Shown here: one piece after another, positions 1 to 64,000 of the stretch
How positions within the stretch are numbered: the stretch's first letter is position 1
How the letters are laid out: each line of letters starts with the position of its first letter
Assembly: GCF_009695745.1 (NCBI RefSeq)
Contig: NZ_VUNH01000006.1
Location: 62,001 to 126,000 of the forward strand
Source of the DNA: Pyramidobacter porci
GTDB taxonomy: Bacteria; Synergistota; Synergistia; Synergistales; Dethiosulfovibrionaceae
Reading direction: 5' to 3'
Length of the DNA stretch: 64,000 nt
Notes under the pieces: generated by a model
Databases searched by the model: none
What the model was told of the DNA's origin: nothing
Seen by the model: only the letters and a program-made list of their open reading frames with translations
Made by a program: the position numbers and the translations under genes

Positions 1-1293
1 CCCGCGTCAGTAGCGACATGCTTTGACGGCTACCCGATGGCGAAAAACGGCCGCGCGTCCCGCGCGCTTGGCATCGGTATTCTCGCCTCGTTCATAGGCA
101 CATTTGTTAGTGTTCTCATTTCCATGATCTTTTGTCCGATTCTAGCGCGCTATGCGGTGAAAATGGGGCCGTGGGAGTTTTTCTCACTGTGCTCCTGCGC
201 GATCATTCTCGTTGTGACGATGTCCAAAGGCAACATATTCAACGGTCTTATCGCCGGGCTGCTTGGCGTAATTATCTCCACGATCGGCATTGCCCCGATC
301 GACGGCGCGAAACGTTTCACGTTTGACATCGTCAACTTGTATAGTGGCGTCAACCAGATAGGTCTGATCCTCGGCGTGTTTGCCGTCGCCACACTGGTGA
401 AGAATTTCGCCAAAGGCGATACCAAAACACCCGACATCGATACCAAAAGCGTCACCGGTTTCGGCATACCGTTTGGCGAGTTTTTCTCATACTGGTTCCT
501 GATTGTAAAATCATTCTTTATCGGTCTGTGGATTGGTTTTCTGCCGGGGCTTGGAGCGGGGCTTGCCAATCTAGTTGCCTATGCTCAGGCAAAAGCGTCG
601 TCCAAGACGCCTGAGAAATTCGGCACGGGCTGCGACGAAGGCATCATCGCCTCTGAAACGTCAAATAACGCGGCAATCGGCGGCGCAATAATTCCGATGG
701 TGGCTCTAGGAATTCCCGGCGATACGCCGACAGCCATGCTCATCGGAGGACTGATGATCCACGGCATCGATGCCGGCCCACTTCTTATGGTCAACAACAG
801 GGAACTTGTGTACTGCTTCTTCGGCGTGCTGCTGTTCTCCGCCGTGTTGGTACTGGTTCTGCAATTTTTCGGCATGCGCACATTCCCGTACATTCTACGC
901 ACGCCGGTGTGCTATCTTTACGCGGCGATCCTCGCGATCTGCGTCGTCGGGGCGTATGCTGACTCGAACACGATATTCAACTGCGGTCTGATGATCGTCA
1001 TGGGCGGCGTGGCTATTCTGATGGCAGCTGGCAATCTCCCCACTTCGCCGTTCATCCTTGGTTACATTCTCGGGCCGATGCTTGAATCAAACCTGCGTCA
1101 AGGGCTAACATACAGTCAAAATGGTTTTGTAACGTTCGTCACGCGACCGGTCAGTCTGACGCTGCTGTTGATCGCTTTCGGCTCACTGGTCTGGCCATTC
1201 GTCCGCGACAGGCGCAAAGCTGAACGACACCTTTCCGGTACAGAAACTGAAATGGAAAAGATGTCGAAAGTTTTCGACGTCAAGGAAGATTGA
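1..1293 (+). CDS. Tripartite tricarboxylate transporter permease (TctA family), 5' end cut by window
   Basis: Large membrane permease subunit of a TTT (TctABC) transporter, which takes up tricarboxylates or other organic acids together with a periplasmic binding protein and a small TctB subunit. The reading frame is open to the first base, so the N-terminus (roughly 70-80 residues by family length of about 500) lies outside the window. The first visible residues give the FDGYPMAKNGRASRALGIG segment typical of TctA, and the conserved GLGAGLANLVAYAQAK and IPMVALGIPGDTPTAMLIGG glycine/proline-rich loops follow. At least nine hydrophobic segments are visible. The last 25 residues are charged and cytoplasmic-looking. 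TctB and TctC partners must lie upstream if present. Converges with the LysR gene 32 bases downstream. Substrate unknown. Confidence 0.9.
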   Translation, partial: PASVATCFDGYPMAKNGRASRALGIGILASFIGTFVSVLISMIFCPILARYAVKMGPWEFFSLCSCAIILVVTMSKGNIFNGLIAGLLGVIISTIGIAPIDGAKRFTFDIVNLYSGVNQIGLILGVFAVATLVKNFAKGDTKTPDIDTKSVTGFGIPFGEFFSYWFLIVKSFFIGLWIGFLPGLGAGLANLVAYAQAKASSKTPEKFGTGCDEGIIASETSNNAAIGGAIIPMVALGIPGDTPTAMLIGGLMIHGIDAGPLLMVNNRELVYCFFGVLLFSAVLVLVLQFFGMRTFPYILRTPVCYLYAAILAICVVGAYADSNTIFNCGLMIVMGGVAILMAAGNLPTSPFILGYILGPMLESNLRQGLTYSQNGFVTFVTRPVSLTLLLIAFGSLVWPFVRDRRKAERHLSGTETEMEKMSKVFDVKED

Positions 1294-1325
1294 TTAAAAA
1301 ACACGTTTTCTGCTGGGGAAAGTTC

Positions 1326-2228
1326 TTACTGTTGTTGTTCCAGCCTTTTGAAGAACTCTGTTAGCGCAGAGATCAGGGCTTCTTTCTCCGTAGCTTTGTA
1401 CGTTCTCGACTGCCTGTTCGTGACGATTGAGCAGGTGCGGCGCTCCGGTTCCTGCGCAAGCAAGTAGTAATCCAGATTGTACTGTTGGGCGAAGGAGCGC
1501 GCGATTGACAGCGGCAGAATAGACCAGTAGGGCGAATTGCTCAACATTGGCGGTAAAATCTGGGCAAAACTAGTCTGTACGAACGGACGTTTTTCCTCCC
1601 ACCAGCTCTTGCGCCACTGAGTAAATGAAGGAGTAATATCGAAAAAAAGTTCGCGCGAGACATCCAAATCTTTGGGATGCACGATCTTTCGGGAGTATTC
1701 AGCGCGATTGGCTTTCGACGTAAGAAGCACATACGATTCACGATATACCGGAACGATCTGGAGCTGCTCGTGAAACAGACTGGTTTCGCGATTGGTCAGT
1801 CCGATATCGCTCGATCCGCTTTCGAGAGAGTCGAAAATCTCCCAAGAGTGACTGTTGTGGATTGACAGAGCCAGATTTTTGTGACTCTGTGCATAATCGA
1901 AAAAAAACTTAGGCAGCAGATACGAACCAATGCTTTCAGTACAGGCGATTTTCACGGACGTGCGGGCCGTTTCGTTACGCAAGGCGTATGCCGACTCATA
2001 CAGATCAGCCCACTGCTGGATGATAGGCAGCAGACGCACGCCCTGTGCAGTTAGTTCGATCGTCTTCTGCCCACGTTCACGCAAAACGAGCTGAAAGCCG
2101 AACTCGCGTTCGAGATTCTGAAGGCGCTGCGTTACAGCGGACTGGGTAAGCCCAACAACGCGGGCCGTCTGAGTGATGTTGCGCGAATTACACAGTTCCA
2201 GATAGATTTTAGCGTCTTTGAAATCCAT
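1326..2228 (-). CDS. LysR family transcriptional regulator
   Basis: 300-residue DNA-binding regulator of normal LysR length. Residues 1-60 form the winged helix-turn-helix (SRNITQTARVVGLTQSAVTQ then RLQNLEREFG), and residues about 90-295 form the periplasmic-binding-protein-like effector domain. It is transcribed divergently from the N-acyl-D-amino acid deacylase that starts at 2393, with a 164-base shared upstream region, so that gene is its most likely target. The C-terminus abuts the TctA gene convergently. The effector cannot be read from the sequence; an N-acyl amino acid would be the natural guess from context. Confidence 0.92.
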   Translation of the reverse strand: MDFKDAKIYLELCNSRNITQTARVVGLTQSAVTQRLQNLEREFGFQLVLRERGQKTIELTAQGVRLLPIIQQWADLYESAYALRNETARTSVKIACTESIGSYLLPKFFFDYAQSHKNLALSIHNSHSWEIFDSLESGSSDIGLTNRETSLFHEQLQIVPVYRESYVLLTSKANRAEYSRKIVHPKDLDVSRELFFDITPSFTQWRKSWWEEKRPFVQTSFAQILPPMLSNSPYWSILPLSIARSFAQQYNLDYYLLAQEPERRTCSIVTNRQSRTYKATEKEALISALTEFFKRLEQQQ

Positions 2229-2392
2229 CGCTGTGTTCCTCTCATCATTTCAAAAGATTCTGTTTCGGAGAGAAAGCATTGTATTTTACGGAGCCGCGCC
2301 CCGTTGCAAAACGATGAAACAGCTTTGACCATTTTGAATGAAGGTCATCTAACGCGTCTATTTTATCAAAAAGTAAGGAGCTACGATCACAT

Positions 2393-3937
2393 ATGAACGA
2401 AGCAACGCTGATCAAAAACGTGACGATTTACGATGGCACGGGCGGACGCCCCTTTGGGAGCGATGTGCTCATCAGGGATGGTCTGATCCATAAGGTGGCG
2501 CGCTTCATCAGTACTGTGGATTGCAAAACGATCGATGGTGCCGGAAAGATCCTCACCCCTGGTTTTATTAACTGTCATAGTCACTGCGAGCTTTACCCAT
2601 TTAACAACCCACAGATGCTCCAGTCGGTCGGCCAGGGTATCACAACGGAGCTGGTCGGGCAGGATGGTCTGTCGGTCGCGCCGATTGACGACTTTCACGC
2701 CGCCGAACTAACGGAAAATATGATCTGCCTGTGCGGCAAAGCTGAAAAAACGTTTTGGTGGCGCAGTCACGCTGATTTCATGCGCCTCGTCGAAGAGCAG
2801 AATCCTGCCTGTCGTTTCGTGGGCCTGCTCGGCTCCGGTACGATACGAATGAACATTATGGGTAGCGAAAATCGCCCTGCCACGACAAGTGAGATCCGAG
2901 CTATGCAGGACTTGATCGAACAAGGTATGGAAGAAGGTGCTCGCGGCCTCTCATTCGGTCTGATCTACCCGCCTAGCAGTTACGCTTCAACCGAGGAGAT
3001 GGTTGAGGTGTGTAAGGCCGTCGCAAAACATGATGGCATCATCATGGTACACATGCGCAGCGAGATGGATCTGTTGCTGGAGTCGTTCGAGGAAATGGTC
3101 CACATCATGAAGGCAAGTGGCGTGCGGCTTGAGATCTCCCATCTCAAATCGCTCGGTCCCCGCAATTGGGGCAGCGTGAGGATGATCCTCGACCGCATGG
3201 ACGAACTTCAGGCACAAGGATATGATATCGGTTTCGATCAGTACCCATGGGACGCCGGCAGCACCGGTCTGAAAGCAACCGTTCCCGACTGGGCGTATTC
3301 CGGCGGCGAGGACGCCTTTGAGGCACGCCTTGCTGATTCCGCCGAATACAAAAGAATCTACAATGAAACCGCGCGCATCCTCCACAACCGCGGTGATGGG
3401 GAACGCGTCCAGATTGCTTCCATTCCCGAGAGCACGGAAGATTTCTCCTGGATGCCCGGTCTTCGCATTGACGAAATCGCCCACCGCCTCGGCATGGACG
3501 AAGTGACCGCCGTGCTGTATATCTTGTCTAAGACACGCTCGTCCGTACTGTGCGTGTATCACTCCATCAGCGAAGATGACGTTCAGGCCGTCATGCGTAG
3601 CCCATGGCATGTCGTCTGTACCGACGGCATCATCGGCGCCGTGCCGCATCCGCGAGTTTATTCCAGTTATCCCCGCTTCCTCGGTCACTATGTACGTGAT
3701 ATGAAGATCATGCCGCTCGAGACGGCTGTCAATCATATCGCCGGTGAACCGGCACGGAGACTACGGCTATGGGACCGCGGCATAATTCGGGAAGGCATGT
3801 CAGCCGACCTTGTACTACTTGACTATGAACGAATCAACGCCACAAACAGCTATGTTAATCCCATAAAGCTCCCAGAAGGTATCTGCAAAGTTTGGGTAAA
3901 GGGCATTCTCCGCTACGAAGAAGGCATGAAACTGTAA
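2393..3937 (+). CDS. N-acyl-D-amino acid deacylase family amidohydrolase
   Basis: 514-residue amidohydrolase-superfamily enzyme resembling D-aminoacylase, which removes the acyl group from N-acyl-D-amino acids. Residues 1-55 form the N-terminal part of the composite beta-sandwich, then the metal-binding HxH occurs in LTPGFINCHSHCE (His62, His64). Further family signatures are GARGLSFGLIYPP near residue 185, the HMRSE segment near 219 that supplies a metal ligand, and ISHLKSLGPRNWG near 250. The C-terminus (RLWDRGIIREGMSADLVLLD) is the usual end of the family and returns to the sandwich. Dihydroorotase-like or other D-hydantoinase-related activity cannot be excluded. Regulated probably by the divergent LysR gene. 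A hairpin followed by a T-run lies just after the stop. Confidence 0.88.
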   Translation: MNEATLIKNVTIYDGTGGRPFGSDVLIRDGLIHKVARFISTVDCKTIDGAGKILTPGFINCHSHCELYPFNNPQMLQSVGQGITTELVGQDGLSVAPIDDFHAAELTENMICLCGKAEKTFWWRSHADFMRLVEEQNPACRFVGLLGSGTIRMNIMGSENRPATTSEIRAMQDLIEQGMEEGARGLSFGLIYPPSSYASTEEMVEVCKAVAKHDGIIMVHMRSEMDLLLESFEEMVHIMKASGVRLEISHLKSLGPRNWGSVRMILDRMDELQAQGYDIGFDQYPWDAGSTGLKATVPDWAYSGGEDAFEARLADSAEYKRIYNETARILHNRGDGERVQIASIPESTEDFSWMPGLRIDEIAHRLGMDEVTAVLYILSKTRSSVLCVYHSISEDDVQAVMRSPWHVVCTDGIIGAVPHPRVYSSYPRFLGHYVRDMKIMPLETAVNHIAGEPARRLRLWDRGIIREGMSADLVLLDYERINATNSYVNPIKLPEGICKVWVKGILRYEEGMKL

Positions 3938-3942
3938 CACAA

Positions 3943-3988
3943 TTGCCCCACTCGCCAGCACTTGCTGCTAGCGCGCGGGGTAATTTTT
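3943..3988 (+). terminator. Rho-independent terminator after the deacylase gene
   Basis: TTGCCCC pairs with GGGGTAA around a nested CAGCA/TGCTG hairpin and is followed by TTTTT. It starts six bases after the deacylase stop codon. Confidence 0.6.
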
Positions 3989-4045
3989 CTTTCGGTATTT
4001 CATATTCATCCAATACTCTTGAATACTCGTATCAAAATCTTGATC

Positions 4046-4900
4046 TTATGGCTCGTAAAAAGTTTCGTAGTCAGAATAAAACTGTTCAAGTTGACTTAAA
4101 GATTTCACGTAGTTTTTGTAATGTGAAATACCATAAGCAAAAATTGAATTGAGGAGCGACATGCAACCTACATAGGACGCTACGTAATTCTGCGTTCGTG
4201 TCGAACATGTAAAAACCAAATCTGCATAAACATATGACGGTGAAAGCTTGTCATCTGTCACTAAAACGATAGGGATTTTTCTGTCATGCAGCGTTTTGAG
4301 CATCTTGACCACATCTTTTGAATAGCGATTGAATGAAAAGGCCATAACTAAATCGTCAGAATGAACCGTAAGCATTTTGTCGATGTAATCACCAATTCCG
4401 GGCGTAATCGGAAAAACCGTAAGTCCTTGCATACGCAACAACAAACTTGTATAGGTTGCAAAGATTGCCGAGGTTCGGAATCCCATCGTATAGATAATAT
4501 GAGCTTTTTCAGCTAGCTGAAAAAATTTTTTTATGTTTTCCTGATTAATCGGGTTACCCATTGTCCTGTGAATATTCTCGATATCTAATCTTGTTACTTC
4601 ATCCAAAACGCTCTGTTGGTGTGCCTCGGTGAAATTATTGTCGTTGATATTGTAGTGACTGATCAAAGTTTGCTGAATATGATCCTGCATCGCCTGCTTG
4701 AACTCCGAAAATGCGGAATACTGCATTTCAGTACAAAATTTTATCACTGATGTCACGCTTACGCCGGCAGCTGTCGCTACATCAGTAATCGTACAAAAAG
4801 GAATGTCGCTGTAATGCTCCATGATGTAGGTCGCAACTTTTCTCACTGCGGGAGAAAAAACAGATTGTCGCTTTTGAATTTTTTCCAGGAAATTTTGCAT
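4046..4900 (-). CDS. MurR/RpiR family transcriptional regulator
   Basis: 284-residue regulator. Residues 1-75 form the RpiR-type helix-turn-helix (CTITDVATAAGVSVTSVIKF), and residues about 115-250 form a SIS (sugar isomerase) sensor domain (AHIIYTMGFRTSAIF, DLVMAFSFNRYSKDVVKM, IPIVLVTDDKLSP). The start at 4900 is preferred over an in-frame ATG at 4930 because a strong ribosome site (AGGTGGAG) sits six bases before it. It is divergent from the ornithine cyclodeaminase gene across about 250 bases containing a TTTGT-N8-ACAAA inverted repeat, so it probably controls the opine-type operon. RpiR members linked to amino acid rather than sugar genes are known, so a phosphosugar ligand should not be assumed. 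Confidence 0.9.
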   Translation of the reverse strand: MQNFLEKIQKRQSVFSPAVRKVATYIMEHYSDIPFCTITDVATAAGVSVTSVIKFCTEMQYSAFSEFKQAMQDHIQQTLISHYNINDNNFTEAHQQSVLDEVTRLDIENIHRTMGNPINQENIKKFFQLAEKAHIIYTMGFRTSAIFATYTSLLLRMQGLTVFPITPGIGDYIDKMLTVHSDDLVMAFSFNRYSKDVVKMLKTLHDRKIPIVLVTDDKLSPSYVYADLVFTCSTRTQNYVASYVGCMSLLNSIFAYGISHYKNYVKSLSQLEQFYSDYETFYEP

Positions 4901-5020
4901 TGCAGCTCCACCTCGATTTATATCCATCATAACAAATTTCCGCTTGAATCACATCATGAATATCTCAGAAGATGAAGATCTCAAGGGTTTAATAAAGTTT
5001 TTCTCATTCATTCAAAAAAA

Positions 5021-5038
5021 TTTGTCCATGTATACAAA
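5021..5038. promoter_or_regulatory. Candidate RpiR operator, TTTGT-N8-ACAAA
   Basis: Inverted repeat in the AT-rich spacer between the divergent RpiR gene and the cyclodeaminase operon, just upstream of the candidate promoter at 5056-5083. Assignment to RpiR rests on position only. Confidence 0.3.
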
Positions 5039-5055
5039 ATAATTTTATTTTTTTG

Positions 5056-5083
5056 TTGAAAGAAAAAAATTTTATGCTAGCAT
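5056..5083 (+). promoter_or_regulatory. Candidate sigma-70 promoter of the cyclodeaminase operon
   Basis: TTGAAA, 16-base spacer, then TAGCAT preceded by TG (extended -10). It lies 67 bases before the start codon at 5150. Confidence 0.4.
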
Positions 5084-5149
5084 TAAATTACATCATACGA
5101 TGTTACAAAAACAGTTCGGCGAATTTTATTCCAAAAGGAGCGCGACGCA

Positions 5150-6178
5150 ATGAGTACTTCACATCTCGAAATTTTATTTTTGAACAACGAGGAGGTCAAT
5201 TCTCTAGCGGGCAATTCTATGCCGGATGTTATTCACGATATCGAACGAGTTCTCTCGATGCTTGACAAGGGAGAAGCAATCAATGCCGGTAAAATCGTTC
5301 TTCATTGGGGAAAAACCATCGAAGAAGAGAACATTTATGGGCGCATCAATGCCATGCCAGGTTTTGTCGGCGGCGAATACAACATGGCTGGCATTAAATG
5401 GATTGGCAGCAATCCCAACAACTACAAACAAGGACTGCCGCGTGCAACCGTAACCGTGATTCTGAACGATCCAATATCTAAAGTGCCGGTATGTATTTCT
5501 GACGCGACCACGGTCAGCGCCAAGCGTACTGGCGCCGTTGCCGGATTGGCGATGAAGTACCTCGCGGTGCAAAACGCACAAACAATGACGATATTCGGTG
5601 CGGGGGCACAGTCGCGTACGCAGCTCGAAGCCGCCATGGTCGTTCGTCCGTCCATCAAGGAAGTTTATATTACTGACATCGTATTTGAACGCGCCGAAAG
5701 CTACGCCGCGGAAATGACCGCAAAGTATCCCGGTCTCAAAGTTACGGCAGTTCAAGACGCCTCTGATGCCTGCAGAAAGAGCGACATTATCAGCACTGTA
5801 ACCATTGCGACAGAGCCTGTTGTGCAGGCGGAATGGATTAAAAAGGGCGCTCTCATGATCAATAATGCTGATTATGAATACACATATGACTGCGTAAAGT
5901 TGGCCGACAAGATTTTCGTTGATACATGGGAAACTATCAAACATCGTATGATTAGCACTGTAGCTCTGATGTGGCGAGATGGTCTGTTTAAGGACGAACA
6001 GATCACGGCTGAGCTTGGTGAGATTATCAACGGCAAAAAGAAAGGGCGTGAGAATGACGAAGAAACAATTTACTTTAACGCCGTCGGTATGGGCATCGAA
6101 GATATCGCTGTCGTGACCAGGGCTTATCATAAGGCCGTGAAACAGGGCGTAGGTACTAAAGTTCCGTACTGGGTATAA
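5150..6178 (+). CDS. Ornithine cyclodeaminase / mu-crystallin family protein
   Basis: 342-residue NAD(P)-dependent enzyme of the ornithine cyclodeaminase family, which includes ornithine and lysine cyclodeaminases, alanine dehydrogenase, and opine-catabolism and ketimine reductase members. The Rossmann nucleotide site reads TMTIFGAGAQSRTQLEAAM around residue 145. The N-terminal substrate domain contains the family's PGFVGG...AGIKWIGSNPNNY signature near residues 64-85, and SDATTVSAKRTGAVAGLA follows. The start has a good ribosome site (AAGGAG). It is the first gene of an apparent operon with a GltS-like symporter and an octopine/nopaline dehydrogenase family gene. That company favours opine or imino acid chemistry over simple ornithine-to-proline conversion, but the substrate is not determinable here. 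Confidence 0.88.
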   Translation: MSTSHLEILFLNNEEVNSLAGNSMPDVIHDIERVLSMLDKGEAINAGKIVLHWGKTIEEENIYGRINAMPGFVGGEYNMAGIKWIGSNPNNYKQGLPRATVTVILNDPISKVPVCISDATTVSAKRTGAVAGLAMKYLAVQNAQTMTIFGAGAQSRTQLEAAMVVRPSIKEVYITDIVFERAESYAAEMTAKYPGLKVTAVQDASDACRKSDIISTVTIATEPVVQAEWIKKGALMINNADYEYTYDCVKLADKIFVDTWETIKHRMISTVALMWRDGLFKDEQITAELGEIINGKKKGRENDEETIYFNAVGMGIEDIAVVTRAYHKAVKQGVGTKVPYWV

Positions 6179-6206
6179 CCCTCCGCCTCGCTCTATTCTG
6201 ATACTA

Positions 6207-6335
6207 CTTCTCAATTAAAAGGTCGAACGCAAGGGCGCTGCAAGGGAGATTCACAAAGCGAGCTACACAGACTGCGCAGCAGTCGAGTATGTTCGATCGA
6301 CTGAACTTCCTCGCAGTGCCCCGTAAACTATGTTA
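6207..6335 (+). repeat. Structured intergenic element, copy 1
   Basis: About 130 bases with clear similarity to 8950-9092; by eye the ~67-base core from 6242 is roughly four-fifths identical. Predicted fold: a closing stem GGGCGCTGC (6233-6241) with GCAGTGCCC (6313-6321), and an internal hairpin GACTG-CGCAG-CAGTC (near 6270-6284). It lies between the cyclodeaminase stop and the symporter start, so it could be a leader RNA for the symporter or a mobile miniature element. It does not match the riboswitch signatures I can recall. Confidence 0.55.
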
Positions 6336-6416
6336 ATGTGTTTTATCAAGAAGAAGTATAAGATTCTCAGACAAATATTATGATGGGTCTATATTTTTGA
6401 GAAAGGAGTCCCCACT

Positions 6417-7799
6417 ATGTTCCCTCTGGAAAAAATCACAGGCGGTACGCTCAATAATCTGCTGTTTTATATCAGCATCGTCGGTTTATTGCTTGTCGTC
6501 GCAAGCCTTATCCGGCTTAAAGTCCGTTTTTTGCGCAAGGCGTTTATCCCCGCTTCCTTGCTGGGAGGTCTCATCGGGTTAGCTTTAGGGCCACATGCGT
6601 TGAAAATTATTCCTGCGACGATGATGACATCTATCGGTTCTTTGCCGGGAACAATGATTACGATCGTCTTCTCATGCATGCTGTTGGGAGTCAAAAAAGA
6701 AGAAACGGGGGCGCATGCTCTTCATGACAGCGTGACGGGGCTTCTGTGGCTCTGGTCAAATAGTTTCATGCAGGTAGGCGCTACCTCGTTGCTGTGCGCT
6801 GTCGCGCTGATCCCAATTTTCAATATTAACCCGCTGTTCGGCTCTCTCTTCGAAATTGGTTTTGCCGGAGGCCATGGAACGGCGGGCGGCATGGCATCGC
6901 TCTTCGAAGATCCGACATTGCTTAATTGGAGCGACGGCGCATCGCTGGCGCCTACCGTCGCTACCATTGGTCTCCTGGTCGGCATTTTTGGCGGAATGGT
7001 AGCCATTAACTACGGCGTTCGCAAAAGATACACAAAAATTTTAGCGGAACCCGCGCAGGGCAACGATGTACTTGAAATTTATCCCGAAGGCAACCGCTCG
7101 GCAAGCTCTAACATGACTGTCAGCCAAGATGTTGTCGAACCTTTTGCCCTTCATTTAGGCGTCATTGGTATCGCTGTTATTATAGGTCGCTTGATCGTCT
7201 GGGGGGTTGGCATTGTCTTCAAGTACAAGGGTTTGCCGCTCTTCCCCTTCGCCATGATCGGCGGTTGGATGATCAACTTCGTTATTCAGCACAGCTCGCT
7301 CCGCGATTTGTTCGACCGCGCTACGTTTCAGCGCATTCAGGGCATGGCCCTTGAAATTTTGATTGTCGCAGCGATGGCTTCTATTAAGATTCCAGTTGTG
7401 GTCGAATATTGGATGCCGCTGCTGATTGCCACTGTCATTATTACAGTCTTCATGTATTTCTGGCTGTTCTGGCTGAGCCCGCGCGTTTTTTCCCATTGTT
7501 GGTTTGAGCAGGGCATCATTCGATTCGGTGCATTTACTGGTGTAGCCGCTGTTGGCTATATGCTGCTTCGTACGTCAGATCCTAAGATGGAAACGGATGC
7601 TGGAACCATTTATGCTCTTGGGTGTCCTCTCATGAGCCCTTTTATCGGCGGTGGGCTAGTGACGACAATGTATCCGTACTTTATCAAAAACTTTGGCGCA
7701 CTGGCGGCAGGGTTGACTCTCTGTACGGCTTCAATTGCCCTGATCGTTGTGATGCGTTTGTTCTTCTGGAATAGGACTATTCAGAAACAACAGCGATAA
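6417..7799 (+). CDS. Sodium/glutamate symporter-like permease (GltS family)
   Basis: 460-residue inner-membrane transporter related to GltS, which imports glutamate with sodium. About ten to twelve hydrophobic segments are visible in two inverted halves, including the glycine-rich re-entrant region FAGGHGTAGGMASLFEDP near residues 150-167, a hallmark of the GltS fold. A hydrophilic loop (residues about 200-240) separates the halves. The start follows GAAAGGAG. It is slightly longer than enteric GltS (about 400). Its position between a cyclodeaminase and an opine dehydrogenase suggests it carries an amino acid or opine-type dicarboxylate rather than necessarily glutamate. Confidence 0.87.
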   Translation: MFPLEKITGGTLNNLLFYISIVGLLLVVASLIRLKVRFLRKAFIPASLLGGLIGLALGPHALKIIPATMMTSIGSLPGTMITIVFSCMLLGVKKEETGAHALHDSVTGLLWLWSNSFMQVGATSLLCAVALIPIFNINPLFGSLFEIGFAGGHGTAGGMASLFEDPTLLNWSDGASLAPTVATIGLLVGIFGGMVAINYGVRKRYTKILAEPAQGNDVLEIYPEGNRSASSNMTVSQDVVEPFALHLGVIGIAVIIGRLIVWGVGIVFKYKGLPLFPFAMIGGWMINFVIQHSSLRDLFDRATFQRIQGMALEILIVAAMASIKIPVVVEYWMPLLIATVIITVFMYFWLFWLSPRVFSHCWFEQGIIRFGAFTGVAAVGYMLLRTSDPKMETDAGTIYALGCPLMSPFIGGGLVTTMYPYFIKNFGALAAGLTLCTASIALIVVMRLFFWNRTIQKQQR

Positions 7800-7828
7800 G
7801 TCTATTCTATGCGAGAGGAAGCTTTTTT

Positions 7829-8944
7829 ATGGAAGCGAGTGTTACAGTTATTGGTGCAGGGAATGGCGGAACGGCGATCGCCGCATACCTTTCCAGCCAA
7901 GGCGTAAAAGTAAATCTATGTGACCTTTTTCCACAGTACATTACAGGCATTCAACAAGCAAGTGGCATTAATCTAACTGTGAACGGGCGAACATCACACT
8001 GTCAGTTGAATTTAGTGACGACTGATATTCCTCTTGCCATTCAGGATATTCATTTGATCATGGTTGTCACACCTTCTTTTACTCATCGGTTGATTGCAAA
8101 AGCTTGTTGCAATGCGTTGGAAGAGGGACAGACTGTTATCTTGAATCCTGGACGTACTGGAGGAGCTTTGGATTTTCTTAATGTAATCCGTAGTCGGGGC
8201 TGCAAGGCTGACGTTACTATTGCGGAGGCACAGACACTGATCTATGCTTGTCGTAAGACGGGGCCCTCGTCTGTGGAAATCAGTGGTATAAAGAAAAAGA
8301 TCCTTCTGGGAGCTCTTCCGGCAAACCGTACGGAACAGGTATTGGTAATGCTCAAGCCTTTTTATCCACAGTTCGTAGCAGCGAAGAACTGTCTGGAGAC
8401 AAGTCTTTCTAACATTGGTGCGCTTTTCCATCCAACTCCGCTGTTGCTGAATATCGGCAGGGTTGAGAGTGAAACTGGTGGTTTTCGTTATTACCTTGAT
8501 GGGATTTCCCCTTCCGTGGCTGTTCTGGTCAAGGAGATTGACAATGAACGTATGGCCGTTGCCGCTGCTTATGGTGTGAGCGTCCTCAGTGCAGAAGAAT
8601 GGCTGGTTGAATCGTATGATACTCATGGAGAGGATTTGTATCATTTGATTCAGAATAATGCCGCCTACAGCACAATCAAGGCACCAAAGACAATTGATGC
8701 CCGTTATATTACTGAGGATGTTCCAATGAGCCTTGTGCCAATCTCCGAGCTGGGGCGTAAAGCGGGCATTGCCACGCCTAATATCGACGCTGTTATCCAG
8801 CTGACAAGCGCAATCTATAAACGAGATTTCCGAGCGAGCGGCCGCTGTTTAAAGAATCTTGGTCTTGACAGTATGGAGAGGGAACAAATTATTCATTATT
8901 TTGAGACTGGCAGCCTGGCAACAGTTGATCCAAATTGGCATTAA
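7829..8944 (+). CDS. NAD/NADP octopine/nopaline dehydrogenase family protein
   Basis: 371-residue two-domain dehydrogenase. The N-terminal Rossmann domain opens with VTVIGAGNGGTAIAAYLSSQ (residues 5-24). The C-terminal half is the all-helical octopine dehydrogenase domain, with SNIGALFHPTPLLLNIGRVE near residue 195 containing the conserved catalytic-type histidine. Members reductively condense an amino acid with a keto acid (or the reverse) to make or break opines, including staphylopine-type metallophores. No nicotianamine synthase-like partner is seen here, so metallophore synthesis is not supported. It lies 29 bases after the symporter and is probably cotranscribed. Direction of reaction and substrates unknown. 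Confidence 0.87.
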   Translation: MEASVTVIGAGNGGTAIAAYLSSQGVKVNLCDLFPQYITGIQQASGINLTVNGRTSHCQLNLVTTDIPLAIQDIHLIMVVTPSFTHRLIAKACCNALEEGQTVILNPGRTGGALDFLNVIRSRGCKADVTIAEAQTLIYACRKTGPSSVEISGIKKKILLGALPANRTEQVLVMLKPFYPQFVAAKNCLETSLSNIGALFHPTPLLLNIGRVESETGGFRYYLDGISPSVAVLVKEIDNERMAVAAAYGVSVLSAEEWLVESYDTHGEDLYHLIQNNAAYSTIKAPKTIDARYITEDVPMSLVPISELGRKAGIATPNIDAVIQLTSAIYKRDFRASGRCLKNLGLDSMEREQIIHYFETGSLATVDPNWH

Positions 8945-8949
8945 TAACT

Positions 8950-9092
8950 ATTTCTTAATTAAAACACTGAATAGCAATGGCGTCTCGAGGGAGATCCACA
9001 GAGCGAGTTACGCAGACTGCGCAGCCGGTGAGATAGTTCCGAGCAACTGAACTTTTCTTGAGGTGCTTCAGGACCGTCGTTAAACTATTCTA
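8950..9092 (+). repeat. Structured intergenic element, copy 2
   Basis: Diverged second copy of the element at 6207-6335, starting a few bases after the opine dehydrogenase stop. The closing stem is preserved with different bases: GCGTCTCGAG (8980-8989) pairs with CTTGAGGTGC (9057-9066) through Watson-Crick and wobble pairs, while the internal ACTG...CGGT hairpin (around 9016-9028) changes with it. Base changes that keep pairing argue for an RNA or cruciform structure under selection. Confidence 0.55.
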
Positions 9093-9165
9093 TTAAAAAT
9101 TAGTATTAGAATCCATGCCTGTTCCAATCACTGGCATGAGGATACTACCCTTTCTCCATCGTACA

Positions 9166-9540
9166 TGTCCCCATTATGGCCAACATGGAGATATCCCCCC
9201 TTGGATCTGGAGGCGTTTGAGCTGGGTTCAACGCTCGTTGAAGTAGAAAGCAAAATCCACTGGATTAGGTGTCCCGAGCATGGAGTCTCTGTCACTGCTG
9301 TCTCGTGGGCATATCCGGGGAGTCATCTCACCAAGGATTTTGACCTCACGATCGGTCGTTTTGCCGTTTATCTTCCCCGTGGTAACGTCTCGAAGTCCAT
9401 GCAGATTGACGGGCCGTTGGTAGCAGTGTCCACCGTATGCCCCATATCATTGAGCCGAAGCGTTCCAGACGTCTTGAGCACTTTATGAATCTCGGTATCG
9501 ATTCTTTCCACACTGTCGAATGAGCCATGGACATCTTGGA
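9166..9540 (+). mobile_element. ISL3-family transposase relic (frameshifted)
   Basis: Conceptual translation in shifting frames gives CPHYGQHGDIPP, then LDLEAFELG...KIHWIRCPEHGVSVTAVSWA...HLTKDFDLTIGRFAVYL, then MPHIIEPKRSRRLEHFMNLG, which follows the N-terminal zinc-binding and helix-turn-helix part of ISL3-type transposases. At least two frameshifts and a stop (TGA before AMDILDQV) break it, and the second zinc-site cysteine is Tyr. The DDE catalytic domain is absent, and I see no terminal inverted repeats. It is a dead remnant marking the right edge of the lower-GC block. Confidence 0.65.
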
Positions 9541-9562
9541 TCAGGTTTGAGGATTTTACTTC

Positions 9563-9793
9563 TTAATCACAAATTAGAAGGGCCTGGTCCTTATAAACAC
9601 TGAAATGAGGAGCGATTTTACCCCACCCTTCCTCCCTAAGATTCTGAAGATCACGAAAAATCTGCTCTATGATGTCGATTCGTTTGCCGGTCAGCGATAC
9701 AAAAACCTGCATGAACCCGAAACCAAGCAGGGAAATGAAGATCAGCAGCAAGTCAATGCCTCGCCGCCGCGTGTTGATATATGTTTTGATCAC
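9563..9793 (-). CDS. Small hypothetical membrane protein
   Basis: 76 codons from a GTG start preceded by AAAGGGGG; an upstream ATG at 9832 gives 89 residues but lacks a good ribosome site. One hydrophobic segment (LLLIFISLLGFGFMQVFVSL) lies between a basic N-terminus (KTYINTRRR) and a charged C-terminus, giving a probable single-pass topology. No family recognised. It sits between a transposase relic and yitT, so it could itself be a fragment of a larger lost gene. Confidence 0.35.
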   Translation of the reverse strand: MIKTYINTRRRGIDLLLIFISLLGFGFMQVFVSLTGKRIDIIEQIFRDLQNLREEGWGKIAPHFSVYKDQALLICD

Positions 9794-9931
9794 GTTAAAC
9801 CCCCTTTCATTTTGGGGGAAGATGCTGGCCATTAGAGTGTTGTCCTTTGTCTCTTGTATGCAAATAAATGTAACATAAAAGAGACAGCGGAGTCCTCAGG
9901 AACTTCACGGTCTCTTTTTGTTGATAAAATG

Positions 9932-10816
9932 TTATTCTTCCCACTTCTGGAACCCCTTGCCCAGCACTTCCGAGGCGACGGAGAGGCGCAGGAAGGCGTT
10001 GGGGTCGTGTTCTTTGAGGAACAGCTTGAGCTGGATCTCCTGGCGCGGAGCGAGCAGGGTGATCAGCACGTGACGGGGATCGGAGTTGAAGCCGCCGCGG
10101 GCGTCGAAAATCGTCACGCCGCGGTGCAGCGTGTAGACGATGTAATTGCGCACCAGCTCCGCTTCGCTGGTGATGATCATGGCTTCCTTGCGCGAGGAGA
10201 AGGCCCGCAGGTCTCCGTTCATGACCAGCGACGTGATGTAGGACAGCAGCAGTCCGTAGACGACGTTCTCGACCGACACGACCCAGAAAAACAGCAGGAT
10301 CACGGCGAAGTTCAGCAGCATCGAAATGTTGCCCAGCTCCACGCCCGTTTTGCGCCGCACCGCGACGCACACGATGTCGATGCCGCCGGTCGAACCGCCG
10401 CCGGAAAACACCGTCGCCAGCGCGATGCCGTGCAGCACGGCCGCGACGACGACCAGCAGCATACGGTCGGCGATGACCGGCGCGGGGAAGCGCGCGAAAA
10501 ATTCCATGCCCAGCGACATCAGGACGGTGGAGTAGAGCGTCCAGTAGAAAAAGCGCTTGGGAAGCATCTTATAAGCGAAAAGGAAAAGCGCGAAGTTGAA
10601 CACGGCGTTGCTGAGCCCCAGAGGAATGCCGCTGAGGTAGTTGAGGAACAGGCAGACGCCCATGACGCCCGTGTTGGGCAGCATCGCCGGCTTGATGAAA
10701 AAGACGGTGCCGACGCAGTAAAGCAGGGTGCCGACGGTGGTGACGAAAAAAGTCCGCAGTTCCTCTTTCAGCGCTTCGGGCGTGACGCGCAGACGCGCTG
10801 CGATGTTTTCAAGCAT
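9932..10816 (-). CDS. YitT family membrane protein (DUF161/DUF2179)
   Basis: 294-residue integral membrane protein. Residues about 30-205 hold five to six transmembrane segments with the YitT signature NTGVMGVCLFLNYLSGIPLG and FSGGGSTGGIDIVCVAVRR. Residues about 215-285 form the cytoplasmic DUF2179 domain (RGVTIFDARGGFNSDPRHVL, then EHDPNAFLRLSVASEVLGKGF). Function of the family is not established. The start has GTAAGGAG upstream. Apparently monocistronic; a TTTATCA-TACC-TGATAAA palindrome lies about 50 bases upstream. Confidence 0.9.
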   Translation of the reverse strand: MLENIAARLRVTPEALKEELRTFFVTTVGTLLYCVGTVFFIKPAMLPNTGVMGVCLFLNYLSGIPLGLSNAVFNFALFLFAYKMLPKRFFYWTLYSTVLMSLGMEFFARFPAPVIADRMLLVVVAAVLHGIALATVFSGGGSTGGIDIVCVAVRRKTGVELGNISMLLNFAVILLFFWVVSVENVVYGLLLSYITSLVMNGDLRAFSSRKEAMIITSEAELVRNYIVYTLHRGVTIFDARGGFNSDPRHVLITLLAPRQEIQLKLFLKEHDPNAFLRLSVASEVLGKGFQKWEE

Positions 10817-10862
10817 GGATTGATCCGCTCCTTACCATGATGTTCATTGTACCGCGATCCTG

Positions 10863-10880
10863 TTTATCATACCTGATAAA
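10863..10880. promoter_or_regulatory. Perfect palindrome TTTATCA-TACC-TGATAAA upstream of yitT
   Basis: 7-base arms with a 4-base centre in the yitT upstream region, in a position suited to an operator. No cognate regulator is identifiable. Confidence 0.3.
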
Positions 10881-10971
10881 ACCTCAAAAGAGAATTCCCA
10901 GCGTCGGAAAGCCGAGCGAGACATATAGTTTCCTTACGGAACAAACGGCCGTTCCCGACGAAAAGTACGAA

Positions 10972-11001
10972 AAAGCCCCGCCGTGCAGACGGCAGGGCTT
11001 T
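10972..11001 (-). terminator. Terminator of the tRNA transcript
   Basis: On the minus strand AAAGCCCTGCCGT pairs with ACGGCGGGGCTTT, followed by further T residues, ten bases after the CCA end of tRNA-Gly. Confidence 0.75.
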
Positions 11002-11010
11002 CATTCTTCA

Positions 11011-11085
11011 TGGAGCGGAAGACGGGATTTGAACCCGCGACCCCAACCTTGGCAAGGTTGTGCTCTACCCCTGAGCTACTTCCGC
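11011..11085 (-). tRNA. tRNA-Gly (anticodon GCC)
   Basis: 75 bases including encoded CCA. Acceptor GCGGAAG pairs with CTTCCGC, the D-arm reads AGCTCAGGGGTAGAGC, the anticodon arm carries GCC in ACCTTGCCAAGGT, and the T-arm is GCGGGTTCAAATCCCGT. Nine bases after tRNA-Asp in the same transcript. Confidence 0.95.
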
Positions 11086-11093
11086 GTGGAGAA

Positions 11094-11170
11094 TGGCGGG
11101 GCTGAAGAGACTCGAACTCTCGACCTCCGGCGTGACAGGCCGGCGCTCTAACCGACTGAGCTACAACCCC
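11094..11170 (-). tRNA. tRNA-Asp (anticodon GTC)
   Basis: 77 bases including encoded CCA. Acceptor GGGGTTG with CAGCCCC (one wobble), D-arm AGCTCAGTCGGTTAGAGC, anticodon loop CTGTCAC, T-arm GAGAGTTCGAGTCTCTT. First gene of the two-tRNA transcript. Confidence 0.95.
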
Positions 11171-11189
11171 ATCCACGAACGCGACACGT

Positions 11190-11218
11190 AATATACCAAA
11201 CTTGGATTCCTTTGTCAA
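11190..11218 (-). promoter_or_regulatory. Strong sigma-70 promoter of the tRNA-Asp/tRNA-Gly operon
   Basis: On the minus strand TTGACA, exactly 17 bases, then TATATT, ending 20 bases before tRNA-Asp. The -35 is a consensus match. Confidence 0.8.
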
Positions 11219-11347
11219 AGGGCAATTTAAAGCTTCGATCTTTGTCAAGCGTTCTTCCTGTGACCGCACGCCTGAGTCTTATAGATTTTGTGATTGAGGC
11301 ATTTTAAACAGTGAAAGAACACTATATAATGAAAAACGCCGCACAGA

Positions 11348-11641
11348 ATGGCGCAGCCCACAAAGAGGCATGGATTGGGGATGGTCGCCGCGCGCCCCGA
11401 CGCCATCGGGCCGAGCGGCGGCAGCGGCGGTTGCCAGCCCCGCGTGGAGAAGCGCATCTTCCTCGCCGACCGCGCCGGGTGTCTGATCCCCGTCGGCAGT
11501 CAAACGCTGAAGGCGCAGACGCCGCACCGCGTTTTCTTTTTCCGGGACGAAAAATGCGCCGTCAGGCTTGCTGCCCCCGTCCGGCATCCCGCCGACGACG
11601 AAGCGGCCGAAAAGGAGCGCCTGAGACGGCAGCTGGTGTGA
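11348..11641 (+). CDS. Hypothetical protein (doubtful)
   Basis: 97-codon frame, or 86 if started at the ATG at 11381. The C-terminal two thirds (RIFLADRAGCLIPVGS, TPHRVFFFRDEKCAVRL, then a charged tail) read like protein, and a TATAAT at 11325-11330 points this way. No clear ribosome site and no family recognised. The opposite strand also has open frames, so coding is uncertain. If real, it would be the first gene before the DUF917 cluster. Confidence 0.3.
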   Translation: MAQPTKRHGLGMVAARPDAIGPSGGSGGCQPRVEKRIFLADRAGCLIPVGSQTLKAQTPHRVFFFRDEKCAVRLAAPVRHPADDEAAEKERLRRQLV

Positions 11642-11704
11642 TTTCGGACTGGCCGTCGTTCGTTTTCAAGAAAAAATCCGATTTTCGAGAACGGGGGAAA
11701 TCTC

Positions 11705-12559
11705 ATGAAAGTGCAGATTTCGTTGACTGTGGAGGCGGGCAAGCGTCTGATCGTCAAGGCGATCCTTTCGCTGCCCGCCGTTCGGAGAGCGCTGGCGGAA
11801 GGGCAGCTGCTCCTCAAGGGCGGCACGACCGTTTCGCTGCTCTCCGAGGCGGCGTGCGGCGTTCCGCTGAAAATCTGCGGCCGCATCGACCGCCGGGGCG
11901 CGGGGAGCTGCGCCGGAAGCTGCGCGGCCCCTCACAGCCTTTTGCTGCGCCGGGGCGTTCCCGTGCCGCTGGACGTCGGGATTTGGTCTTCCGGGAAATT
12001 GAAATTCTCGCCGGGCGACGTCTGCGTGATCGGCGCCAATCTCGTGGACCGTCACGGACGCGCGGCGATGCTGGCCGGAAGCCCTTTCGGAGGCGCGCTG
12101 CATTTCTTCACGGCGCTTCCCGCCGAAGGCGTGGAGACGATCGTCGCCGCCGGGTTCGAAAAATACGCGCCCTGTTCGCTGGACGACGCCATGGCCGTCG
12201 CGTCGCGCGCCGCCCCCGATCTGTCCATGGGCATGGCGGCAGGTCTGATTCCCATCCCCGGCCGCGTGATCAACGAAGCGGAAGCCTGCAGGATCCTCGG
12301 CGCCGCGGAAGCGCAGATCGTCGCGCGGGGCGGCATCCAGGGAGCGGAAGGCGGCTGCACGCTGCTGGCGAGCTTTGACGAACGCCCCCAAGGCGAGGCG
12401 TTCTTCAACGAAATTCTGGCGTTGGCCGGCACGGTTTTTCAAAAAAGCGCGGGCGACGCAAAGTCGCTGAAAAGCTGTCTTGACAACGCCTGCGGCCCGG
12501 CCGGCGCGGAGCACCGCGGCTGCTGGTACCGAAGCCGCCGCGGAGAACTTCCGGTCTAG
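11705..12559 (+). CDS. Hypothetical protein at head of the DUF917/DUF1177/AroM cluster
   Basis: 284 residues, good ribosome site (GGGGGAAA region) and codon use like its neighbours; no family recognised with confidence. The N-terminal half contains GQLLLKGGTTVSLLSEAACG (residues 33-52) and GDVCVIGANLVDRHGRAAML (about 102-121), a pattern of glycine loops after hydrophobic strands reminiscent of CoA-transferase or LUD-type folds, but this is only suggestive. A conserved-looking GLIPIPGRVINEAEA follows near 180. A run of cysteines (CGVPLKICG, CAGSCAAPH) at residues 51-78 is notable. No signal peptide. It ends 10 bases before the PucR gene, so they are probably cotranscribed. Confidence 0.75.
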   Translation: MKVQISLTVEAGKRLIVKAILSLPAVRRALAEGQLLLKGGTTVSLLSEAACGVPLKICGRIDRRGAGSCAGSCAAPHSLLLRRGVPVPLDVGIWSSGKLKFSPGDVCVIGANLVDRHGRAAMLAGSPFGGALHFFTALPAEGVETIVAAGFEKYAPCSLDDAMAVASRAAPDLSMGMAAGLIPIPGRVINEAEACRILGAAEAQIVARGGIQGAEGGCTLLASFDERPQGEAFFNEILALAGTVFQKSAGDAKSLKSCLDNACGPAGAEHRGCWYRSRRGELPV

Positions 12560-12569
12560 GACGGACGCC

Positions 12570-13682
12570 ATGTTTACCGTTGCCGACATGCTCAGGCTGC
12601 CCGTTTTCGCCGGCCATGAGATCGCGGCGGGCAAAAACGGGACGGGGCGCCGCGTCCGTTTCGTCGATTTCATCGAGATCCCCGATCCTTCCGGCTGGTG
12701 CCGTCCCGACACGTTTTCCTTCACGACCGGCTATGCCTTCCGCAACAACCCCGAGCAGATCTGCCGCATCGTCCGCGTTCTGAGCGCAGGAAGAGCCGCC
12801 GGTCTGGGCGTCAAACTGGGCCGCTTTATCAGTTCGATCCCGCCGGAAGCGTTCCGCCTCGCCGACGCGCTGGATTTCCCATTGGTCATTCTGCCCAAGA
12901 GACTGGCCTACGCCGTCGTCTCGCGCGTCGTCATGCGGGAAATATTCCGCAGCGAGCGGAGCTGCCGCGACGACGGCGGGCCGCTCGGCCTTTTTCAGCT
13001 CGAGCAGGATCCCGTCGGTCTGCTCGAGGCGCTGAGACGGCAGGGTTGGGAAAGCTCCCGCAACGTGTGGAGCCTGCAGTGGGAAAAACTGCCGCCGCAA
13101 CGTCCGTCGCTGCCGCCGCAGCGCGCTTCCCAGTACAGCGCCAACGGCTCCCTGCGCATGCTTGTCGCCCAGCTGCCCGGCGAGCGGACAGAACACTTCG
13201 TCGAATTTTTGAAATGCCATCTGCCGCTCCAGCTGGAAGGCCAAAGCCTCGGGATCTCCGGCCCCGCGCCGCTGGAAAATATCGCCCGGAATTTCGCGGA
13301 AGCGAAAACGGCCCTGCAGCTTGGCGCGCAGCTCGGCTTCGACGAAGGCGTTTTCGTCTACTCGGAGCTGGAGCTTCTGGACCTTCTCAAAAAGAACCGG
13401 CCGCTGCCCGAACTTCGCGAAGCCGCCTCGCGTTGCCTGCGTCCTCTCTTCGACGAAGACGCGAAAAAGCATTCCAGCCTCGCGCAGACCCTTCGCGTCT
13501 GGTTCGCCTGCGACGGCTCCTCCGAAAAAGCCGCCCAGCGGCTCCACATCCACCGCAACACCCTGCTCTACCGCCACAAACGGATCATGGAACTCCTCCC
13601 GCTGAACCGATACGGCTCAACGATTTTCCGTCTGGCGTTGTTTCTGGAACACAAAAAAGACAGCGAAGAATGTCCATGCTGA
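12570..13682 (+). CDS. PucR family transcriptional regulator
   Basis: 370 residues. The N-terminal PucR sensor domain (residues about 1-115) opens with MFTVADMLRLPVFAGHEIAAG. A variable middle region includes NIARNFAEAKTALQLGAQLG near 240. The C-terminal HTH_30 domain ends the protein (SSEKAAQRLHIHRNTLLYRH, residues about 318-337). PucR-type regulators control purine, amino acid and polyamine catabolism. The frame is open further upstream, but the ATG at 12570 starts the domain and follows the previous gene by 10 bases. Likely controls the adjacent OPT/racemase/DUF917/DUF1177/AroM genes, whose upstream region carries AT-rich inverted repeats. Confidence 0.87.
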   Translation: MFTVADMLRLPVFAGHEIAAGKNGTGRRVRFVDFIEIPDPSGWCRPDTFSFTTGYAFRNNPEQICRIVRVLSAGRAAGLGVKLGRFISSIPPEAFRLADALDFPLVILPKRLAYAVVSRVVMREIFRSERSCRDDGGPLGLFQLEQDPVGLLEALRRQGWESSRNVWSLQWEKLPPQRPSLPPQRASQYSANGSLRMLVAQLPGERTEHFVEFLKCHLPLQLEGQSLGISGPAPLENIARNFAEAKTALQLGAQLGFDEGVFVYSELELLDLLKKNRPLPELREAASRCLRPLFDEDAKKHSSLAQTLRVWFACDGSSEKAAQRLHIHRNTLLYRHKRIMELLPLNRYGSTIFRLALFLEHKKDSEECPC

Positions 13683-13733
13683 AAGCCGCCAAAGGAACGC
13701 GTCGTCGCGCGACGCTTTCCCCGGCGGCTTTTT
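13682..13733 (+). terminator. Terminator after the PucR gene
   Basis: AAAGCCGCC pairs with GGCGGCTTT and continues in T residues, with an inner GCGTC/GACGC stem. It overlaps the stop codon of the PucR gene and separates it from the transporter operon. Confidence 0.7.
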
Positions 13734-13770
13734 ATTGTGCATCGGCACAACTAAATACTGTGTTTTTATG

Positions 13771-13839
13771 CAATAATATATTTATTGTATTATTTCGAAT
13801 GATAAAATTAAATACAATCTCGAACGGGAACTTTATAAT
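13771..13839 (+). promoter_or_regulatory. AT-rich control region of the OPT operon with two inverted repeats
   Basis: An AT-rich block in otherwise GC-rich DNA. It holds CAATAA-N5-TTATTG (13771-13787) and ATTGTATT (13784-13791) with AATACAAT (13811-13818), then a TATAAT at 13834-13839, 74 bases before the transporter start. Candidate PucR binding sites by position. Confidence 0.45.
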
Positions 13840-13912
13840 CAGAGAATTTATTTATAGTGATTCCTTTCGAGAAATTTTCATGATTTCCAACGAAGATCAG
13901 GAGGTCAGTCAC

Positions 13913-15544
13913 ATGCCAGAAGAGAAGAGAATTCCGCACGTCAAGGCTTTCGAAGGGCAAACGTTCGTCATCAGCGTCATGGTTTCCGTCTTTTCGGCGG
14001 TCATCTGTATGCAGATCATCTCCCGCATCGGCACGACGCCGAACACCTCCGTCATCGGCGCGCTGTTCGCCATGGCGCTCGCCAGGATCCCCTTCGCCAG
14101 TCTGGGGCGGTTCCGCAGCCTGGACCGCCAGAATCTGGTGCAGACGATGGCCTCGGCCGCCGGATTCGGCGCGGCGAACTGCTGTCTGCTTGCCGTGGGG
14201 ATCATCTACGTTTTCGGCGATTCTTCCCTGATTCTGCCGATGCTCGTCGGCTCCGGCATGGCGACGCTGATCGGCATGCATTTGGTCTATTCGTTGTTCG
14301 ATTCGGAAATGTTCCCCGCCCGGGAATCGTGGGCGCCTGGCATCGCCACCGCAGAGGCGCTGATCGCCGGGGACGAGGGCGGCAAAAAAGGGCGCACGCT
14401 TCTAAGCGGCATCGTTCTGGGCGCGCTCGGCGCCGGATGCCGGATCAAGCCGTTCCTCGCCGGCGGCATCCCGATGGCCGGCGTGGGCATCGCGTTTATC
14501 GCCAACCCGTGGGCCATGTCGGCGCTGGCGGCGGGTCTTCTGATCCGCGGCTACTATCCGAGCCTTGTCCCGTGGCTCGGTTCTCTTGGGCTGACGAATC
14601 TCCCGGCGGATCTCGGGAAAACGTACATCCCGCACGGCTTCATGATCGGCGCCGGGTTGATCTCGCTGGTCCAGGCGCTCGTCATGATCTTCAAAAAATC
14701 CGTCCGCGAGTTTTCGTCCGAAAGCGCGCCTACGGTGACTCACGCAGCGGCGAAAAAGGCCATCGCCGCCCATATTGGATATTTTGCCGCCGCGGCCGTC
14801 GTTCTGGCGTTCATCACCGGCTTTATGACGTCCATGGCAACGCCTCGGCTGCTTCTTTGGATTTTCTGGTGCACGTTCTCGTCCATCGCGGCGGCGATCC
14901 TGGTCGGGCTGTGCGCCATGTTCTCCGGCTGGTTCCCGGGTTTTGCCGTGACGGTGATTTTCGTCAGCCTCGGCCTGTTCATGGACTTTCCGCCGGCGGC
15001 GCTGGCGGTGCTGGCCGGTTTTGTCTCCAGCACGGGGCCGTGCTTCGCCGACATGGGCTATGACCTGAAGACGGGCTGGATCATCAGGGGCAGCGGCAAA
15101 AACCGCGAATACGAACTGGACGGGCGCTGTCAGCAGATGTTCTCCGAGCTCTTCGGCGGCCTGATCGCCGCCGTGGTCGTCGGACTTTTGATGAGGATGC
15201 ACTTCAATCTCAATCTGCTCCCGCCCGTCAGCCGGGTCTTCGCGGCCACAGTCCAGGCGGGCTCCGATTATGCGATCCTGCTTGAAATGCTGTGCTGGGC
15301 CGTCCCCGGCGCGCTCCTGCAGGTCGTCGGCGGGTCGAAAAAGGCGCTGGGGATCCTCTGCGCCACGGGGCTGCTGATACGCAACCCCATCTACGGCGTC
15401 GGTCTGGTGGTCGCTCTGATTCTGCGGGCGCTCTTCATCAAAAACCACGAAGAAGCGATGCAGCTTTACGGCGCGGGCTTCGTGGCCGGCGACGGGCTTT
15501 TCGGCTTCTTCAACGCTATCGGGCGTTCCTTCGGTTGGTGGTAA
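13913..15544 (+). CDS. OPT family (oligopeptide transporter superfamily) membrane protein
   Basis: 543-residue permease with about 13-15 hydrophobic segments. The OPT signature is visible at ESWAPGIATAEALIAGDEGG (residues about 141-160), matching the family's conserved PxGxATAE motif. Bacterial members take up peptides or modified amino acids. The start at 13913 follows GGAGG; a longer open frame upstream has no ribosome site. Residues about 380-405 (DLKTGWIIRGSGKNREYELD) form a hydrophilic loop. First gene of a five-gene run (OPT, racemase family, DUF917, DUF1177, AroM) with gaps of 12-67 bases, so it probably supplies the substrate of that pathway. Confidence 0.85.
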   Translation: MPEEKRIPHVKAFEGQTFVISVMVSVFSAVICMQIISRIGTTPNTSVIGALFAMALARIPFASLGRFRSLDRQNLVQTMASAAGFGAANCCLLAVGIIYVFGDSSLILPMLVGSGMATLIGMHLVYSLFDSEMFPARESWAPGIATAEALIAGDEGGKKGRTLLSGIVLGALGAGCRIKPFLAGGIPMAGVGIAFIANPWAMSALAAGLLIRGYYPSLVPWLGSLGLTNLPADLGKTYIPHGFMIGAGLISLVQALVMIFKKSVREFSSESAPTVTHAAAKKAIAAHIGYFAAAAVVLAFITGFMTSMATPRLLLWIFWCTFSSIAAAILVGLCAMFSGWFPGFAVTVIFVSLGLFMDFPPAALAVLAGFVSSTGPCFADMGYDLKTGWIIRGSGKNREYELDGRCQQMFSELFGGLIAAVVVGLLMRMHFNLNLLPPVSRVFAATVQAGSDYAILLEMLCWAVPGALLQVVGGSKKALGILCATGLLIRNPIYGVGLVVALILRALFIKNHEEAMQLYGAGFVAGDGLFGFFNAIGRSFGWW

Positions 15545-15588
15545 GCGCATTCCATCTTCGCGCCGCCGTGAAAGGATGTGAAAATTCG

Positions 15589-16239
15589 ATGTCGGAAAAG
15601 AAAAAAATCGGTCTGATCCGCGTCCTGACGACGCAGGATCAGGAACTGCTCCAGCTTCACGGGCGTATGATCGAATCGTGTTTTCCCAGCCTGTCCGTCG
15701 AATCGCGGTGCATCGCCGATCAGGATGAAGGGATCCATGACGAGGCAAGTCATGCGAAGGCGCTGCCCAAGGTGCTGGCGCTGGGGCGCGTTTTCGCGGA
15801 CGAAAACGTCGACGCCGTCTATATCAGCTGCGCCGGCGATCCCGGCGTCAGGATCCTGCAGCGGGAACTCGCCGTTCCGGTCATCGGCGCCGGCACGGCG
15901 ACGGCGCACGCGGCCGGCGCTTACGGGGTTCCCGTAGGGGTATTGGGGATCACGGACGACGTGCCGGAAGAGATCGCAAAAGTTTTAGGAGAACGGATCG
16001 TCGGCTCTCTGCGCCCGCCGCAGCTCCATACGACGCTGGATCTGTTCCGCCCCGACGCGATGGACGCGCTCGCGGAAGCCGGCCGTGCGCTGAAAAGCAA
16101 AGGCGCCAAGCTGCTTCTTCTGGCCTGCACAGGGTTGGCGACGATCAACGCCGCTCCGGAGCTGCGCCGCCGCGTCGGACTGCCGGTGCTGGATCCGCTG
16201 CGCTGCGCGGCCGCCTGCCTGTGGTCGGCTTTGTGTTGA
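15589..16239 (+). CDS. Aspartate/glutamate/hydantoin racemase family protein
   Basis: 216-residue cofactor-independent racemase-fold protein. The two catalytic-type cysteines are present: Cys81 in VYISCAGDPGV and Cys180 in LLLACTGLATI. The N-terminus (IGLIRVLTTQDQELLQLHGR) resembles hydantoin or Asp/Glu racemases. Length is slightly short but complete for the family. It lies between the OPT transporter and DUF917, the latter often found beside hydantoin metabolism genes, so racemisation of a hydantoin or amino acid derivative is plausible. Substrate not determinable. Confidence 0.85.
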   Translation: MSEKKKIGLIRVLTTQDQELLQLHGRMIESCFPSLSVESRCIADQDEGIHDEASHAKALPKVLALGRVFADENVDAVYISCAGDPGVRILQRELAVPVIGAGTATAHAAGAYGVPVGVLGITDDVPEEIAKVLGERIVGSLRPPQLHTTLDLFRPDAMDALAEAGRALKSKGAKLLLLACTGLATINAAPELRRRVGLPVLDPLRCAAACLWSALC

Positions 16240-16252
16240 AGGAGGCGCTTGC

Positions 16253-17332
16253 ATGTCTCGGTTGAAACTGACTCAGGAACACGTGGAAGCCGCGCTGCTG
16301 GGCGGCTGTTTTCTCGGCGGGGGCGGCGGCGGTTCAATGGCCAAGGGACGCGCGCTCGGCGAAGCCGCGCTTGCGGCCGGCCCGCTCGAGCTCGTCTCTC
16401 TGGACGAAATCGATCCCGAAGCGATCGTCGTCACCTGCTCGGCCGTCGGCGCTCCGGCCGCCAAGGAAGCGCTGGCCACGCCCGAAGCGGCCGTGCGCGT
16501 TATCGAACTTCTGGCAAAGCTGGACGCCCCGCCTCCGGCGGGGCTGATCACCAACGAAAACGGCGGCGGCTCGACGTTCAACGGTTGGCTGCCGGCGGCC
16601 ATGAGCGGGCTGCCGCTGATCGACGCGCCGTGCAACGGGCGCGCGCATCCCACCGGTGCCATGGGATCCATGGCGCTGCACCGCGACAATCGTTACGTCT
16701 CGAAACAGACCGCCGCGGGAGGCAATCCCGAAACGGGGCGTTACCTCGAAGCGGCTTTCAGCGGCCCCATGGAGTCCGTAGCGGCGCTCGTGCGGCAATG
16801 CGCCGTTCAGGCCGGCGGACTGGTCGCGGTCGCCCGCAACCCGGTCAAAGCCCATTATTTGAAAGAACATGCCGCGCCGGGAGCCGTAACGCTGGCCATC
16901 GAGACGGGGACGAAGATGCTTGAAGCCCGTTCCCGCGGAGCCGAAGCCGCCGTTCGGGCCGCGGTCGATTTTCTCGGCGGCCGCGTTGTCACGGCGGGCA
17001 CGGTGGATACCATCGACCTGACAACCGAAGGCGGCTTCGATCACGGCGTCGTTTCCGCAGGCGGGTGTGAACTGACGTTCTGGAACGAGTTCATGACGCT
17101 GGACCGCGGCGGCGAACGGCTGGGGACTTTCCCCGATCTGATCATGACCACGGACGCAGAAACCGGACTTCCCATCACCACGGCGGAGCTCGCAAAGGGG
17201 CGGCGCGTTTTCGTGACACTGATCCCTGCGGACAAGATCCCTCTTGGTGCAGGCATGTCCTGCCGGGAACTTTTGGAACCTATCGAGAAGGTCGTCGGCA
17301 GGGCCGTGTTGCCCTACATCACGCTGAAGTAG
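16253..17332 (+). CDS. DUF917 domain-containing protein
   Basis: 359-residue protein of the DUF917 family, whose biochemical role is not established and whose members often accompany hydantoinase-type genes. The N-terminus has the characteristic glycine run GGCFLGGGGGGSMAKG (residues 14-29). Further conserved-looking segments are LITNENGGGSTFNGWLPAA near 98 and the ANDs-like MGSMALHRDNRY near 138. The C-terminal region (DLIMTTDAETGLPITTAELA, residues 301-320) matches the family end. A strong ribosome site (GGAGG) precedes the start, 13 bases after the racemase gene. Confidence 0.88.
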   Translation: MSRLKLTQEHVEAALLGGCFLGGGGGGSMAKGRALGEAALAAGPLELVSLDEIDPEAIVVTCSAVGAPAAKEALATPEAAVRVIELLAKLDAPPPAGLITNENGGGSTFNGWLPAAMSGLPLIDAPCNGRAHPTGAMGSMALHRDNRYVSKQTAAGGNPETGRYLEAAFSGPMESVAALVRQCAVQAGGLVAVARNPVKAHYLKEHAAPGAVTLAIETGTKMLEARSRGAEAAVRAAVDFLGGRVVTAGTVDTIDLTTEGGFDHGVVSAGGCELTFWNEFMTLDRGGERLGTFPDLIMTTDAETGLPITTAELAKGRRVFVTLIPADKIPLGAGMSCRELLEPIEKVVGRAVLPYITLK

Positions 17333-17399
17333 CGCGATCGCCGCGTTCCCAATTGTCGAAGATCAAAAATGGACGCAAAAAATCGAGGAGGTACCGCAC

Positions 17400-18362
17400 A
17401 TGTCACTTTTTCATACGATGAACGCTCTTGAACTGCTCGACTCGCCGTCCGCAAGCGGCGAGAGCGTCAAAAAGGCGCTGACGGCCGCCGGCGTGCCGGA
17501 AAGTCAGATCTCCGTCAAAACCGTTCACGGCCCCAAAGGCAGCACCAATTTCGTCAAAACGTGGTTCTACGGTTCCGAAGGCAAACACAACGGCGGCACG
17601 GCGCCGACCATCGGCATCGTCGGCCGTCTCGGCGGTGTCGGCGCGCGTCCCGAACGGATCGGTCTCGTTTCCGACGGCGACGGCGCCGTGTCGGCCGTAG
17701 CCGTCGCCATGAAGCTGGGCGATATGGCCCAAAAAGGCGACGTCCTCAAAGGCGACGTGTTCGTCTCCACTCACATCTGCCCCAATTCTCCCACCCGCCC
17801 TCACGATCCCGTGCCTTTCATGGGTTCTCCCATCAACATGACCATCGCCAACCGCGAGGAAATGGGCGAGGAGCTGGACGCCGTTCTCTCTATCGACACG
17901 ACGCGCGGCAACCGGATCGTCAATACCCGCGGCTTCGCCATCTCGCCGACGGTCAAGGAGGGCTGGATCCTGCGCGTCAGCGAAGATCTGCTCGAGATCA
18001 TGAGCTCCGTCACAGGGGAGCTGCCCAAGGTCTTCGCCCTCAGCATGACCGACATCACGCCTTACGGCAACGGGCTCTACCATTTGAACAGCATCCTCCA
18101 GCCCTGCACGGCCACCAGGGCGCCGGTCGTCGGCGTGGCGCTGACGTCGCAGACGACAGTCCCCGGCTGCGCCACGGGCAGCTCCCAGCCTGCGGACATC
18201 GAGGCGGCCGTGCGCTTCGCCGTCGAAACGGCGAAAGCGTTCGGCGAGGGCAAGTGCAAGTTTTACGACGAAGAAGAGTTTGCGCTCACCCTCAAGCGCT
18301 ACGGAGCCATGAACAAACTTCAGGGCATGGGCGCTCTGCCGCCGGCGGATCCTCAGGCGTAA
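17400..18362 (+). CDS. DUF1177 domain-containing protein
   Basis: 320-residue soluble protein that I recognise as DUF1177, a bacterial and archaeal family without assigned function. Typical segments: TIGIVGRLGGVGARPERIGL near residue 62, GDVFVSTHICPNSPTRPHDP near 119 (conserved His/Cys/Asp set, possibly metal binding), and SIDTTRGNRIVNTRGFAISP near 162. Good ribosome site (GAGGAGG). The gap to DUF917 is 67 bases, to AroM 12 bases. Co-occurrence with OPT, DUF917 and AroM suggests one pathway; the reaction is unknown. Confidence 0.87.
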   Translation: MSLFHTMNALELLDSPSASGESVKKALTAAGVPESQISVKTVHGPKGSTNFVKTWFYGSEGKHNGGTAPTIGIVGRLGGVGARPERIGLVSDGDGAVSAVAVAMKLGDMAQKGDVLKGDVFVSTHICPNSPTRPHDPVPFMGSPINMTIANREEMGEELDAVLSIDTTRGNRIVNTRGFAISPTVKEGWILRVSEDLLEIMSSVTGELPKVFALSMTDITPYGNGLYHLNSILQPCTATRAPVVGVALTSQTTVPGCATGSSQPADIEAAVRFAVETAKAFGEGKCKFYDEEEFALTLKRYGAMNKLQGMGALPPADPQA

Positions 18363-18374
18363 GGGGCCCCGGCC

Positions 18375-19049
18375 ATGACTTTGCGCGTAGGGGCCGTTAC
18401 CATTGGGCAAACGCCAAGAGTGGATGTTACGCCCGATCTCATGAAAATTTTGGGTCCGGAAGTCGAACTCGTCGAATCGGGAGCGCTGGACGGCTTGGGC
18501 GCAGAACAGATCGCCGCCATGGCGCCGCGCCCGGGCGATTATGTGTTGGTCACGAGGATGGCCGACGGCACGTCTGTGAAAATCTGCGAACGTGCAGTGA
18601 CACCTCTGGTGCGTCAGAAGATCGCCGCTCACTTCACCGCGGGGATCCCCGCCGTCCTGCTGCTCTGCACGGGCGAGTTCCCCGACTTTCCCACCGGCGG
18701 GCTGCTGCTGAGGCCGCAGAAAATTCTGTTCAACATGGTCCAGGCCGTCGTTCCGGCCGGCGCGAAACTCGGCGTCTTCATGCCGTCGCCGGACCAGCTG
18801 GAACAGTCGTCGCAACGCTGGTCGCAGGTCACGCCGCAAAATCGTTCGATCGGCGCGTCGCCTTACGTCCGTCCCGAAGAGACGATCCCCGCCGCGGCTG
18901 AAGAACTTGCCCGCTGGGGCGCCGACGTGTTCGTCATGGACTGCATGGGCTACACGCTGGCGATGAAGGAACAGGTTCGCCGAATTACCGGCAAGCCCGT
19001 GGTCCTCGCCCGCTCCATCGCCGCGCGGGCGCTGCGCGAGCTTGTTTAG
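18375..19049 (+). CDS. AroM family protein
   Basis: 224 residues. The signature N-terminus reads VGAVTIGQTPRVDVTPDLMK (residues 5-24), as in the AroM family named after an E. coli gene beside aroL whose function is unknown. The fold resembles the Asp/Glu racemase superfamily: Cys in AVLLLCTGEFPDFP (near residue 97) and Cys in VFVMDCMGYTLAMK (near 194) sit where the paired racemase cysteines would be. It starts 12 bases after DUF1177 and is the last gene of the cluster. Confidence 0.87.
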   Translation: MTLRVGAVTIGQTPRVDVTPDLMKILGPEVELVESGALDGLGAEQIAAMAPRPGDYVLVTRMADGTSVKICERAVTPLVRQKIAAHFTAGIPAVLLLCTGEFPDFPTGGLLLRPQKILFNMVQAVVPAGAKLGVFMPSPDQLEQSSQRWSQVTPQNRSIGASPYVRPEETIPAAAEELARWGADVFVMDCMGYTLAMKEQVRRITGKPVVLARSIAARALRELV

Positions 19050-19102
19050 ACGGCGGAATTGGAACGGCGTCGGCACATTTCATTCCCAACGCCCGATTGG
19101 AA

Positions 19103-19118
19103 TGTTCCACGTGGAACA
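19103..19118. other. parS-type ParB binding site (16-bp palindrome), site 1
   Basis: TGTTCCACGTGGAACA, a perfect palindrome and a member of the ParB/Spo0J parS consensus. It is intergenic, between the AroM gene and the efflux operon. An identical copy lies at 58879-58894. Confidence 0.8.
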
Positions 19119-19179
19119 TTTTTCGCAAACCAAGTCATTGCAATGAGTCAACTTACATGATGTAAAAGAAATAGACATT

Positions 19180-19217
19180 CGGCCCGTTCCGGTTTCGCGC
19201 CAAACCGGAACGGGCCG
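19180..19217. terminator. Perfect 16-bp hairpin, GC-rich hairpin family member 1
   Basis: CGGCCCGTTCCGGTTT pairs perfectly with AAACCGGAACGGGCCG across a 6-base loop. It lies in the 313-base gap between two convergent transcripts (AroM on plus, efflux operon on minus) and has only weak T-runs. Related hairpins occur at 26023 and 36215. Nothing else but the parS site is seen in this gap. Confidence 0.5.
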
Positions 19218-19362
19218 AGCGTCGTCTGACGGCTTTCGTCGACAGGAGGACACGTTTTTCGGCATGGACAGGGACTGCGGTCAAGGGAGCTGCCGCGGTC
19301 CACAAATATCGCCGTATGAGAAACGCGCGAAATGAAGTTTGCGCTTCGCAAGCGCGAAAAAG

Positions 19363-20847
19363 CTACCGTCCGCGCTTGACGGCGCCGGAGATCGGTTGAA
19401 GTCTTCCTTCCGGGGACAAAGGCGCCCAGCCTCCTCCGAGGGCCTTGTAAAGCCTGATCAGAGCGCCGGTCATGCTGCCGGCGTTCGCCGCCAGGCCGTC
19501 CTCCAGAGACAGGAGCGCGCCCTGGGCCCCCAGCACGTCGCTGAAATCGGACAGTCCGTGACGATAGCGGTCTTCGGCAAGTTCAAGCGTGCGCCGGGCC
19601 GCCGAACGCCCGGCTTCCAGGGACTGCCGGCGCAGATTTTCCTGACCGTAAGCCGCAAGGGCGTCGCGTACTTCGGCGGCAGCCTTCAGCACGGTCTTTT
19701 CATAGGCGGCCAGCAGCGCCTTTTCACGCGCGCCCTGCGCTCGGACGTTGCGGCGCAGGGCGCCCGCGTTGAAGAGCGGCCAGCTGAGGATCAGGGGGCC
19801 GATCGAAAATCCCTGCGACCGGGGCGAGAAAAGGTTTCCTGAATTCAGTGATTCGAAACCGACGGAACCCGACAGGCGCAGTTGAGGGGCAAGCTCGGCG
19901 GCGGCCCCTTTTTTCCGCGCCGTCTGCGCGGCCAGACGGCGCTCGGCCATGCGGATATCCGGGCGTTGGCGCAGCGTCTCGGCGGGGATCCCCGTCACAA
20001 GAACGTCTTTCGCTCGGGGGACCGGAGCAGGGGAAGCCAGCGCGTCGTTCAGAGAACCGGGGATCTCTCCGATCAAAATGGAAAGGGCGTTGCTCTTCGC
20101 TTCCAGAGCCGACCTCAGCGGCGGAATACCGGCCCGGGCCGACTCCAGGCCGTACCGCGCCTGCTGTTCCGCCAGTTCGTCGCTCAGGCCGGCTGCCCGG
20201 CGCGAGGCGACGAGACGAAGCATGTCCTCCTGACGCAGGACGTTCCGTTCCATTACGTCGATCCTGGCTTGGAGCGAACGATAATCGGCATAGTTCAGCG
20301 CCACCTCGGCGGCGACCGAGACCCAGACGTTCTGCAGCCCGGCGACCTCGGCTTCCAGGTCGGCGCGTCGCGCCGAAGCGCCCCGGCGCAGCCGGCCGAA
20401 CAGGTCGATCTCCCACGAAGCGTCGAACCCCAAACGGTGTCCGCTGCGTTCTCCCGTTCCTCCCGCGTTGTCGGAAATCCGGCTTCTATGGGTTTTTCCG
20501 CCCAGGCTGACGGCCGGCGAGAGACCGGCCTCGGCAATGCCCAGCGCTGCCCGCGCTTCGTAGACCCGCGCCAGAGCGGCGTCCATGTCCTTATTATGCT
20601 TCAGGGCGCGAACGATCAGTTCCGGCAGAAGCTCATCGTCCAGCGCGTCCCACCATCTGGCCAGAATCGATGCGGAAAGCCGCTCTCCGTTTGCCGAAGA
20701 AGCCGTCAAAGGATATCGTTCCGCCAGATGCAGCCAGCCGCCTTCATTTGCCTTTTCCGTCTTCCGCGCGGCGCGTCCCTGCGGACAAAACAGTGCCGTC
20801 AGCGCCGTTATCGCCAGCGCGGCAAGCGCGAATTTTTTGCCGTTCAT
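19363..20847 (-). CDS. RND efflux outer-membrane factor (NodT/OprM family)
   Basis: 494-residue TolC-like outer-membrane channel of a tripartite efflux pump. The signal sequence is residues 1-26 ([20 protein letters not shown]); a Cys follows but the lipobox is not canonical. Two repeats of the OEP helical domain follow, with the NodT markers [20 protein letters not shown] (about 66-85), [21 protein letters not shown] (about 142-162) and [11 protein letters not shown] (about 352-362). It is the last gene of the MFP-RND-OMF operon; its ATG overlaps the RND stop by four bases, so the two are translationally coupled. Confidence 0.9.
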
Positions 20848-23800
20848 AGCGTCGGTCTCACCTCGTCTTCTTCGGCGCGGCGGCGGGAGCGCCGCCGTTT
20901 CGCAAGCCTTTCAAACAGGACGAACAGCCCGGGGATCAGGAAAACTCCCAATGCCGTGGCGATCGCCATCCCGAACACCATGACGCTGCCGACCGCCCTT
21001 CGGCTGGCCGACGAGGCGCCTGCGGCAAAAAGCATGGGCAGGATGCCGAACACACAGGTCAGCCCCGTCATCAGCACGGCGCGATATCGTTCATGGGCGG
21101 CCTGCGAGGCCGCGTCGAGGATCGACAGTCCGTTCCGTTCCCGCAGCGCTTTGGCGAACTCGACGATGAGGATGGCGTTCTTCGAGGCCAGTCCCACAAG
21201 CAGAAGAATCCCCAGCTGGGCGTAGACGCTCAGCGACACCTTCATGATCCACACTCCGGCCAGAGCGCCGCCAAAAGCCGTCGCCAGCGACAGGAGCACC
21301 GACAGGGGCAGCGTCCAACTCTCGTATTGAGCCACCAGGAAAAGATAGCTGAAGAGCAGCGCCAGCAACAGCACGCGGCTCAGTTCGCCGGATTCGCCGG
21401 TGCGCTTTTCCTGAAAGCTCATGCCGGACCACTCGTAGCCATAGCCTTCGGGCAGTTCTTTTGCCAGCTCTTCAAGGAGATCCATTCCCCGCCCGGTGCT
21501 GACGTCAGGCTTGAGCCTTACGGTAACGGCGGCTGCGGGATAGAGGTTGTAGCGGTCCACTTCACTCGGCCCCAAGCTTTTTTCCGTCGTCGCCAGAGCG
21601 CTCAAGGGCACCTGCCGTCCGGTCCTGGCGCGGACATGGATCTGCGCCATCCCGTCGACGTCCTGCCGAAACGGCGCGTCCGCTCCCAGAAGGACCTTGT
21701 TGGTCTGGTTCCCGAGATTGACGTCGTTCACGTAGTAAGTGCCGAAATAGCACTGAAGCGTCGAAAAAACCGACGAGATCGGCACGTTCAGGTCTTCCGC
21801 CTTGGCGCGGTCGACGTTGAGACGCACATGAGGCACGTCGGCGGTGTAAGGGCTGTAACTGAACAGCACCTCCGGACATCGGGCGAGACGTCCCTGAAAA
21901 TCCAAGAGCACCCGATGCAGTTCGGCGGGATCGAATCCTCGGCGCGACTGGAGACGGAAGTCGATCCCCCCGCTCAGACTGACGCCGAGAACGGGCGGCA
22001 GCGTGAACACCATCACCCGCGCTTCCGCGACCGAAGCAGCGATGCCGCGAAGTTTCGCCATGACGGAGTCCAGATCCTGCCCCTCGCGCGCGTAGCGTTC
22101 CGACCAGTCTTTGAGAGTCACCCAGACAGAGCCCACGCTCTCGTCAGCTCCGAATCCGCCGATGAAGTTGTTGCCGGGAAAGCCCAGGACCCATTCGACT
22201 CCCGGCACGTCTTCTACCCGGCGGCACAGCTTTTCGATCAAAGGGACCGCCCGGCTCCTGGTAGCCCCTTCGGGCAGATGGGCGACGAGAAAAGCGCAGC
22301 CCTGATCTTCGTCGGGCAGAAACGACGTGGGGGTCTTCCTCTGCATGAACCATCCCGCGCCGCCGATCAGAAGAAACAGCAGCAGCGTCACGACGGAACG
22401 GCGGGCGATCCATAACGATCCCTTTACATAGCTGGAACGGGCCCGTTCCAGCAGACGGTTGAACCATGCGAGCGGACCTTTCGCCGCCGGCGCAGCGGTG
22501 GAAAGCAGGGACGCGCACATCACGGGGCTGAGCGTCAGCGCGACGACCAGTGAAGACAAAACGGCGAGGGCGATGGTGACCGCAAACTGCCGGTAGATGA
22601 TGCCGGTCATCCCCTTCATGAAAGCCACGGGGACGAAGATCGCCAGGAACACCAGCGTCGTGGCGACCATAGGCGCGGTGATGTCCTTCATGGCGCGGAG
22701 CGTTGCCGAGCGGGCGTCGGCACCGTCCCGTTCCATGACGAACTGCACCCGCTCCACCACGAGAATGGCGTCGTCCACCACCGTGCCGATCACCAGGATG
22801 AACCCGAACAGCGTCAGGATGTTGAGACTGTATCCCAGGGCGAGCAGCCCGGCGAGCGCGAACAGCAGGGATACAGGGATAGCCGCCACGGGCACCAGAG
22901 TCGTTCTCCAGCTCTGCAGGAACAGGTAACACACGACGACAACCAGCAGACAGGTGAGCCCCAGCGTCGCGAGGATCTCCACGAAAGACGCTCTGACGAA
23001 AGCCGTCGCGTCGTAGACGATCGCCATTTCCATGTCGTTCGGGAAATCCTGCTCCAGACGGGCTATCTGAGCCCTGATCGCCGCCATGACCTCCAAGGCG
23101 TTGGAGCCCGGCGACTGGCTGATCTTCAGGCTGGACGAGGGCGCCCCGTTGACAAACCCTTCGAAGCCGTAACTCTCGGCTCCGATCTCGACGCGGGCGA
23201 TTTGGCCGAGAGTGACGCGACTGCCGTCGGCCCCCGTGCGCACGATCACGTTTCTAAAATCCTCCGTGTCGTTCAGACGTCCTTTCGTTTCGAGAGAATA
23301 AGCTATCGGAGTCCCTTCGTTGCCCGGGGCCATCCCCACGGCTCCGATAGCCGCCTGCCGGTTCTGGCTCCGTATCGCCGCCACCATGTCGTCGACGGAA
23401 AGCCCCAGGTTGGCGATGCGCTCCGGATCCAGCCAGACTCTGAGACTTCGCCCCGAACCGATGAGGAACGAGTCTCCCACGCCGTCGATGCGGTCGATGG
23501 CGTCTTTGACGTTGTTTTTCATGTAATCGTTCAACGCCAGCAGGTCGTGGGTCCCGCCGGGAGAGACCAAACTCAGCTGAGCGATGGGCGACATGAATAC
23601 CGGCAACGCCGAGAGTCCGCGGGCGACTACTTCGGCGGGCAACTGAGGCAAGGCGAGCTGCATTCGATTCTGCACCCGGACCAGCGCCATATCCGGATCG
23701 GTGCCGAGCTCGAAAGTCACGCTCATGACGTACGCTCCGGAATCCGAAGCCGACGACGACAGATACATCATGCCTTCGACGCCGTTGACGGCTTTTTCCA

Positions 23801-23996
23801 GCGGCGCTCCTACCGTGTCGGACACGACCTGAGCCGACGCACCGGGATAAACGGTCGAGACGCGTATCGTCGGCGGCACGATCTCGGGGTACTGGGCGAT
23901 GGGAAGCAGAAAGAGCGCCAGCACTCCGACGACGGACATGAGAAGAGAAAGAACGACAGCGAAACGCGGACGATCGATGAAGAACTTCGAGATCAT
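20844..23996 (-). CDS. RND efflux transporter, HAE1 family (AcrB/MexB-like)
   Basis: 1050-residue proton-driven inner-membrane pump, the usual length. Start [20 protein letters not shown] gives TM1. The paired TM4 aspartates for proton relay occur in [20 protein letters not shown] (near residues 397-416). The GKGxTG-like region, large periplasmic loops after TM1 and TM7, and the C-terminal [11 protein letters not shown] tail are present. It forms a trimer with the adaptor encoded upstream and the channel encoded downstream, and exports hydrophobic drugs, bile-type compounds or metabolites. Starts seven bases after the adaptor stop. Likely repressed by the MarR protein encoded upstream. Confidence 0.95.
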
Positions 23997-24003
23997 GACG
24001 CCG

Positions 24004-25176
24004 TCACCGTTCCTCAGCGGGCGCTGTTGCCGTTACGGCGCTGCCGTGCCGCACGCGCTGCATCCCCCGGCGCACGATGCGGTCGCCGGGCGCCAGACCT
24101 TCGACGATCTCGGCAAGCCCGTCCGCGGTCTGACCGACGACGACGGAACGGCGAGAGACGATCCCGCCGTCGTCGACGAACCAGACGAAATCGCCCTGCC
24201 GGTCGGAAACGACCGTTTCTTGCGGCACAATCAGGACCGGTCCCGCAGAACGGAGCACCCGGAGCGTCACCACTTCTCCCGGCACCAACAATCCGTCCGG
24301 ATTGTCGAAGCGGCAGCGCGCGAGGATGGCCCCTGTTCCGGGATTCATGCGATTATCGATAAAATCCGGACGCCCCTGGCCGGAGAGCTCCGCGCCGCCA
24401 GGCAGGACGGCGCGAACCGAGAATGTACCGGCGCCCTTCGCGCCGCCGGCGAAAAACGCCCGGCCGGCGAGATACTCGCGATCGGACAGAGCGAATGAGA
24501 CGCGTATAGGGTCGGTCTGCACCACCCGTGCGAGCGGGGTGGCCGAAGTCACGTAATTGCCGCGGGTGACCAGAGCCGCCCCGATGCGGCCGTCGATCGG
24601 CGAACAGATTTTCGTTCGTTCCAGGTCGATCTCGGCCATGCTCAGGGCCGCCGTCGCCCTCCGTACTTTGGCCCGGGCGTCGAGCACGGCGCAGCGAGCG
24701 TCGTCAAGGGCCGACGCCGTGACCGAGCGTTTATCGGCAGCCTCCATGCGTTTGAGGAGGCGCTGCGCTCTGTCCCTGTCGGCCTGGGCCTGAGCGAGTT
24801 CCGCCCTGCGCAGTTCCGCCGCCGCGGAGAAAGATTTCCGATCCAAACTGAAAAGCAGTTGTCCCTCTTTCACTTCGCTGCCTTCCAGGAATTCGACCTT
24901 TTCGATGACGGCCGACACCTGCGGACGAAGTTCGACCGCCTGAACAGCTTCCACGTGCCCGATATATTCTTGGGTCAGCGTCATGTCTTTTTCCTTCGCT
25001 ACGAAGAGCTCCACAGGGACGGGGCGGTTCGGAGACGGAGCCGCTTTCGCCGCAGGCAGGTTTGCCGAAACGATATGGACAAACAGGACGGCGAAAAGGG
25101 AAAGCCGCGTCGCCCTCCGCCCCTGCAGACAAGAGGGCCGCGCCGCGCACAGATATGATTTCCTTGTACTGCTCAT
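24004..25176 (-). CDS. RND efflux periplasmic adaptor (membrane fusion protein)
   Basis: 390-residue adaptor linking pump and channel. The N-terminal export signal spans residues about 24-46 ([20 protein letters not shown]), followed by [20 protein letters not shown], the standard first lipoyl half-motif. An alpha-helical hairpin lies at about 115-190, the second lipoyl half follows with [20 protein letters not shown] (about 199-218), then beta-barrel and membrane-proximal domains. First gene of the operon; start preceded by GGAAGGAG. A 25-base palindromic operator lies about 110 bases upstream. Confidence 0.93.
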
Positions 25177-25283
25177 CTGAACTTACTCCTTCCTTCAGAG
25201 TCTTTCGGCGTTTCGAGGCCGACTTCGATCGCGAGACGGGACAAAGCTTTGCCTGCCGAAAAAGTCTCTTTAAAAATGGGGCG

Positions 25284-25308
25284 AAAGAGTATAGCAGCTA
25301 TACTCTTT
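25284..25308. promoter_or_regulatory. Palindromic operator upstream of the efflux operon
   Basis: AAAGAGTATAG-CAG-CTATACTCTTT, perfect 11-base arms. The core TATAG-N3-CTATA recurs at 25846-25858 in front of marR. TATACT within it could serve as a -10 element, so binding would block transcription. Confidence 0.7.
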
Positions 25309-25370
25309 ACCTAAAAAAATTCCTTCCCGTTCTCCGGAAAGCTTTTCGAAATTCGGAAACTTCCGCTTCT

Positions 25371-25835
25371 TCATTCCATAAACTTGTCAAGTTTTTCCTC
25401 GAGCATGCTGAAAAAGCTCCACAAAAAAGCTTTGTTCGCCTCCGAATAATCCGCAAGGATATCGCTGAACACTTTCTCGTATTTCCGATGGAGCTCTTCG
25501 TGACTCAGGTAAGCCGTCTCTCCTTTCGGCGTCAATTTGAGTGTCAGCCGCGACAGATTGGCGGGGTCCGTTTCCTTGACGACCATCCCTTTGCGCTGCA
25601 ACTTCATCAGAGTCTGGGAAACGGCGCCCTTGGTGACGCCCAGTATATCGGCCAGCCCCGTGACATGGATCCCCTCGTTTTCCTTAATTGCCTTCAGCAT
25701 GTGGATCTCGGCTTCATAGAGGGGCTGATCGGTCCTGAAATATCGGGCTTTCTTGTCGATATCCATGGTTTTGCTCACAATCCGCAGAAAAGCATAACTG
25801 GGTCTTGACTTGTTTTTTAATTTCATGTCCATCAT
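25371..25835 (-). CDS. MarR family transcriptional regulator (efflux operon)
   Basis: 154-residue winged-helix repressor. The central HTH lies at residues about 55-95 (IHVTGLADILGVTKGAVSQT, then LMKLQRKGMVVKET), with N- and C-terminal dimerisation helices. It lies directly upstream of, and in the same orientation as, the MFP-RND-OMF genes, separated by 194 bases that hold a palindromic operator. A second site with the same core sits 10 bases before its own start, indicating autoregulation plus control of the pump. Confidence 0.92.
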   Translation of the reverse strand: MMDMKLKNKSRPSYAFLRIVSKTMDIDKKARYFRTDQPLYEAEIHMLKAIKENEGIHVTGLADILGVTKGAVSQTLMKLQRKGMVVKETDPANLSRLTLKLTPKGETAYLSHEELHRKYEKVFSDILADYSEANKAFLWSFFSMLEEKLDKFME

Positions 25836-25845
25836 GGTAAAAGTA

Positions 25846-25858
25846 TATAGCCACTATA
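25846..25858. promoter_or_regulatory. Second MarR operator, TATAG-CCA-CTATA
   Basis: Same core and same 3-base centre as the palindrome at 25284-25308, positioned just before the marR start codon. Confidence 0.6.
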
Positions 25859-26022
25859 CGCCTATGTCAACTTTCTATCCTGCGTCTCGGGAGGACATGT
25901 TCCGCACACTAAAAAACTCTTTTTGCCGCCAAGTTTTGCACATGGATCGTCTGATGCGGAACGATCTGCGCGGACGAAGTTGCCGCAGGCAATCCAAACG
26001 CTTATCGGCAAGAGTAAACGAT

Positions 26023-26060
26023 CCGCCCCTCTCGATTTCGCGCGAAACCGGGAGGGGCGG
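26023..26060. terminator. GC-rich hairpin, family member 2
   Basis: CCGCCCCTC pairs with GAGGGGCGG and pairing continues almost to the centre through TTTCG/CGAAA, with one mismatch and one wobble. Followed on the plus strand by CGTTTTTG. It lies 28 bases after the LysR stop (minus strand), so it probably terminates that gene and may act both ways. Confidence 0.6.
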
Positions 26061-26087
26061 CGTTTTTGTTCTCCGTCGAGAGGGTTC

Positions 26088-26999
26088 CTACCGTGCCCGG
26101 CTGCCGTAGATGGAGTCCAAGCGGGCCTGAAAGCGGGCGATGAATTTTTTCTCGCGCGGGTTCAACGGATAGGAGATCTGGTGCAGCATGTAAACGCTGG
26201 ACATGGGGCCGTCGGAGATGCGGCGCATGACGATGTTGGGGATGCTCTGTTCCAGATCGGGATCCATGGGCAGGATGGCGACGTAGTTATGGCGGATGGC
26301 GTCCTGCAGGGCGCCGCGGTCGAAGATGTTGAGTATCTCGCAGCTGCTGTCCAGTCCGAAAGCGCCGAGCCAGTCATCGCTGTTGAAGGTGTCGTAAGCG
26401 ACGATAGGGCAGGTCTTGAGCTGAGCGGTGGTGACGGCGCGGAAACGGCTCAGGTAATGGTTCATGGAAACGACGGCTACGGGAGGCACATTGACGGCCA
26501 GAGGCGTCATCTTGATATGATACTTCTGCATTTCCAAGTGATAGAGGTTGCGGCGGCTGTCGAGGCAGGAGACGATGGAGAGGCGATAGGTCTGGTCCAT
26601 CACGTCGCGAATGGCCTGGCGGATGCCGGTCTCTTTGATGTTGTCCTGCAGAGAGGCTTCGGGGAATTCGTTGCGAAACTGCATGAAGCTGCACATGAGC
26701 AGCGACGACCACGTGCCGCAGATGGAGAGATTCTTCTGGCTGTCGAAAAGAAGGGGAATGCGTCGGATGCGCTCTGCCTCGGAGATGATGAGTTTGGCCG
26801 ACAACAGCAGCATTTTGCCTTCGGAGGTGAGCTCTATGCCGGAGTTTTTGCGCCGAAAGACGTTGAAATTCAGTTCCTGTTCCAGCTGCTTGATAGCGGT
26901 GCTTAGCGACGGCTGCGCCACGTAGAGGTTTTGGGCGGCCTTGTTGATGGAACCGCACTTGCTGATTTCAATCACGTATTCCAGCTGTTTCAAGTTCAT
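26088..26999 (-). CDS. LysR family transcriptional regulator
   Basis: 303 residues. The HTH is at 1-60 (CGSINKAAQNLYVAQPSLST, then AIKQLEQELNFNVF). The effector domain is residues about 90-295. Start MNLKQLEYVIEI with GGAGGTGA upstream. Divergent from the ureohydrolase/YjiH pair starting at 27396 across a 396-base AT-rich gap, which makes that pair its probable target. Confidence 0.92.
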   Translation of the reverse strand: MNLKQLEYVIEISKCGSINKAAQNLYVAQPSLSTAIKQLEQELNFNVFRRKNSGIELTSEGKMLLLSAKLIISEAERIRRIPLLFDSQKNLSICGTWSSLLMCSFMQFRNEFPEASLQDNIKETGIRQAIRDVMDQTYRLSIVSCLDSRRNLYHLEMQKYHIKMTPLAVNVPPVAVVSMNHYLSRFRAVTTAQLKTCPIVAYDTFNSDDWLGAFGLDSSCEILNIFDRGALQDAIRHNYVAILPMDPDLEQSIPNIVMRRISDGPMSSVYMLHQISYPLNPREKKFIARFQARLDSIYGSRAR

Positions 27000-27395
27000 T
27001 CTGTCACCTCCTTTTGCGTTTGGGCTGCGTCACACCGTCGGTGAACACGTTTTCTTTCATGGAGACCTGTCATGCGGAAACGATTTTTTTCTCTCATAAA
27101 AACAGTTTATCATTTTATAAGAAGAAAGGGACATATGAATTACCTGATAATTTATAATATTTTCAGGATAAATCGTTCGTCACTTTGTCTATCGAGGCGC
27201 ATCCTTTTTCGATAATATGAAGCAGATCTATAAATATTGTTTTGTAAATGTTTTTAAGAGTCGTGAATGATATAGGTCATTATTTTTTCAGTATAAGTAC
27301 AAAAACAAAGCCCCGTGATATCGTCAAGGCGCAGAGAGACCGGTACTCTGAGCGTCAATGAAATTCATCCAAAAAAATCATAGGGGGAATATTTG
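27000..27395. promoter_or_regulatory. Divergent regulatory region, LysR / ureohydrolase
   Basis: AT-rich gap (for example the stretch around 27145-27170) unlike the GC-rich genes on both sides. It must hold the promoters of both divergent units and the LysR sites; I cannot single out a convincing promoter. No gene seen. Confidence 0.4.
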
Positions 27396-28349
27396 ATGTC
27401 CAATCAGCCTGCAAGCGCGCTCTCTTCGCCTCGTTTCTGCAACATGGGAACTTTTATGCGCATGGCCCGCGTCCAGAACGCCAAGGGACTTGACTTCGCC
27501 GTCGCCGGCGCGCCTTTCGACACCGCCAGCTCCTTCCGCTCGGGCTCCCGCTTCGGTCCTTCGGCGATCCGCAACATCTCCTGCATGATGAAGCCCAACA
27601 ATGTGATACAGCAAGTGAACATCATGGATTCTCTGACCGGCGGCGATCTGGGGGATTTCCCCATCGTGCCCGGCTACATCCATCCTTCTTACGCTGCGAT
27701 CGAGGCGGGAGTCGCCGGGATCCTGAACGACGGCGCTCTGCCGATCGTGCTCGGAGGCGATCACTCCATCACGCTGGCCGAGCTTCGCGCCGTCGCCAAG
27801 AAATACGGCCCCGTAGGACTGATCCATTTCGACTCGCATTCGGACCTTTGCGACGAAGTTTTCGGTGAAAAGTACAACCACGGCACGCCCTTCCGCCGCG
27901 CTCTTGAAGAAGGGCTGATCGAGCCTTCGCGCTGCATCCAGGTCGGCATGCGCGGTTCGCTTTACGATCCCAACGAGCACAGGATGGCCGCCGATCTGGG
28001 CATGAAGCTGATTCCCGCCCACAAGATCCGCGAGATGGGACTGGACGCGCTGATCGACGCTATCAAGGAACGCGTCGGCGACAAGCCCACGTTTCTCACT
28101 TTCGACATCGACTTCGTCGATCCCGCTTACGCACCGGGGACGGGGACGCCGGAAGTGGGCGGGTTCACGTCGCTGGAAGCCCTGACGCTGATGCGGGCGC
28201 TGACGACGGTCAACTTCGCGGGCTTCGACATCGTCGAGGTGCTTCCCGCCTACGATCACGGCGAGATCACAGCCTACCTGGCGGCCAACATCGTGTTCGA
28301 GTTCCTCTCCATCCTCGCGCTTCAGAAAAATCGGAAAGAAGGCAAATAA
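27396..28349 (+). CDS. Agmatinase/arginase family ureohydrolase
   Basis: 317-residue manganese enzyme cleaving a guanidino compound to urea plus amine (agmatinase, arginase, guanidinobutyrase and guanidinase all share this fold). All metal-ligand motifs are present: GGDHSITLAE near residue 124, HFDSHSDLCDE near 148, and TFDIDFVDPAYAPGTGTPEV near 234. The SpeB-like substrate loop FGEKYNHGTPFRRALEEG is also present. The ATG at 27396 follows GGGGGAA. Paired with a YjiH-type membrane protein 18 bases downstream, presumably the transporter for substrate or product. Confidence 0.9.
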   Translation: MSNQPASALSSPRFCNMGTFMRMARVQNAKGLDFAVAGAPFDTASSFRSGSRFGPSAIRNISCMMKPNNVIQQVNIMDSLTGGDLGDFPIVPGYIHPSYAAIEAGVAGILNDGALPIVLGGDHSITLAELRAVAKKYGPVGLIHFDSHSDLCDEVFGEKYNHGTPFRRALEEGLIEPSRCIQVGMRGSLYDPNEHRMAADLGMKLIPAHKIREMGLDALIDAIKERVGDKPTFLTFDIDFVDPAYAPGTGTPEVGGFTSLEALTLMRALTTVNFAGFDIVEVLPAYDHGEITAYLAANIVFEFLSILALQKNRKEGK

Positions 28350-28367
28350 GTCGGGAGGGAGGAATCC

Positions 28368-29831
28368 ATGAACTCTGACAAGATCCTCTACGACAAACTC
28401 TCCGCGGAAGAACGCGCGTCGCTGAACCTCAACGACATCTTGCTGGTGGACCGGCTGGAACTTTCCTTGCGGAGCAAAGCGGTCGGCGCGCTGAAAGCCG
28501 TTCTTTTTTCGGCGGTCGCCATTTTCGTCTTCTTCGTCAACATCACCGTCAACGGCAAGAGTGACGTGCCCTTCGGCCATATCTACAACTACTTCATCAA
28601 CGCCTTGGGCAACGCGGGACTCTGGGGCATCACGATCATTATCGCGCTCAACGGTATCCTCAGCGTTTACGGCAAGTTCTTCGCGCCCGAAGGCTCGCGG
28701 CTGCGCAGGTATTACGGCGGCGAATCCTTTATTTATCCCGTGTTTTATCTGATGGGCGGCGTCTTTACGCTGATCTATACGATGGACGCCACGATCCCCG
28801 GCTTCGCGGGGCCTCAGTTCATCGTCAGCTCCGCCACCGGCGGGACCGCCGTGCCCGCCATCGTCGTCGGCGTGGCGTGGATCATTCCGGTGAGCTGCGT
28901 GTTTCTGCCGTTCCTGCTGAACTACGGTCTGGTGGACATGGTGGGGACGCTCATGGAGCCTTTGATGCGCCCCCTGTTCAAAGTGCCCGGATACGCCGCG
29001 GTGAACTGCATCGCCTCCTTCGTCAGTTCCTCGTCGGTGGGCGTGCTCATCACCAACCGGCAGTACCGCAAAGGACTGTACACAGAGAAAGAGGCCGACC
29101 TGATCGCCACCGGATTTTCCGCCGTGAGCGTGGGGTTCGCCTACATGGTCATCAAAACCGCCGGGCTGGGCGACTACTTTCTGCGCGTCTATTTCTGCTC
29201 GCTGGTCATCACGCTGATGATCAGCGCCGTCATCTGCCGCCTGCCGCCGCTGCGGAACAAACGCGGCGTTTACGTCGACGGGCGCGCCCAGACCGAGGAG
29301 GAGATCCTGGCCCAGCGCGGCACGGGCAACCTGCTCGTCAAAGGCTTCGAACGCGCCGAGAAAAAAGCCTATACGGCCGGAAAACTTTTGCCGGAAATCA
29401 GGGACAGCGTCCTCGACGCCATGACAGTATACCCCAAGGTCCTGACGCTTTTGGCCGGAGTGGGCATCCTCGGGCTGATCGTCGCCACCTACACGCCGGT
29501 GTTCCAGTGGATCGGCAAAATCTTCGTTCCCGTTCTCAAGCTGTGCGCCGTCCCCGACGCCGAAGCCATCGCGCCTTCGCTGCCCGTGGGCATCGCCGAG
29601 ATGTTCCTGCCCGTCATGCTCATCGCAGACAAGGTGAGCGAGCTCTCCATCAAGGCGCGCTATATGGTCACCACGGTCTCCATCTGCCAGATTATCTTCT
29701 TCTCGGAGACCATCGTGGTTATGCTGGCTTCCAAACTGCCTCTCAAGCTGAGCGATCTCGTAATCTGCTTCTTCGAGCGCACCTTCATCGCCATCCCCAT
29801 CACGGCGGCGTTCATGCACCTGATGTTCTGA
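28368..29831 (+). CDS. YjiH family membrane protein (nucleoside recognition/Gate domain)
   Basis: 487-residue integral membrane protein of the YjiH type, with about ten hydrophobic segments and Gate-domain-like repeats (PVSCVFLPFLLNYGLVDMVG, residues about 175-194; SLPVGIAEMFLPVMLIADKV, about 403-422). YjiH proteins are often found next to amino acid or ureohydrolase genes, and transport is suspected but unproven. Ribosome site GGGAGG. Second gene of the ureohydrolase operon; a GC-rich hairpin lies about 50 bases after its stop. Confidence 0.87.
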   Translation: MNSDKILYDKLSAEERASLNLNDILLVDRLELSLRSKAVGALKAVLFSAVAIFVFFVNITVNGKSDVPFGHIYNYFINALGNAGLWGITIIIALNGILSVYGKFFAPEGSRLRRYYGGESFIYPVFYLMGGVFTLIYTMDATIPGFAGPQFIVSSATGGTAVPAIVVGVAWIIPVSCVFLPFLLNYGLVDMVGTLMEPLMRPLFKVPGYAAVNCIASFVSSSSVGVLITNRQYRKGLYTEKEADLIATGFSAVSVGFAYMVIKTAGLGDYFLRVYFCSLVITLMISAVICRLPPLRNKRGVYVDGRAQTEEEILAQRGTGNLLVKGFERAEKKAYTAGKLLPEIRDSVLDAMTVYPKVLTLLAGVGILGLIVATYTPVFQWIGKIFVPVLKLCAVPDAEAIAPSLPVGIAEMFLPVMLIADKVSELSIKARYMVTTVSICQIIFFSETIVVMLASKLPLKLSDLVICFFERTFIAIPITAAFMHLMF

Positions 29832-29879
29832 TCCGGGGCGCAGCACGTTTTACGGAAGAGCGGATCATCGGCAACAAAC

Positions 29880-29919
29880 GGCGCCGCCGGAAAAGTTCAA
29901 GAAACTTTCCGGCGGCGCC
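29880..29919 (+). terminator. GC-rich hairpin after the ureohydrolase/YjiH operon
   Basis: GGCGCCGCCGGAAAAGTT pairs with AACTTTCCGGCGGCGCC with a single bulge and a short loop. Poor T-run afterwards. The rest of 29832-30207 holds a second weaker hairpin (around 30005-30051, AAAAGAC...GTCTTTT) and no gene. Confidence 0.5.
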
Positions 29920-30207
29920 GGTCCTTGCGGACGCTTCATCCTCACTCGAGATCCTATGCTCCTTTTATCTTCTGCTGCATTTGAATTGTATATCTTATAA
30001 AACAAAAGACCTTCTGCAGCAGAATAAAATCTACCGCAGAAAGTCTTTTGAAGGTTTTATGAAACGACAGAAATAGAGGGATGATATAGCGCCCGTCATT
30101 GATTTTTGCGACGAGCTGGGTTAGGGGACAGGATCAGCACGGATATGGCGGCTTCTCTTGAGAACAATACGATCTGCGAAGCCTTAAAAAATCGAAAAGA
30201 TCACTAA

Positions 30208-30375
30208 TGGACTCGTTCTCCACAGAACCAAAGAACGCAATATACTTTGCAAGCATATTACAACCTGAGCCAAGAATACCACTGTCAGCCGTTGATGTCC
30301 GATAAAGACTGTTTCTAGAATAATTCATCGATGGAAATTTTCTTTGGGACACTTAAAGCCGAGTACCTGAACTGA
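30208..30375 (+). mobile_element. IS3-family transposase (orfB) relic
   Basis: One frame reads QYTLQAYYNLSQEYHCQPLM, SDKDCF, stop, NNSSMEIFFGTLKAEYLN, which lines up with the C-terminal rve domain of IS3-type OrfB (usual QYTS...SMSRKGNCYDNASMEIFFGTLK), including the catalytic Glu in SMEIFFG. An in-frame TAG and an early stop show it is dead. Only about 55 codons remain. The minus-strand 72-codon frame here is its shadow. The sequence from 30376 to 30538 shows nothing further. Confidence 0.7.
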
Positions 30376-30538
30376 ATGATTTTTATGAAGCAAATGCATA
30401 TAGAAGGAAATATGGTTTTTACATTTTTTACCAGAAAGTCCTTCGTTCACTAATTCCGGCAGGCGCTTGCATTGCGTCTGCCGGAGTGTGCAACCGACAG
30501 TCTTTGGGGTATGAAATGCAGCGCCGAATCAAAATACG

Positions 30539-31891
30539 TCAGGATAACTCATAGCTGTCTTCCACTTTGACCTTGCCGCTCTTGTAGCGGACACTGCCAA
30601 AGAGAAAGGCGAAGGCGACCATGCCCATGTTACCCAACAACAGAGGCAAGGGCAGCTTAAAGGATGAGGTGACACCGGAGACAACAATAACCAGCAGGTC
30701 TACGATGCATAGCGTTTTCAATGCGCCGTCACTGATGTGGAAATCTGACTTTTTCCAGACTTCCGGAAGCACCTTGGGCATTCTCCACAGACACAGCACA
30801 ATCATGGACTTGGTAATGGCGCCTACAGCAATGGTGATATTGCTGATGACGCCAATGTTAATGTTGAAAGCGATGGGCACAAAGCCGACAACATAATAAA
30901 AGACCAGCAGAATCAGGGGAGTCCGATACCTGGGATGCAGACGGGCTAGAGAGCGGGGATACCATCCGTCGTTGCAGGCCTGCATCAGAGGCTTGGTGCA
31001 GGTAGCGATGGAGCTGTTTAAGGTAGTCAACAGAGCCATCCAACCGCCGCCAATGCAAAACAAGTAGTACAGGGGTTTGGACAGAATCGCAGAAGCTACG
31101 ACGCTTAGAGGCTTACCAGCTACCTCAGCGACAGGCAGCACACCGGCAGCCACAATACCAATCAAACCGTAGAAAACAGAAACACCCAAAGTGGAGAACA
31201 GCATAACCCGAGGAATGTCGCGAGTGGGATTCTTGGCCTCCCCGCTCATCTGGGTGACGAACTGGGCGCCGTCACAGGTATAGCTCATGAGGACAGATGC
31301 TTGCCACAGGCCCACAAAGCCATGAGTCATAAAGTTGGCGGGGTCGAAGTAGTTGCCGTCAAGTTTGGTAAGACCGACAGCCGTGAAGATAGTCAAAGAA
31401 ATGACCAAAAATATTACGGCCAGATTCTGGACTTTAGCAAATGCATTGATGCCGAAAGTGTTGGTGATAAAAAGCAGTGTCAGTATGCCCAGTGCAATGC
31501 TTTTTCGGGTAAAAGCAGGCAGGAAAGGCATAGCATAGTCCGCGAAGGAAAGGGCATACATGGACAGCGTGACACTGGTCAGTAAAGCAATCATAGAGTA
31601 GGTACCGGTCCAGCGGGGGCCCAGGAAGGTACCGACCATAGAGTAGTCACCGCCTCTATAACGGGCCACAGAGTTCAGAAAGATCTGAGGAGAGCGGGCC
31701 AGAATAGCGATAAGACCGCCGATGACGAAAGCGATGCAGATGCTTCGGCCAGTGTCATCGATACCCCACCCGGTCAAGGACATGATACCTGAACCGATAA
31801 TGGAACCGATACCGACAGCCATCAGATCCCAAAAGCCAAGAACACGTTTCAGGTCTTTTGTGGATGACAAGTTATTTGTACTGTTCGACAT
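30539..31891 (-). CDS. APC family amino acid permease
   Basis: 450-residue, 12-TM amino acid/polyamine/organocation permease. The TM1 signature GFWDLMAVGIGSIIGSGIMS is at residues about 18-37, and SGEAKNPTRDIPRVMLFSTL is the family-typical loop near residue 213. It is clearly paralogous to the permease at 45066 (shared ISMYALSFA-like, KPLMQACNDGW segments). It is followed in the minus direction by nothing close, and preceded by the M20 amidohydrolase 75 bases upstream, so an N-acyl amino acid or dipeptide may be the cargo. Base composition is lower in GC than the 10-30 kb block. Confidence 0.92.
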   Translation of the reverse strand: MSNSTNNLSSTKDLKRVLGFWDLMAVGIGSIIGSGIMSLTGWGIDDTGRSICIAFVIGGLIAILARSPQIFLNSVARYRGGDYSMVGTFLGPRWTGTYSMIALLTSVTLSMYALSFADYAMPFLPAFTRKSIALGILTLLFITNTFGINAFAKVQNLAVIFLVISLTIFTAVGLTKLDGNYFDPANFMTHGFVGLWQASVLMSYTCDGAQFVTQMSGEAKNPTRDIPRVMLFSTLGVSVFYGLIGIVAAGVLPVAEVAGKPLSVVASAILSKPLYYLFCIGGGWMALLTTLNSSIATCTKPLMQACNDGWYPRSLARLHPRYRTPLILLVFYYVVGFVPIAFNINIGVISNITIAVGAITKSMIVLCLWRMPKVLPEVWKKSDFHISDGALKTLCIVDLLVIVVSGVTSSFKLPLPLLLGNMGMVAFAFLFGSVRYKSGKVKVEDSYELS

Positions 31892-31966
31892 ATATTGTCT
31901 CTCCTTTCATATTTTAGCGTTTACTTCAGACAGGAGGTTCCGGCGTTCTGTCTGTCTGGAATAGGA

Positions 31967-33190
31967 TCACTCGCGGTAATTTTTAGCGAACTCAGATTTC
32001 AGCTGCGCCAGTTTCTCTGGATCGCCCGCCACTCGCAGGCCTGTCAGGGCCATCAGCTTACCGGCCAGCATGCACTGATCAATAGGATACTCATTGCAGG
32101 TCAGAAGAGCCGTATCGTCAGCATGTCCCACTGGGGTAGGTTCACCGTCATGCACAATGGGGAAGGTAATTTCCACCGTAGGGATCTTGTAGGCCACACA
32201 TCCCAAGTCAGAGGAAGCCTTGGGTAGATTACCGAACGCAAAGCGCGAGGAATCAATCCCCAGATCGGCAGCGTACTCCGCCGCATAATGGTACAGAGAA
32301 GGAACGGGAGTAGCGCAGTACCATGGGGCGTCCCACTTGTAAACGGCGGTGGTATCCGTCATCAGTTCGGCACCCTTGATAATATTGTCTACCCGCCGCA
32401 TCAGGGAGTTCAATTCGGCGGAGTCGTTACTCCGCAGTTCCACATTCAGCGTGGCTAGATCGGGAACAGAGTTGGCTGCCGTGCCGCCCTTGGAGATGAT
32501 ATAGTGAATGCGATTGGTTTCCAACATGTGCTCCCGCAAGAATTCCAAGCCCATAGTGGTCAGAATCACTGCATCCAGTGCGCTACGGCCCTTTTCGGGC
32601 GCAGAGGAAGCGTGAGCAGCGCGCCCTTTAAAGGTAAGCCAGTTATCATGGGTAGGCCAAACGATGGCCTTGCCGGTCACCTCAGAATTCCAGTCAGAGC
32701 CATAGTGATTGGCCAGCATCAGATCCACCTCGTCCATGTAGCCAGCTTCCAGAATATAATGCTTAGACCCCTCCAATTCCTCGGCGGGGGTGCCATAGAC
32801 GATGACAGATCCAATGGAGGAAAATGCCTCTTTTAGGCCCAGAGCGGCGGAAAAACCGGCGGCGGCGATCAGGTTATGACCGCAGGCATGGCCGTTAGGC
32901 AGGGCGTCGTACTCTAACATCAGACCAATGACGGGGCCACCATCCTTCCCTTTAAACACAGCCTTGAAAGCGGTGGGCATGTCCACGTCCTGATTGAATT
33001 TTGGGTGCTTTCCAGTGAGGCCCCGCTGAACTTCAAAACCCTCTTTTTCCAACGCGTTCATCAACAGAGTGGAGGATTGGAACTCTTCCCAGCCGACTTC
33101 CTTGAATTCCCAAATCTTTTTAGCAATCTTGTGAATTTTATCTCTGTTTTCATCAATAACTTCCATCATCCGTCTTTCTTCAGGGGTCAT
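31967..33190 (-). CDS. M20 family amidohydrolase (AbgB/HipO-like)
   Basis: 407-residue zinc amidohydrolase or aminoacylase. Motifs: GLMLEYDALPNGHACGHNLI around residues 89-108 (metal His/Asp set), YGTPAEELEGSKH near 131 with the catalytic Glu pair, and a lid domain at about 180-300. The Asn in ACGHN instead of ACGHD is typical of the AbgB/PepT-like subgroup. Likely hydrolyses N-acyl or p-aminobenzoyl-type amides or dipeptides. Cotranscribed with the APC permease downstream; strong ribosome site (AAGGAGG). Confidence 0.9.
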   Translation of the reverse strand: MTPEERRMMEVIDENRDKIHKIAKKIWEFKEVGWEEFQSSTLLMNALEKEGFEVQRGLTGKHPKFNQDVDMPTAFKAVFKGKDGGPVIGLMLEYDALPNGHACGHNLIAAAGFSAALGLKEAFSSIGSVIVYGTPAEELEGSKHYILEAGYMDEVDLMLANHYGSDWNSEVTGKAIVWPTHDNWLTFKGRAAHASSAPEKGRSALDAVILTTMGLEFLREHMLETNRIHYIISKGGTAANSVPDLATLNVELRSNDSAELNSLMRRVDNIIKGAELMTDTTAVYKWDAPWYCATPVPSLYHYAAEYAADLGIDSSRFAFGNLPKASSDLGCVAYKIPTVEITFPIVHDGEPTPVGHADDTALLTCNEYPIDQCMLAGKLMALTGLRVAGDPEKLAQLKSEFAKNYRE

Positions 33191-33300
33191 TTTGCTTCCT
33201 CCTTTTCGAGAATTTATGAATATTAGCGCTAAACTTGTTTTTCAGTATAGTCAGGGAACGTTAAAATTATGTTAATTTCTGAAACAGGTTTCTGAAAATG

Positions 33301-33348
33301 ATAAAAACAGTTCACAGGTTTTTATAGTGAAAAAGCCTGTGAACTGTT
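33301..33348 (-). terminator. Terminator of the BTAD/AAA regulator gene
   Basis: On the minus strand AACAGTTCACAGG pairs with CCTGTGAACTGTT, extended by an A/T stem, followed by TTTTTATC; 42 bases after the regulator's stop codon. Confidence 0.8.
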
Positions 33349-33389
33349 CATTCAGAGACGATACTTTGTCATGGATAGGTTCAGGAAAC

Positions 33390-35318
33390 TCACGATTTCC
33401 GCTCATTTTGGAGTTTTTGCAGATTTTCTGCCCGCTTCGGATTCCCGCCGTACTCATAGTGCCGAATGGTATAAGGAAGCAGAATCCACCAACGGTCACC
33501 AGCTTTCTGCGTGTCATAGAATCCTGCTACAGCGCCGTGCCATAGCCGGCGTTTCCCCATGGAGAGATTTTGGTAAACATAATCTTTGTAAAACTGGTGC
33601 TTGAATTTATAAACAATACCATCACCCCAAGGTTGCTCCACGATGAACCCGCCAATCAACAACTGGTCCAGCAGTTCGATCTGCTCCATAGAGGAAATAC
33701 CGGTCAGAAGTTCGAGGTCTTCCAGATTTGCATGCTCAAAATGAATGGACAGAGCGTCTAGAACCCGGCGCTGCTGGGTATTGAGACGGTCCAGCCGCAG
33801 TTGGATCAGCATGTCAAGCCGGGGCAGGGGGCAGTTCTTTTTCCACCCTTCCTGGCGGATGACATTCAGAGTCTCCATCAGCACCAGAGGATTTCCTTCT
33901 GAGCGAAGAAATAGTTCATGAGCATCAGGGATATTAGCCGTCGAGTTCTGCAGAACCTCACAGAAGACAGCGGCAGTTTCTTCCTCCGTGAAGGGGGAAA
34001 GAGACAGAGTTGTGATGATATTCCGCTCCCGCAAGGCCAACAACAGCCCGCGAATGTTCTTCTGCTCGTCTGTGCGGCAGGTGGCGATAAGAAGCACTTG
34101 ATCGTTGCCAAATTCGATCATAATGCGCTGCAAAAGCTGCTGACTGACAGAATCCATCCACTGCAGACTGTCAAAATACAGAATGATCTTCTGTTGACTT
34201 ACCAACTCCTTGAACAGCCCCAATACGCCGTTGATTAGTGCAGCGGAGTTCCAGGCGCCGTCGCCGTCTTCTTCAGTGATCCGCCCGGAGAGCAGAAGCG
34301 GCAGCAACTGAAGACTGCGCTCGGATAATTGAAGTGTTTCGGCAGTGCACAGGTTCTCCAGCTGAACAAACAGATTCCTCCAGGCGCTCAGGGAAATTTC
34401 CTTCTCCACGCTATAACAGTGAGAAGACAGCTGCAGTACGTCGAAACCGTGGTTCATCTCTAAAATCTGCCGCATCAGTGCAGTTTTGCCTACGCCGACT
34501 TCGCCTTCAATAACAACGGAGACGGTGGATTCCTCGTTTAAAAACCAGAAGATCCGTTCGTCAATGTACTGCAGTTCTGCCAAACGGCCGAAAAAATTAT
34601 CACGGGCGCGAGGCCTGCGGAGAAAGGAAACTTTCTTCCGGTGGAGCAGCGTCCGGTGCAACAGTTCTACCGCATGGGAGGGAGATTCAGACAGATCGTC
34701 CCGAAGACACTTGACATACTCCTGATACAGCTGAAGTCCCAGATCGTATTTTTCTGCCTGAGCAAAACACTTCATGCCGGTGGAAACCATTTCCTCATCC
34801 CAGGGCTTCCAAAACTGCCAGGTACTGATCAGCTGTTGCAACCGGTCAGCATCTTGGCAGATGGCGGGGTTCTTCAATTGATTTCCAATATAGGAGAGAC
34901 TGCGGGAGATTTGCAGCTCCCGTTTGCGTTCTACCCAAGCCTCAAATTCCGGACAGCCTTTCAGGTAGAAGAAATCCAGAAATCGCTGCTGGCACAGAGC
35001 AAATTCCGGATCCGGCGCGTCCCAGTCCGTCCGGACGCCGCACCGCTGGTTCAACTTTAGCCCATTACGTCCCTGAAGAACAATAACATCCTCCCCCAGA
35101 CAACGGCGGATCTGGAACAGAGCCTGACGCAGATTCTTCCGGCCGGAGTCCTCGCCGCAGGATCCCCAGAAGAAAGAAACCAATTCATCGCGGCTGGCGT
35201 GTTTCTCTACGCAGAGATAGTAGAAGATACCCTCTGCTTTCCGGTAGGGAAAGCAGACTAACTCCCCGTTCTGACAAACACCGGGAGTACCCAAAAGCGT
35301 TACTTGATAATCTGACAA
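33390..35318 (-). CDS. BTAD-type transcriptional activator with AAA ATPase domain
   Basis: 642 residues from a TTG start that follows AAAGGAGGG by six bases; an in-frame ATG at 35363 has no ribosome site. Order: OmpR-like winged helix (residues 1-90), bacterial transcriptional activator (BTAD) helical domain (about 95-230), then an AAA/STAND ATPase with Walker A VVIEGEVGVGKTALMRQILE (near 275) and Walker B-like KIILYFDSLQWMDS (near 385). Many relatives carry a further long TPR region and reach about 1000 residues; this one stops shortly after the ATPase, so it is a short form or truncated. Probably activates the adjacent M20/APC genes. Confidence 0.85.
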   Translation of the reverse strand: MSDYQVTLLGTPGVCQNGELVCFPYRKAEGIFYYLCVEKHASRDELVSFFWGSCGEDSGRKNLRQALFQIRRCLGEDVIVLQGRNGLKLNQRCGVRTDWDAPDPEFALCQQRFLDFFYLKGCPEFEAWVERKRELQISRSLSYIGNQLKNPAICQDADRLQQLISTWQFWKPWDEEMVSTGMKCFAQAEKYDLGLQLYQEYVKCLRDDLSESPSHAVELLHRTLLHRKKVSFLRRPRARDNFFGRLAELQYIDERIFWFLNEESTVSVVIEGEVGVGKTALMRQILEMNHGFDVLQLSSHCYSVEKEISLSAWRNLFVQLENLCTAETLQLSERSLQLLPLLLSGRITEEDGDGAWNSAALINGVLGLFKELVSQQKIILYFDSLQWMDSVSQQLLQRIMIEFGNDQVLLIATCRTDEQKNIRGLLLALRERNIITTLSLSPFTEEETAAVFCEVLQNSTANIPDAHELFLRSEGNPLVLMETLNVIRQEGWKKNCPLPRLDMLIQLRLDRLNTQQRRVLDALSIHFEHANLEDLELLTGISSMEQIELLDQLLIGGFIVEQPWGDGIVYKFKHQFYKDYVYQNLSMGKRRLWHGAVAGFYDTQKAGDRWWILLPYTIRHYEYGGNPKRAENLQKLQNERKS

Positions 35319-36214
35319 GCCAATCCCTCCTTTGAACAAAAAGCCGCCCTTCTGGCGCCCCATCTTGAAAAAGCTGAAAAAGGACAGACCGTCTCCATAT
35401 TTGGAAATAACCGTCGTTTATCAGAATATCGCCGACCATCAAATCAGCCGTCCCAGATTTATACCAGGCTGAAACGTCACGGCAGGAGAAAAATCATACC
35501 GCGCAGCCGCAGTTCATCAGAGCCTTAAAAGAATTAACGCTCGAATTCAGGAACTGGAAGAGTTATCTACAACATCAGGGAAATTCAAACTGATGTTTCA
35601 GGACAAAACTGACCAACAAACCCCAATACCGCTGGTATATGAAAGAGATCTTTCCGTCCCAATGTTCCCTGCTATCACATCCGAAAGTACCGATATACCT
35701 GCGATGGGCGCGGTCGAACCGCTTGCCGGAGAAATACCCTTTTCCGCTCTGCTGTGGCCGGGCGCCTAGCATAAGTCCAGAAGCAGTGCAAATTCCTGCC
35801 TAAGTCACCATGCTCCATATTCCCCTTATACTCCCCAAATGAATCGAATCCCATTGGGCAGATTTGGAAAGAACTGCACCGCCAAGGCTTTCGGAGAGAA
35901 TTCTTCAATGTTGGGGAAGGTTGTTGAACGTTTGTGTGTGACGATTAGAAATCTTCGTGTGCAGACTATAAAAAGCATTACAGTAAGGGAGATGGATCAC
36001 TAAATGCTTTAATCAAGAAATAGCAAGAACTCCCTTGGCATGTTAAGCGCACTTTGTTAATGAGTTCCATTAAGAATCAATAGATGTTCGTGGGATAGAT
36101 TTTCTAAATCTGTAATTATGCTTACCTTTAGTAGCTTTATTATAATATTCCATGAATATTTTATCCAGAGATGCCGGCGCTGCGTTCTATGTCTAGATTA
36201 CGCGGCAAATGTTT
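35319..36214. other. Gene-free stretch with eroded sequence
   Basis: No intact gene. A plus-strand frame around 35615-35800 (reads like QYRWYMKEIFPSQCSLLSHP then KVPIYLRWARSNRLPEKYPF) and another around 35837-35900 (PIGQIWKELHRQGFRREFFN) look like pieces of proteins broken by stops. The second resembles a transposase C-terminal motif, but I cannot assign a family. 35930-36170 is AT-rich with no recognisable feature. It forms the right edge of the lower-GC island. Confidence 0.4.
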
Positions 36215-36251
36215 CCGCCCGTCCCGATTCGTACGAAATCGGGACGGGCGG
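36215..36251. terminator. GC-rich hairpin, family member 3
   Basis: CCGCCCGTCCCGATT pairs perfectly with AATCGGGACGGGCGG over a 7-base loop. It sits 42 bases after the UPF0182 stop (minus strand) and resembles the hairpins at 19180 and 26023. Confidence 0.6.
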
Positions 36252-36292
36252 AGCGTTGTGCGTTTCCCTTTTTTGATACGGCAGATACGGCG

Positions 36293-39160
36293 CTACTGGA
36301 TCCCTTGGGGGAACATGGCGTTGAGGCTTTTTTCCAGGTCGCCCATGGCCTGGCCGTAGGCGTTCCAGTCGGCGCTTTTCAGGGCCTGCTGGGAGCGGTC
36401 CCAGGCGTTTTTCGCCTGACGCCCCAGGGCCTGGATTTCGCTGTCCCCGGCAGCGGGAAGCGCGGGCTGGAAGCCCGATGGCGGAGTCTGACCGGACGGG
36501 AGCGAGATTGAAGCGTCCTGCTCGCCGGGCCGGTAGTTGAGCAGCTTTTCCAGCGCGCCTTCGAACGTCTCGTCCCAGACGACGTGTCCGCCGCTGGAGA
36601 GGATGACGCGCTTGAGCTCGGGCAGATCGCTCTGGCTGGCCTTGAGGTACAGCGGGCGCACGTAGAGCAGCGAGTTGTTGACGGGCACCACGAGCAGATG
36701 GCCGAGAATCACGTCGCTGCCGCGCTGCGACCACAGCGAGAGCTGGGCGCTGATCTCCGGCGTCTGGTTGATGAGGGCGCTGATCTGATTGGGGCCGTAG
36801 ATCAGCGTCTGCTTGGGGAAGCGGTAGAGCACGAGCTTGCCGTAATTGGCGCCGTCACAGCGGCCGGCCATCCAGGAGATCATGTTGTCGCGCCCCACGG
36901 GCGTGTACGGCGTCATCATCAGGAACTCGGGCTTGCTCTCGCCGATCAGTTTGTTCATCACGTAGTACGACGACAGAGTGCCCTCGTTCGCCTCGCCCTG
37001 CAGCGTGTTCCACACGTCTTCCTTGTTGTAGAAGGTGTTGGGATCGGCCATGTGGTAGGTGCGGTAAATGTTGGCCTGCACGGAGAAGAGGTCGCGCGGG
37101 TAGCGCAGATGGGCGCGCAGCTCGGAACTCATCTCGCTGCCGGGCGAGAACAGGCTGGGGAAGATGCGCCGCCAGCAGGCGATGATGGGGTCCTGCTCGT
37201 CGATGACGTAGAACTTCATGTGGCCGTCGTAGGCGTCGACGGTACACTTGACGCTGTTGCGGATGTAGTTGATGCCGCCGGTGAGCCGTCCGCGGCGGTA
37301 GCGCTGGCCGACCGGTTCCGAGTAGGGATAGAGGCTCGACGTGGTGTAAGCGTCGACGATCCAGACGATGCGGCCGCCGATCACGGCGATGTAGGGATCG
37401 GAATCGTAGGCCAAAAACGGCGCGGCGCGGCTGAGTCGGGCGCGGACGTTGCGCTCGTAGATGACGCGGCTCTCGGGCGTGAACACGTCGGAGAAGAGGA
37501 TCTTCGAGTCGCCGAACGCCAGCGTGTAGACGAGACGCCGCCACAGCGAACCGATGGGCACGCCGCCGTCGCCCTCGTACGTGCTGCGCGCGTTGGATTC
37601 GCCCATGGGATAGTCGAACTCCTTCACCGACGTTTTGACGAAGGCGTAGCTCATCGGATTCTCGCCGAAGTAGATCTGCGGCCGGCTGACGGGCAGATCC
37701 ACGGTGCTGACCGGCGGCAGGTCCTTGATCCAGAGGTTGGGCTGCCCGTTCTGACCCACTTCGCGCGCGCCGTTCATGACGATGCCGTAGCCGTGCGTGA
37801 ACTCGAGGTGCTGGTTGACCCAGGTGCGGTTCTGCATGCCGCTCAAGTCCAGCTCGCGCGGCGCCAGCATCACCTGGCGCATTTTGCCGCCGATGGTGTA
37901 GCGGTCGATGTCGATGGCCGAGAAATCGTAATAGCTGCGGATCTCCTGGAGTTGCTTGTAGCTGCGCAGCAGCGCGCGGTAATCCCACAGACGCATGTTC
38001 TCCAGCGTCTCCGGATCGGCCGCCGCGTCTTCGACGGTCAGCCCCGCGTCGGGCGTGATCTCGCTGGTCTCGATCTTGTCCATGCCGTAGGCGTAGAGCG
38101 TGGCCTTGATGTTGTTGCTGATGTATTCCTTTTCCTTCTCGAACTCGTTGGGCACGACGATATAGCGCTGCACCAGCTCGGGATAGAGACCGCGCAGCGC
38201 CACGTTGCAGACGACGAAGACGCCGACGACGATGCCGATGAATTTCCAGCTGCGGTTGCTTCTGATTGCGAAAAGCAGCAGCCCGGCTGCGGCGAAAGCC
38301 AGCGCGGCCAGCGCCGACAGCGCCAGCAGCGTGGCGTGGATGTCGGTGTAGCCGGGGCCGAAGACGACGCCGTTGGGGTTATAGAGCAGCAGATAGCGTT
38401 GCAGCACATACGACAGTCCCCAGAGCGCGGTCAGCGCGGCGCCGAGCGTCAACGCATGGGCGCGCACGGGGCGGGCAATCTCGACGCTGCCGAGGCGCGC
38501 GCCGCTGAAAAGACGGAAGGCGTACAGCGCGCCGCAGACGACCAGCACGTTGAACAGCAGATCCGTGAACCAGTTTTGCAAAAAATTCCAGAACGGCAGC
38601 GAGAACACATAGAATCCCACGTCGTTGCCGAAGATGGCATCCTTCACGCCGAAAGCGCCGCCGTGCGCGAACTGCAGGATCATCTGCCACTGCCCCATGG
38701 AGTCGGAACCGGCGCTGACGGCCATGAAGCACCCGACGGCCAGCGGCAGCCAGCGGCTCCATTTGTGGTTCAGGATCAGCGAAAGCGCGTCGTTCGCGCC
38801 GGGGATGCCGCGGGCGATGCGCAGCGCCGCGCGCAGATTGGGATAGACGATCACGAAGGCGACGGCCGAAAAGACGCCCAGCAGCGCCCACTGCGGCAGC
38901 AGCCGCGTCCAGAAGACCGACGTGAGATGTTCGGCCTCGTACCAGTAATAATCGGCGAGGAACGAAGCGATCATCGGCAGCCCGACGGCGACGATCAGCA
39001 GCAGCGCCAGCAAAAACAGCGTGCGCCTGCTGAAGGGCAGCGATACTTTGGGGAAAGAGGGGCGCTGTTCGCGGCGTTGCGAACCTCCGGTGCCGAAGGG
39101 GAACCCGCCGAAAGGAAAGCCGCCGAAAGGGCCGTTTCCGTCCTGATTGTTCCAGTTCAT
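36293..39160 (-). CDS. UPF0182 family membrane protein
   Basis: 955 residues from the ATG at 39160, which follows GGGAGG; the frame stays open to 39262 without a better start. A glycine/phenylalanine-rich N-terminus (GPFGGFPFGGFPFG) precedes about seven transmembrane segments in the first third (residues about 40-320). A large extracytoplasmic part follows, with the family-typical PQIYFGE (near 520) and LPFSRRTLFLL start. A proline-rich linker and helical tail end the protein. The function of UPF0182 is unknown. Encoded just after a DUF2993 secreted protein, 28 bases apart, which suggests they act together at the cell envelope. Confidence 0.9.
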   Translation of the reverse strand: MNWNNQDGNGPFGGFPFGGFPFGTGGSQRREQRPSFPKVSLPFSRRTLFLLALLLIVAVGLPMIASFLADYYWYEAEHLTSVFWTRLLPQWALLGVFSAVAFVIVYPNLRAALRIARGIPGANDALSLILNHKWSRWLPLAVGCFMAVSAGSDSMGQWQMILQFAHGGAFGVKDAIFGNDVGFYVFSLPFWNFLQNWFTDLLFNVLVVCGALYAFRLFSGARLGSVEIARPVRAHALTLGAALTALWGLSYVLQRYLLLYNPNGVVFGPGYTDIHATLLALSALAALAFAAAGLLLFAIRSNRSWKFIGIVVGVFVVCNVALRGLYPELVQRYIVVPNEFEKEKEYISNNIKATLYAYGMDKIETSEITPDAGLTVEDAAADPETLENMRLWDYRALLRSYKQLQEIRSYYDFSAIDIDRYTIGGKMRQVMLAPRELDLSGMQNRTWVNQHLEFTHGYGIVMNGAREVGQNGQPNLWIKDLPPVSTVDLPVSRPQIYFGENPMSYAFVKTSVKEFDYPMGESNARSTYEGDGGVPIGSLWRRLVYTLAFGDSKILFSDVFTPESRVIYERNVRARLSRAAPFLAYDSDPYIAVIGGRIVWIVDAYTTSSLYPYSEPVGQRYRRGRLTGGINYIRNSVKCTVDAYDGHMKFYVIDEQDPIIACWRRIFPSLFSPGSEMSSELRAHLRYPRDLFSVQANIYRTYHMADPNTFYNKEDVWNTLQGEANEGTLSSYYVMNKLIGESKPEFLMMTPYTPVGRDNMISWMAGRCDGANYGKLVLYRFPKQTLIYGPNQISALINQTPEISAQLSLWSQRGSDVILGHLLVVPVNNSLLYVRPLYLKASQSDLPELKRVILSSGGHVVWDETFEGALEKLLNYRPGEQDASISLPSGQTPPSGFQPALPAAGDSEIQALGRQAKNAWDRSQQALKSADWNAYGQAMGDLEKSLNAMFPQGIQ

Positions 39161-39188
39161 GGGTTTAAACCTCCCTGCTCGATGTTTT

Positions 39189-39995
39189 TCAGCGGCGCGC
39201 GCCCGCGCCGTTCCAAGAAGCCCGCTTTTCCGCCGCGCTCTTTTCGGGCTGCGAAGCGGCATAGTCCCACCGCAGGCCGCCGGGCAGCGGCTTGGGGAGG
39301 ATGCGGCTGTGCACCGAGCATTGGCCGTTGCGGAACTCGACCTTGCTCAGGTACAGCGGCAGATTGTACTTTTTCATGTCGATAAAGGGCTGGATCTTTT
39401 GCAGAGCTTTCTCGACCATTCCCGTCGAAACGTCCTGACGGTTGACCTTGAGCTGAATGTCGTCGAGCCACAGCGCCGTGCCGCGGGGAACGATGCGGCA
39501 GGAAAGGTCGAGGCGGATCTTGAGGCGCATCAGGCGCAGGTCGGCCCGGTAATAGGCCGTGGCGTTGATGCGGCCGTCGCTCATCTTCACCTGCACGTTC
39601 TGCCACTCTTTCTCGTGGCCGAAAACGTGGCGGCGCAGAAAATCGTTCACGTCGTCCTCGGTGAAGGTCGCCTCGGCGTGGCAGGCCAGCATGGATTCCA
39701 CGCGCGGGTGCTCCATGCCCGCCCACTGCGCCGGCGGCGTCACCTGCGCGTCGAAACAGTCCATTTTCAGCGAACGGATGCGCATGCCGCGTACGTCGGC
39801 GTTGACGCATTCAAGATAGCCCCAGGGGATGTAACCGTTTTCGCGCGGCGCCGAGCTGAGCTGGAAATAGGCTTTTTCCGGCGCCAGATTGCGCAGGAAC
39901 ACGCCGAACAGTTCCTGCCCGCGGTCGGGCGCTCCCCAGGCGGCCGAAGCGCCGAGAAGAAGCAGCACGGCAAGGCATGATTTCAGATATTTCAA
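39189..39995 (-). CDS. DUF2993 (LmeA-like) secreted protein
   Basis: 268 residues with a clear signal peptide (residues 1-21, KYLKSCLAVLLLLGASAAWG). The body resembles DUF2993/LmeA-type lipid-binding beta-rich proteins: repeated ADVRGMRIRSLKMDCFDAQV, EATFTEDDVNDFLRR (near 110) and MSDGRINATAYYRADLRLMR (near 138). Likely periplasmic and possibly phospholipid-binding. Starts after AAAGGAG. Cotranscribed with the UPF0182 gene. Confidence 0.7.
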   Translation of the reverse strand: MKYLKSCLAVLLLLGASAAWGAPDRGQELFGVFLRNLAPEKAYFQLSSAPRENGYIPWGYLECVNADVRGMRIRSLKMDCFDAQVTPPAQWAGMEHPRVESMLACHAEATFTEDDVNDFLRRHVFGHEKEWQNVQVKMSDGRINATAYYRADLRLMRLKIRLDLSCRIVPRGTALWLDDIQLKVNRQDVSTGMVEKALQKIQPFIDMKKYNLPLYLSKVEFRNGQCSVHSRILPKPLPGGLRWDYAASQPEKSAAEKRASWNGAGARR

Positions 39996-40025
39996 AGGAG
40001 CGGCTCCTTTCGGGGAAGTCGTGGC

Positions 40026-41105
40026 TCAGGGCAGCGCCGCGCGCTTGGCGGCAATGATGCCCATCATGTCGCGGAAGGACTGAGCGAACGAAGCCAGCCC
40101 GTCGGCCAGCAGCTTTTCGGTGACGGCGGCCAGCTTGACGCCGAGCGCCGGCAGCGCCGCCAGTTCGTCGGCGAAGCCGGGAGTGCGCGCGGTGTCGGCG
40201 GGCGTCCCCTGCTTCATGAACGCCTCGAGAGCCGCCGGCGGCAGCGTGTTCACCGTGTCCCTGCCGATCAGGGAATCGACGTAAAGCGTGGGCGAATAGG
40301 CTTTATTCTTCACGCCCGTACTGGCCCAGAGCGGACGCTGCACGCGCGCGCCCTTGGCGGCCAGCGCCTGCCAGCGCGGCGACGAGAACAGTTCCGCGAA
40401 CCTGGCGTAAACGGCGCGGGCGTTGGCGACGGCGATGCGCCCGGCCAGCGCCGGAGCTTTTTCCGCCAGCACGGGATCGAGCGCCGCGTCGATGCGGCTG
40501 ACGAAGACCGAAGCGACCGAAGCCTGATCCAGCGGCAGCCCCCTGGCGGCGCGCCGCTCCAGACCGCCGATGTACGCCTCGGCGACAGCCTCATACTGTT
40601 CGAGCGAGAAGATCAGCGTGGCGTTGACGTTCACGCCCGCGGCGACGACTTCTTCCAGCGCGGCGGCGCCTGCGGGCGTGGCGGGGATCTTGATCATGGC
40701 GTTGGGGCAGTTCAGCGCCTTCCACAGGCGCAGCGCTTCCGACACCGTGGTGTCGCGCTCGCCGGCGATGAGCGGATTGACCTCGAGGCTGACGAAGCCG
40801 TCGCCGCCGCGCGATTCGTCCCACAGCGGGCGGAAGAGCGCGCAGGCCTCGCGCACCTCGCTCAGCGTCAGCGCGTCGTAGATTTCCGCGTCGCTTTTGC
40901 CGGCGGCGATCAGCGCTTTGACATCGGCGTCGTAATCGGCGGAGCCGGCCAGCGCCTTCTGGAAGATGGCGGGATTGGTGGTGACGCCGCGCACGCCGGC
41001 TTCCAACAGCTTTTTCAGCTCGCCGCTGCGGATCGCCCCGCGGCTGATGGAATCGTACCAGACGCTCTGTCCGAGCGCGTAAGTTTTTTGCAGTATATCG
41101 TTCAT
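40026..41105 (-). CDS. tal: Transaldolase
   Basis: 359-residue class I aldolase of the pentose phosphate pathway, moving a dihydroxyacetone unit between sugar phosphates. Features: GQSVWYDSISRGAIRSGELK near the N-terminus, the GVTTNPAIFQKAL phosphate/active-site loop near residue 37, and the Schiff-base lysine in NAMIKIPATPAG near residue 135. Later segments are GLPLDQASVASVFVSRIDAA and ASTGVKNKAYSPTLYVDSLI. It belongs to the longer TalB-like bacterial group that carries WYD...ISR. The start follows AAAAAGGAG; the frame is open further upstream without a ribosome site. Confidence 0.93.
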   Translation of the reverse strand: MNDILQKTYALGQSVWYDSISRGAIRSGELKKLLEAGVRGVTTNPAIFQKALAGSADYDADVKALIAAGKSDAEIYDALTLSEVREACALFRPLWDESRGGDGFVSLEVNPLIAGERDTTVSEALRLWKALNCPNAMIKIPATPAGAAALEEVVAAGVNVNATLIFSLEQYEAVAEAYIGGLERRAARGLPLDQASVASVFVSRIDAALDPVLAEKAPALAGRIAVANARAVYARFAELFSSPRWQALAAKGARVQRPLWASTGVKNKAYSPTLYVDSLIGRDTVNTLPPAALEAFMKQGTPADTARTPGFADELAALPALGVKLAAVTEKLLADGLASFAQSFRDMMGIIAAKRAALP

Positions 41106-41137
41106 GAAGAACGCTCCTTTTTGAGAAATTGGCGCCG

Positions 41138-41854
41138 TCACAGAAGCAGCGACAGGCCCGAGACGACGATCATCGTCATCACGAAAACGCGAAAGAGCTT
41201 TTCCGACACGCGCTGTGCCAGTTTTAACCCCGCCAACGCGCCGGCCAGCACGGCCGGCACGAGCAGCAGCGCCTCTTTCAACAGCGAGGGGGCAAGCAGC
41301 CGCTGCTGCGCCAGCCCGATCAGCGTGAACAGATTCAGCATCAGGAAAAAGGCCGAGATCGAGACGCGGAACACGTCTTTCCTGACGTCGCCGGCGGCGA
41401 GGAAGATCGCAATCGGCGGCCCCGAGACCGCCAGAGCGCCGTTCAGCACGCCGCAGGCAAAGCCGACGCCCAGCTGCAGCGGCCGTTTTTCCACGGGGCA
41501 TTTCCAGCCCAGCCACAGCAACACGCCCGCCAGCGCGATGAAAAGCCCCGCCGTTGTCTTGAACGGCCCTTCCGGCACCGTTTTCAGCGCCCAGATCCCC
41601 GGCATCACTCCCAGCGCCGCGCCCGCCAGAACTGGCAGGATCAGTTTCAGCTGGATACTGTGCCGCAGGTTCCAGAGGAAAAAAGAGTTCATGAACGTCG
41701 CCGCGATCAGCGACAGCGGTGTCACCGCTGCCGGCGGCAGAAAGCGCAGCAGTACCGGCACGCTGATCATGCCCATGCCGAATCCGGCCACGCCCTGCAC
41801 GGCGCCGCCGAAAAAGACGATGCCCGCCGCCGCGAGAAGATGCGCCCCGTCCAT
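41138..41854 (-). CDS. Sulfite exporter TauE/SafE family protein
   Basis: 238-residue membrane protein with about eight hydrophobic segments and two copies of the family's glycine motif: FFGGAVQGVAGFGMGMISVP (residues 14-33) and VGFACGVLNGALAVSGPPIA (about 132-151). Family members move organosulfur anions or other small acids. It lies 32 bases upstream of the transaldolase gene in the same orientation; a functional link to it is not evident. Confidence 0.9.
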   Translation of the reverse strand: MDGAHLLAAAGIVFFGGAVQGVAGFGMGMISVPVLLRFLPPAAVTPLSLIAATFMNSFFLWNLRHSIQLKLILPVLAGAALGVMPGIWALKTVPEGPFKTTAGLFIALAGVLLWLGWKCPVEKRPLQLGVGFACGVLNGALAVSGPPIAIFLAAGDVRKDVFRVSISAFFLMLNLFTLIGLAQQRLLAPSLLKEALLLVPAVLAGALAGLKLAQRVSEKLFRVFVMTMIVVSGLSLLL

Positions 41855-41863
41855 TGCGGCCGC

Positions 41864-42355
41864 TTAGCCCTGCAGGGGCTCCGGCGCGGCGCCCTCGGAA
41901 CGGAACAGCGTCAGATTGGCCAGCGTGTCGTCAAAACTGTCGAACGGTCCCTTGCGCACTTCGACCGAGCCCATCATCGGGCCGCTGAGCCCCCAACGTT
42001 CGCCCGTGTCAGCGCGCCATTTCACCCACCACCAGCCGCCGCCTTCGAGCTTGTAGGCCGCGTAGCCGTCGCGCCAGCGCACCAAATCTTCGGTGACGCT
42101 GTCGGGATCGACGACGCCGAAATTGAAATCCTGCTGTTCCGGCACGTTTTCGGCAGTTTCCCGCTTTTCAGCCGCGCCGTCTCGTGCCAGCGCCGCCGCG
42201 AGACGGGCGAGGATGCGGGCGCCCTCGGCGCGCGAAACGCCCGAATCGAATTTCACGGTCACGCCGCCGTGCCCCGTGCGGAAGATCATCACGCAGTCGT
42301 TTTCGTAAGGCAGGTCTTCTCCGGCCGCCAGGTTTCTGGTCACATCGTAAATCAT
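41864..42355 (-). CDS. Hypothetical protein
   Basis: 163 residues from the ATG at 42355 (ribosome site GGGGGAG); a longer frame reaches 42430. No signal peptide or membrane segment. Sequence is rich in Trp, Gly and Asp near residues 105-135 (YAAYKLEGGGWWWVKWRADT). An internal linker (REGAEKRETAEN-like) splits it into two halves. Not recognised. It lies nine bases before the TauE/SafE gene and is probably cotranscribed. Confidence 0.65.
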   Translation of the reverse strand: MIYDVTRNLAAGEDLPYENDCVMIFRTGHGGVTVKFDSGVSRAEGARILARLAAALARDGAAEKRETAENVPEQQDFNFGVVDPDSVTEDLVRWRDGYAAYKLEGGGWWWVKWRADTGERWGLSGPMMGSVEVRKGPFDSFDDTLANLTLFRSEGAAPEPLQG

Positions 42356-42960
42356 GAAGATCGCTCCCCCTGTCGCAAGGCAAACGCAATGCAACGGTCC
42401 CATTATATCCTGTCGCGCCGCTTTTGGCATCGAAGAAGCGGAAAAAAAGGAACGCGGTAAAGGAATTTATATATGAGAAGAGAAATGGAAAATGGGCAGT
42501 GCTCAAAGAGTTGGTTATGCAAACGCTGCATGTGAAAAGAGCACGTTTTCTCTATGGATATTTGGGGTTCTCCATGCTTCTGCTCATTGTTTTTTCCCAT
42601 GACAGGCTGTCCCAATAAAAAATACTCCTCTAACTCAATCGACACGCGACCTTTCCTCGTGCGTCTGCTTTAGGGGAGTGTGTTCAGCTTTTAAAATAGC
42701 CTTTGTGTAGCAAGTCACAGCGCAAATTTTTTTAATAAATTCGGGAAAGACTTTGTCGCCGGGAAACGCAAAGGATGGTTGCCGATCGACGTGAGGAAGA
42801 CGCCTCCAGCTCGCCTTCCGGCGGCACCCACAATCAGACGATACATCTTAACGTCGAAAAGGTAAGGATATGAAGGAACCGTAGGCGCGCGTTAACGATG
42901 TTTCCACGTTATTCCCCATTTCAAGAGCGCTTAATTTCACGATATATCTTTTTCATTGAG
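42356..42960. other. Gene-free spacer between GC-rich and lower-GC blocks
   Basis: No convincing gene. Short frames (64 codons on plus from 42424, 80 on minus) lack ribosome sites and family resemblance. GGCTGTCCCAA near 42604 resembles an insertion-sequence end but no partner was found. The stretch 42745-42900 translates in pieces that look eroded. Confidence 0.35.
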
Positions 42961-44145
42961 TTAAATAAGTCCTCGCGCATCCGCCGCTCTTTTGATTCGG
43001 GTGACAGATTCACCAATCACGCTCCGTGGACATCCCAGATTGAAACGCTGGAAGCCACTGCCTTCTGGCCCAAACATGATGCCATCGTCAAGTCGGACAT
43101 GCGCGTCGTAAATCATAAACTCATATAATTGCTTGTCTGACAGTCCTAAGACACTAAAATCGACCCACGCCAAATAAGTGCCTTGCAATTCAGACACGAC
43201 CATCATGGGGAGCTCTCGAGCCATTGACTCCCTGAAAAAGTCCGAGTTCCTCTTCAGATATTTCAGCACCCCGTCAAACCATGAAGCTCCTCGTGTATAG
43301 GCGGCTTTACACGCAATATAACCGAACAGGTTGCAGGTAGTGATCCCACATCGTTCAAGATGGTCTAGCAGTTTTTTCCTTTTCTCTCGTGAAGGAACGA
43401 AAATGTTGGAATATTTCAAACCCGGCAAATTAAAAGTTTTACTTGGTGCCGTGCAAACGACAACCTCGTTTTCGAGATGAGGATTGGCGACCAGAAAGGG
43501 GACAAAGCGGTGAGGGGCGAAGGTGAAGTCACAATGAATTTCATCGGTGACTATAAGCACATGATGGCGCGCGCAGATTTCCCCCATTCTTCGCAGTTCG
43601 TCGGCTGTCCAAACTCGTCCTACCGGATTATGAGGGTTGCAAAGGAGAAACATGGTGACGCCGTTACGGCGGATCTTCTCCTCGAAGTCGTCAAAATCCA
43701 CATCATAATGAGATCCGTCCCGCAGCAATGGAGAATTCACGATTCGCCGTCCGTTTCCCTCAATGGAACGCATGAAAGGATAATATACAGGTCGCGTAAT
43801 CAATATGCCGTCATCCGGGCAAGTAAAACATTGAATGATCATTTTCAGTGCGCAGACCACTCCCGGCGTGTTCAAGATCCATTCTGGACGAGGCTCCCAA
43901 CCGTGTCGTTTCTTCATCCAGTCACAGACGGCTTCGTCGCAGCCTTTGAGTTTGGTACTGTAACCGTAGATCCGGTGGCCGGCCGCGCGACGTGCCAAGG
44001 CTTCAGCGACAGCCGAGCAAACTTCAAAATCCATGTCCGCCGTCCCCATGGCCAGCGTATCAGGAGGGCAGGCGTTTTCTTTAATGCTGTCCCATTTGAT
44101 GCTGTGCGTGTTGTGGCGATCGATTATCATGTCGAAATTGTACAT
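42961..44145 (-). CDS. MalY/PatB family aminotransferase (putative C-S lyase)
   Basis: 394-residue pyridoxal phosphate protein. The PLP lysine is Lys236 in CTAPSKTFNLPG, with upstream LCNPHNPVGRVW (Asn/Pro loop near 169) and VTDEIHCDF (Asp201). MalY/PatB members cleave the C-S bond of cystathionine or cysteine S-conjugates giving thiol, pyruvate and ammonia. It shares family and many motifs with the gene at 47871 but has clearly diverged. Divergent from the APC/DUF401 operon starting at 45066. No close neighbour in its own direction. Confidence 0.9.
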   Translation of the reverse strand: MYNFDMIIDRHNTHSIKWDSIKENACPPDTLAMGTADMDFEVCSAVAEALARRAAGHRIYGYSTKLKGCDEAVCDWMKKRHGWEPRPEWILNTPGVVCALKMIIQCFTCPDDGILITRPVYYPFMRSIEGNGRRIVNSPLLRDGSHYDVDFDDFEEKIRRNGVTMFLLCNPHNPVGRVWTADELRRMGEICARHHVLIVTDEIHCDFTFAPHRFVPFLVANPHLENEVVVCTAPSKTFNLPGLKYSNIFVPSREKRKKLLDHLERCGITTCNLFGYIACKAAYTRGASWFDGVLKYLKRNSDFFRESMARELPMMVVSELQGTYLAWVDFSVLGLSDKQLYEFMIYDAHVRLDDGIMFGPEGSGFQRFNLGCPRSVIGESVTRIKRAADARGLI

Positions 44146-45065
44146 TTCCTGTCATCGCTCCTTTTTCCGGTAAAAATGGTATTCATTCCACGAACTGAAA
44201 CACTGCCGAAAGCAGATATATTGATTGCAAAAGAGTTTTCTTGTGATTTTTGTTCGCATGTTCTTCTTGTGGTTCTTTGGGCTATGCTGAACGCGATCGT
44301 AGATATGTTCTATATAATTTTAGATGAGGCTATTTGTATGCATGAAATAACGTGTTGCATTTCGTCAATTAAAAGCGGTTTTTCTCGAAAATAGTTAATG
44401 ACATAAACTGTGTGGCTTGATAATAACACCCTCATTGGGAAAGTTCAACAATATGTTTTTTTAAATTTGTATTCTATGACGAATGCGATGAATGGATTTC
44501 GCGTATTCATCATCTGCGGGACATCTGTCTTTTCATGATTTTTTGCTTAAATCATTGATATGACAGGATTATACGGATTTTATCGCGTCTTTTGCTTGGC
44601 GTATATTGATCCTTGCGACACTGGCGGCAAAGCTAAAGAAACCGCCTTACTGAAGTGCATGAAAGAGGAATTTTATAGGAAAATTTAAAACGAATATTGA
44701 CGTATGGAAGATTCGATGATAGGATTCTAATAGTTTAGCATATGAACTATTTGGCCGCGGAAGCTTTTCCCATCGTGCGTGTTGAATTCTCATTCTATCA
44801 TAAGGAAGCGCTCGAATTTTGTCTCCAGATTTTGCAGCACGCTTAGATGCGTGCGGAAGCAAGTGCTTTGGATCTTTTTAGGGGCTTGGCTACGTGACAT
44901 TCTGAGATGTTTAGGGCCGATATCTTTGGCGGTTCGAATGTAAGCTTGAGGCATTTTTTACATGTTGATTATTGAGATCCGAGTCTGCTGTATATGGGGA
45001 AAACTTTTGTAACCGCTATTTTATGCAGGGCTTTCGCTCTGTAAAGACAACAGGAGGTGGAAAGA
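44146..45065. other. Long AT-rich intergenic region
   Basis: About 900 bases without a supported gene on either strand; frames are short and lack ribosome sites. It carries the upstream regions of two divergent units (MalY-type aminotransferase on minus, APC permease on plus). No repeat, RNA motif or IS end was recognised. Confidence 0.4.
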
Positions 45066-46409
45066 ATGCAACAAGACGGGAACAAGGGCGGCTCTACTAC
45101 CAAACTGAAAAGATGTTTGGGCTTTTGGGATTTGATGAGCGCTGCTATTGGGCAAATTATCGGCGCAGGCATCATGACCTTGCTCGGGGCGGCGCTAGCC
45201 ATGACGGGGCGATCGGTCCCGTTTGCGTTTATGATTGCGGCGACAATTACTATTACGCAGTTTTTGCCAATGCTCTTTATCTCAGGTACGGTCCGTCTGC
45301 GCGGCGGACGCTATACTATGGCAGCAATGCTGTGCGGCACGAAGCTTGCAGGTGCGTACAGCATAGTTTATATCTTTCAAAATCTGTCAATCTCGATGTA
45401 TGCGCTCTCTTTTGCCAGTTACTTCATTTCTCTGTTGGGCATCGGAAGCGAAAAAACCGTAGCGTTGGTCGTACTTACGATCTTTTACGTGCTGAATTAC
45501 TGCGGCATTGACAAATTTGCTTGGGCGCAAAATCTCATTGTTGGTTTTCTGATTGTGGCATTGGCGATGTTCGCTGCTGTCGGCGTGACGAAAATTGCCC
45601 CGAATTACTATGCTCAGTCCACTTTCTTTACGGGGGGCTGGATGGGTATGCTTCAGGCCGGTGCGCTGCTGACTTTTGCTACGGGCGGAGCTACTTGTAT
45701 CATCGACCTTTCGGCGGAGGCAAAAAATCCCGTGCGGGATATTCCAATCATCATCGTGACGTCCACGTTGGGAGTCGCCGTGTTGTATGCAATGATTAGC
45801 ATTGTTGCTGGCGGAGTCCTTCCCCTGGAGCAGGTAGCGGGGAAAAATTTGGCGCTGGTCGCGCAAACGATCTTCTCCAAACCGTTGTATGTTTTCTTCA
45901 TGGTATGCGGCGCTGGATTTGCCCTGATTTCAACGCTGAACAGCCAGATGGCCTGGGCTCCGAAGCCCACTATGCAGGCCTGCGACGATGGATGGCTTCC
46001 AGCAGGATTGGCGTCGACCAACAGATTCGGCGTGCCTTGGATCATTCTTGGGATCCTTTATATCATCGCTGTTGTTTGTATCGTTTCCGGTTTGAGCGTC
46101 GCGACTCTGGGAAGTATGTGTCTTGTCGCCAACAACGTCGCTCTGTTGGTAATCTGTGCCTGCACATTCAGGTTGCCAAAGATCTGCCCTGAAGAATGGG
46201 CGGCTTCTAAATTCAAGATCAGTAACGGCATGTTGAAACTTGTTTCTTTGATTGGCACCGCAGGATGTGCTTTCAATATCTGGTTCAATTTCATCAGGTT
46301 GAGCTATACTCTCAAGATCATCAACCTTGTCGTCGTAGTCGGCGCTTTGATCTGGGGAGTCGTGCGCAGCAGGAAGGTACACATGATTGTGAGCCACGAG
46401 AAAGCCTAA
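45066..46409 (+). CDS. APC family amino acid permease
   Basis: 447-residue, 12-TM permease. TM1 signature GFWDLMSAAIGQIIGAGIMT (residues 19-38), loop SAEAKNPVRDIPIIIVTSTL near 217, and TLNSQMAWAPKPTMQACDDG near 294. Paralogous to the permease at 30539. The ATG at 45066 follows AGGAGG by eight bases. Head of an apparent operon running APC, DUF401, MalY/PatB, M20, YfcC, thioredoxin-fold protein, all on plus, although gaps of 155-311 bases suggest internal promoters. Confidence 0.92.
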   Translation: MQQDGNKGGSTTKLKRCLGFWDLMSAAIGQIIGAGIMTLLGAALAMTGRSVPFAFMIAATITITQFLPMLFISGTVRLRGGRYTMAAMLCGTKLAGAYSIVYIFQNLSISMYALSFASYFISLLGIGSEKTVALVVLTIFYVLNYCGIDKFAWAQNLIVGFLIVALAMFAAVGVTKIAPNYYAQSTFFTGGWMGMLQAGALLTFATGGATCIIDLSAEAKNPVRDIPIIIVTSTLGVAVLYAMISIVAGGVLPLEQVAGKNLALVAQTIFSKPLYVFFMVCGAGFALISTLNSQMAWAPKPTMQACDDGWLPAGLASTNRFGVPWIILGILYIIAVVCIVSGLSVATLGSMCLVANNVALLVICACTFRLPKICPEEWAASKFKISNGMLKLVSLIGTAGCAFNIWFNFIRLSYTLKIINLVVVVGALIWGVVRSRKVHMIVSHEKA

Positions 46410-46564
46410 GTTCATTCAGGTGAAACTTCCGCGTTGGGGAGCTGTCTTAAGTATTGGAGATAGATTTTACGATGACGGTGGCATGAAGGAGGATCGAAAA
46501 CGGCCGTTGCCGCAGCAGTTTTGCCCTTTGTTTTGGGGCCGTATTGAAGGAACGGGGTCGAGCT

Positions 46565-47782
46565 ATGGACATATTAAAACTTCTGGGTGTTTTTGCGATT
46601 CTCATTATCGTCATGTGGGCGAAGAAGCCTTTGTCGGTCGCGATGTTTTGTTCGATTATCGGCGCCGCCGCGCTCTATCAGCTTCCATTGAGCTCTGCAT
46701 GGAGCGCCGTTGTCAAGGGTGGGGCGAGCTGGCCGACGTTGGAGGTTTTGCTGGTCTTTTATTCGATCACGTTCATTCAGAGAATGATGGAGAAACGTAA
46801 GAATCTGAGCAACTGCGAGATGGCTCTCAATGGGCTCTTCAATAATCGACGAGTCAACGTTGCCGTTGCGCCGTTTCTGATCGGCTGTTTGCCGGCCGTA
46901 AGCGCCGTGCTGCTCTGCAGTCTCATTGTACGTAAGAGCGCGGGCGAAGCGCTCTCCATACCTGAAAAGGCAGCCTGTACGTCTTACTTCCGACATATTT
47001 CCGAAAGCTTTCTGCCCACTTACACAACGATCTTTATCGCCGTCACCCTTACCAACGGAGCTGTGACGGTAAGCGATTTCATGACGGCGATGTTGCCTAT
47101 GGTGGTTGCGCTGTTCATCTCGGGATACGTCGTCTACCTGCGGCGGATTCCCAAGGACACGGGAACTGTCCCCGACAAAACGAGAGGTTATTACTGGGGA
47201 TTGCTTATGACTAGTGTGTGGCCCATCGTTCTGGCCATTGTCCTCATCCTTGCGTTCAAGATACGCGTAGTTGTTGCTGTGTTCCTTTGCATCGTTCTCA
47301 ACGTTTTCGTGGCGAAATTCTCGCTCGGGGAACTGCTCCCTTTTTTACGTTCCGCATTTGAAGTCCGTTTAATGGCGAATACGTGGCTAGTGATGATTTT
47401 CAAAGAGGTTCTGGCGGCTACCGGCGTGATCTCCAAGCTTCCTGCGTTCTTCGGCATGCTGCCTCTCCCGACCTTCATGATTTTTGCCATGGTGTTTTTC
47501 TTTGGCACGATTGTCGCGGGGAGTCAGGGAATCATTGCCCTGGCCATGCCTCTGCTGATATCCGCCCTCGACGGGAAGCCCGTGCTCGCCATGTTTATCT
47601 TGGTTATGAGCATGAGCTATGCCGCTATGCAGATGTCGCCGGTACATGTCTGCCTGACGATCTGCGCTGAAGATTACGGTTGTTCTTTAGGAGCGCTGAT
47701 TTATAAAACGTTGCCGATCGTGCTTGTTTTCGTGGTCCTCTCGTTCGCGTATTACTTCGTATTGTCAGGGCTCGGTTTTTAA
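46565..47782 (+). CDS. DUF401 family membrane protein
   Basis: 405-residue integral membrane protein with about ten hydrophobic segments. DUF401 markers: LLVFYSITFIQRMMEKRKNL (residues about 65-84), the polar intramembrane PFLIGCLPAVSAVLLCSLIV (about 104-123), and MSYAAMQMSPVHVCLTICAE near 354. The family belongs to the ion transporter (GntP/ArsB-like) superfamily; substrate unknown. The ATG at 46565 is chosen over a TTG seven codons earlier because the protein then begins with the first membrane segment (MDILKLLGVFAILIIVMW). Its neighbours suggest an organic acid or amino acid product carrier. Confidence 0.82.
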   Translation: MDILKLLGVFAILIIVMWAKKPLSVAMFCSIIGAAALYQLPLSSAWSAVVKGGASWPTLEVLLVFYSITFIQRMMEKRKNLSNCEMALNGLFNNRRVNVAVAPFLIGCLPAVSAVLLCSLIVRKSAGEALSIPEKAACTSYFRHISESFLPTYTTIFIAVTLTNGAVTVSDFMTAMLPMVVALFISGYVVYLRRIPKDTGTVPDKTRGYYWGLLMTSVWPIVLAIVLILAFKIRVVVAVFLCIVLNVFVAKFSLGELLPFLRSAFEVRLMANTWLVMIFKEVLAATGVISKLPAFFGMLPLPTFMIFAMVFFFGTIVAGSQGIIALAMPLLISALDGKPVLAMFILVMSMSYAAMQMSPVHVCLTICAEDYGCSLGALIYKTLPIVLVFVVLSFAYYFVLSGLGF

Positions 47783-47870
47783 GGCGTGGCTGTTCAATTG
47801 ACTGGTTCCGCAGGGCAGGGATATAGTTATAACTTTTATTGAGACCTATAGGAGAAAGGACGTGTTGTAG

Positions 47871-49070
47871 GTGAAATATGATTTCACATCCATTATGGAG
47901 CGTCATGGCAAGGATTCAATCGCAGTGGATATGATCCCAATCCCGGGAGCGCAAGTGAAAGAAGGCTTCGACAAAATTCCCATGTGGGTGGCCGACATGA
48001 ATTTCCCGACGGTCCCCACGATTCCCGAAGCCATCATTGCGCGCGCCAAGCACTCTGCATATGGATACTTCAGGCCGACGCAGGAGTATTTCGACGCTAT
48101 CATTCAGTGGCAGGAAAGGCGGAACGGCGTCAAAGGGCTGACTGCCGAGTGTATCGGTTACGAAAACGGCGTGTTGGGCGGCGTTGTTTCCGCCATGAAT
48201 ATATTTTGTTCCAAGGGTGACAATATCCTAATCCATTCGCCGACCTATATCGGTTTCACCAAGAGTCTTACCAATAACGGCTACTGTATTGTCCACTCCG
48301 AACTCAAGAGAGACAGCGCGGGTGTCTGGCGCATGGACTTCGAAGATATGGAAAAGAAGATTGCAGACAACAAAATCCATGCCGCCGTGTTCTGTAACCC
48401 TCACAATCCTTGCGGCCGCGTCTGGGAGAGATGGGAAATTGAAAAGGCGATGGATATCTACAAGAGGCACGACGTGTTCGTCGTCTCTGACGAAATATGG
48501 TCCGATCTTACGCTTGCCGGCAACAAGCACATCCCTACGCAGTCGGTTTCCGAGGATGCCCGCGATCGCGTCGTCGCCCTTTATGCGCCGTCGAAGACTT
48601 TCAATCTCGCCGGCCTCGTCGGCGCCTATCGCATCGTCTATAACAAGTGGATGAGGGAGCGTATGGAAAAGGAGAGCTCGTTATCCCACTACGACTCGAT
48701 GAACGTTCTTTCCATGCACGCTCTCATCGGTGCCTACAAACCGGAAGGCTACGAGTGGGTAGACGAGCTTAAGCAAGTCCTTAGCGCCAACGTCGATTAC
48801 GCTTACGATTACATTGTCAAGAATTTTGAAGGCGTTGAGCTTGCCAAACCGCAGGGAACTTACATGCTTTATCTTGACTGTACCAAGTGGTGTGAAGCTC
48901 ATGGCAAGACAATCGATGAGCTTCAGCAGATGGGTGTCGCGGTGGGCGTCATCTGGCAGGATGGGCGTCCGTTCTTTGCTCCCAATTCGATCCGCATTAA
49001 TCTTGCCGTACCGCTGAGCCGTGTCAAGGAGGCTTTTGACCGCTTGGATAAATACGTGTTCAACGCCTGA
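47871..49070 (+). CDS. MalY/PatB family aminotransferase (putative C-S lyase)
   Basis: 399 residues from a GTG start with GAGAAAGGA upstream. The PLP lysine is Lys242 in LYAPSKTFNLAGL; VSDEIWSDL (Asp207) and FCNPHNPCGRVW (about 174-185) complete the cofactor site. MWVADMNFPT near residue 38 is the MalY/PatB hallmark. Probably a beta-lyase acting on cysteine conjugates or cystathionine. It sits directly before an M20 amidohydrolase; an N-acyl-cysteine conjugate pathway (deacylation, then C-S cleavage) is a natural inference. A terminator-like hairpin follows at 49099. Confidence 0.9.
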   Translation: MKYDFTSIMERHGKDSIAVDMIPIPGAQVKEGFDKIPMWVADMNFPTVPTIPEAIIARAKHSAYGYFRPTQEYFDAIIQWQERRNGVKGLTAECIGYENGVLGGVVSAMNIFCSKGDNILIHSPTYIGFTKSLTNNGYCIVHSELKRDSAGVWRMDFEDMEKKIADNKIHAAVFCNPHNPCGRVWERWEIEKAMDIYKRHDVFVVSDEIWSDLTLAGNKHIPTQSVSEDARDRVVALYAPSKTFNLAGLVGAYRIVYNKWMRERMEKESSLSHYDSMNVLSMHALIGAYKPEGYEWVDELKQVLSANVDYAYDYIVKNFEGVELAKPQGTYMLYLDCTKWCEAHGKTIDELQQMGVAVGVIWQDGRPFFAPNSIRINLAVPLSRVKEAFDRLDKYVFNA

Positions 49071-49098
49071 TCCTCCGTTTGACAAGGCGACTCTAAAA

Positions 49099-49164
49099 CT
49101 TTTCCCATAGGCGAGCGGCGGGGGCTTTCGCCTTGCCCGCAGGAAAAGATTTTGTCTCTTTTTT
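49099..49164 (+). terminator. Terminator after the MalY/PatB gene
   Basis: CTTTTCC pairs with GGAAAAG around an inner AGGCGA/TCGCCT stem, followed by ATTTTGTCTCTTTTTT. The remainder of the 311-base gap to 49382 shows no gene and must hold the promoter of the M20 gene. Confidence 0.6.
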
Positions 49165-49381
49165 CGTTCGTTCCATTCCGGCGCGATATATTTGCGGGGG
49201 CTCGGAGCCCTGCACGAAGCGCGTTGAATCGCTTCGAATGCGCTCTGTTTGGCACGGGCTTGGAAGGCTCTTCATTTCGGAAAGACGTCACGGCTTGTTG
49301 TGAATGGGAAATTCGCTGAAGTCGATATCTCCAAAGCTTTTTAGGCAGGAGAGTTCGAGCGTGGCAAGAGGAGTGATCGAC

Positions 49382-50617
49382 ATGATGGATGACATAGAGA
49401 TCAGAAACGAAGCGGCGGCGCAGCGCGATTATGTGATTGGTTGCCGAAGAGCGATACACCGGTTTGCTGAAACAAGCGGTCGCGAGGTCAGGACCAGCGC
49501 GTTCATCAAACAGCAGCTCGACGAGATCGGCATTCCCTATGAATCGCTTGTGAAAACTGGCATAATCGGTATTCTCGACACTGGCAGAGCGGGACCTCAC
49601 ATTGCTCTGAGGGCGGACATCGATGCCTTGCCGCTGCCCGAGAATCCTGACAATCTCAAAAGGGCGCGAGTCGTGATATCGGATACGCCCGATGAAACCT
49701 GTCACGCGTGTGGACATGACGCACACACGGCAATGCTTCTGGGAGCAAGCAAAGTCTTGAGAAAACATATCGGCGAACTGACGGGAGTCATTTATCTGTG
49801 TTTCGAAGAAGGCGAGGAAAATGGCGGCGGCATCCAGGTCATGTTGGACACACTCGCAACGAAAAAGGTCGACTCCTGCTGGGGAATTCACGTGTATAAC
49901 GCTCTCGAATCCGGAAAAATCTGCGTTCAGGCCGGGCCGAGAATGGCCGGGGCCATCCGGGTCGAGCTGACGTTCGTCGGACGCGGCGGGCATGGCTCGC
50001 GCCCGGATCTGTCGATCAATCCCGTGTTTTGCGCGGCGAATTTCGTCAACAATCTGGCCGTCGCGTTCGTGAATCAAATAGACGCCAACGAGACCGTCAC
50101 CTGCGGGATCACGGCCATACAGGGCGGCCAGGTGGCAAACGTCATTCCGGACACGGCCACCGTTCTTGGTTCGCTCCGCTTTTTCAGCATGAGCGAGGGC
50201 GACAAAGCGGTCAGGATATTGCACGAAGTCGCGGAAAATACGGCTCGTATGCATCGTTGTAGTGTTGAATATAACGAGAAATACAATAAGATTTCCGTTG
50301 GGCCGACCATCAACGATCCGTACTATTCCGAGCTCGCGGCTAAAGCCCTGGATGCGGTTTTGCCTTCTGGGACCGTGTCGCCGTGCGCGCCTTGGTACGC
50401 TTCGGATTCGTTCAGCCTCTGGCTGAACCGCTATCCCGGCGTATACGCTCATCTGGGAATCAACAACCCCGAATACGGGAGCGGCGCTCCCCATCACAAC
50501 TCATATTTTGACGTGGATGAGAACGTTTTGGATATCGGTCTGATCGCAACGCTGAAATACGTTAACGCTCTTGGGGAAGAGGCAACGCCGGGGCAAGCTT
50601 CCAAAGAAAAAGCGTAG
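49382..50617 (+). CDS. M20 family amidohydrolase / aminoacylase
   Basis: 411 residues from the ATG at 49382 (GAGGAGTGA upstream); an upstream ATG at 49304 adds an unlikely tail. Metal-binding motifs: ALRADIDALPLPE near residue 80, CHACGHDAHTAMLLGASKVL near 106, the catalytic Glu pair in CFEEGEENGGG near 140, and the HNSYFD metal His near 376. The lid domain (about 185-295) contains GRGGHGSRPDLSINPV. This is the IAA-amino acid hydrolase/HipO/AMA subgroup, which releases amino acids or cysteine conjugates from N-acyl forms. It lies 22 bases before the YfcC carrier. Confidence 0.92.
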   Translation: MMDDIEIRNEAAAQRDYVIGCRRAIHRFAETSGREVRTSAFIKQQLDEIGIPYESLVKTGIIGILDTGRAGPHIALRADIDALPLPENPDNLKRARVVISDTPDETCHACGHDAHTAMLLGASKVLRKHIGELTGVIYLCFEEGEENGGGIQVMLDTLATKKVDSCWGIHVYNALESGKICVQAGPRMAGAIRVELTFVGRGGHGSRPDLSINPVFCAANFVNNLAVAFVNQIDANETVTCGITAIQGGQVANVIPDTATVLGSLRFFSMSEGDKAVRILHEVAENTARMHRCSVEYNEKYNKISVGPTINDPYYSELAAKALDAVLPSGTVSPCAPWYASDSFSLWLNRYPGVYAHLGINNPEYGSGAPHHNSYFDVDENVLDIGLIATLKYVNALGEEATPGQASKEKA

Positions 50618-50639
50618 AGACTCGTCGAGGGGAAAAAAT

Positions 50640-52061
50640 ATGACGGAGAAGAAGAGACAATCTGAGCAAAAGAAGAAGTTCAAAATGCCCCATTTGCTGT
50701 GGCTGATGCTCGGCCTGCTGCTTTTTTCCAGCCTGCTTACCTACGTCATTCCCGCCGGGCAGTTTGGCAAAACGGCCAGCGGCGCCCTCGATGGCACGAA
50801 GTTCAGCTATCTCGGTTATCAGACGCCGGTTAACTTGCTGAGGACGCTGCTGTCTATCTTTCCGGGGCTGACGGGCTCCGCTTCCATTATCATGATCGTG
50901 ATGATTTGCGGCGCGTGCATGCAGGTATTCTTGGACACGAAGACTTTTGACAGGCTGCTCGACTGGACCATCTACAAAACCGAAGGGAAAAGCGATACGC
51001 TGCTCATCAGTACCTTGTTCTGTATGATGGTGTATTTAGGCGGTTTCGGTGGTTCCGACGCTCTGATTGCCGTCGTGCCGATCGGTATCGCGTTTGCGCG
51101 GAAAATGCGCCTCGATGCGATCAGCGCTATCGGCGTCACGACATTTGCGACGTTGATTGGTTTCGGGACCGGCCCTACGAAGATGTACGTGATCCAGGGG
51201 CTGATGGGAACCCGCCTGTACGGCGGCTTCATGACGCGTTTTCTCATTCTGAACGTTTTCATGCTCCTCGGGCTGCTCATGTTGCTGAGGTATGTGCGGC
51301 GGATCCGCCGCGATCCGTTGGTCTCGCTGAAATATCAGGAAGAGCCGCTTCCCGGTGCCGACGTCGGCGCCGAAGGGGGCGGGGTACCCGCGGCCGTCAT
51401 GGATTGGAAAATCGTGATCAACATGTTCCTGTTTATCGGCCAGTTTGTTCTGATCACGGTGTACGGTTTGATGAGCAACGATTACAATATGCGTTTCTCC
51501 GTTCAGGCGGCGACGATGATGGTAGTCGCGCTCGTGCAGGGGAAGATCGCGGGCATGTCCGCGGATGAACTCGGCGACTCGTTCGCCAAGGGGCTTGCGT
51601 CGATGGCCTTTGTGGTCTTTGTCATCGGCTTGGCCCGGAGCGTATCGATCGTACTGTCCGAGGGTAACGTCCTGCACACCATTGTATATGCGCTGACCAG
51701 ACCGCTGATGGATCTGCCGCGTTGGGTCGCTTCGATCGGCATGATGCTGATCATTGCGGTGATCAATCCGATTATTCCTTCGGCCACGTCGAAGGGCGCG
51801 ATTCTCGTGCCGATCATCAAGCCGATCGGGGAAGTCCTGGGTTTGGCTCCGGAACTGGTCGTTCAGGCCTTTCAATTCGGCGACGGATTCACGAACATCA
51901 TTTCCCCGATTCTTGGCTGGACGGTGGGCAGCCTGGCCATGGTGAAGGTTTCATTCCCGCGTTGGTTTGAGTGGGCGTTTGGCAAAGTTCTGGCGTTTAT
52001 TGGCGTTGCGGCCCTGCTGATGTTTCTCTTTACGATTTCCGGCTGGACGTTTGCACTCTAG
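50640..52061 (+). CDS. YfcC family carrier (DcuC/arginine-ornithine antiporter superfamily)
   Basis: 473-residue membrane protein with about 11-12 hydrophobic segments, after a basic N-terminus (EKKRQSEQKKKFKMPH). Family signatures: YVIPAGQFGK near residue 37, YLGGFGGSDALIAVVPIGIA (about 132-151), and NPIIPSATSKGAILVPIIKP (about 378-397), the conserved proline/serine re-entrant loop. YfcC proteins transport amino acids, dipeptides or C4-dicarboxylates; here it probably serves the preceding M20 aminoacylase, from which it is separated by only 22 bases. Confidence 0.88.
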   Translation: MTEKKRQSEQKKKFKMPHLLWLMLGLLLFSSLLTYVIPAGQFGKTASGALDGTKFSYLGYQTPVNLLRTLLSIFPGLTGSASIIMIVMICGACMQVFLDTKTFDRLLDWTIYKTEGKSDTLLISTLFCMMVYLGGFGGSDALIAVVPIGIAFARKMRLDAISAIGVTTFATLIGFGTGPTKMYVIQGLMGTRLYGGFMTRFLILNVFMLLGLLMLLRYVRRIRRDPLVSLKYQEEPLPGADVGAEGGGVPAAVMDWKIVINMFLFIGQFVLITVYGLMSNDYNMRFSVQAATMMVVALVQGKIAGMSADELGDSFAKGLASMAFVVFVIGLARSVSIVLSEGNVLHTIVYALTRPLMDLPRWVASIGMMLIIAVINPIIPSATSKGAILVPIIKPIGEVLGLAPELVVQAFQFGDGFTNIISPILGWTVGSLAMVKVSFPRWFEWAFGKVLAFIGVAALLMFLFTISGWTFAL

Positions 52062-52213
52062 TTGGCACTGCCGCAGCGGGGGTTATAGCGTGAAAAATGG
52101 AATTTCATTTGCAAGATATGAGTCGACCGAAGCGCGTTGGAGCGTCGCTCAGTTCGTGGGGCGAACGAAGGAGCGTTTCTTGCGAGGGAGATCTTGTTCA
52201 AGGAGGGTCAAGC

Positions 52214-52753
52214 ATGGCAAGGTTGGAAGTTGGCGACATCCTGCCGGATTTTCGCTATGAGACTCCGTTTGAGCGCGGACTTTTCATGAGCAGCACCGCT
52301 TGCAAGGCAAACAAGACGGCGTTGGTCTTCTTGAGATATTATGGCTGTACGTTATGCCAGTACGACATGCACGAGATAGCGGATCATTATCAGCGTATAT
52401 TGGAGGGCGGCTCTCAGCTGCTGGTCGTTCTGCAGTCTGAGCCGAAGAAGCTGGCGCAGCAGCTGACTCCTGACGCGTTTCCTTTTTCCATTGTGTGCGA
52501 CCCGCAGCAGGAACTGTATCACCGCTTTGAGATTATGCCCGCGCGGTCCAAAGAAAGCATGCTGGATTCGGCGACGCTGAGAAAAATAGAAAAGGCTCGT
52601 CAATTGTTTTCCCATGGCGAATATGAGGGCGAAGAACTGCAGCTTCCTGCTGTTTTTGTCTTCGACGGAAGATTGTCGATCTCTTACGTTCATTATGGGA
52701 AAACGGCCGGCGACATTCCCGGTACGGACGAGCTGATCGCTCTTTTGACTTGA
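52214..52753 (+). CDS. Peroxiredoxin-like (AhpC/TSA, redoxin) thioredoxin-fold protein
   Basis: 179 residues from the ATG at 52214, after AAGGAGGG; a longer open frame upstream has no such site. Thioredoxin fold with VGDILPDFRYETPFERG at the N-terminus, LVFLRYYGCTLCQYDMHEIA carrying a CxxC pair (Cys45, Cys48), and LLVVLQSEP then FPFSIVCDPQQELYHRFEI. The CTLC arrangement resembles AhpC/TSA antioxidant relatives (DUF899/PRX-like2) rather than classic 2-Cys peroxiredoxins. Last gene of the amidohydrolase/YfcC run; thiol handling fits a pathway releasing thiols. Confidence 0.82.
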   Translation: MARLEVGDILPDFRYETPFERGLFMSSTACKANKTALVFLRYYGCTLCQYDMHEIADHYQRILEGGSQLLVVLQSEPKKLAQQLTPDAFPFSIVCDPQQELYHRFEIMPARSKESMLDSATLRKIEKARQLFSHGEYEGEELQLPAVFVFDGRLSISYVHYGKTAGDIPGTDELIALLT

Positions 52754-52884
52754 TTCTTTCTTTTACGAGACGCCGCTCTCGTTTTCGTCGAGAGCCGAGC
52801 ATTATTTGTCGCCGCCCTGTAATTCTGCTGGCTGCGTCGTTTGTTTGCAAGCGTTTTTGTCTGAGGCTCGCGTCCCAAATACCA

Positions 52885-52930
52885 AAAAGCAGTTCGTTTT
52901 GCGCGCGGTGCGCAAAACGAACTGCTTTTC
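52885..52930. terminator. Long bidirectional terminator
   Basis: AAAAGCAGTTCGTTTTGCGC pairs perfectly over 20 bases with its complement across loop GCGGT. A/T runs on both ends serve the redoxin gene (plus) and the MarR gene (minus). A smaller hairpin GCTCTCG/CGAGAGC lies at 52775-52795. Confidence 0.85.
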
Positions 52931-53051
52931 TTTCGGAACGTCTCCGTTGCAATGAAGGGGTATCGCCGTATTGAAACCAAGTGGCGTCCAGATGTTTCTC
53001 GAAGCCTTGGAAGCGACATGTCAGAAATTAGAAACGGCGCGAGCGCCTTTT

Positions 53052-53600
53052 TCAGCAACCCGTATAACGCGCCGACATATACCGCTTTTTCTCTTGAGCG
53101 CTGAGTTTTTTGCGAAATGTACTGTTTACGCGTTTGAACCAAAGGATACGGTATCGAAGTACCTTAAAGAATCCATCGATTTCCTTAGGAGTACAATTTT
53201 TCAACAGATAATTGATCTGCGCAAGCATTCCCTCGCGATCATAGCTTTGGTGCGCCTCGCAGGTTTTGCGTCCCATTTCGGTGACAAAGATGCGGTACTC
53301 GCGCTTGTTATTGAGATTGACCTTGCGGGAGATCATGCCTTGCTTTTCAAGGCGCGAGACGATTTGAGAGATGGAACTTTTGGTACGGTTGGTAATTTCG
53401 GCCAGACGCGTCGCCGTCAACCCTTCCTCGGCTTGTATGTAGTTCAGCGTGTGAGCTTCCACTTCGCTTATGGCGATGCCCGTACCGTAGTCGCGCAAGA
53501 TGAGCGAATAACAGTTCATGACTGACTGATACCGGTACAGAGTCTCCACTTTTTCATCAAGACTTGCCAAAACGTTCTCCGTCTCGTGTAACTGTGCCAC
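53052..53600 (-). CDS. MarR family transcriptional regulator
   Basis: 182 residues from a GTG start with GGAGG seven bases upstream. Winged HTH at about residues 62-110 (EGLTATRLAEITNRTKSSIS, QIVSRLEKQGMISRKV, then NNKREYRIFVTE as the wing). The C-terminal tail is unusually basic (FRKKLSAQEKKRYMSAR). Convergent with the redoxin/YfcC operon and separated from it by a strong terminator; it may regulate that block or the HAD gene region. An inverted repeat CTTACGC (53624-53630)/GCGTAAG (53663-53669) flanks its leader. Confidence 0.9.
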   Translation of the reverse strand: MAQLHETENVLASLDEKVETLYRYQSVMNCYSLILRDYGTGIAISEVEAHTLNYIQAEEGLTATRLAEITNRTKSSISQIVSRLEKQGMISRKVNLNNKREYRIFVTEMGRKTCEAHQSYDREGMLAQINYLLKNCTPKEIDGFFKVLRYRILWFKRVNSTFRKKLSAQEKKRYMSARYTGC

Positions 53601-53672
53601 CGTCAGTCCTCCATTCGTTTCTTCTTACGCTCTTGGCATGCCGCCAGCGAGTCTCATTGCGGGCGTAAGTGT

Positions 53673-53681
53673 ATTATAGCA
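53673..53681 (-). promoter_or_regulatory. Extended -10 promoter of the MarR gene
   Basis: TGCTATAAT on the minus strand, 73 bases before the GTG start; no good -35, as expected for an extended -10. The inverted repeat CTTACGC...GCGTAAG lies just downstream in the transcribed leader. From here to 54093 no further gene is seen, only the upstream region of the HAD gene. Confidence 0.5.
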
Positions 53682-54093
53682 CGATTGGAGCCAGGAGCGG
53701 CAGAGAATTACCGATTCGTCAAATGGGGTATTCGCAAACGGAAGGGTGCGCGATTGGCAAAAATTTTTTCAGGTACTATCCTAGCGAAAGCCTATGTGCC
53801 GCAACAACGCTTTCATGCTTGCAAGCTGGCGTCGCTTGGGCTTGCTGTTCAGACAAATACGGTCTTCGTCTCTTCTGGACATGTTTTTCCGTATATGCTA
53901 TCATCTCTTGTCGGATATAGATTGGATGCAATGCGAGGCGCCGCAGTTTCGGGAGAGACGCGAGGAATCCCGTTGGAGAATGTTCGTGCCGGCGGGCGGC
54001 GTTTTGCCGAAGGGGTGTGCTTGGCTTTTCCTGCGGCTTGTGAAAATGCACGAGTCTATCGCAAAGAGATTCATGCCCCGAAGGAGTTTTTTC

Positions 54094-54735
54094 ATGAACG
54101 TCAGAGCGGTGCTCTTCGATTTCGACATGACCCTGATCGACACCAGCGGCGCGCTGCTGGCGAACGTCAACAAGATCGCCGATCATTTCGGCCGTCCCCG
54201 CTGCACGCGCGAACGTTTGTTGGAAGTGATCGGCTACAATTCGCGCGATTTCTGGCGGGCGCTGCTCGGCGACGAGCGCCCCGAATACGGCGAGTACTAC
54301 GTCAAAGAGTGCGCGCCTTACGAAGCGGCGATGATGACGCCCGCGGCGGGCGCCGTCGAGTGCGTCGCGGAGCTGCGTGCATTGGGCGTCAAAGTGGGCT
54401 GCGCTTCGAACCGCATCGCGCCGCTCCGCGTCATCCGCGTCAAGCACCTCGAACGCCTGATGGACTGCGTGGTCGGCGCCGACGCGGTGGCGCGCCCCAA
54501 GCCCGCGCCCGACGTGCTGCTCAAGGGCGCCGAACTGCTGGGCTGCGCGCCCGAAGACGCCCTTTACGTGGGCGACACGCCCATCGACGTGGAGGCCGCC
54601 CGCCGCGCCGGCATGCGCAGCGTCGCCGTGCTCGCCAGCAATGCGGCCGAAACGCTGGAACGCGCCGGCGCCTGGCGCATCGTCGAAACGCTTCGCGAAT
54701 TCGTCCCGCTGCTCAAGCGCGAGGGCTTGCTTTGA
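54094..54735 (+). CDS. HAD family hydrolase (phosphoglycolate phosphatase-like)
   Basis: 213-residue phosphatase. All four HAD motifs are present: FDFDMTLIDT (residues 8-17, nucleophile Asp9), GCASNRIAP (motif II, Ser near 107), the lysine in ARPKPAPDVLL (motif III, about 133), and DALYVGDTPIDVEAARRAGM (motif IV, about 152). The alpha-helical cap lies between residues 18 and 85. Substrate unknown; Gph- or pyrophosphatase-like. The ATG at 54094 follows AAGGAG. High GC, as in the block to the right. Confidence 0.9.
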   Translation: MNVRAVLFDFDMTLIDTSGALLANVNKIADHFGRPRCTRERLLEVIGYNSRDFWRALLGDERPEYGEYYVKECAPYEAAMMTPAAGAVECVAELRALGVKVGCASNRIAPLRVIRVKHLERLMDCVVGADAVARPKPAPDVLLKGAELLGCAPEDALYVGDTPIDVEAARRAGMRSVAVLASNAAETLERAGAWRIVETLREFVPLLKREGLL

Positions 54736-54789
54736 GAAACGAAAATCGCCGTCAACGGATCTTTGAGAGAGCCGTCGGCGGCGGTCTTT

Positions 54790-55923
54790 TCATTTTGTCC
54801 GGTGCGTTCCCGATCGTCCGTCCGCCCGTTTTTCCGCGGCGGGCGGCGCTTCCTCCGGATTCTCCGCTTCGAAGCGGTCGATCTCGCGGCGAAGTTCCGT
54901 CGGCATGCGGCGGGCGCTGCGCACGGCGCGGACGCCGAATTTCTTCATCAGTGCCATCGGCAGCAGTTCACGGCCGTAGCGTCGCAGCATGGCCAGGCGC
55001 ATGACCATGTTCATGCGCACGGCGCCGTCGTCATAGTCGCAGGGAATGTCGGTCTCGAGGACGCGGCACTTGCAGTAGATGGCCGACACGGGAGAACCGA
55101 TGTACAGGTAGACGAGGTCGCCCGGGCGCACGCGGGCAGTCTGCTTCCACGTGTGCACGGGATTTTCGGCGAAGCCCTTTTCCACATCGTAGTATCTGTA
55201 GTTGGCGGGCACGATCCAGGCGCCGTCGCTGAGCGCGGCGGAGCTTTTGCCTGCGCCGCGGGCCGCGAAGGCGTGGCTGGCCTCGAGCAATTCCATGACG
55301 CGTTCGTCGCCGAGCGAATCGTCGAGCGCGACGGTGACCCAGTATTTTTTGTTCATGTGGTAGCAGCGGAAAATTCCCCGTTCTTTCAGGAGCGCAGGCA
55401 CGTCCGCGGCGTCGGCCTTGACGTTGAGCACGTCGACTTCGCCGTCTTTCCCGGGTTCGAGCTTGCCGCGGCCTATGCGCATGATCACGCCGTACCATTT
55501 GCGCGTGCGCGGCTCGCGGAACACGGCGGATGTTTCGTCCTGCCACGGGAACTCGGGCGGGTCGCCGAAACGCTCGCGGATCAGCGCGGCGACGCGGTTC
55601 GACTGGTCGGCGACGAAGTCGTGCGCGGTAAAGCACCGCTGCGCCAGATCGCGCAGCACGTCCGCGTAAGCCTGCCGTACCGAGGCCACGAAAGCTCCCG
55701 ACTGGCTGGGGATGTGCACGGCCAGGTATTCGTCGCTGGTGTCGAGGTCGTAAACGCGCCCGCGCACCTCGCCTTTGGCGTCGACGCGGATGTCGGCGCG
55801 GAACTGGCCGTCCATGAAGACGCGCGAACAGCGCCACTCCCGCCCGTCTTTCTTCAGGCCGGCGGCCTCGAAGCGGGAAAAGTCGGGCCGCCGCCGCTGG
55901 AAGATCTCGCTCTCGAGGGTCAT
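54790..55923 (-). CDS. MmcQ/YjbR family protein fused to an EVE/PUA-like domain
   Basis: 377 residues. Residues about 1-100 form an N-terminal extension often seen in long YjbR proteins (RVYDLDTSDEYLAVHIPSQS). Residues about 100-225 form the MmcQ/YjbR DNA-binding-like fold (FPWQDETSAVFREPRTRKWY, then MNKKYWVTVALDDSLGD). Residues about 235-330 look like an EVE/PUA-type domain (WIVPANYRYYDVEKGF, ARVRPGDLVYLYIGSPVSAI, CRVLETDIP), a fold that binds modified nucleobases. The assignment of the last domain is by eye. It is followed by a basic, proline-rich tail. Adjacent to a GNAT gene 13 bases upstream. Confidence 0.75.
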   Translation of the reverse strand: MTLESEIFQRRRPDFSRFEAAGLKKDGREWRCSRVFMDGQFRADIRVDAKGEVRGRVYDLDTSDEYLAVHIPSQSGAFVASVRQAYADVLRDLAQRCFTAHDFVADQSNRVAALIRERFGDPPEFPWQDETSAVFREPRTRKWYGVIMRIGRGKLEPGKDGEVDVLNVKADAADVPALLKERGIFRCYHMNKKYWVTVALDDSLGDERVMELLEASHAFAARGAGKSSAALSDGAWIVPANYRYYDVEKGFAENPVHTWKQTARVRPGDLVYLYIGSPVSAIYCKCRVLETDIPCDYDDGAVRMNMVMRLAMLRRYGRELLPMALMKKFGVRAVRSARRMPTELRREIDRFEAENPEEAPPAAEKRADGRSGTHRTK

Positions 55924-55936
55924 TCCGGCGCCTCCG

Positions 55937-56482
55937 TTAAAGCCCGAGAGCCATCAGATACAGAGACTGGTATCCGCCGCCACGCAAACGGAAAGCTTTC
56001 TCGCGCACGCCATACGTAACGAAGCCGAAGCGCTGGTACATCGCGACGGCCCGCCCGTTACCCGTTACTACGTCCAGTTCCAGTTGTTCGAACTGGGCCG
56101 CGCGGGCACACTCGAGCAATGATTCCATGAGCAGGGAGCCGATTCCCCACCCCCAGTAGGCGCGAAGCACGCACAACCCCGCGCTGGCGCGATGACGGCA
56201 TTTTTCGCAGGGAACGGGCGGAGCAAAACCGGCGCTGGCAGTCAGCACGCCGTCGACTTCGGCTATCAGCAGCAATTCCGTGGGACTGGCCTCCGACGCC
56301 TCGATAGAACGCCGCTGCGCTTCGGCGTCGACGGCGATCTCATCGGCGTAACGCAACATGAAGTCTGTTTCCACCGCGGCGCACCGGCGTTGCTCCAGCA
56401 ACACAGCGGCATCTTCAGCGGCCGCGCTGCGCAGGACGCAGAGGCTTCCGTTTCTCAGCGTTATTTTACGAAAATATTTCAT
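55937..56482 (-). CDS. GNAT family N-acetyltransferase
   Basis: 181-residue acetyltransferase. The acetyl-CoA binding motif A reads LRAYWGWGIGSLLMESLLE (residues about 128-146), after the beta4 strand ASAGLCV, and the motif B region ELDVVTGNGRAVAMYQRFGF follows. The acceptor is unknown. Thirteen bases before the YjbR/EVE-like gene, so probably cotranscribed. A GGCGTCTCCGG/CCGGAGACGCC hairpin lies at 56528-56557, between it and the M20 gene. Confidence 0.9.
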   Translation of the reverse strand: MKYFRKITLRNGSLCVLRSAAAEDAAVLLEQRRCAAVETDFMLRYADEIAVDAEAQRRSIEASEASPTELLLIAEVDGVLTASAGFAPPVPCEKCRHRASAGLCVLRAYWGWGIGSLLMESLLECARAAQFEQLELDVVTGNGRAVAMYQRFGFVTYGVREKAFRLRGGGYQSLYLMALGL

Positions 56483-56559
56483 CCTTTTACCTTTCTTTAC
56501 CGTGATTTCGATCGCGGTCCCTTCTTGGCGTCTCCGGGCTGTTCGCCGGAGACGCCTTG

Positions 56560-57702
56560 TTATACGCGGCTGATGAAGGAGGCCATCATGGCCACGCGAG
56601 GCACGAGCTGGTCGAGATAAACCTGTTCCTGCGGGTTGTGCATGAAGTCGCCGACCACGCCCATGCCGTCGATGGTGGGCACGCCGGCGGCGGAAATGTC
56701 GTTGCCGTCCGAACAGCCGCCCACCATGGGCGCCGCCTCGAGTTCCATGTCGAGGTCGGCGCCGACCTGCTGAAGCAGAGCGAAGAGCTTTCGGTTGGCC
56801 TCACACTCGGCCAGCGGCGGGTGAGACAGTTTGATCTCGAACTCCACGCGCGCGCCGGGCAGCACGGCCCCGCGCCCGGCGAAAACGGCGCGGCCGCGTT
56901 CGACTTCCTCGGGCACGCACATGCGCCAGTCCACGACCGCTTCGGCGTAATCGCAGACCACGTTGTCCGCGGTTCCGCCGCGGATCACGTTGGCGCTGAA
57001 CGTGCTGCCGCCGGGGCCGTAATCCGACTGGCTCTCGGCGAAGAGGATCTGGTGCGCCAGCTCGATGTTGGCGTTGACGCCGCCCCGCGGATCGTTGCCG
57101 GAGTGGGCCGCCTTGCCCCAGCATTTGATGAGGATCTGGCCGCCGCCCTTGCGGCTGACTTTGATCAGGCCGCTTTTGGCCACGGCCGGCTCGGCGACGA
57201 TGCAGGCGCAAGCCTCCTTCGCCTTTTCCAGCAGCAGCGGACGGGAATGGAACGATCCCGTTTCCTCGTCGGAGTTGTTGACGATCAGAACTTTCTTGTC
57301 CAGCTTCACGCCCAGCTCCCGAAGCGCTTTCAGCGCCCAGATCACGGAGACGTCGCCGCCCTTCATGTCGACCACGCCGGGGCCGTAGAGGATGTTGCCT
57401 TCCCGGCGCACCGGCACCGTTCCCAAAGGGTGGACCGTGTCGTAGTGACCGACGATCAGCAGCGTGCGGTCGCCCGAGCCGATCTCGGTGACGAGGTGAT
57501 CGCCCACTTCCGTCTGCGGCACGAACTGCGTCGCGGCGCCGAGTCGGTCTTTGTAGAGCGAGGCAAGCCGCCGCGCGCACGCGTCGGCGGCCGCCTTGTC
57601 CCCGGTCGGCGATTCGGCGCGGGCGAGCGCGACGAGATCGGCGACGATGTCTTCCCTGTGCGCTTCGAGATAATCGTAAATTTTCTTTTCGAGAGCTCTC
57701 AT
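56560..57702 (-). CDS. M20 family metallopeptidase (glutamate carboxypeptidase/ArgE-DapE type)
   Basis: 380 residues, start after AAGGAGG. Zinc-site motifs: LLIVGHYDTVHPLGTVP near residue 78, LYGPGVVDMKGGDVSVIWAL near 107, and the catalytic pair in IVNNSDEETGSFHSRPLLLE near 141. The lid domain begins about 185 (KAAHSGNDPRGGVNANIELA). The final metal His is in VGDFMHNPQEQVYLDQL. Similar to CPDG2-type carboxypeptidases that remove C-terminal Glu/Asp or hydrolyse dipeptides. Located beside an EamA exporter, 70 bases apart. Confidence 0.9.
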   Translation of the reverse strand: MRALEKKIYDYLEAHREDIVADLVALARAESPTGDKAAADACARRLASLYKDRLGAATQFVPQTEVGDHLVTEIGSGDRTLLIVGHYDTVHPLGTVPVRREGNILYGPGVVDMKGGDVSVIWALKALRELGVKLDKKVLIVNNSDEETGSFHSRPLLLEKAKEACACIVAEPAVAKSGLIKVSRKGGGQILIKCWGKAAHSGNDPRGGVNANIELAHQILFAESQSDYGPGGSTFSANVIRGGTADNVVCDYAEAVVDWRMCVPEEVERGRAVFAGRGAVLPGARVEFEIKLSHPPLAECEANRKLFALLQQVGADLDMELEAAPMVGGCSDGNDISAAGVPTIDGMGVVGDFMHNPQEQVYLDQLVPRVAMMASFISRV

Positions 57703-57772
57703 GAAGAAACCTCCTTGCACAAACGCTTCGTTTTTTTTCGTCGGCGCAGGGCCGAAAGACCGCGGGCGCAGC

Positions 57773-58666
57773 TCACGCGCGCCCCGTCCGTGATTGTCTC
57801 TGGGCGGCGAAAAACAGCGCCAGCCCGGCGAGGATGACGGCGATGCCTGCGGCCTGCCGCGCCGAAAGCGTCTCGCCGAGGAACAGCCAGGCGAGGAAGC
57901 AGGTGCCGACCGGCTCGCCGAGGATTCCCATGGTGACGGTGGTGGCCGAGATCCATTTGAGCAGCACGTTGAACACCATCTGCCCGCCGATCGTCGAGAC
58001 CAGCGCCAGACCGAGGAACGCGCCCCAGGTGGAAGCGGGATAGCCGGCGAACGGATAGCCCATGAAAAGCGCGTAGAGCGCGAGGACGGCCGCACTGCTG
58101 CCGTAGCTGAGCACCGAATAGGGCACGGCGCCCATGCGGCGGCGCAGGATCTGCCCGCAGAAAAAGTACAGGCTGATGACGCCGCCGGAAACGAGCGCCA
58201 GCAGGTCGCCCCATAGCGACTGGCTGCTGACGCTGAAATCGCTCCAGCCCACGACCGCCGAGCCGGCGATGGCGATCGCGCCGCCGGTCAGCGCACGGGC
58301 GCTCAGCCTTTCGCCGAGGAACAGCCGCCCCCACATCACCGAAAACAGCGGCTGCAGCGCCGCCAGCACGGTGGAGCTGGCGACCGACGTGTAGCGCAGC
58401 GACTCGAACCACATCACGTAATGGACGGCGAGAAAAAAACCGGCCAGCGCGCCTTCCGCATATTGAATCGGAGAGAGCGAGCGCAGCTCGCGCCGGTCGT
58501 TTTTGTGGCTCAACAGCCACGGCAGCAGCGCCAGCGTGGCGAAAAAGAGCCGGTAGAAGGCGATGATGCCCGCCGGCGCGCGGGCGACCTTGGCGAAAAC
58601 GCCCGACGCGGACAACATGAACACGCCGGCTGCCAGCGCCAGATAAATGACGGAACGAGATCTCAC
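57773..58666 (-). CDS. EamA family (DMT superfamily) transporter
   Basis: 297-residue membrane protein with ten hydrophobic segments in two EamA repeats (residues about 8-140 and 150-290): VFAKVARAPAGIIAFYRLFF in the first, SSTVLAALQPLFSVMWGRLF and FLGERLSARALTGGAIAIAG at its end, and ILGEPVGTCFLAWLFLGETL in the second. Family members export amino acids or metabolites. Same strand as the M20 peptidase downstream, perhaps exporting surplus amino acids. Confidence 0.92.
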   Translation of the reverse strand: MRSRSVIYLALAAGVFMLSASGVFAKVARAPAGIIAFYRLFFATLALLPWLLSHKNDRRELRSLSPIQYAEGALAGFFLAVHYVMWFESLRYTSVASSTVLAALQPLFSVMWGRLFLGERLSARALTGGAIAIAGSAVVGWSDFSVSSQSLWGDLLALVSGGVISLYFFCGQILRRRMGAVPYSVLSYGSSAAVLALYALFMGYPFAGYPASTWGAFLGLALVSTIGGQMVFNVLLKWISATTVTMGILGEPVGTCFLAWLFLGETLSARQAAGIAVILAGLALFFAAQRQSRTGRA

Positions 58667-58784
58667 GGCGATTCCTCCTTGCCTTCGCAGTCACATCGGC
58701 GGATCGCTTTTGACGACGACTGTAAAAGAACGCGGCGGTAAAATCCGGCGCGCCGGCGGCGCGTCCGACCGAACCGCAAGGGCT

Positions 58785-58832
58785 CCGCCTGTCTTGGTCC
58801 AAACGGACTCCGGCGGGCGGAGCGTTCCGTTT
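58785..58832. terminator. GC-rich hairpin, family member 4
   Basis: GCTCCGCC pairs with GGCGGAGC around an inner GTCC/GGAC stem, followed on plus by GTTCCGTTTTTT. It lies downstream of the S9 peptidase gene (minus strand) and upstream of the EamA gene, and shares the GGGCGGAGCG right flank with member 3. Confidence 0.5.
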
Positions 58833-58878
58833 TTTCAGATGCGCTGTCAAGGCTTGCGGCAACTTTGTTTGTATGAAA

Positions 58879-58894
58879 TGTTCCACGTGGAACA
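58879..58894. other. parS-type ParB binding site (16-bp palindrome), site 2
   Basis: TGTTCCACGTGGAACA, identical to the site at 19103-19118, again intergenic (between the S9 peptidase and EamA genes). The two lie about 39.8 kb apart. Confidence 0.8.
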
Positions 58895-58946
58895 TCAGAA
58901 ACGGGGGCGGAAAACGCGGAGCGGTCCAGCGCGTTTTCTTCGTCGC

Positions 58947-60881
58947 TTAACCTTTCAAATGGCCGTCGAACCACGCGGCGATCTCGCGCAGCCGGGCGAG
59001 GCGGTTTTTGGGGCGGCCGGAGCGGCTCAGCTCGTGGTTCTCGCCGTTGAACAGGCACATGCGGCATTCCACGCCGAGCACCTTGAGGGCGGTAAACATC
59101 TGAAACGACTGGTCGCGCTCGCAGCGGAAGTCCTCCTGCGACTGAATCAGCAGCAGCGGCGTCTTGACGTTGGCGACGTGCTTGAGCGGCGACTCCTGCC
59201 AGGCCTGTTCGCACGCGTCCCACGGGCGGCCGCCGTGCTGGTCTTCCACGTAATAGTAGCCGATGTCGCAGCTGCCGAATTTCGACACCCAGTTGCTGAT
59301 CGGCCGCTGTGCCGCGGCCGCTTTGAAAAAGTCCGTCTGTGTGACGATCCAGTTGGTCATGTAGCCGCCGTAGGAGCCGCCCGTGACGCCGACATTCTTT
59401 TCGTCGACGAAGGGCAGATTGGCGACGCACCATTTCGTGAATGCCATGATGTCGCTGTAATCTTTGACGCCGTAAAAGCCGCGGATGTCGTCGAAACCGC
59501 CGGGGCGTCCGTCGCCGCCGCGCGGGTTGCAGTAGATCACGGCGTAGCCGCGAGAAGCCCAGCACTGCATCTCGTGGAAGTAGACGCCGCCGAAGGCGCT
59601 CTTGGGACCGCCGTGGATGTGCAGGATCGTCGGGTACTTCCTGCCTTCTTCGTAGCCCACGGGCTTCATGTACCAGCCGTCGAGCGTCCAGCCCTCGTTT
59701 TCGTAGCTCACGTGTTCGGGCGCGGAAAGCTGGAGCTCCTTGATGACGTCCTCGTTGTGGCGCGTCAGCTGGCGCTCGCGGCCGTTTTCGAGCAGATACA
59801 GCTCCTGCAGCTGCAGATCCTTGAAGCCCGCCATGACCGCCGCGCCGTTTTTCCAGTCCCAGTTGTCCACCGTGTCGATCTCGTCGGTGAGAGCGGAGAT
59901 GGAACCGTCGGCTTCGAGCGCGTAGAGTCGGCTCCGGAAGCCCTCGGTGGCGCAGGAGATCACGCGCCCGTCCTCGACGGCGAAGCTGCCCTCCTGCTCG
60001 GCCGTGTTGTAGCGGCAGTCGCTGCCCACGGCGTTGCGCAGGCTGCTGTCGAGATCGGGCGTGACGGCGGCGAGCTTTTTGTCCCTGAGGAAGAAGAATT
60101 GAATATTTTGGTTGACGCCGACGGTCTTTTGGTCGCTGCCCGTGACCAGCGCGCCGTCCTTGTACCAACCGGCGTCCTTGAAGCCGAACGATAATCCTTC
60201 GCTGAGGCAGGCCAGCGCGCCCGTGCTCAGGTCGAGCTCGTAGACGTGGTTGGTCGTCGGCTTCACGTCCGTATACTCGACGGCGACGAGCAGCGCCTTG
60301 CGGCCGTCGTCGCTGAGACGGCAGCGCGCCACTTCCATATGCTCGGGCGTGACGCGCGTGAAGCCGCCGTCGGCGGCGTCGTACACGGCGAGCCCCGTGC
60401 GGCGCTGGCAGACGAAGCCCTTGCCGTTGGCGGTGAAGGGCAGCTGCTCGATCACGTAGTAGTCGGCGCCCTCGGGATTGTCGTAGACGGGTTCGAACGT
60501 CGCCGTCACCAGCCAGCGTCCGCCGCCGAGGTCGGCAATGGCGCTGGCCGGGCGGTCGATCGTGAACAGTTCGCGCGCCTCGCCGCCGTCCAGCGGCAGC
60601 GCGTAAAAGCGCGTGCTCTCCTTGGGCACGTCGCCGCGTCCGGAGGCGAAGATCAGCTCGCGTCCGTCGCGGCTCCAGGCGAAGAACTTCTCGGAGTTCG
60701 TGAACGTCAGCTGCCGTCCGCTGTCCGAGGCCAGGTCGTAAAGCCACAGGGCGCTGTCGTAATTGTTCTTGTCGAAGTTGGCCGCGCTGACCACGTAGGC
60801 GATCTTGCCGCCGTCGGGCGAAAACGCGGGACGCGAGAGGAATTTGAACTTTAGCAGGTCGTCGTGCTGTACCGGTCTCAT
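58947..60881 (-). CDS. S9 family peptidase (acylaminoacyl/prolyl oligopeptidase type)
   Basis: 644 residues. The N-terminal two thirds form the beta-propeller (Trp/Asp repeats such as GGKIAYVVSAANFDK and FFAWSRDGRELIFASGRGDV). The C-terminal alpha/beta hydrolase starts near residue 385, with LHIHGGPKSAFGGVYFHEMQ (oxyanion region). The catalytic Ser is in VGVTGGSYGGYMTNWIV (near 488), Asp in LLIQSQEDFRCERDQS (near 576) and His in FNGENHELSR (near 610). No signal peptide, so cytoplasmic: it trims short peptides or acyl-peptides. Start with AAAGGAG. Fits a peptide-fermenting lifestyle together with the M19 dipeptidase upstream. Confidence 0.93.
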   Translation of the reverse strand: MRPVQHDDLLKFKFLSRPAFSPDGGKIAYVVSAANFDKNNYDSALWLYDLASDSGRQLTFTNSEKFFAWSRDGRELIFASGRGDVPKESTRFYALPLDGGEARELFTIDRPASAIADLGGGRWLVTATFEPVYDNPEGADYYVIEQLPFTANGKGFVCQRRTGLAVYDAADGGFTRVTPEHMEVARCRLSDDGRKALLVAVEYTDVKPTTNHVYELDLSTGALACLSEGLSFGFKDAGWYKDGALVTGSDQKTVGVNQNIQFFFLRDKKLAAVTPDLDSSLRNAVGSDCRYNTAEQEGSFAVEDGRVISCATEGFRSRLYALEADGSISALTDEIDTVDNWDWKNGAAVMAGFKDLQLQELYLLENGRERQLTRHNEDVIKELQLSAPEHVSYENEGWTLDGWYMKPVGYEEGRKYPTILHIHGGPKSAFGGVYFHEMQCWASRGYAVIYCNPRGGDGRPGGFDDIRGFYGVKDYSDIMAFTKWCVANLPFVDEKNVGVTGGSYGGYMTNWIVTQTDFFKAAAAQRPISNWVSKFGSCDIGYYYVEDQHGGRPWDACEQAWQESPLKHVANVKTPLLLIQSQEDFRCERDQSFQMFTALKVLGVECRMCLFNGENHELSRSGRPKNRLARLREIAAWFDGHLKG

Positions 60882-60939
60882 GCGAAAAAATCTCCTTTGA
60901 GGGAATGTATTGAGAAAAATCAGCCTGCGCCGCCGGGCT

Positions 60940-61974
60940 TCAGCCGATCGTGCGCTCCAAAAAGTTCAGCAGGTTTTCGCCGAGCACGCCGCGCACCTCG
61001 TCCTCGCTGAAGCCGCGGGCCAGAAGCCCGGCCGTCAGCCGCCAGCTCTCGTCGTAGAACGGCACGGCGTCCTTCGGTTCGCGGCCGTTGCCGATACGGA
61101 ACTCGTCGCAGAAATCGAAACCGAAGCACAGATGTTCCGCGCCGGCGACTTTTTTGACGTGCGCGCCGTGCGCCGCCAGCTCGTCGGGATCCGCGCGCCC
61201 GGCGCCGTTCGCGTCGAGCCGGACGAAGTCGCTGCAGGCGTTCATGCCCATGACGCCGCTACGCTGCGCGAGCGCGGCGATCTGCTCGTCGGTCAGGTTG
61301 CGCGCCACCGGCGTCAGGGCGCGACAGTTGGAGTGAGAGGCGATGAACGGCCGCTTCGTGAGCGAGCAGAGATCCCAGAAGCCCTCGTCGTTGAGATGCG
61401 AGACATCCAGATACATGCCCAGACGTTCCGCCTCGTCGGCCAGCCGCGCGCCGAAGTCCGTCAGGCCGCCTTTGCGCCCTTCGCGCCGCGGCTGGAAAAA
61501 GCAGCCGTCGGCGGCGTAGTTGCGGCGGCTCCAGGCGATGCCGATGCCGCGCACGCCCAGCTCGTAAAAGACGCGCAGCAGATTGAGGTCGTTGCCCAGC
61601 GGCTCCGCTCCTTCGAACGAGAGGAGCAGGGCGATCTTTCCCGCCGCGCGGGCGGCGCGGATCTCCCCGACGCTGCGGCACAGGACCAAGTCGGGACACT
61701 GCGCCAGCTCCTCGTGCATGCAGGCGATCTGGTCGAGCGCGCGGCGCAGCGCCATTTCCGGCACGTGCCGGTCGTCGATGAAGATCGACGAGATCAGCAG
61801 GTCGACGCCGCCGGCGCGGATCTTTTCCAGATAATCCGTCCTGAAAACGTCCGTGCGCTCGCCCTCGAGGCGCTTGGCGGCGAGCAGGTTGAGCAGGTCG
61901 TAGTGCGCGTCGGCCACAAAGCAGTTGCGGTGCAGCGCCTGCGCCCGCTCCTTCAATTCCGGGGTGATGTCCAT
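60940..61974 (-). CDS. Membrane dipeptidase (peptidase M19, renal dipeptidase family)
   Basis: 344-residue zinc dipeptidase of the amidohydrolase fold. The first metal motif HxD is in CFVADAHYDLLNLL (His23, Asp25). Later ligands are SFEGAEPLG (Glu near 127), LDVSHLNDEGFWDLC (His near 201) and FIASHSNCRALTPVARNLTD (His near 221), with LCFGFDFCDEF carrying the final Asp. Acts on dipeptides, including D-containing ones. The start follows AAGGAGG. It lies 58 bases upstream of the S9 peptidase in the same orientation, likely one transcript for peptide breakdown. Confidence 0.93.
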   Translation of the reverse strand: MDITPELKERAQALHRNCFVADAHYDLLNLLAAKRLEGERTDVFRTDYLEKIRAGGVDLLISSIFIDDRHVPEMALRRALDQIACMHEELAQCPDLVLCRSVGEIRAARAAGKIALLLSFEGAEPLGNDLNLLRVFYELGVRGIGIAWSRRNYAADGCFFQPRREGRKGGLTDFGARLADEAERLGMYLDVSHLNDEGFWDLCSLTKRPFIASHSNCRALTPVARNLTDEQIAALAQRSGVMGMNACSDFVRLDANGAGRADPDELAAHGAHVKKVAGAEHLCFGFDFCDEFRIGNGREPKDAVPFYDESWRLTAGLLARGFSEDEVRGVLGENLLNFLERTIG

Positions 61975-62137
61975 AAAGTTCCCTCCTTGGCGAAATACTG
62001 CCATGATTATAACGCGAAAGCGGGAACAAATCTTCATGCCGGTATGCCGAAAAACAAAAGGCGGCGCGGAGGTCGTCGTCAGAGCGCGAAAACGCGAATC
62101 ATTGCCGGGCGTTCGCACTCCGCGCGAAAGGCTGCGA

Positions 62138-62178
62138 ATAAAAAGGGCCCGACGATCAGCCTGACCGTCGGGCCCTTT
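62138..62178 (-). terminator. Terminator of the citrate lyase operon
   Basis: On minus, AAAGGGCCCGACG pairs with CGTCGGGCCCTTT and is followed by TTATTC. It lies 54 bases after the citF stop. A second hairpin, CCCCGCC/GGCGGGG, lies closer at 62199-62226. Confidence 0.8.
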
Positions 62179-62231
62179 GCATAGAGCTCTTTTCTTTGCC
62201 CCGCCATGTGTTCTGGCGAGGCGGGGTCTTT

Positions 62232-63785
62232 TTACATTTCGTACGGCTCGATCTCGCACACGACGTCGAGGATCGTGCCGTCGCGGGCCTCGAGGATGGC
62301 GACGACTTTGTCGTTCCATTGCAGCGGATCGGGGCGGCCGACGAGCGCGTAGGCCTTTTCCTGAAGCTCTTTGATACTGACGTGCGCGACGCCGGCACGG
62401 TCGAGGCAGTCGACGATGTCCTGCCGTCTGGGGTTGACGGCGACGCCGTAATCGGTGACGACGACATCGACGCACTCGCCGGGGGTGGTGACGGTGACGA
62501 CGCGCTCGCAGACGGTGGCCATGCGGCCGCGGGTCAGCGGCGTGACGATGACGGTGCACTTGGCACCGGCGGCCGTGTCGGGATGGCCGCCGGGCGCGCC
62601 GCGCAGCACGCCGTCGGAGCCGGTGATGACGTTGACGTTGAAGTCGACGTCGACTTCCAGCGCGGCGAGGATGACGAAATCGAGCTTGTTGACGAAGGCG
62701 CCTTTGTTGGCGGGGTTGGCGTATTCGCCGGCACTGATCTCGTAATGACGGGGGTTGGCACGGATGTCGTCGATGGCGCCGGTGTCGAAATCCTGCGTGT
62801 CGACGATGCAGCCGACGAGTCCTTTGCGCTGCAGTTCGCAGATGGGGCCGGCGATGCCGCCGATGGCGAAGCTCATTGTGATGCCGCGCTCGCGCATGAG
62901 CGGCTCGATGAAGCGGTTCACGGCCAGCGAAGGGCCGCCTGCGCCGGTCTGGAAGCTGAAGCCGTCCTTGAACCACGGCGTGGCGGCCATGACTTTGGCG
63001 GTGGCCTCGGCCATCATCAGGTCGCGGGGATTTTGGGTCATGCGCGCGGCGGCGGAGGCGATCTTTTTCGGATCGCCGATCTCGTCGACTTTCACCACGT
63101 AGTCCACGTTGACGCCGTGGATCGACGCGGGAAAGTTGGGGTAGGGCACGAGCGTGTCGGTGATGACGACGACCTTGTCGGCGTACTCGGAATCGACGAC
63201 GGCGTAGGAGAGCACGCCGCAGTCGCTCTTGCCGCCGACGGCGCGGCAGTTGCCGTATTCGTCGGACGTGGGAGACCCGATGAAGGCCACGTCGATGTGC
63301 ACGTCGCCCTCCTCGATGGCGCGCACGCGGCCGCCGTGGCTGCGCAGGATCGCGGGCGTCTTCAGCTTGCCGCGGGACACCACTTCGCCCATCCGACCGC
63401 GGATGCCGCTGGTCTGAAGGCCGGTGACGACGCCGTCTTCGATGTACTGGGCCACGGGATCGTGCGCCGCGCCCAGGCTGGAGGCGGCGATGGTGATGTC
63501 TTTGAGGCCGAGGGCGACGATCTCTTTCATGACCATGTTGACGATGAAGTCGCCGTCGCGGAAGTGGTGATGGAAGGAGACGGTCATGCCGTCCTTGAGC
63601 CCGCACGCCGTGATAGCCTCGCGGATGGAGGCGACAATTTTGCTTTCGCGGGGCTTTTCGCAGATGCGCGTGCGCGGGCCCTGTTTCTTGATGTACTGGC
63701 CGTCGCGGGCGTGAGCGCCCGCGTAAGGCTTCCAGCCCTGCGCGATCAGTTCTTCGGGAATTTCCCGGCCGACTGCGTTCAGCAT
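62232..63785 (-). CDS. citF: Citrate lyase alpha subunit (citrate CoA-transferase)
   Basis: 517 residues, typical CitF length. It exchanges the acetyl group on the lyase acyl carrier for citryl during anaerobic citrate cleavage to acetate and oxaloacetate. Characteristic segments: ISKMLNAVGREIPEELIAQG (the real start is the Met in MLNAVGREIP), TVSFHHHFRDGDFIVNMVM near residue 70, AIGGIAGPICELQRKGLVG near 295, and NVITGSDGVLRGAPGGHPDT near 380, the CoA-transferase active-site region. It starts one base after the citE stop, the conserved citE-citF order. The citD, citC, citX and citG genes are not in the window. Confidence 0.96.
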   Translation of the reverse strand: MLNAVGREIPEELIAQGWKPYAGAHARDGQYIKKQGPRTRICEKPRESKIVASIREAITACGLKDGMTVSFHHHFRDGDFIVNMVMKEIVALGLKDITIAASSLGAAHDPVAQYIEDGVVTGLQTSGIRGRMGEVVSRGKLKTPAILRSHGGRVRAIEEGDVHIDVAFIGSPTSDEYGNCRAVGGKSDCGVLSYAVVDSEYADKVVVITDTLVPYPNFPASIHGVNVDYVVKVDEIGDPKKIASAAARMTQNPRDLMMAEATAKVMAATPWFKDGFSFQTGAGGPSLAVNRFIEPLMRERGITMSFAIGGIAGPICELQRKGLVGCIVDTQDFDTGAIDDIRANPRHYEISAGEYANPANKGAFVNKLDFVILAALEVDVDFNVNVITGSDGVLRGAPGGHPDTAAGAKCTVIVTPLTRGRMATVCERVVTVTTPGECVDVVVTDYGVAVNPRRQDIVDCLDRAGVAHVSIKELQEKAYALVGRPDPLQWNDKVVAILEARDGTILDVVCEIEPYEM

Positions 63786-63786
63786 T

Positions 63787-64000
63787 TTAGAGATCCCCCT
63801 CGTAAACGCCGCTGGCCTTGGCGAGCTGGATGACGCGCTCGGCGCCGGGCACAAAGGCGATGTCGATCATTTTGCCGTTGATGGTGAACACGCCGATTCC
63901 CTTGTCGGCGTTCTCGCGGTAGGCTTTGACGAGCGTCTCGGCGGCGGCGATCTCCTTTGGCGTCGGCGCCAGCATCTCGTGGACGATGCGGATCTGGCGG
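63787..64000 (-). CDS. citE: Citrate lyase beta subunit, C-terminal part (cut by window)
   Basis: The last 70 codons of CitE, the citryl-ACP lyase subunit. The frame is open to the window end. Visible residues RQIRIVHEMLAPTPKEI, then GIGVFTINGKMIDIAFV and AERVIQLAKASG are the conserved C-terminal segment of the HpcH/HpaI-type lyase. Upstream of citF with a one-base gap, in line with a citDEF operon on the minus strand. Confidence 0.93.
   Translation of the reverse strand, partial: RQIRIVHEMLAPTPKEIAAAETLVKAYRENADKGIGVFTINGKMIDIAFVPGAERVIQLAKASGVYEGDL

Follow-up and report, generated by a model that had tools for sequence, protein, structure and literature searches.

Gene content of the locus

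The 64,000-nucleotide stretch of Pyramidobacter porci DNA analysed here (contig NZ_VUNH01000006.1, positions 62,001 to 126,000; referred to as the window in the rest of the text) comes from a gut-type anaerobe and contains the set of genes listed in Table 1. An earlier note on this DNA described seven same-strand genes with small gaps. All seven ORFs do lie on the forward strand, but the PucR gene is followed by a strong terminator-like hairpin with a T-run and then by 180 bp of AT-rich DNA before the OPT gene, suggesting that the set probably comprises two transcription units rather than a single run. Elsewhere in the window, we observed an N-acyl-D-amino-acid deacylase-like gene (2393-3937, judged by eye) and an opine dehydrogenase-like gene (7829-8944).

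Table 1. Genes and terminator-like elements of the gene set (window coordinates).
Feature	Position	Strand	Evidence
G1	11705-12559	+	284 aa; no Pfam or NCBIfam match
PucR-family regulator	12570-13682	+	PF07905, 105 bits; PF13556 (HTH_30), 56 bits
Terminator-like hairpin with T-run, 3' of PucR	13681-13732	+	-33.2 kcal/mol; z -5.3 versus shuffles
OPT-family transporter	13913-15544	+	PF03169, 54.9 bits, E 8e-15 (cut-off 25.8)
RAC, hydantoin/Asp-Glu racemase fold (C81/C180)	15589-16239	+	PF01177 (Asp_Glu_race), 79.6 bits (cut-off 31)
DUF917 (S-Me-THD-like)	16253-17332	+	PF06032, 78.8 bits; PF20906, 93.8 bits (cut-off 27)
DUF1177	17400-18362	+	PF06675, 431 bits
AroM	18375-19049	+	PF07302, 257 bits; NCBIfam PRK10481, 215.9 (cut-off 198)
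Terminator-like inverted repeat, 3' of AroM	19179-19218		17 pairs; closes the operon

The gene set recurs in bacteria and archaea

Using DUF1177 as the only bait, we retrieved 80 loci and counted partner genes within 6 kb. Genes coding for AroM (50/80), OPT (37/80), DUF917 (37/80) and the racemase (34/80) were found near DUF1177 in both bacteria and archaea, so that the recurrent co-occurrence on which the earlier note had staked its proposal is very strong. In the open literature, neither DUF1177 nor AroM turned out to have a published function unrelated to the set. The set is not restricted to the Pyramidobacter genome: it is widespread and is found almost unaltered in distant bacteria and archaea. 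Synergistota and Clostridia share the conserved order PucR-OPT-RAC-DUF917-DUF1177-G1-AroM-M29-like, of which Thermococcus, Sulfolobales, Desulfurococcales, Geocrenenecus, Halobacteria, Lachnospiraceae, Actinobacteria and Acidobacteria have variants. The laboratory strains Haloferax volcanii and Sulfolobus acidocaldarius also carry DUF1177. Across loci AroM often adjoins DUF1177, and PucR adjoins the set in L031, L111, L113-L115, L122-L124, L173 and L174. Only OPT, DUF1177 and AroM are found nearby in Streptomyces, Kribbella and Acidobacteria; DUF917 and RAC are therefore not always required beside DUF1177. Eight Bathyarchaeota loci carry DUF1177 without the rest of the set, except for an opposite-strand M29-like gene in two of them; their conserved UspA and M24 neighbours were read as lineage synteny rather than as functional partners. 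A common 125-aa cluster among the neighbours (C27) proved to be the antisense shadow of cyclodipeptide oxidase (CDO) genes and was discarded.

In other Synergistota, as in Clostridia, relatives of G1 occupy the place between DUF1177 and AroM. In two loci (L066 and L175) G1 is fused to AroM, and Dethiosulfatibacter is a source of such a fusion. This placement and these fusions mark G1 as a genuine component of the gene set. Its C-terminus bears a conserved Cys/His motif (C258, H270, C273). Structure prediction, which the earlier note had recommended for this protein, gave a model (pLDDT 77) that weakly resembles the NagB/RpiA/CoA-transferase fold, with a best Foldseek E-value of 0.0044 and eIF2B, MtnA and CoA-transferase matches at E 0.004-0.2.

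RAC and AroM carry racemase-like cysteine pairs

Judging by its PF01177 match and its two putative catalytic cysteines, RAC is a member of the Asp/Glu/hydantoin racemase superfamily, while AroM is assigned to the AroM family by PF07302 and PRK10481 matches above cut-off. The paired cysteines reported earlier for both proteins were confirmed and are invariant, C81 and C180 in 53/53 relatives of RAC and the racemase-like pair C98 and C190 in 69/69 relatives of AroM. A sequence search of the PDB returned nothing useful for AroM; for RAC it revealed likeness to hydantoin, allantoin and peptide-derivative epimerases, including 2eq5, a "hypothetical hydantoin racemase" (E 6e-56), and the peptide epimerase OpaE (9qbx, E 4.5e-7). 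OpaE, which belongs to the same superfamily as RAC, acts on a peptide-derived ring, and such enzymes can therefore act on peptide derivatives (PMC12661438), although OpaE is fungal and biosynthetic and its similarity to RAC is low.

DUF1177 is predicted to adopt an exopeptidase fold

The AF2 model of DUF1177 (pLDDT 91.6) matched M28, M17 and M20 peptidases in Foldseek (E ~1e-8, probability 1.0; ~12% identity, TM ~0.5), predicting with high confidence a zinc-exopeptidase (M28/M17/M20-like) fold. Structure prediction thus disclosed a likeness that went undetected by sequence, the PDB sequence search having returned nothing useful. Residues D92/D94, D166 and H228 are conserved among relatives. 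However, the expected first-His and Glu-Glu ligand positions, as read from conserved residues without superposition, are R-L and H-x-C. Unlike that of M28/M17/M20 enzymes, the metal site of DUF1177 therefore appears altered, with the His and Glu ligands seemingly replaced. That the customary di-zinc ligand pattern is not obvious counts against the route that we propose below.

DUF917 is related to thiohydantoin desulfurases

The window encodes the sole PF06032 protein of the Pyramidobacter genome. The earlier note treated DUF917 as a family without function, which is no longer accurate as it now includes named (thio)hydantoin desulfurases; the window protein itself falls well under their cut-offs. 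Its full-length matches to the thiohydantoin and S-methyl thiohydantoin desulfurase models NF058529 and NF058532 reach 278.8 and 272.9 bits, below the equivalog cut-offs of 440 and 450; it stays under the cut-off of every characterised subfamily, and its gene context differs from that of the desulfurases. Its PDB match, 2o3i, is an unnamed protein. Since the two desulfurases (279/273 bits) are its nearest named families, the set could serve the catabolism of (thio)hydantoins derived from ergothioneine or related thio-histidines, in which DUF917 would remove sulfur, the racemases would handle the hydantoin stereocentre and hydrolases would release the amino acid. We consider this improbable: besides the low scores, the recurrent neighbours included neither an ergothionase nor a thiourocanate-hydratase gene, the only aromatic lyase of the Pyramidobacter genome is encoded on a different contig and has no match among the NCBIfam models, and both OPT and the dipeptidases described below would be left unexplained.

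Recurring neighbours point to peptide-derived substrates

The genes that recur beside the set code for an M29-like hydrolase, PepV dipeptidases, CDO pairs and peptide ABC importers that replace OPT. The M29-like gene follows AroM in most relatives and is absent from the window; the Pyramidobacter genome yielded no close copy, its nearest counterpart being a 31% paralogue located elsewhere. In 11 loci, among them those of Geocrenenecus, where OPT is absent, DUF1177 is accompanied by peptide ABC importer genes. The set has a PepV dipeptidase above cut-off as a neighbour in L098 and L175, and a PepD-type dipeptidase in L174. In L059-L061, L082 and L087 the set includes a pair of nitroreductase-like CDOA and CDOB (PF19585) genes. 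A sister cluster, L178, combines HyuA, HyuB, an NCS1 permease, PucR, G1, racemases, two DUF917 and PepV, the last again above cut-off; HyuA/HyuB turned up in this cluster only. CDOB scored above cut-off in 11 of 38 other genomes and in none of 188 Synergistota genomes, Pyramidobacter's among them; the gene set therefore works without the oxidase in this phylum. HyuB (PF02538) was likewise not found in the Pyramidobacter genome. The strongest chemical markers thus come from relatives, and the route cannot be claimed to be complete in the window, as the earlier note had it, because the M29-like gene is missing there and neither HyuB nor CDOB was found in the genome.

Several of these observations would also suit the scavenging of linear peptides containing D-amino acids or another modification, such as an isopeptide bond: OPT would import them, DUF1177 and M29-like exopeptidases would cleave them, and RAC and AroM would racemise the released residues, no ring being involved. 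The OPT and Opp/Dpp importers, the exopeptidase fold of DUF1177, the PepV dipeptidases, the minimal OPT-DUF1177-AroM module lacking DUF917 and the deacylase-like gene judged by eye in the window agree with this scheme, which we nevertheless regard as unlikely since it does not account for DUF917, the CDO pairs or the HyuA/HyuB/NCS1 sister cluster.

Some members of the broad OPT family carry metal-nicotianamine complexes. This breadth and the opine dehydrogenase-like gene would fit a role in which a metal chelate or an opine-like conjugate is taken up through OPT and then processed, yet an opposite-strand gene and tRNAs stand between the opine gene and the set, the opine gene does not recur, peptide importers replace OPT elsewhere, and no metal-uptake gene recurs, making this quite improbable.

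Comparison with known systems

Excerpts of a 2024 study (PMC11055893) report that the surroundings of non-CDPS CDO-like genes are enriched in PF01177, DUF917, AroM, OPT and peptidase genes. These elements are common to our gene set, and several DUF1177 clusters of the present survey contain CDOA/CDOB pairs. In contrast, DUF1177 appears nowhere in the text of that paper, nor do its excerpts name G1 or the M29-like core. The earlier statement that the pathway had not been described thus needs qualifying: racemase, DUF917, AroM and OPT were already placed near CDO-like genes, and what is added here, relative to those excerpts, is DUF1177, G1, the M29-like gene and a version free of the oxidase. 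According to the same excerpts, cyclodipeptide oxidase is known from biosynthesis, so that the set might produce a modified cyclic peptide; the importer, PucR and the dipeptidases point instead to catabolism, and inspection of the surveyed loci, without a model search, brought no cyclodipeptide synthase or peptide synthetase to notice, leaving biosynthesis the least credible alternative and a very improbable one.

Clusters of the hyu type comprise HyuA/HyuB, a hydantoin racemase, an M20 amidase and an NCS1 permease, and the sister cluster L178 joins such features to G1, DUF917 and racemases. The window shares a racemase and a transporter with them but has OPT rather than NCS1, belongs to a genome without HyuB, and offers DUF917 and DUF1177 as candidate hydrolases.

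A putative route for cyclic amides

Cyclic dipeptides resist peptidases and their microbial degradation is little understood; hydantoin-hydrolysing strains can also cleave diketopiperazines, which the ordinary peptidases tested cannot (PMC3852281). We favour, with about even confidence, a PucR-regulated operon through which small cyclic amides derived from peptides are taken up and catabolised; 2,5-diketopiperazines (cyclic dipeptides) are the most likely substrates, and 5-substituted hydantoins are possible ones. Weighing against this reading are the loci that hold few members of the set (Streptomyces, Kribbella, Acidobacteria and Bathyarchaeota), the low scores of DUF917 and the failure to find CDOB, HyuB or a close M29-like gene in the Pyramidobacter genome. 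OPT would import the compound, a role that elsewhere falls to an Opp/Dpp-type ABC importer or to an NCS1 permease. RAC and AroM, through their invariant cysteine pairs, would deprotonate and reprotonate the acidic alpha-carbon, making both stereoisomers usable. DUF917 would open the ring or act on the ring amide, and DUF1177, joined in most relatives by the M29-like protein and by PepV dipeptidases, would cleave the linear product to amino acids. G1 may act with AroM in a further step. The analysis demonstrates the gene set, its recurrence, the G1-AroM fusions, the conserved cysteines and the predicted DUF1177 fold; we infer the substrate, direction, step order and every catalytic assignment. 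The earlier proposal of a complete uptake-and-degradation route for a peptide-like or cyclic nitrogen compound is supported in part, by the strong co-occurrence and by HyuA/HyuB, NCS1, the dipeptidases, CDO pairs and peptide ABC importers, all of which would suit a cyclic amide of peptide-like nature; the stereoinversion steps that it included are putative.

More tentatively, the set may represent an unnamed cyclic-dipeptide or hydantoin-type catabolic pathway spread across bacteria and archaea, anaerobic and free of cyclodipeptide oxidase, in which DUF1177 would be a new amide hydrolase, with an exopeptidase fold but a non-canonical metal site, and AroM a stereo-inverting enzyme coupled to G1. 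AroM, long an orphan in E. coli and other bacteria, gains with DUF1177 and G1 one testable context from the shared set, which connects gut, soil and hyperthermophilic organisms and, if the proposal is true, would provide new stereo-selective enzymes for cyclic amides.

Organization of the gene set

The earlier note had inferred from seven genes an uptake and degradation route for a peptide-like or cyclic nitrogen compound, and all seven were confirmed in place. They code for G1 (284 aa), a PucR regulator, an OPT transporter, RAC (a hydantoin/Asp-Glu racemase-fold protein), a DUF917 protein resembling S-Me-THD, a DUF1177 protein and AroM. Since a strong terminator-like hairpin lies directly 3′ of the PucR gene and is followed by an AT-rich gap before the OPT gene, the set is probably expressed as two transcription units, G1-PucR and OPT-to-AroM. 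A 17-pair inverted repeat 3′ of AroM ends the operon. The source genome belongs to the Synergistota, and the nearest named relative of the DUF1177 protein is found in Pyramidobacter sp. C12-8 (94%).

Coordinates of the seven genes in the window and of features in loci from related genomes
Feature	Locus	Coordinates	Remark
G1	window	11705-12559	
PucR	window	12570-13682	
OPT	window	start 13913	
RAC	window	start 15589	
DUF917	window	start 16253	
DUF1177	window	start 17400	
AroM	window	18375-19049	
Cyclodipeptide oxidase subunit pair	L059	5730-8063	
Cyclodipeptide oxidase subunit pair	L082	13375-15175	
Cyclodipeptide oxidase subunit pair	L087	2649-5912	
Sister cluster	L178 (G013 contig 7)	927-16376	another Synergistota genome

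Elsewhere in the window, genes resembling those for an N-acyl-D-amino-acid deacylase, an ornithine cyclodeaminase and a glutamate symporter cluster with an opine dehydrogenase gene in AT-richer DNA (2393-8944); they possibly encode an opine or D-amino-acid route, the opine dehydrogenase being the one assignment with a Pfam basis.

The set recurs around DUF1177

Loci from one-per-species genomes were fetched with DUF1177 alone as the query, and hence were chosen independently of their neighbours. Among the 80 loci listed, which are not independent events and in which genes were called mechanically, AroM lies within 6 kb of DUF1177 in at least 50, OPT and DUF917 each in at least 37, RAC in at least 34; the corresponding minima are 18 loci for an M29-like hydrolase and 11 for a peptide ABC importer, all counts being lower bounds because many contigs end early. 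This survey bears out the expectation that the families co-occur in other genomes. DUF1177 loci are distributed over both bacteria and archaea, among them bacterial groups (Synergistota, Lachnospiraceae, Streptomyces, Kribbella, Acidobacteria and Spirochaetes) and archaeal ones (Thermococcus, Sulfolobales, Desulfurococcales, Geocrenenecus, Halobacteria and Thermoplasmata). Across 188 Synergistota genomes, DUF1177 is present in 27 and AroM in 26, with 23 carrying both (Fisher P ~2×10−22, kinship ignored).

Six Bathyarchaeota loci (L035, L045, L050, L051, L055 and L104) carry DUF1177 with no AroM, OPT, racemase or DUF917 gene nearby, and in several of them a metallo-beta-lactamase-like gene, recognized by eye, is immediately upstream of DUF1177. 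At the Acetomicrobium loci L031 (13431-16237) and L098 (13431-14892), the genes 3′ of the operon are one that looks MOSC-like by eye and one of the formamidase/acetamidase family (PF03069); at L031 an amino-acid permease-like gene follows as well.

G1 is a member of the set

A search for a family match to G1 found none. In many other Synergistota carrying the set, its gene sits between DUF1177 and AroM; in Pyramidobacter it is placed upstream of PucR. Among 291 genomes searched from the class of Dethiosulfatibacter, three loci (L173-L175) contain, with small variations, the operon PucR-OPT-RAC-DUF917-DUF1177-G1-AroM-M29-like, and G1 is fused to AroM both in Dethiosulfatibacter (L066) and at L175. 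G1 thus belongs to the gene set. Its structural model (pLDDT 77), weaker than that of DUF1177, suggests a NagB/RpiA/CoA-transferase-like core, the fold being uncertain.

Relatives of G1 are also encoded elsewhere: in four genomes of Synergistota (L144, 1480-2208; L145; L146; L152), 243-aa versions lie directly 5′ of genes resembling threonine synthase, and at L180 there follow genes that by eye resemble those for homoserine kinase, aspartokinase and aspartate-semialdehyde dehydrogenase.

Two putative modules and a sister cluster

The neighbourhoods in Streptomyces, Kribbella and Acidobacteria consist of OPT-DUF1177-AroM only. The sister cluster L178, which has neither DUF1177 nor AroM, starts with a racemase, HyuB, HyuA, PucR, an NCS1 permease, G1, a racemase and a further racemase in overlapping fragments, possibly due to a frameshift, and ends with DUF917, an M29/NicX-like gene, DUF917 and a PepV dipeptidase, followed by a proline racemase. 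This contrast suggests that the operon of the window combines two functional modules, which the G1-AroM fusions would bridge.

Predicted chemistry

RAC matches a hydantoin racemase-like protein of solved structure (6×10−56) and also OpaE, an epimerase acting on a peptide-derived ring (PMC12661438). The paired cysteines previously noticed in RAC and AroM held up, both being kept without exception in the relatives of each protein. The DUF917 protein shares its family with the thiohydantoin desulfurases, scoring under the cut-offs set for these enzymes. The DUF1177 model (pLDDT 91.6) has M28, M17 and M20 exopeptidases as structural matches. Read against the metal ligands of the prototype of family M28, and paired by strand order and conserved residues, D92/D94, D166 and H228 would be metal-ligand equivalents; the prototype's first histidine and its Glu-Glu pair appear to be replaced, with H125 and C127 as candidate ligands.

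Peptide ABC importers take the place of OPT in Geocrenenecus (L083, L085). PepV dipeptidases adjoin the set at L098 and L175 and also occur in the sister cluster, and a PepD-type dipeptidase is found at L174. Cyclodipeptide oxidase subunit pairs lie inside the set in Lachnospiraceae and Desulfurococcales (L059-L061, L082, L087). HyuA/HyuB and the NCS1 permease belong to the sister cluster. As candidate substrates, cyclic dipeptides fit the importer, ring enzymes and dipeptidases best; hydantoins fit nearly as well. The hosts of the oxidase pairs are strict anaerobes and hyperthermophiles.

Relation to cyclodipeptide oxidase neighbourhoods

A 2024 study (PMC11055893) reported that the surroundings of cyclodipeptide oxidase genes lacking a cyclodipeptide synthase are rich in genes for hydantoin racemases, DUF917, AroM, OPT carriers and peptidases, the substrates proposed there being hydantoin or allantoin-like. 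The cluster of the window appears to be this system, approached from a different starting point. We found no description of DUF1177 function in the open-licence literature. New in the present analysis are the frequent membership of DUF1177, for which an exopeptidase fold is predicted, G1 with its AroM fusions, the M29-like member, the dipeptidases, the HyuA/HyuB sister cluster, and a version of the set that is oxidase-free in all Synergistota tested.
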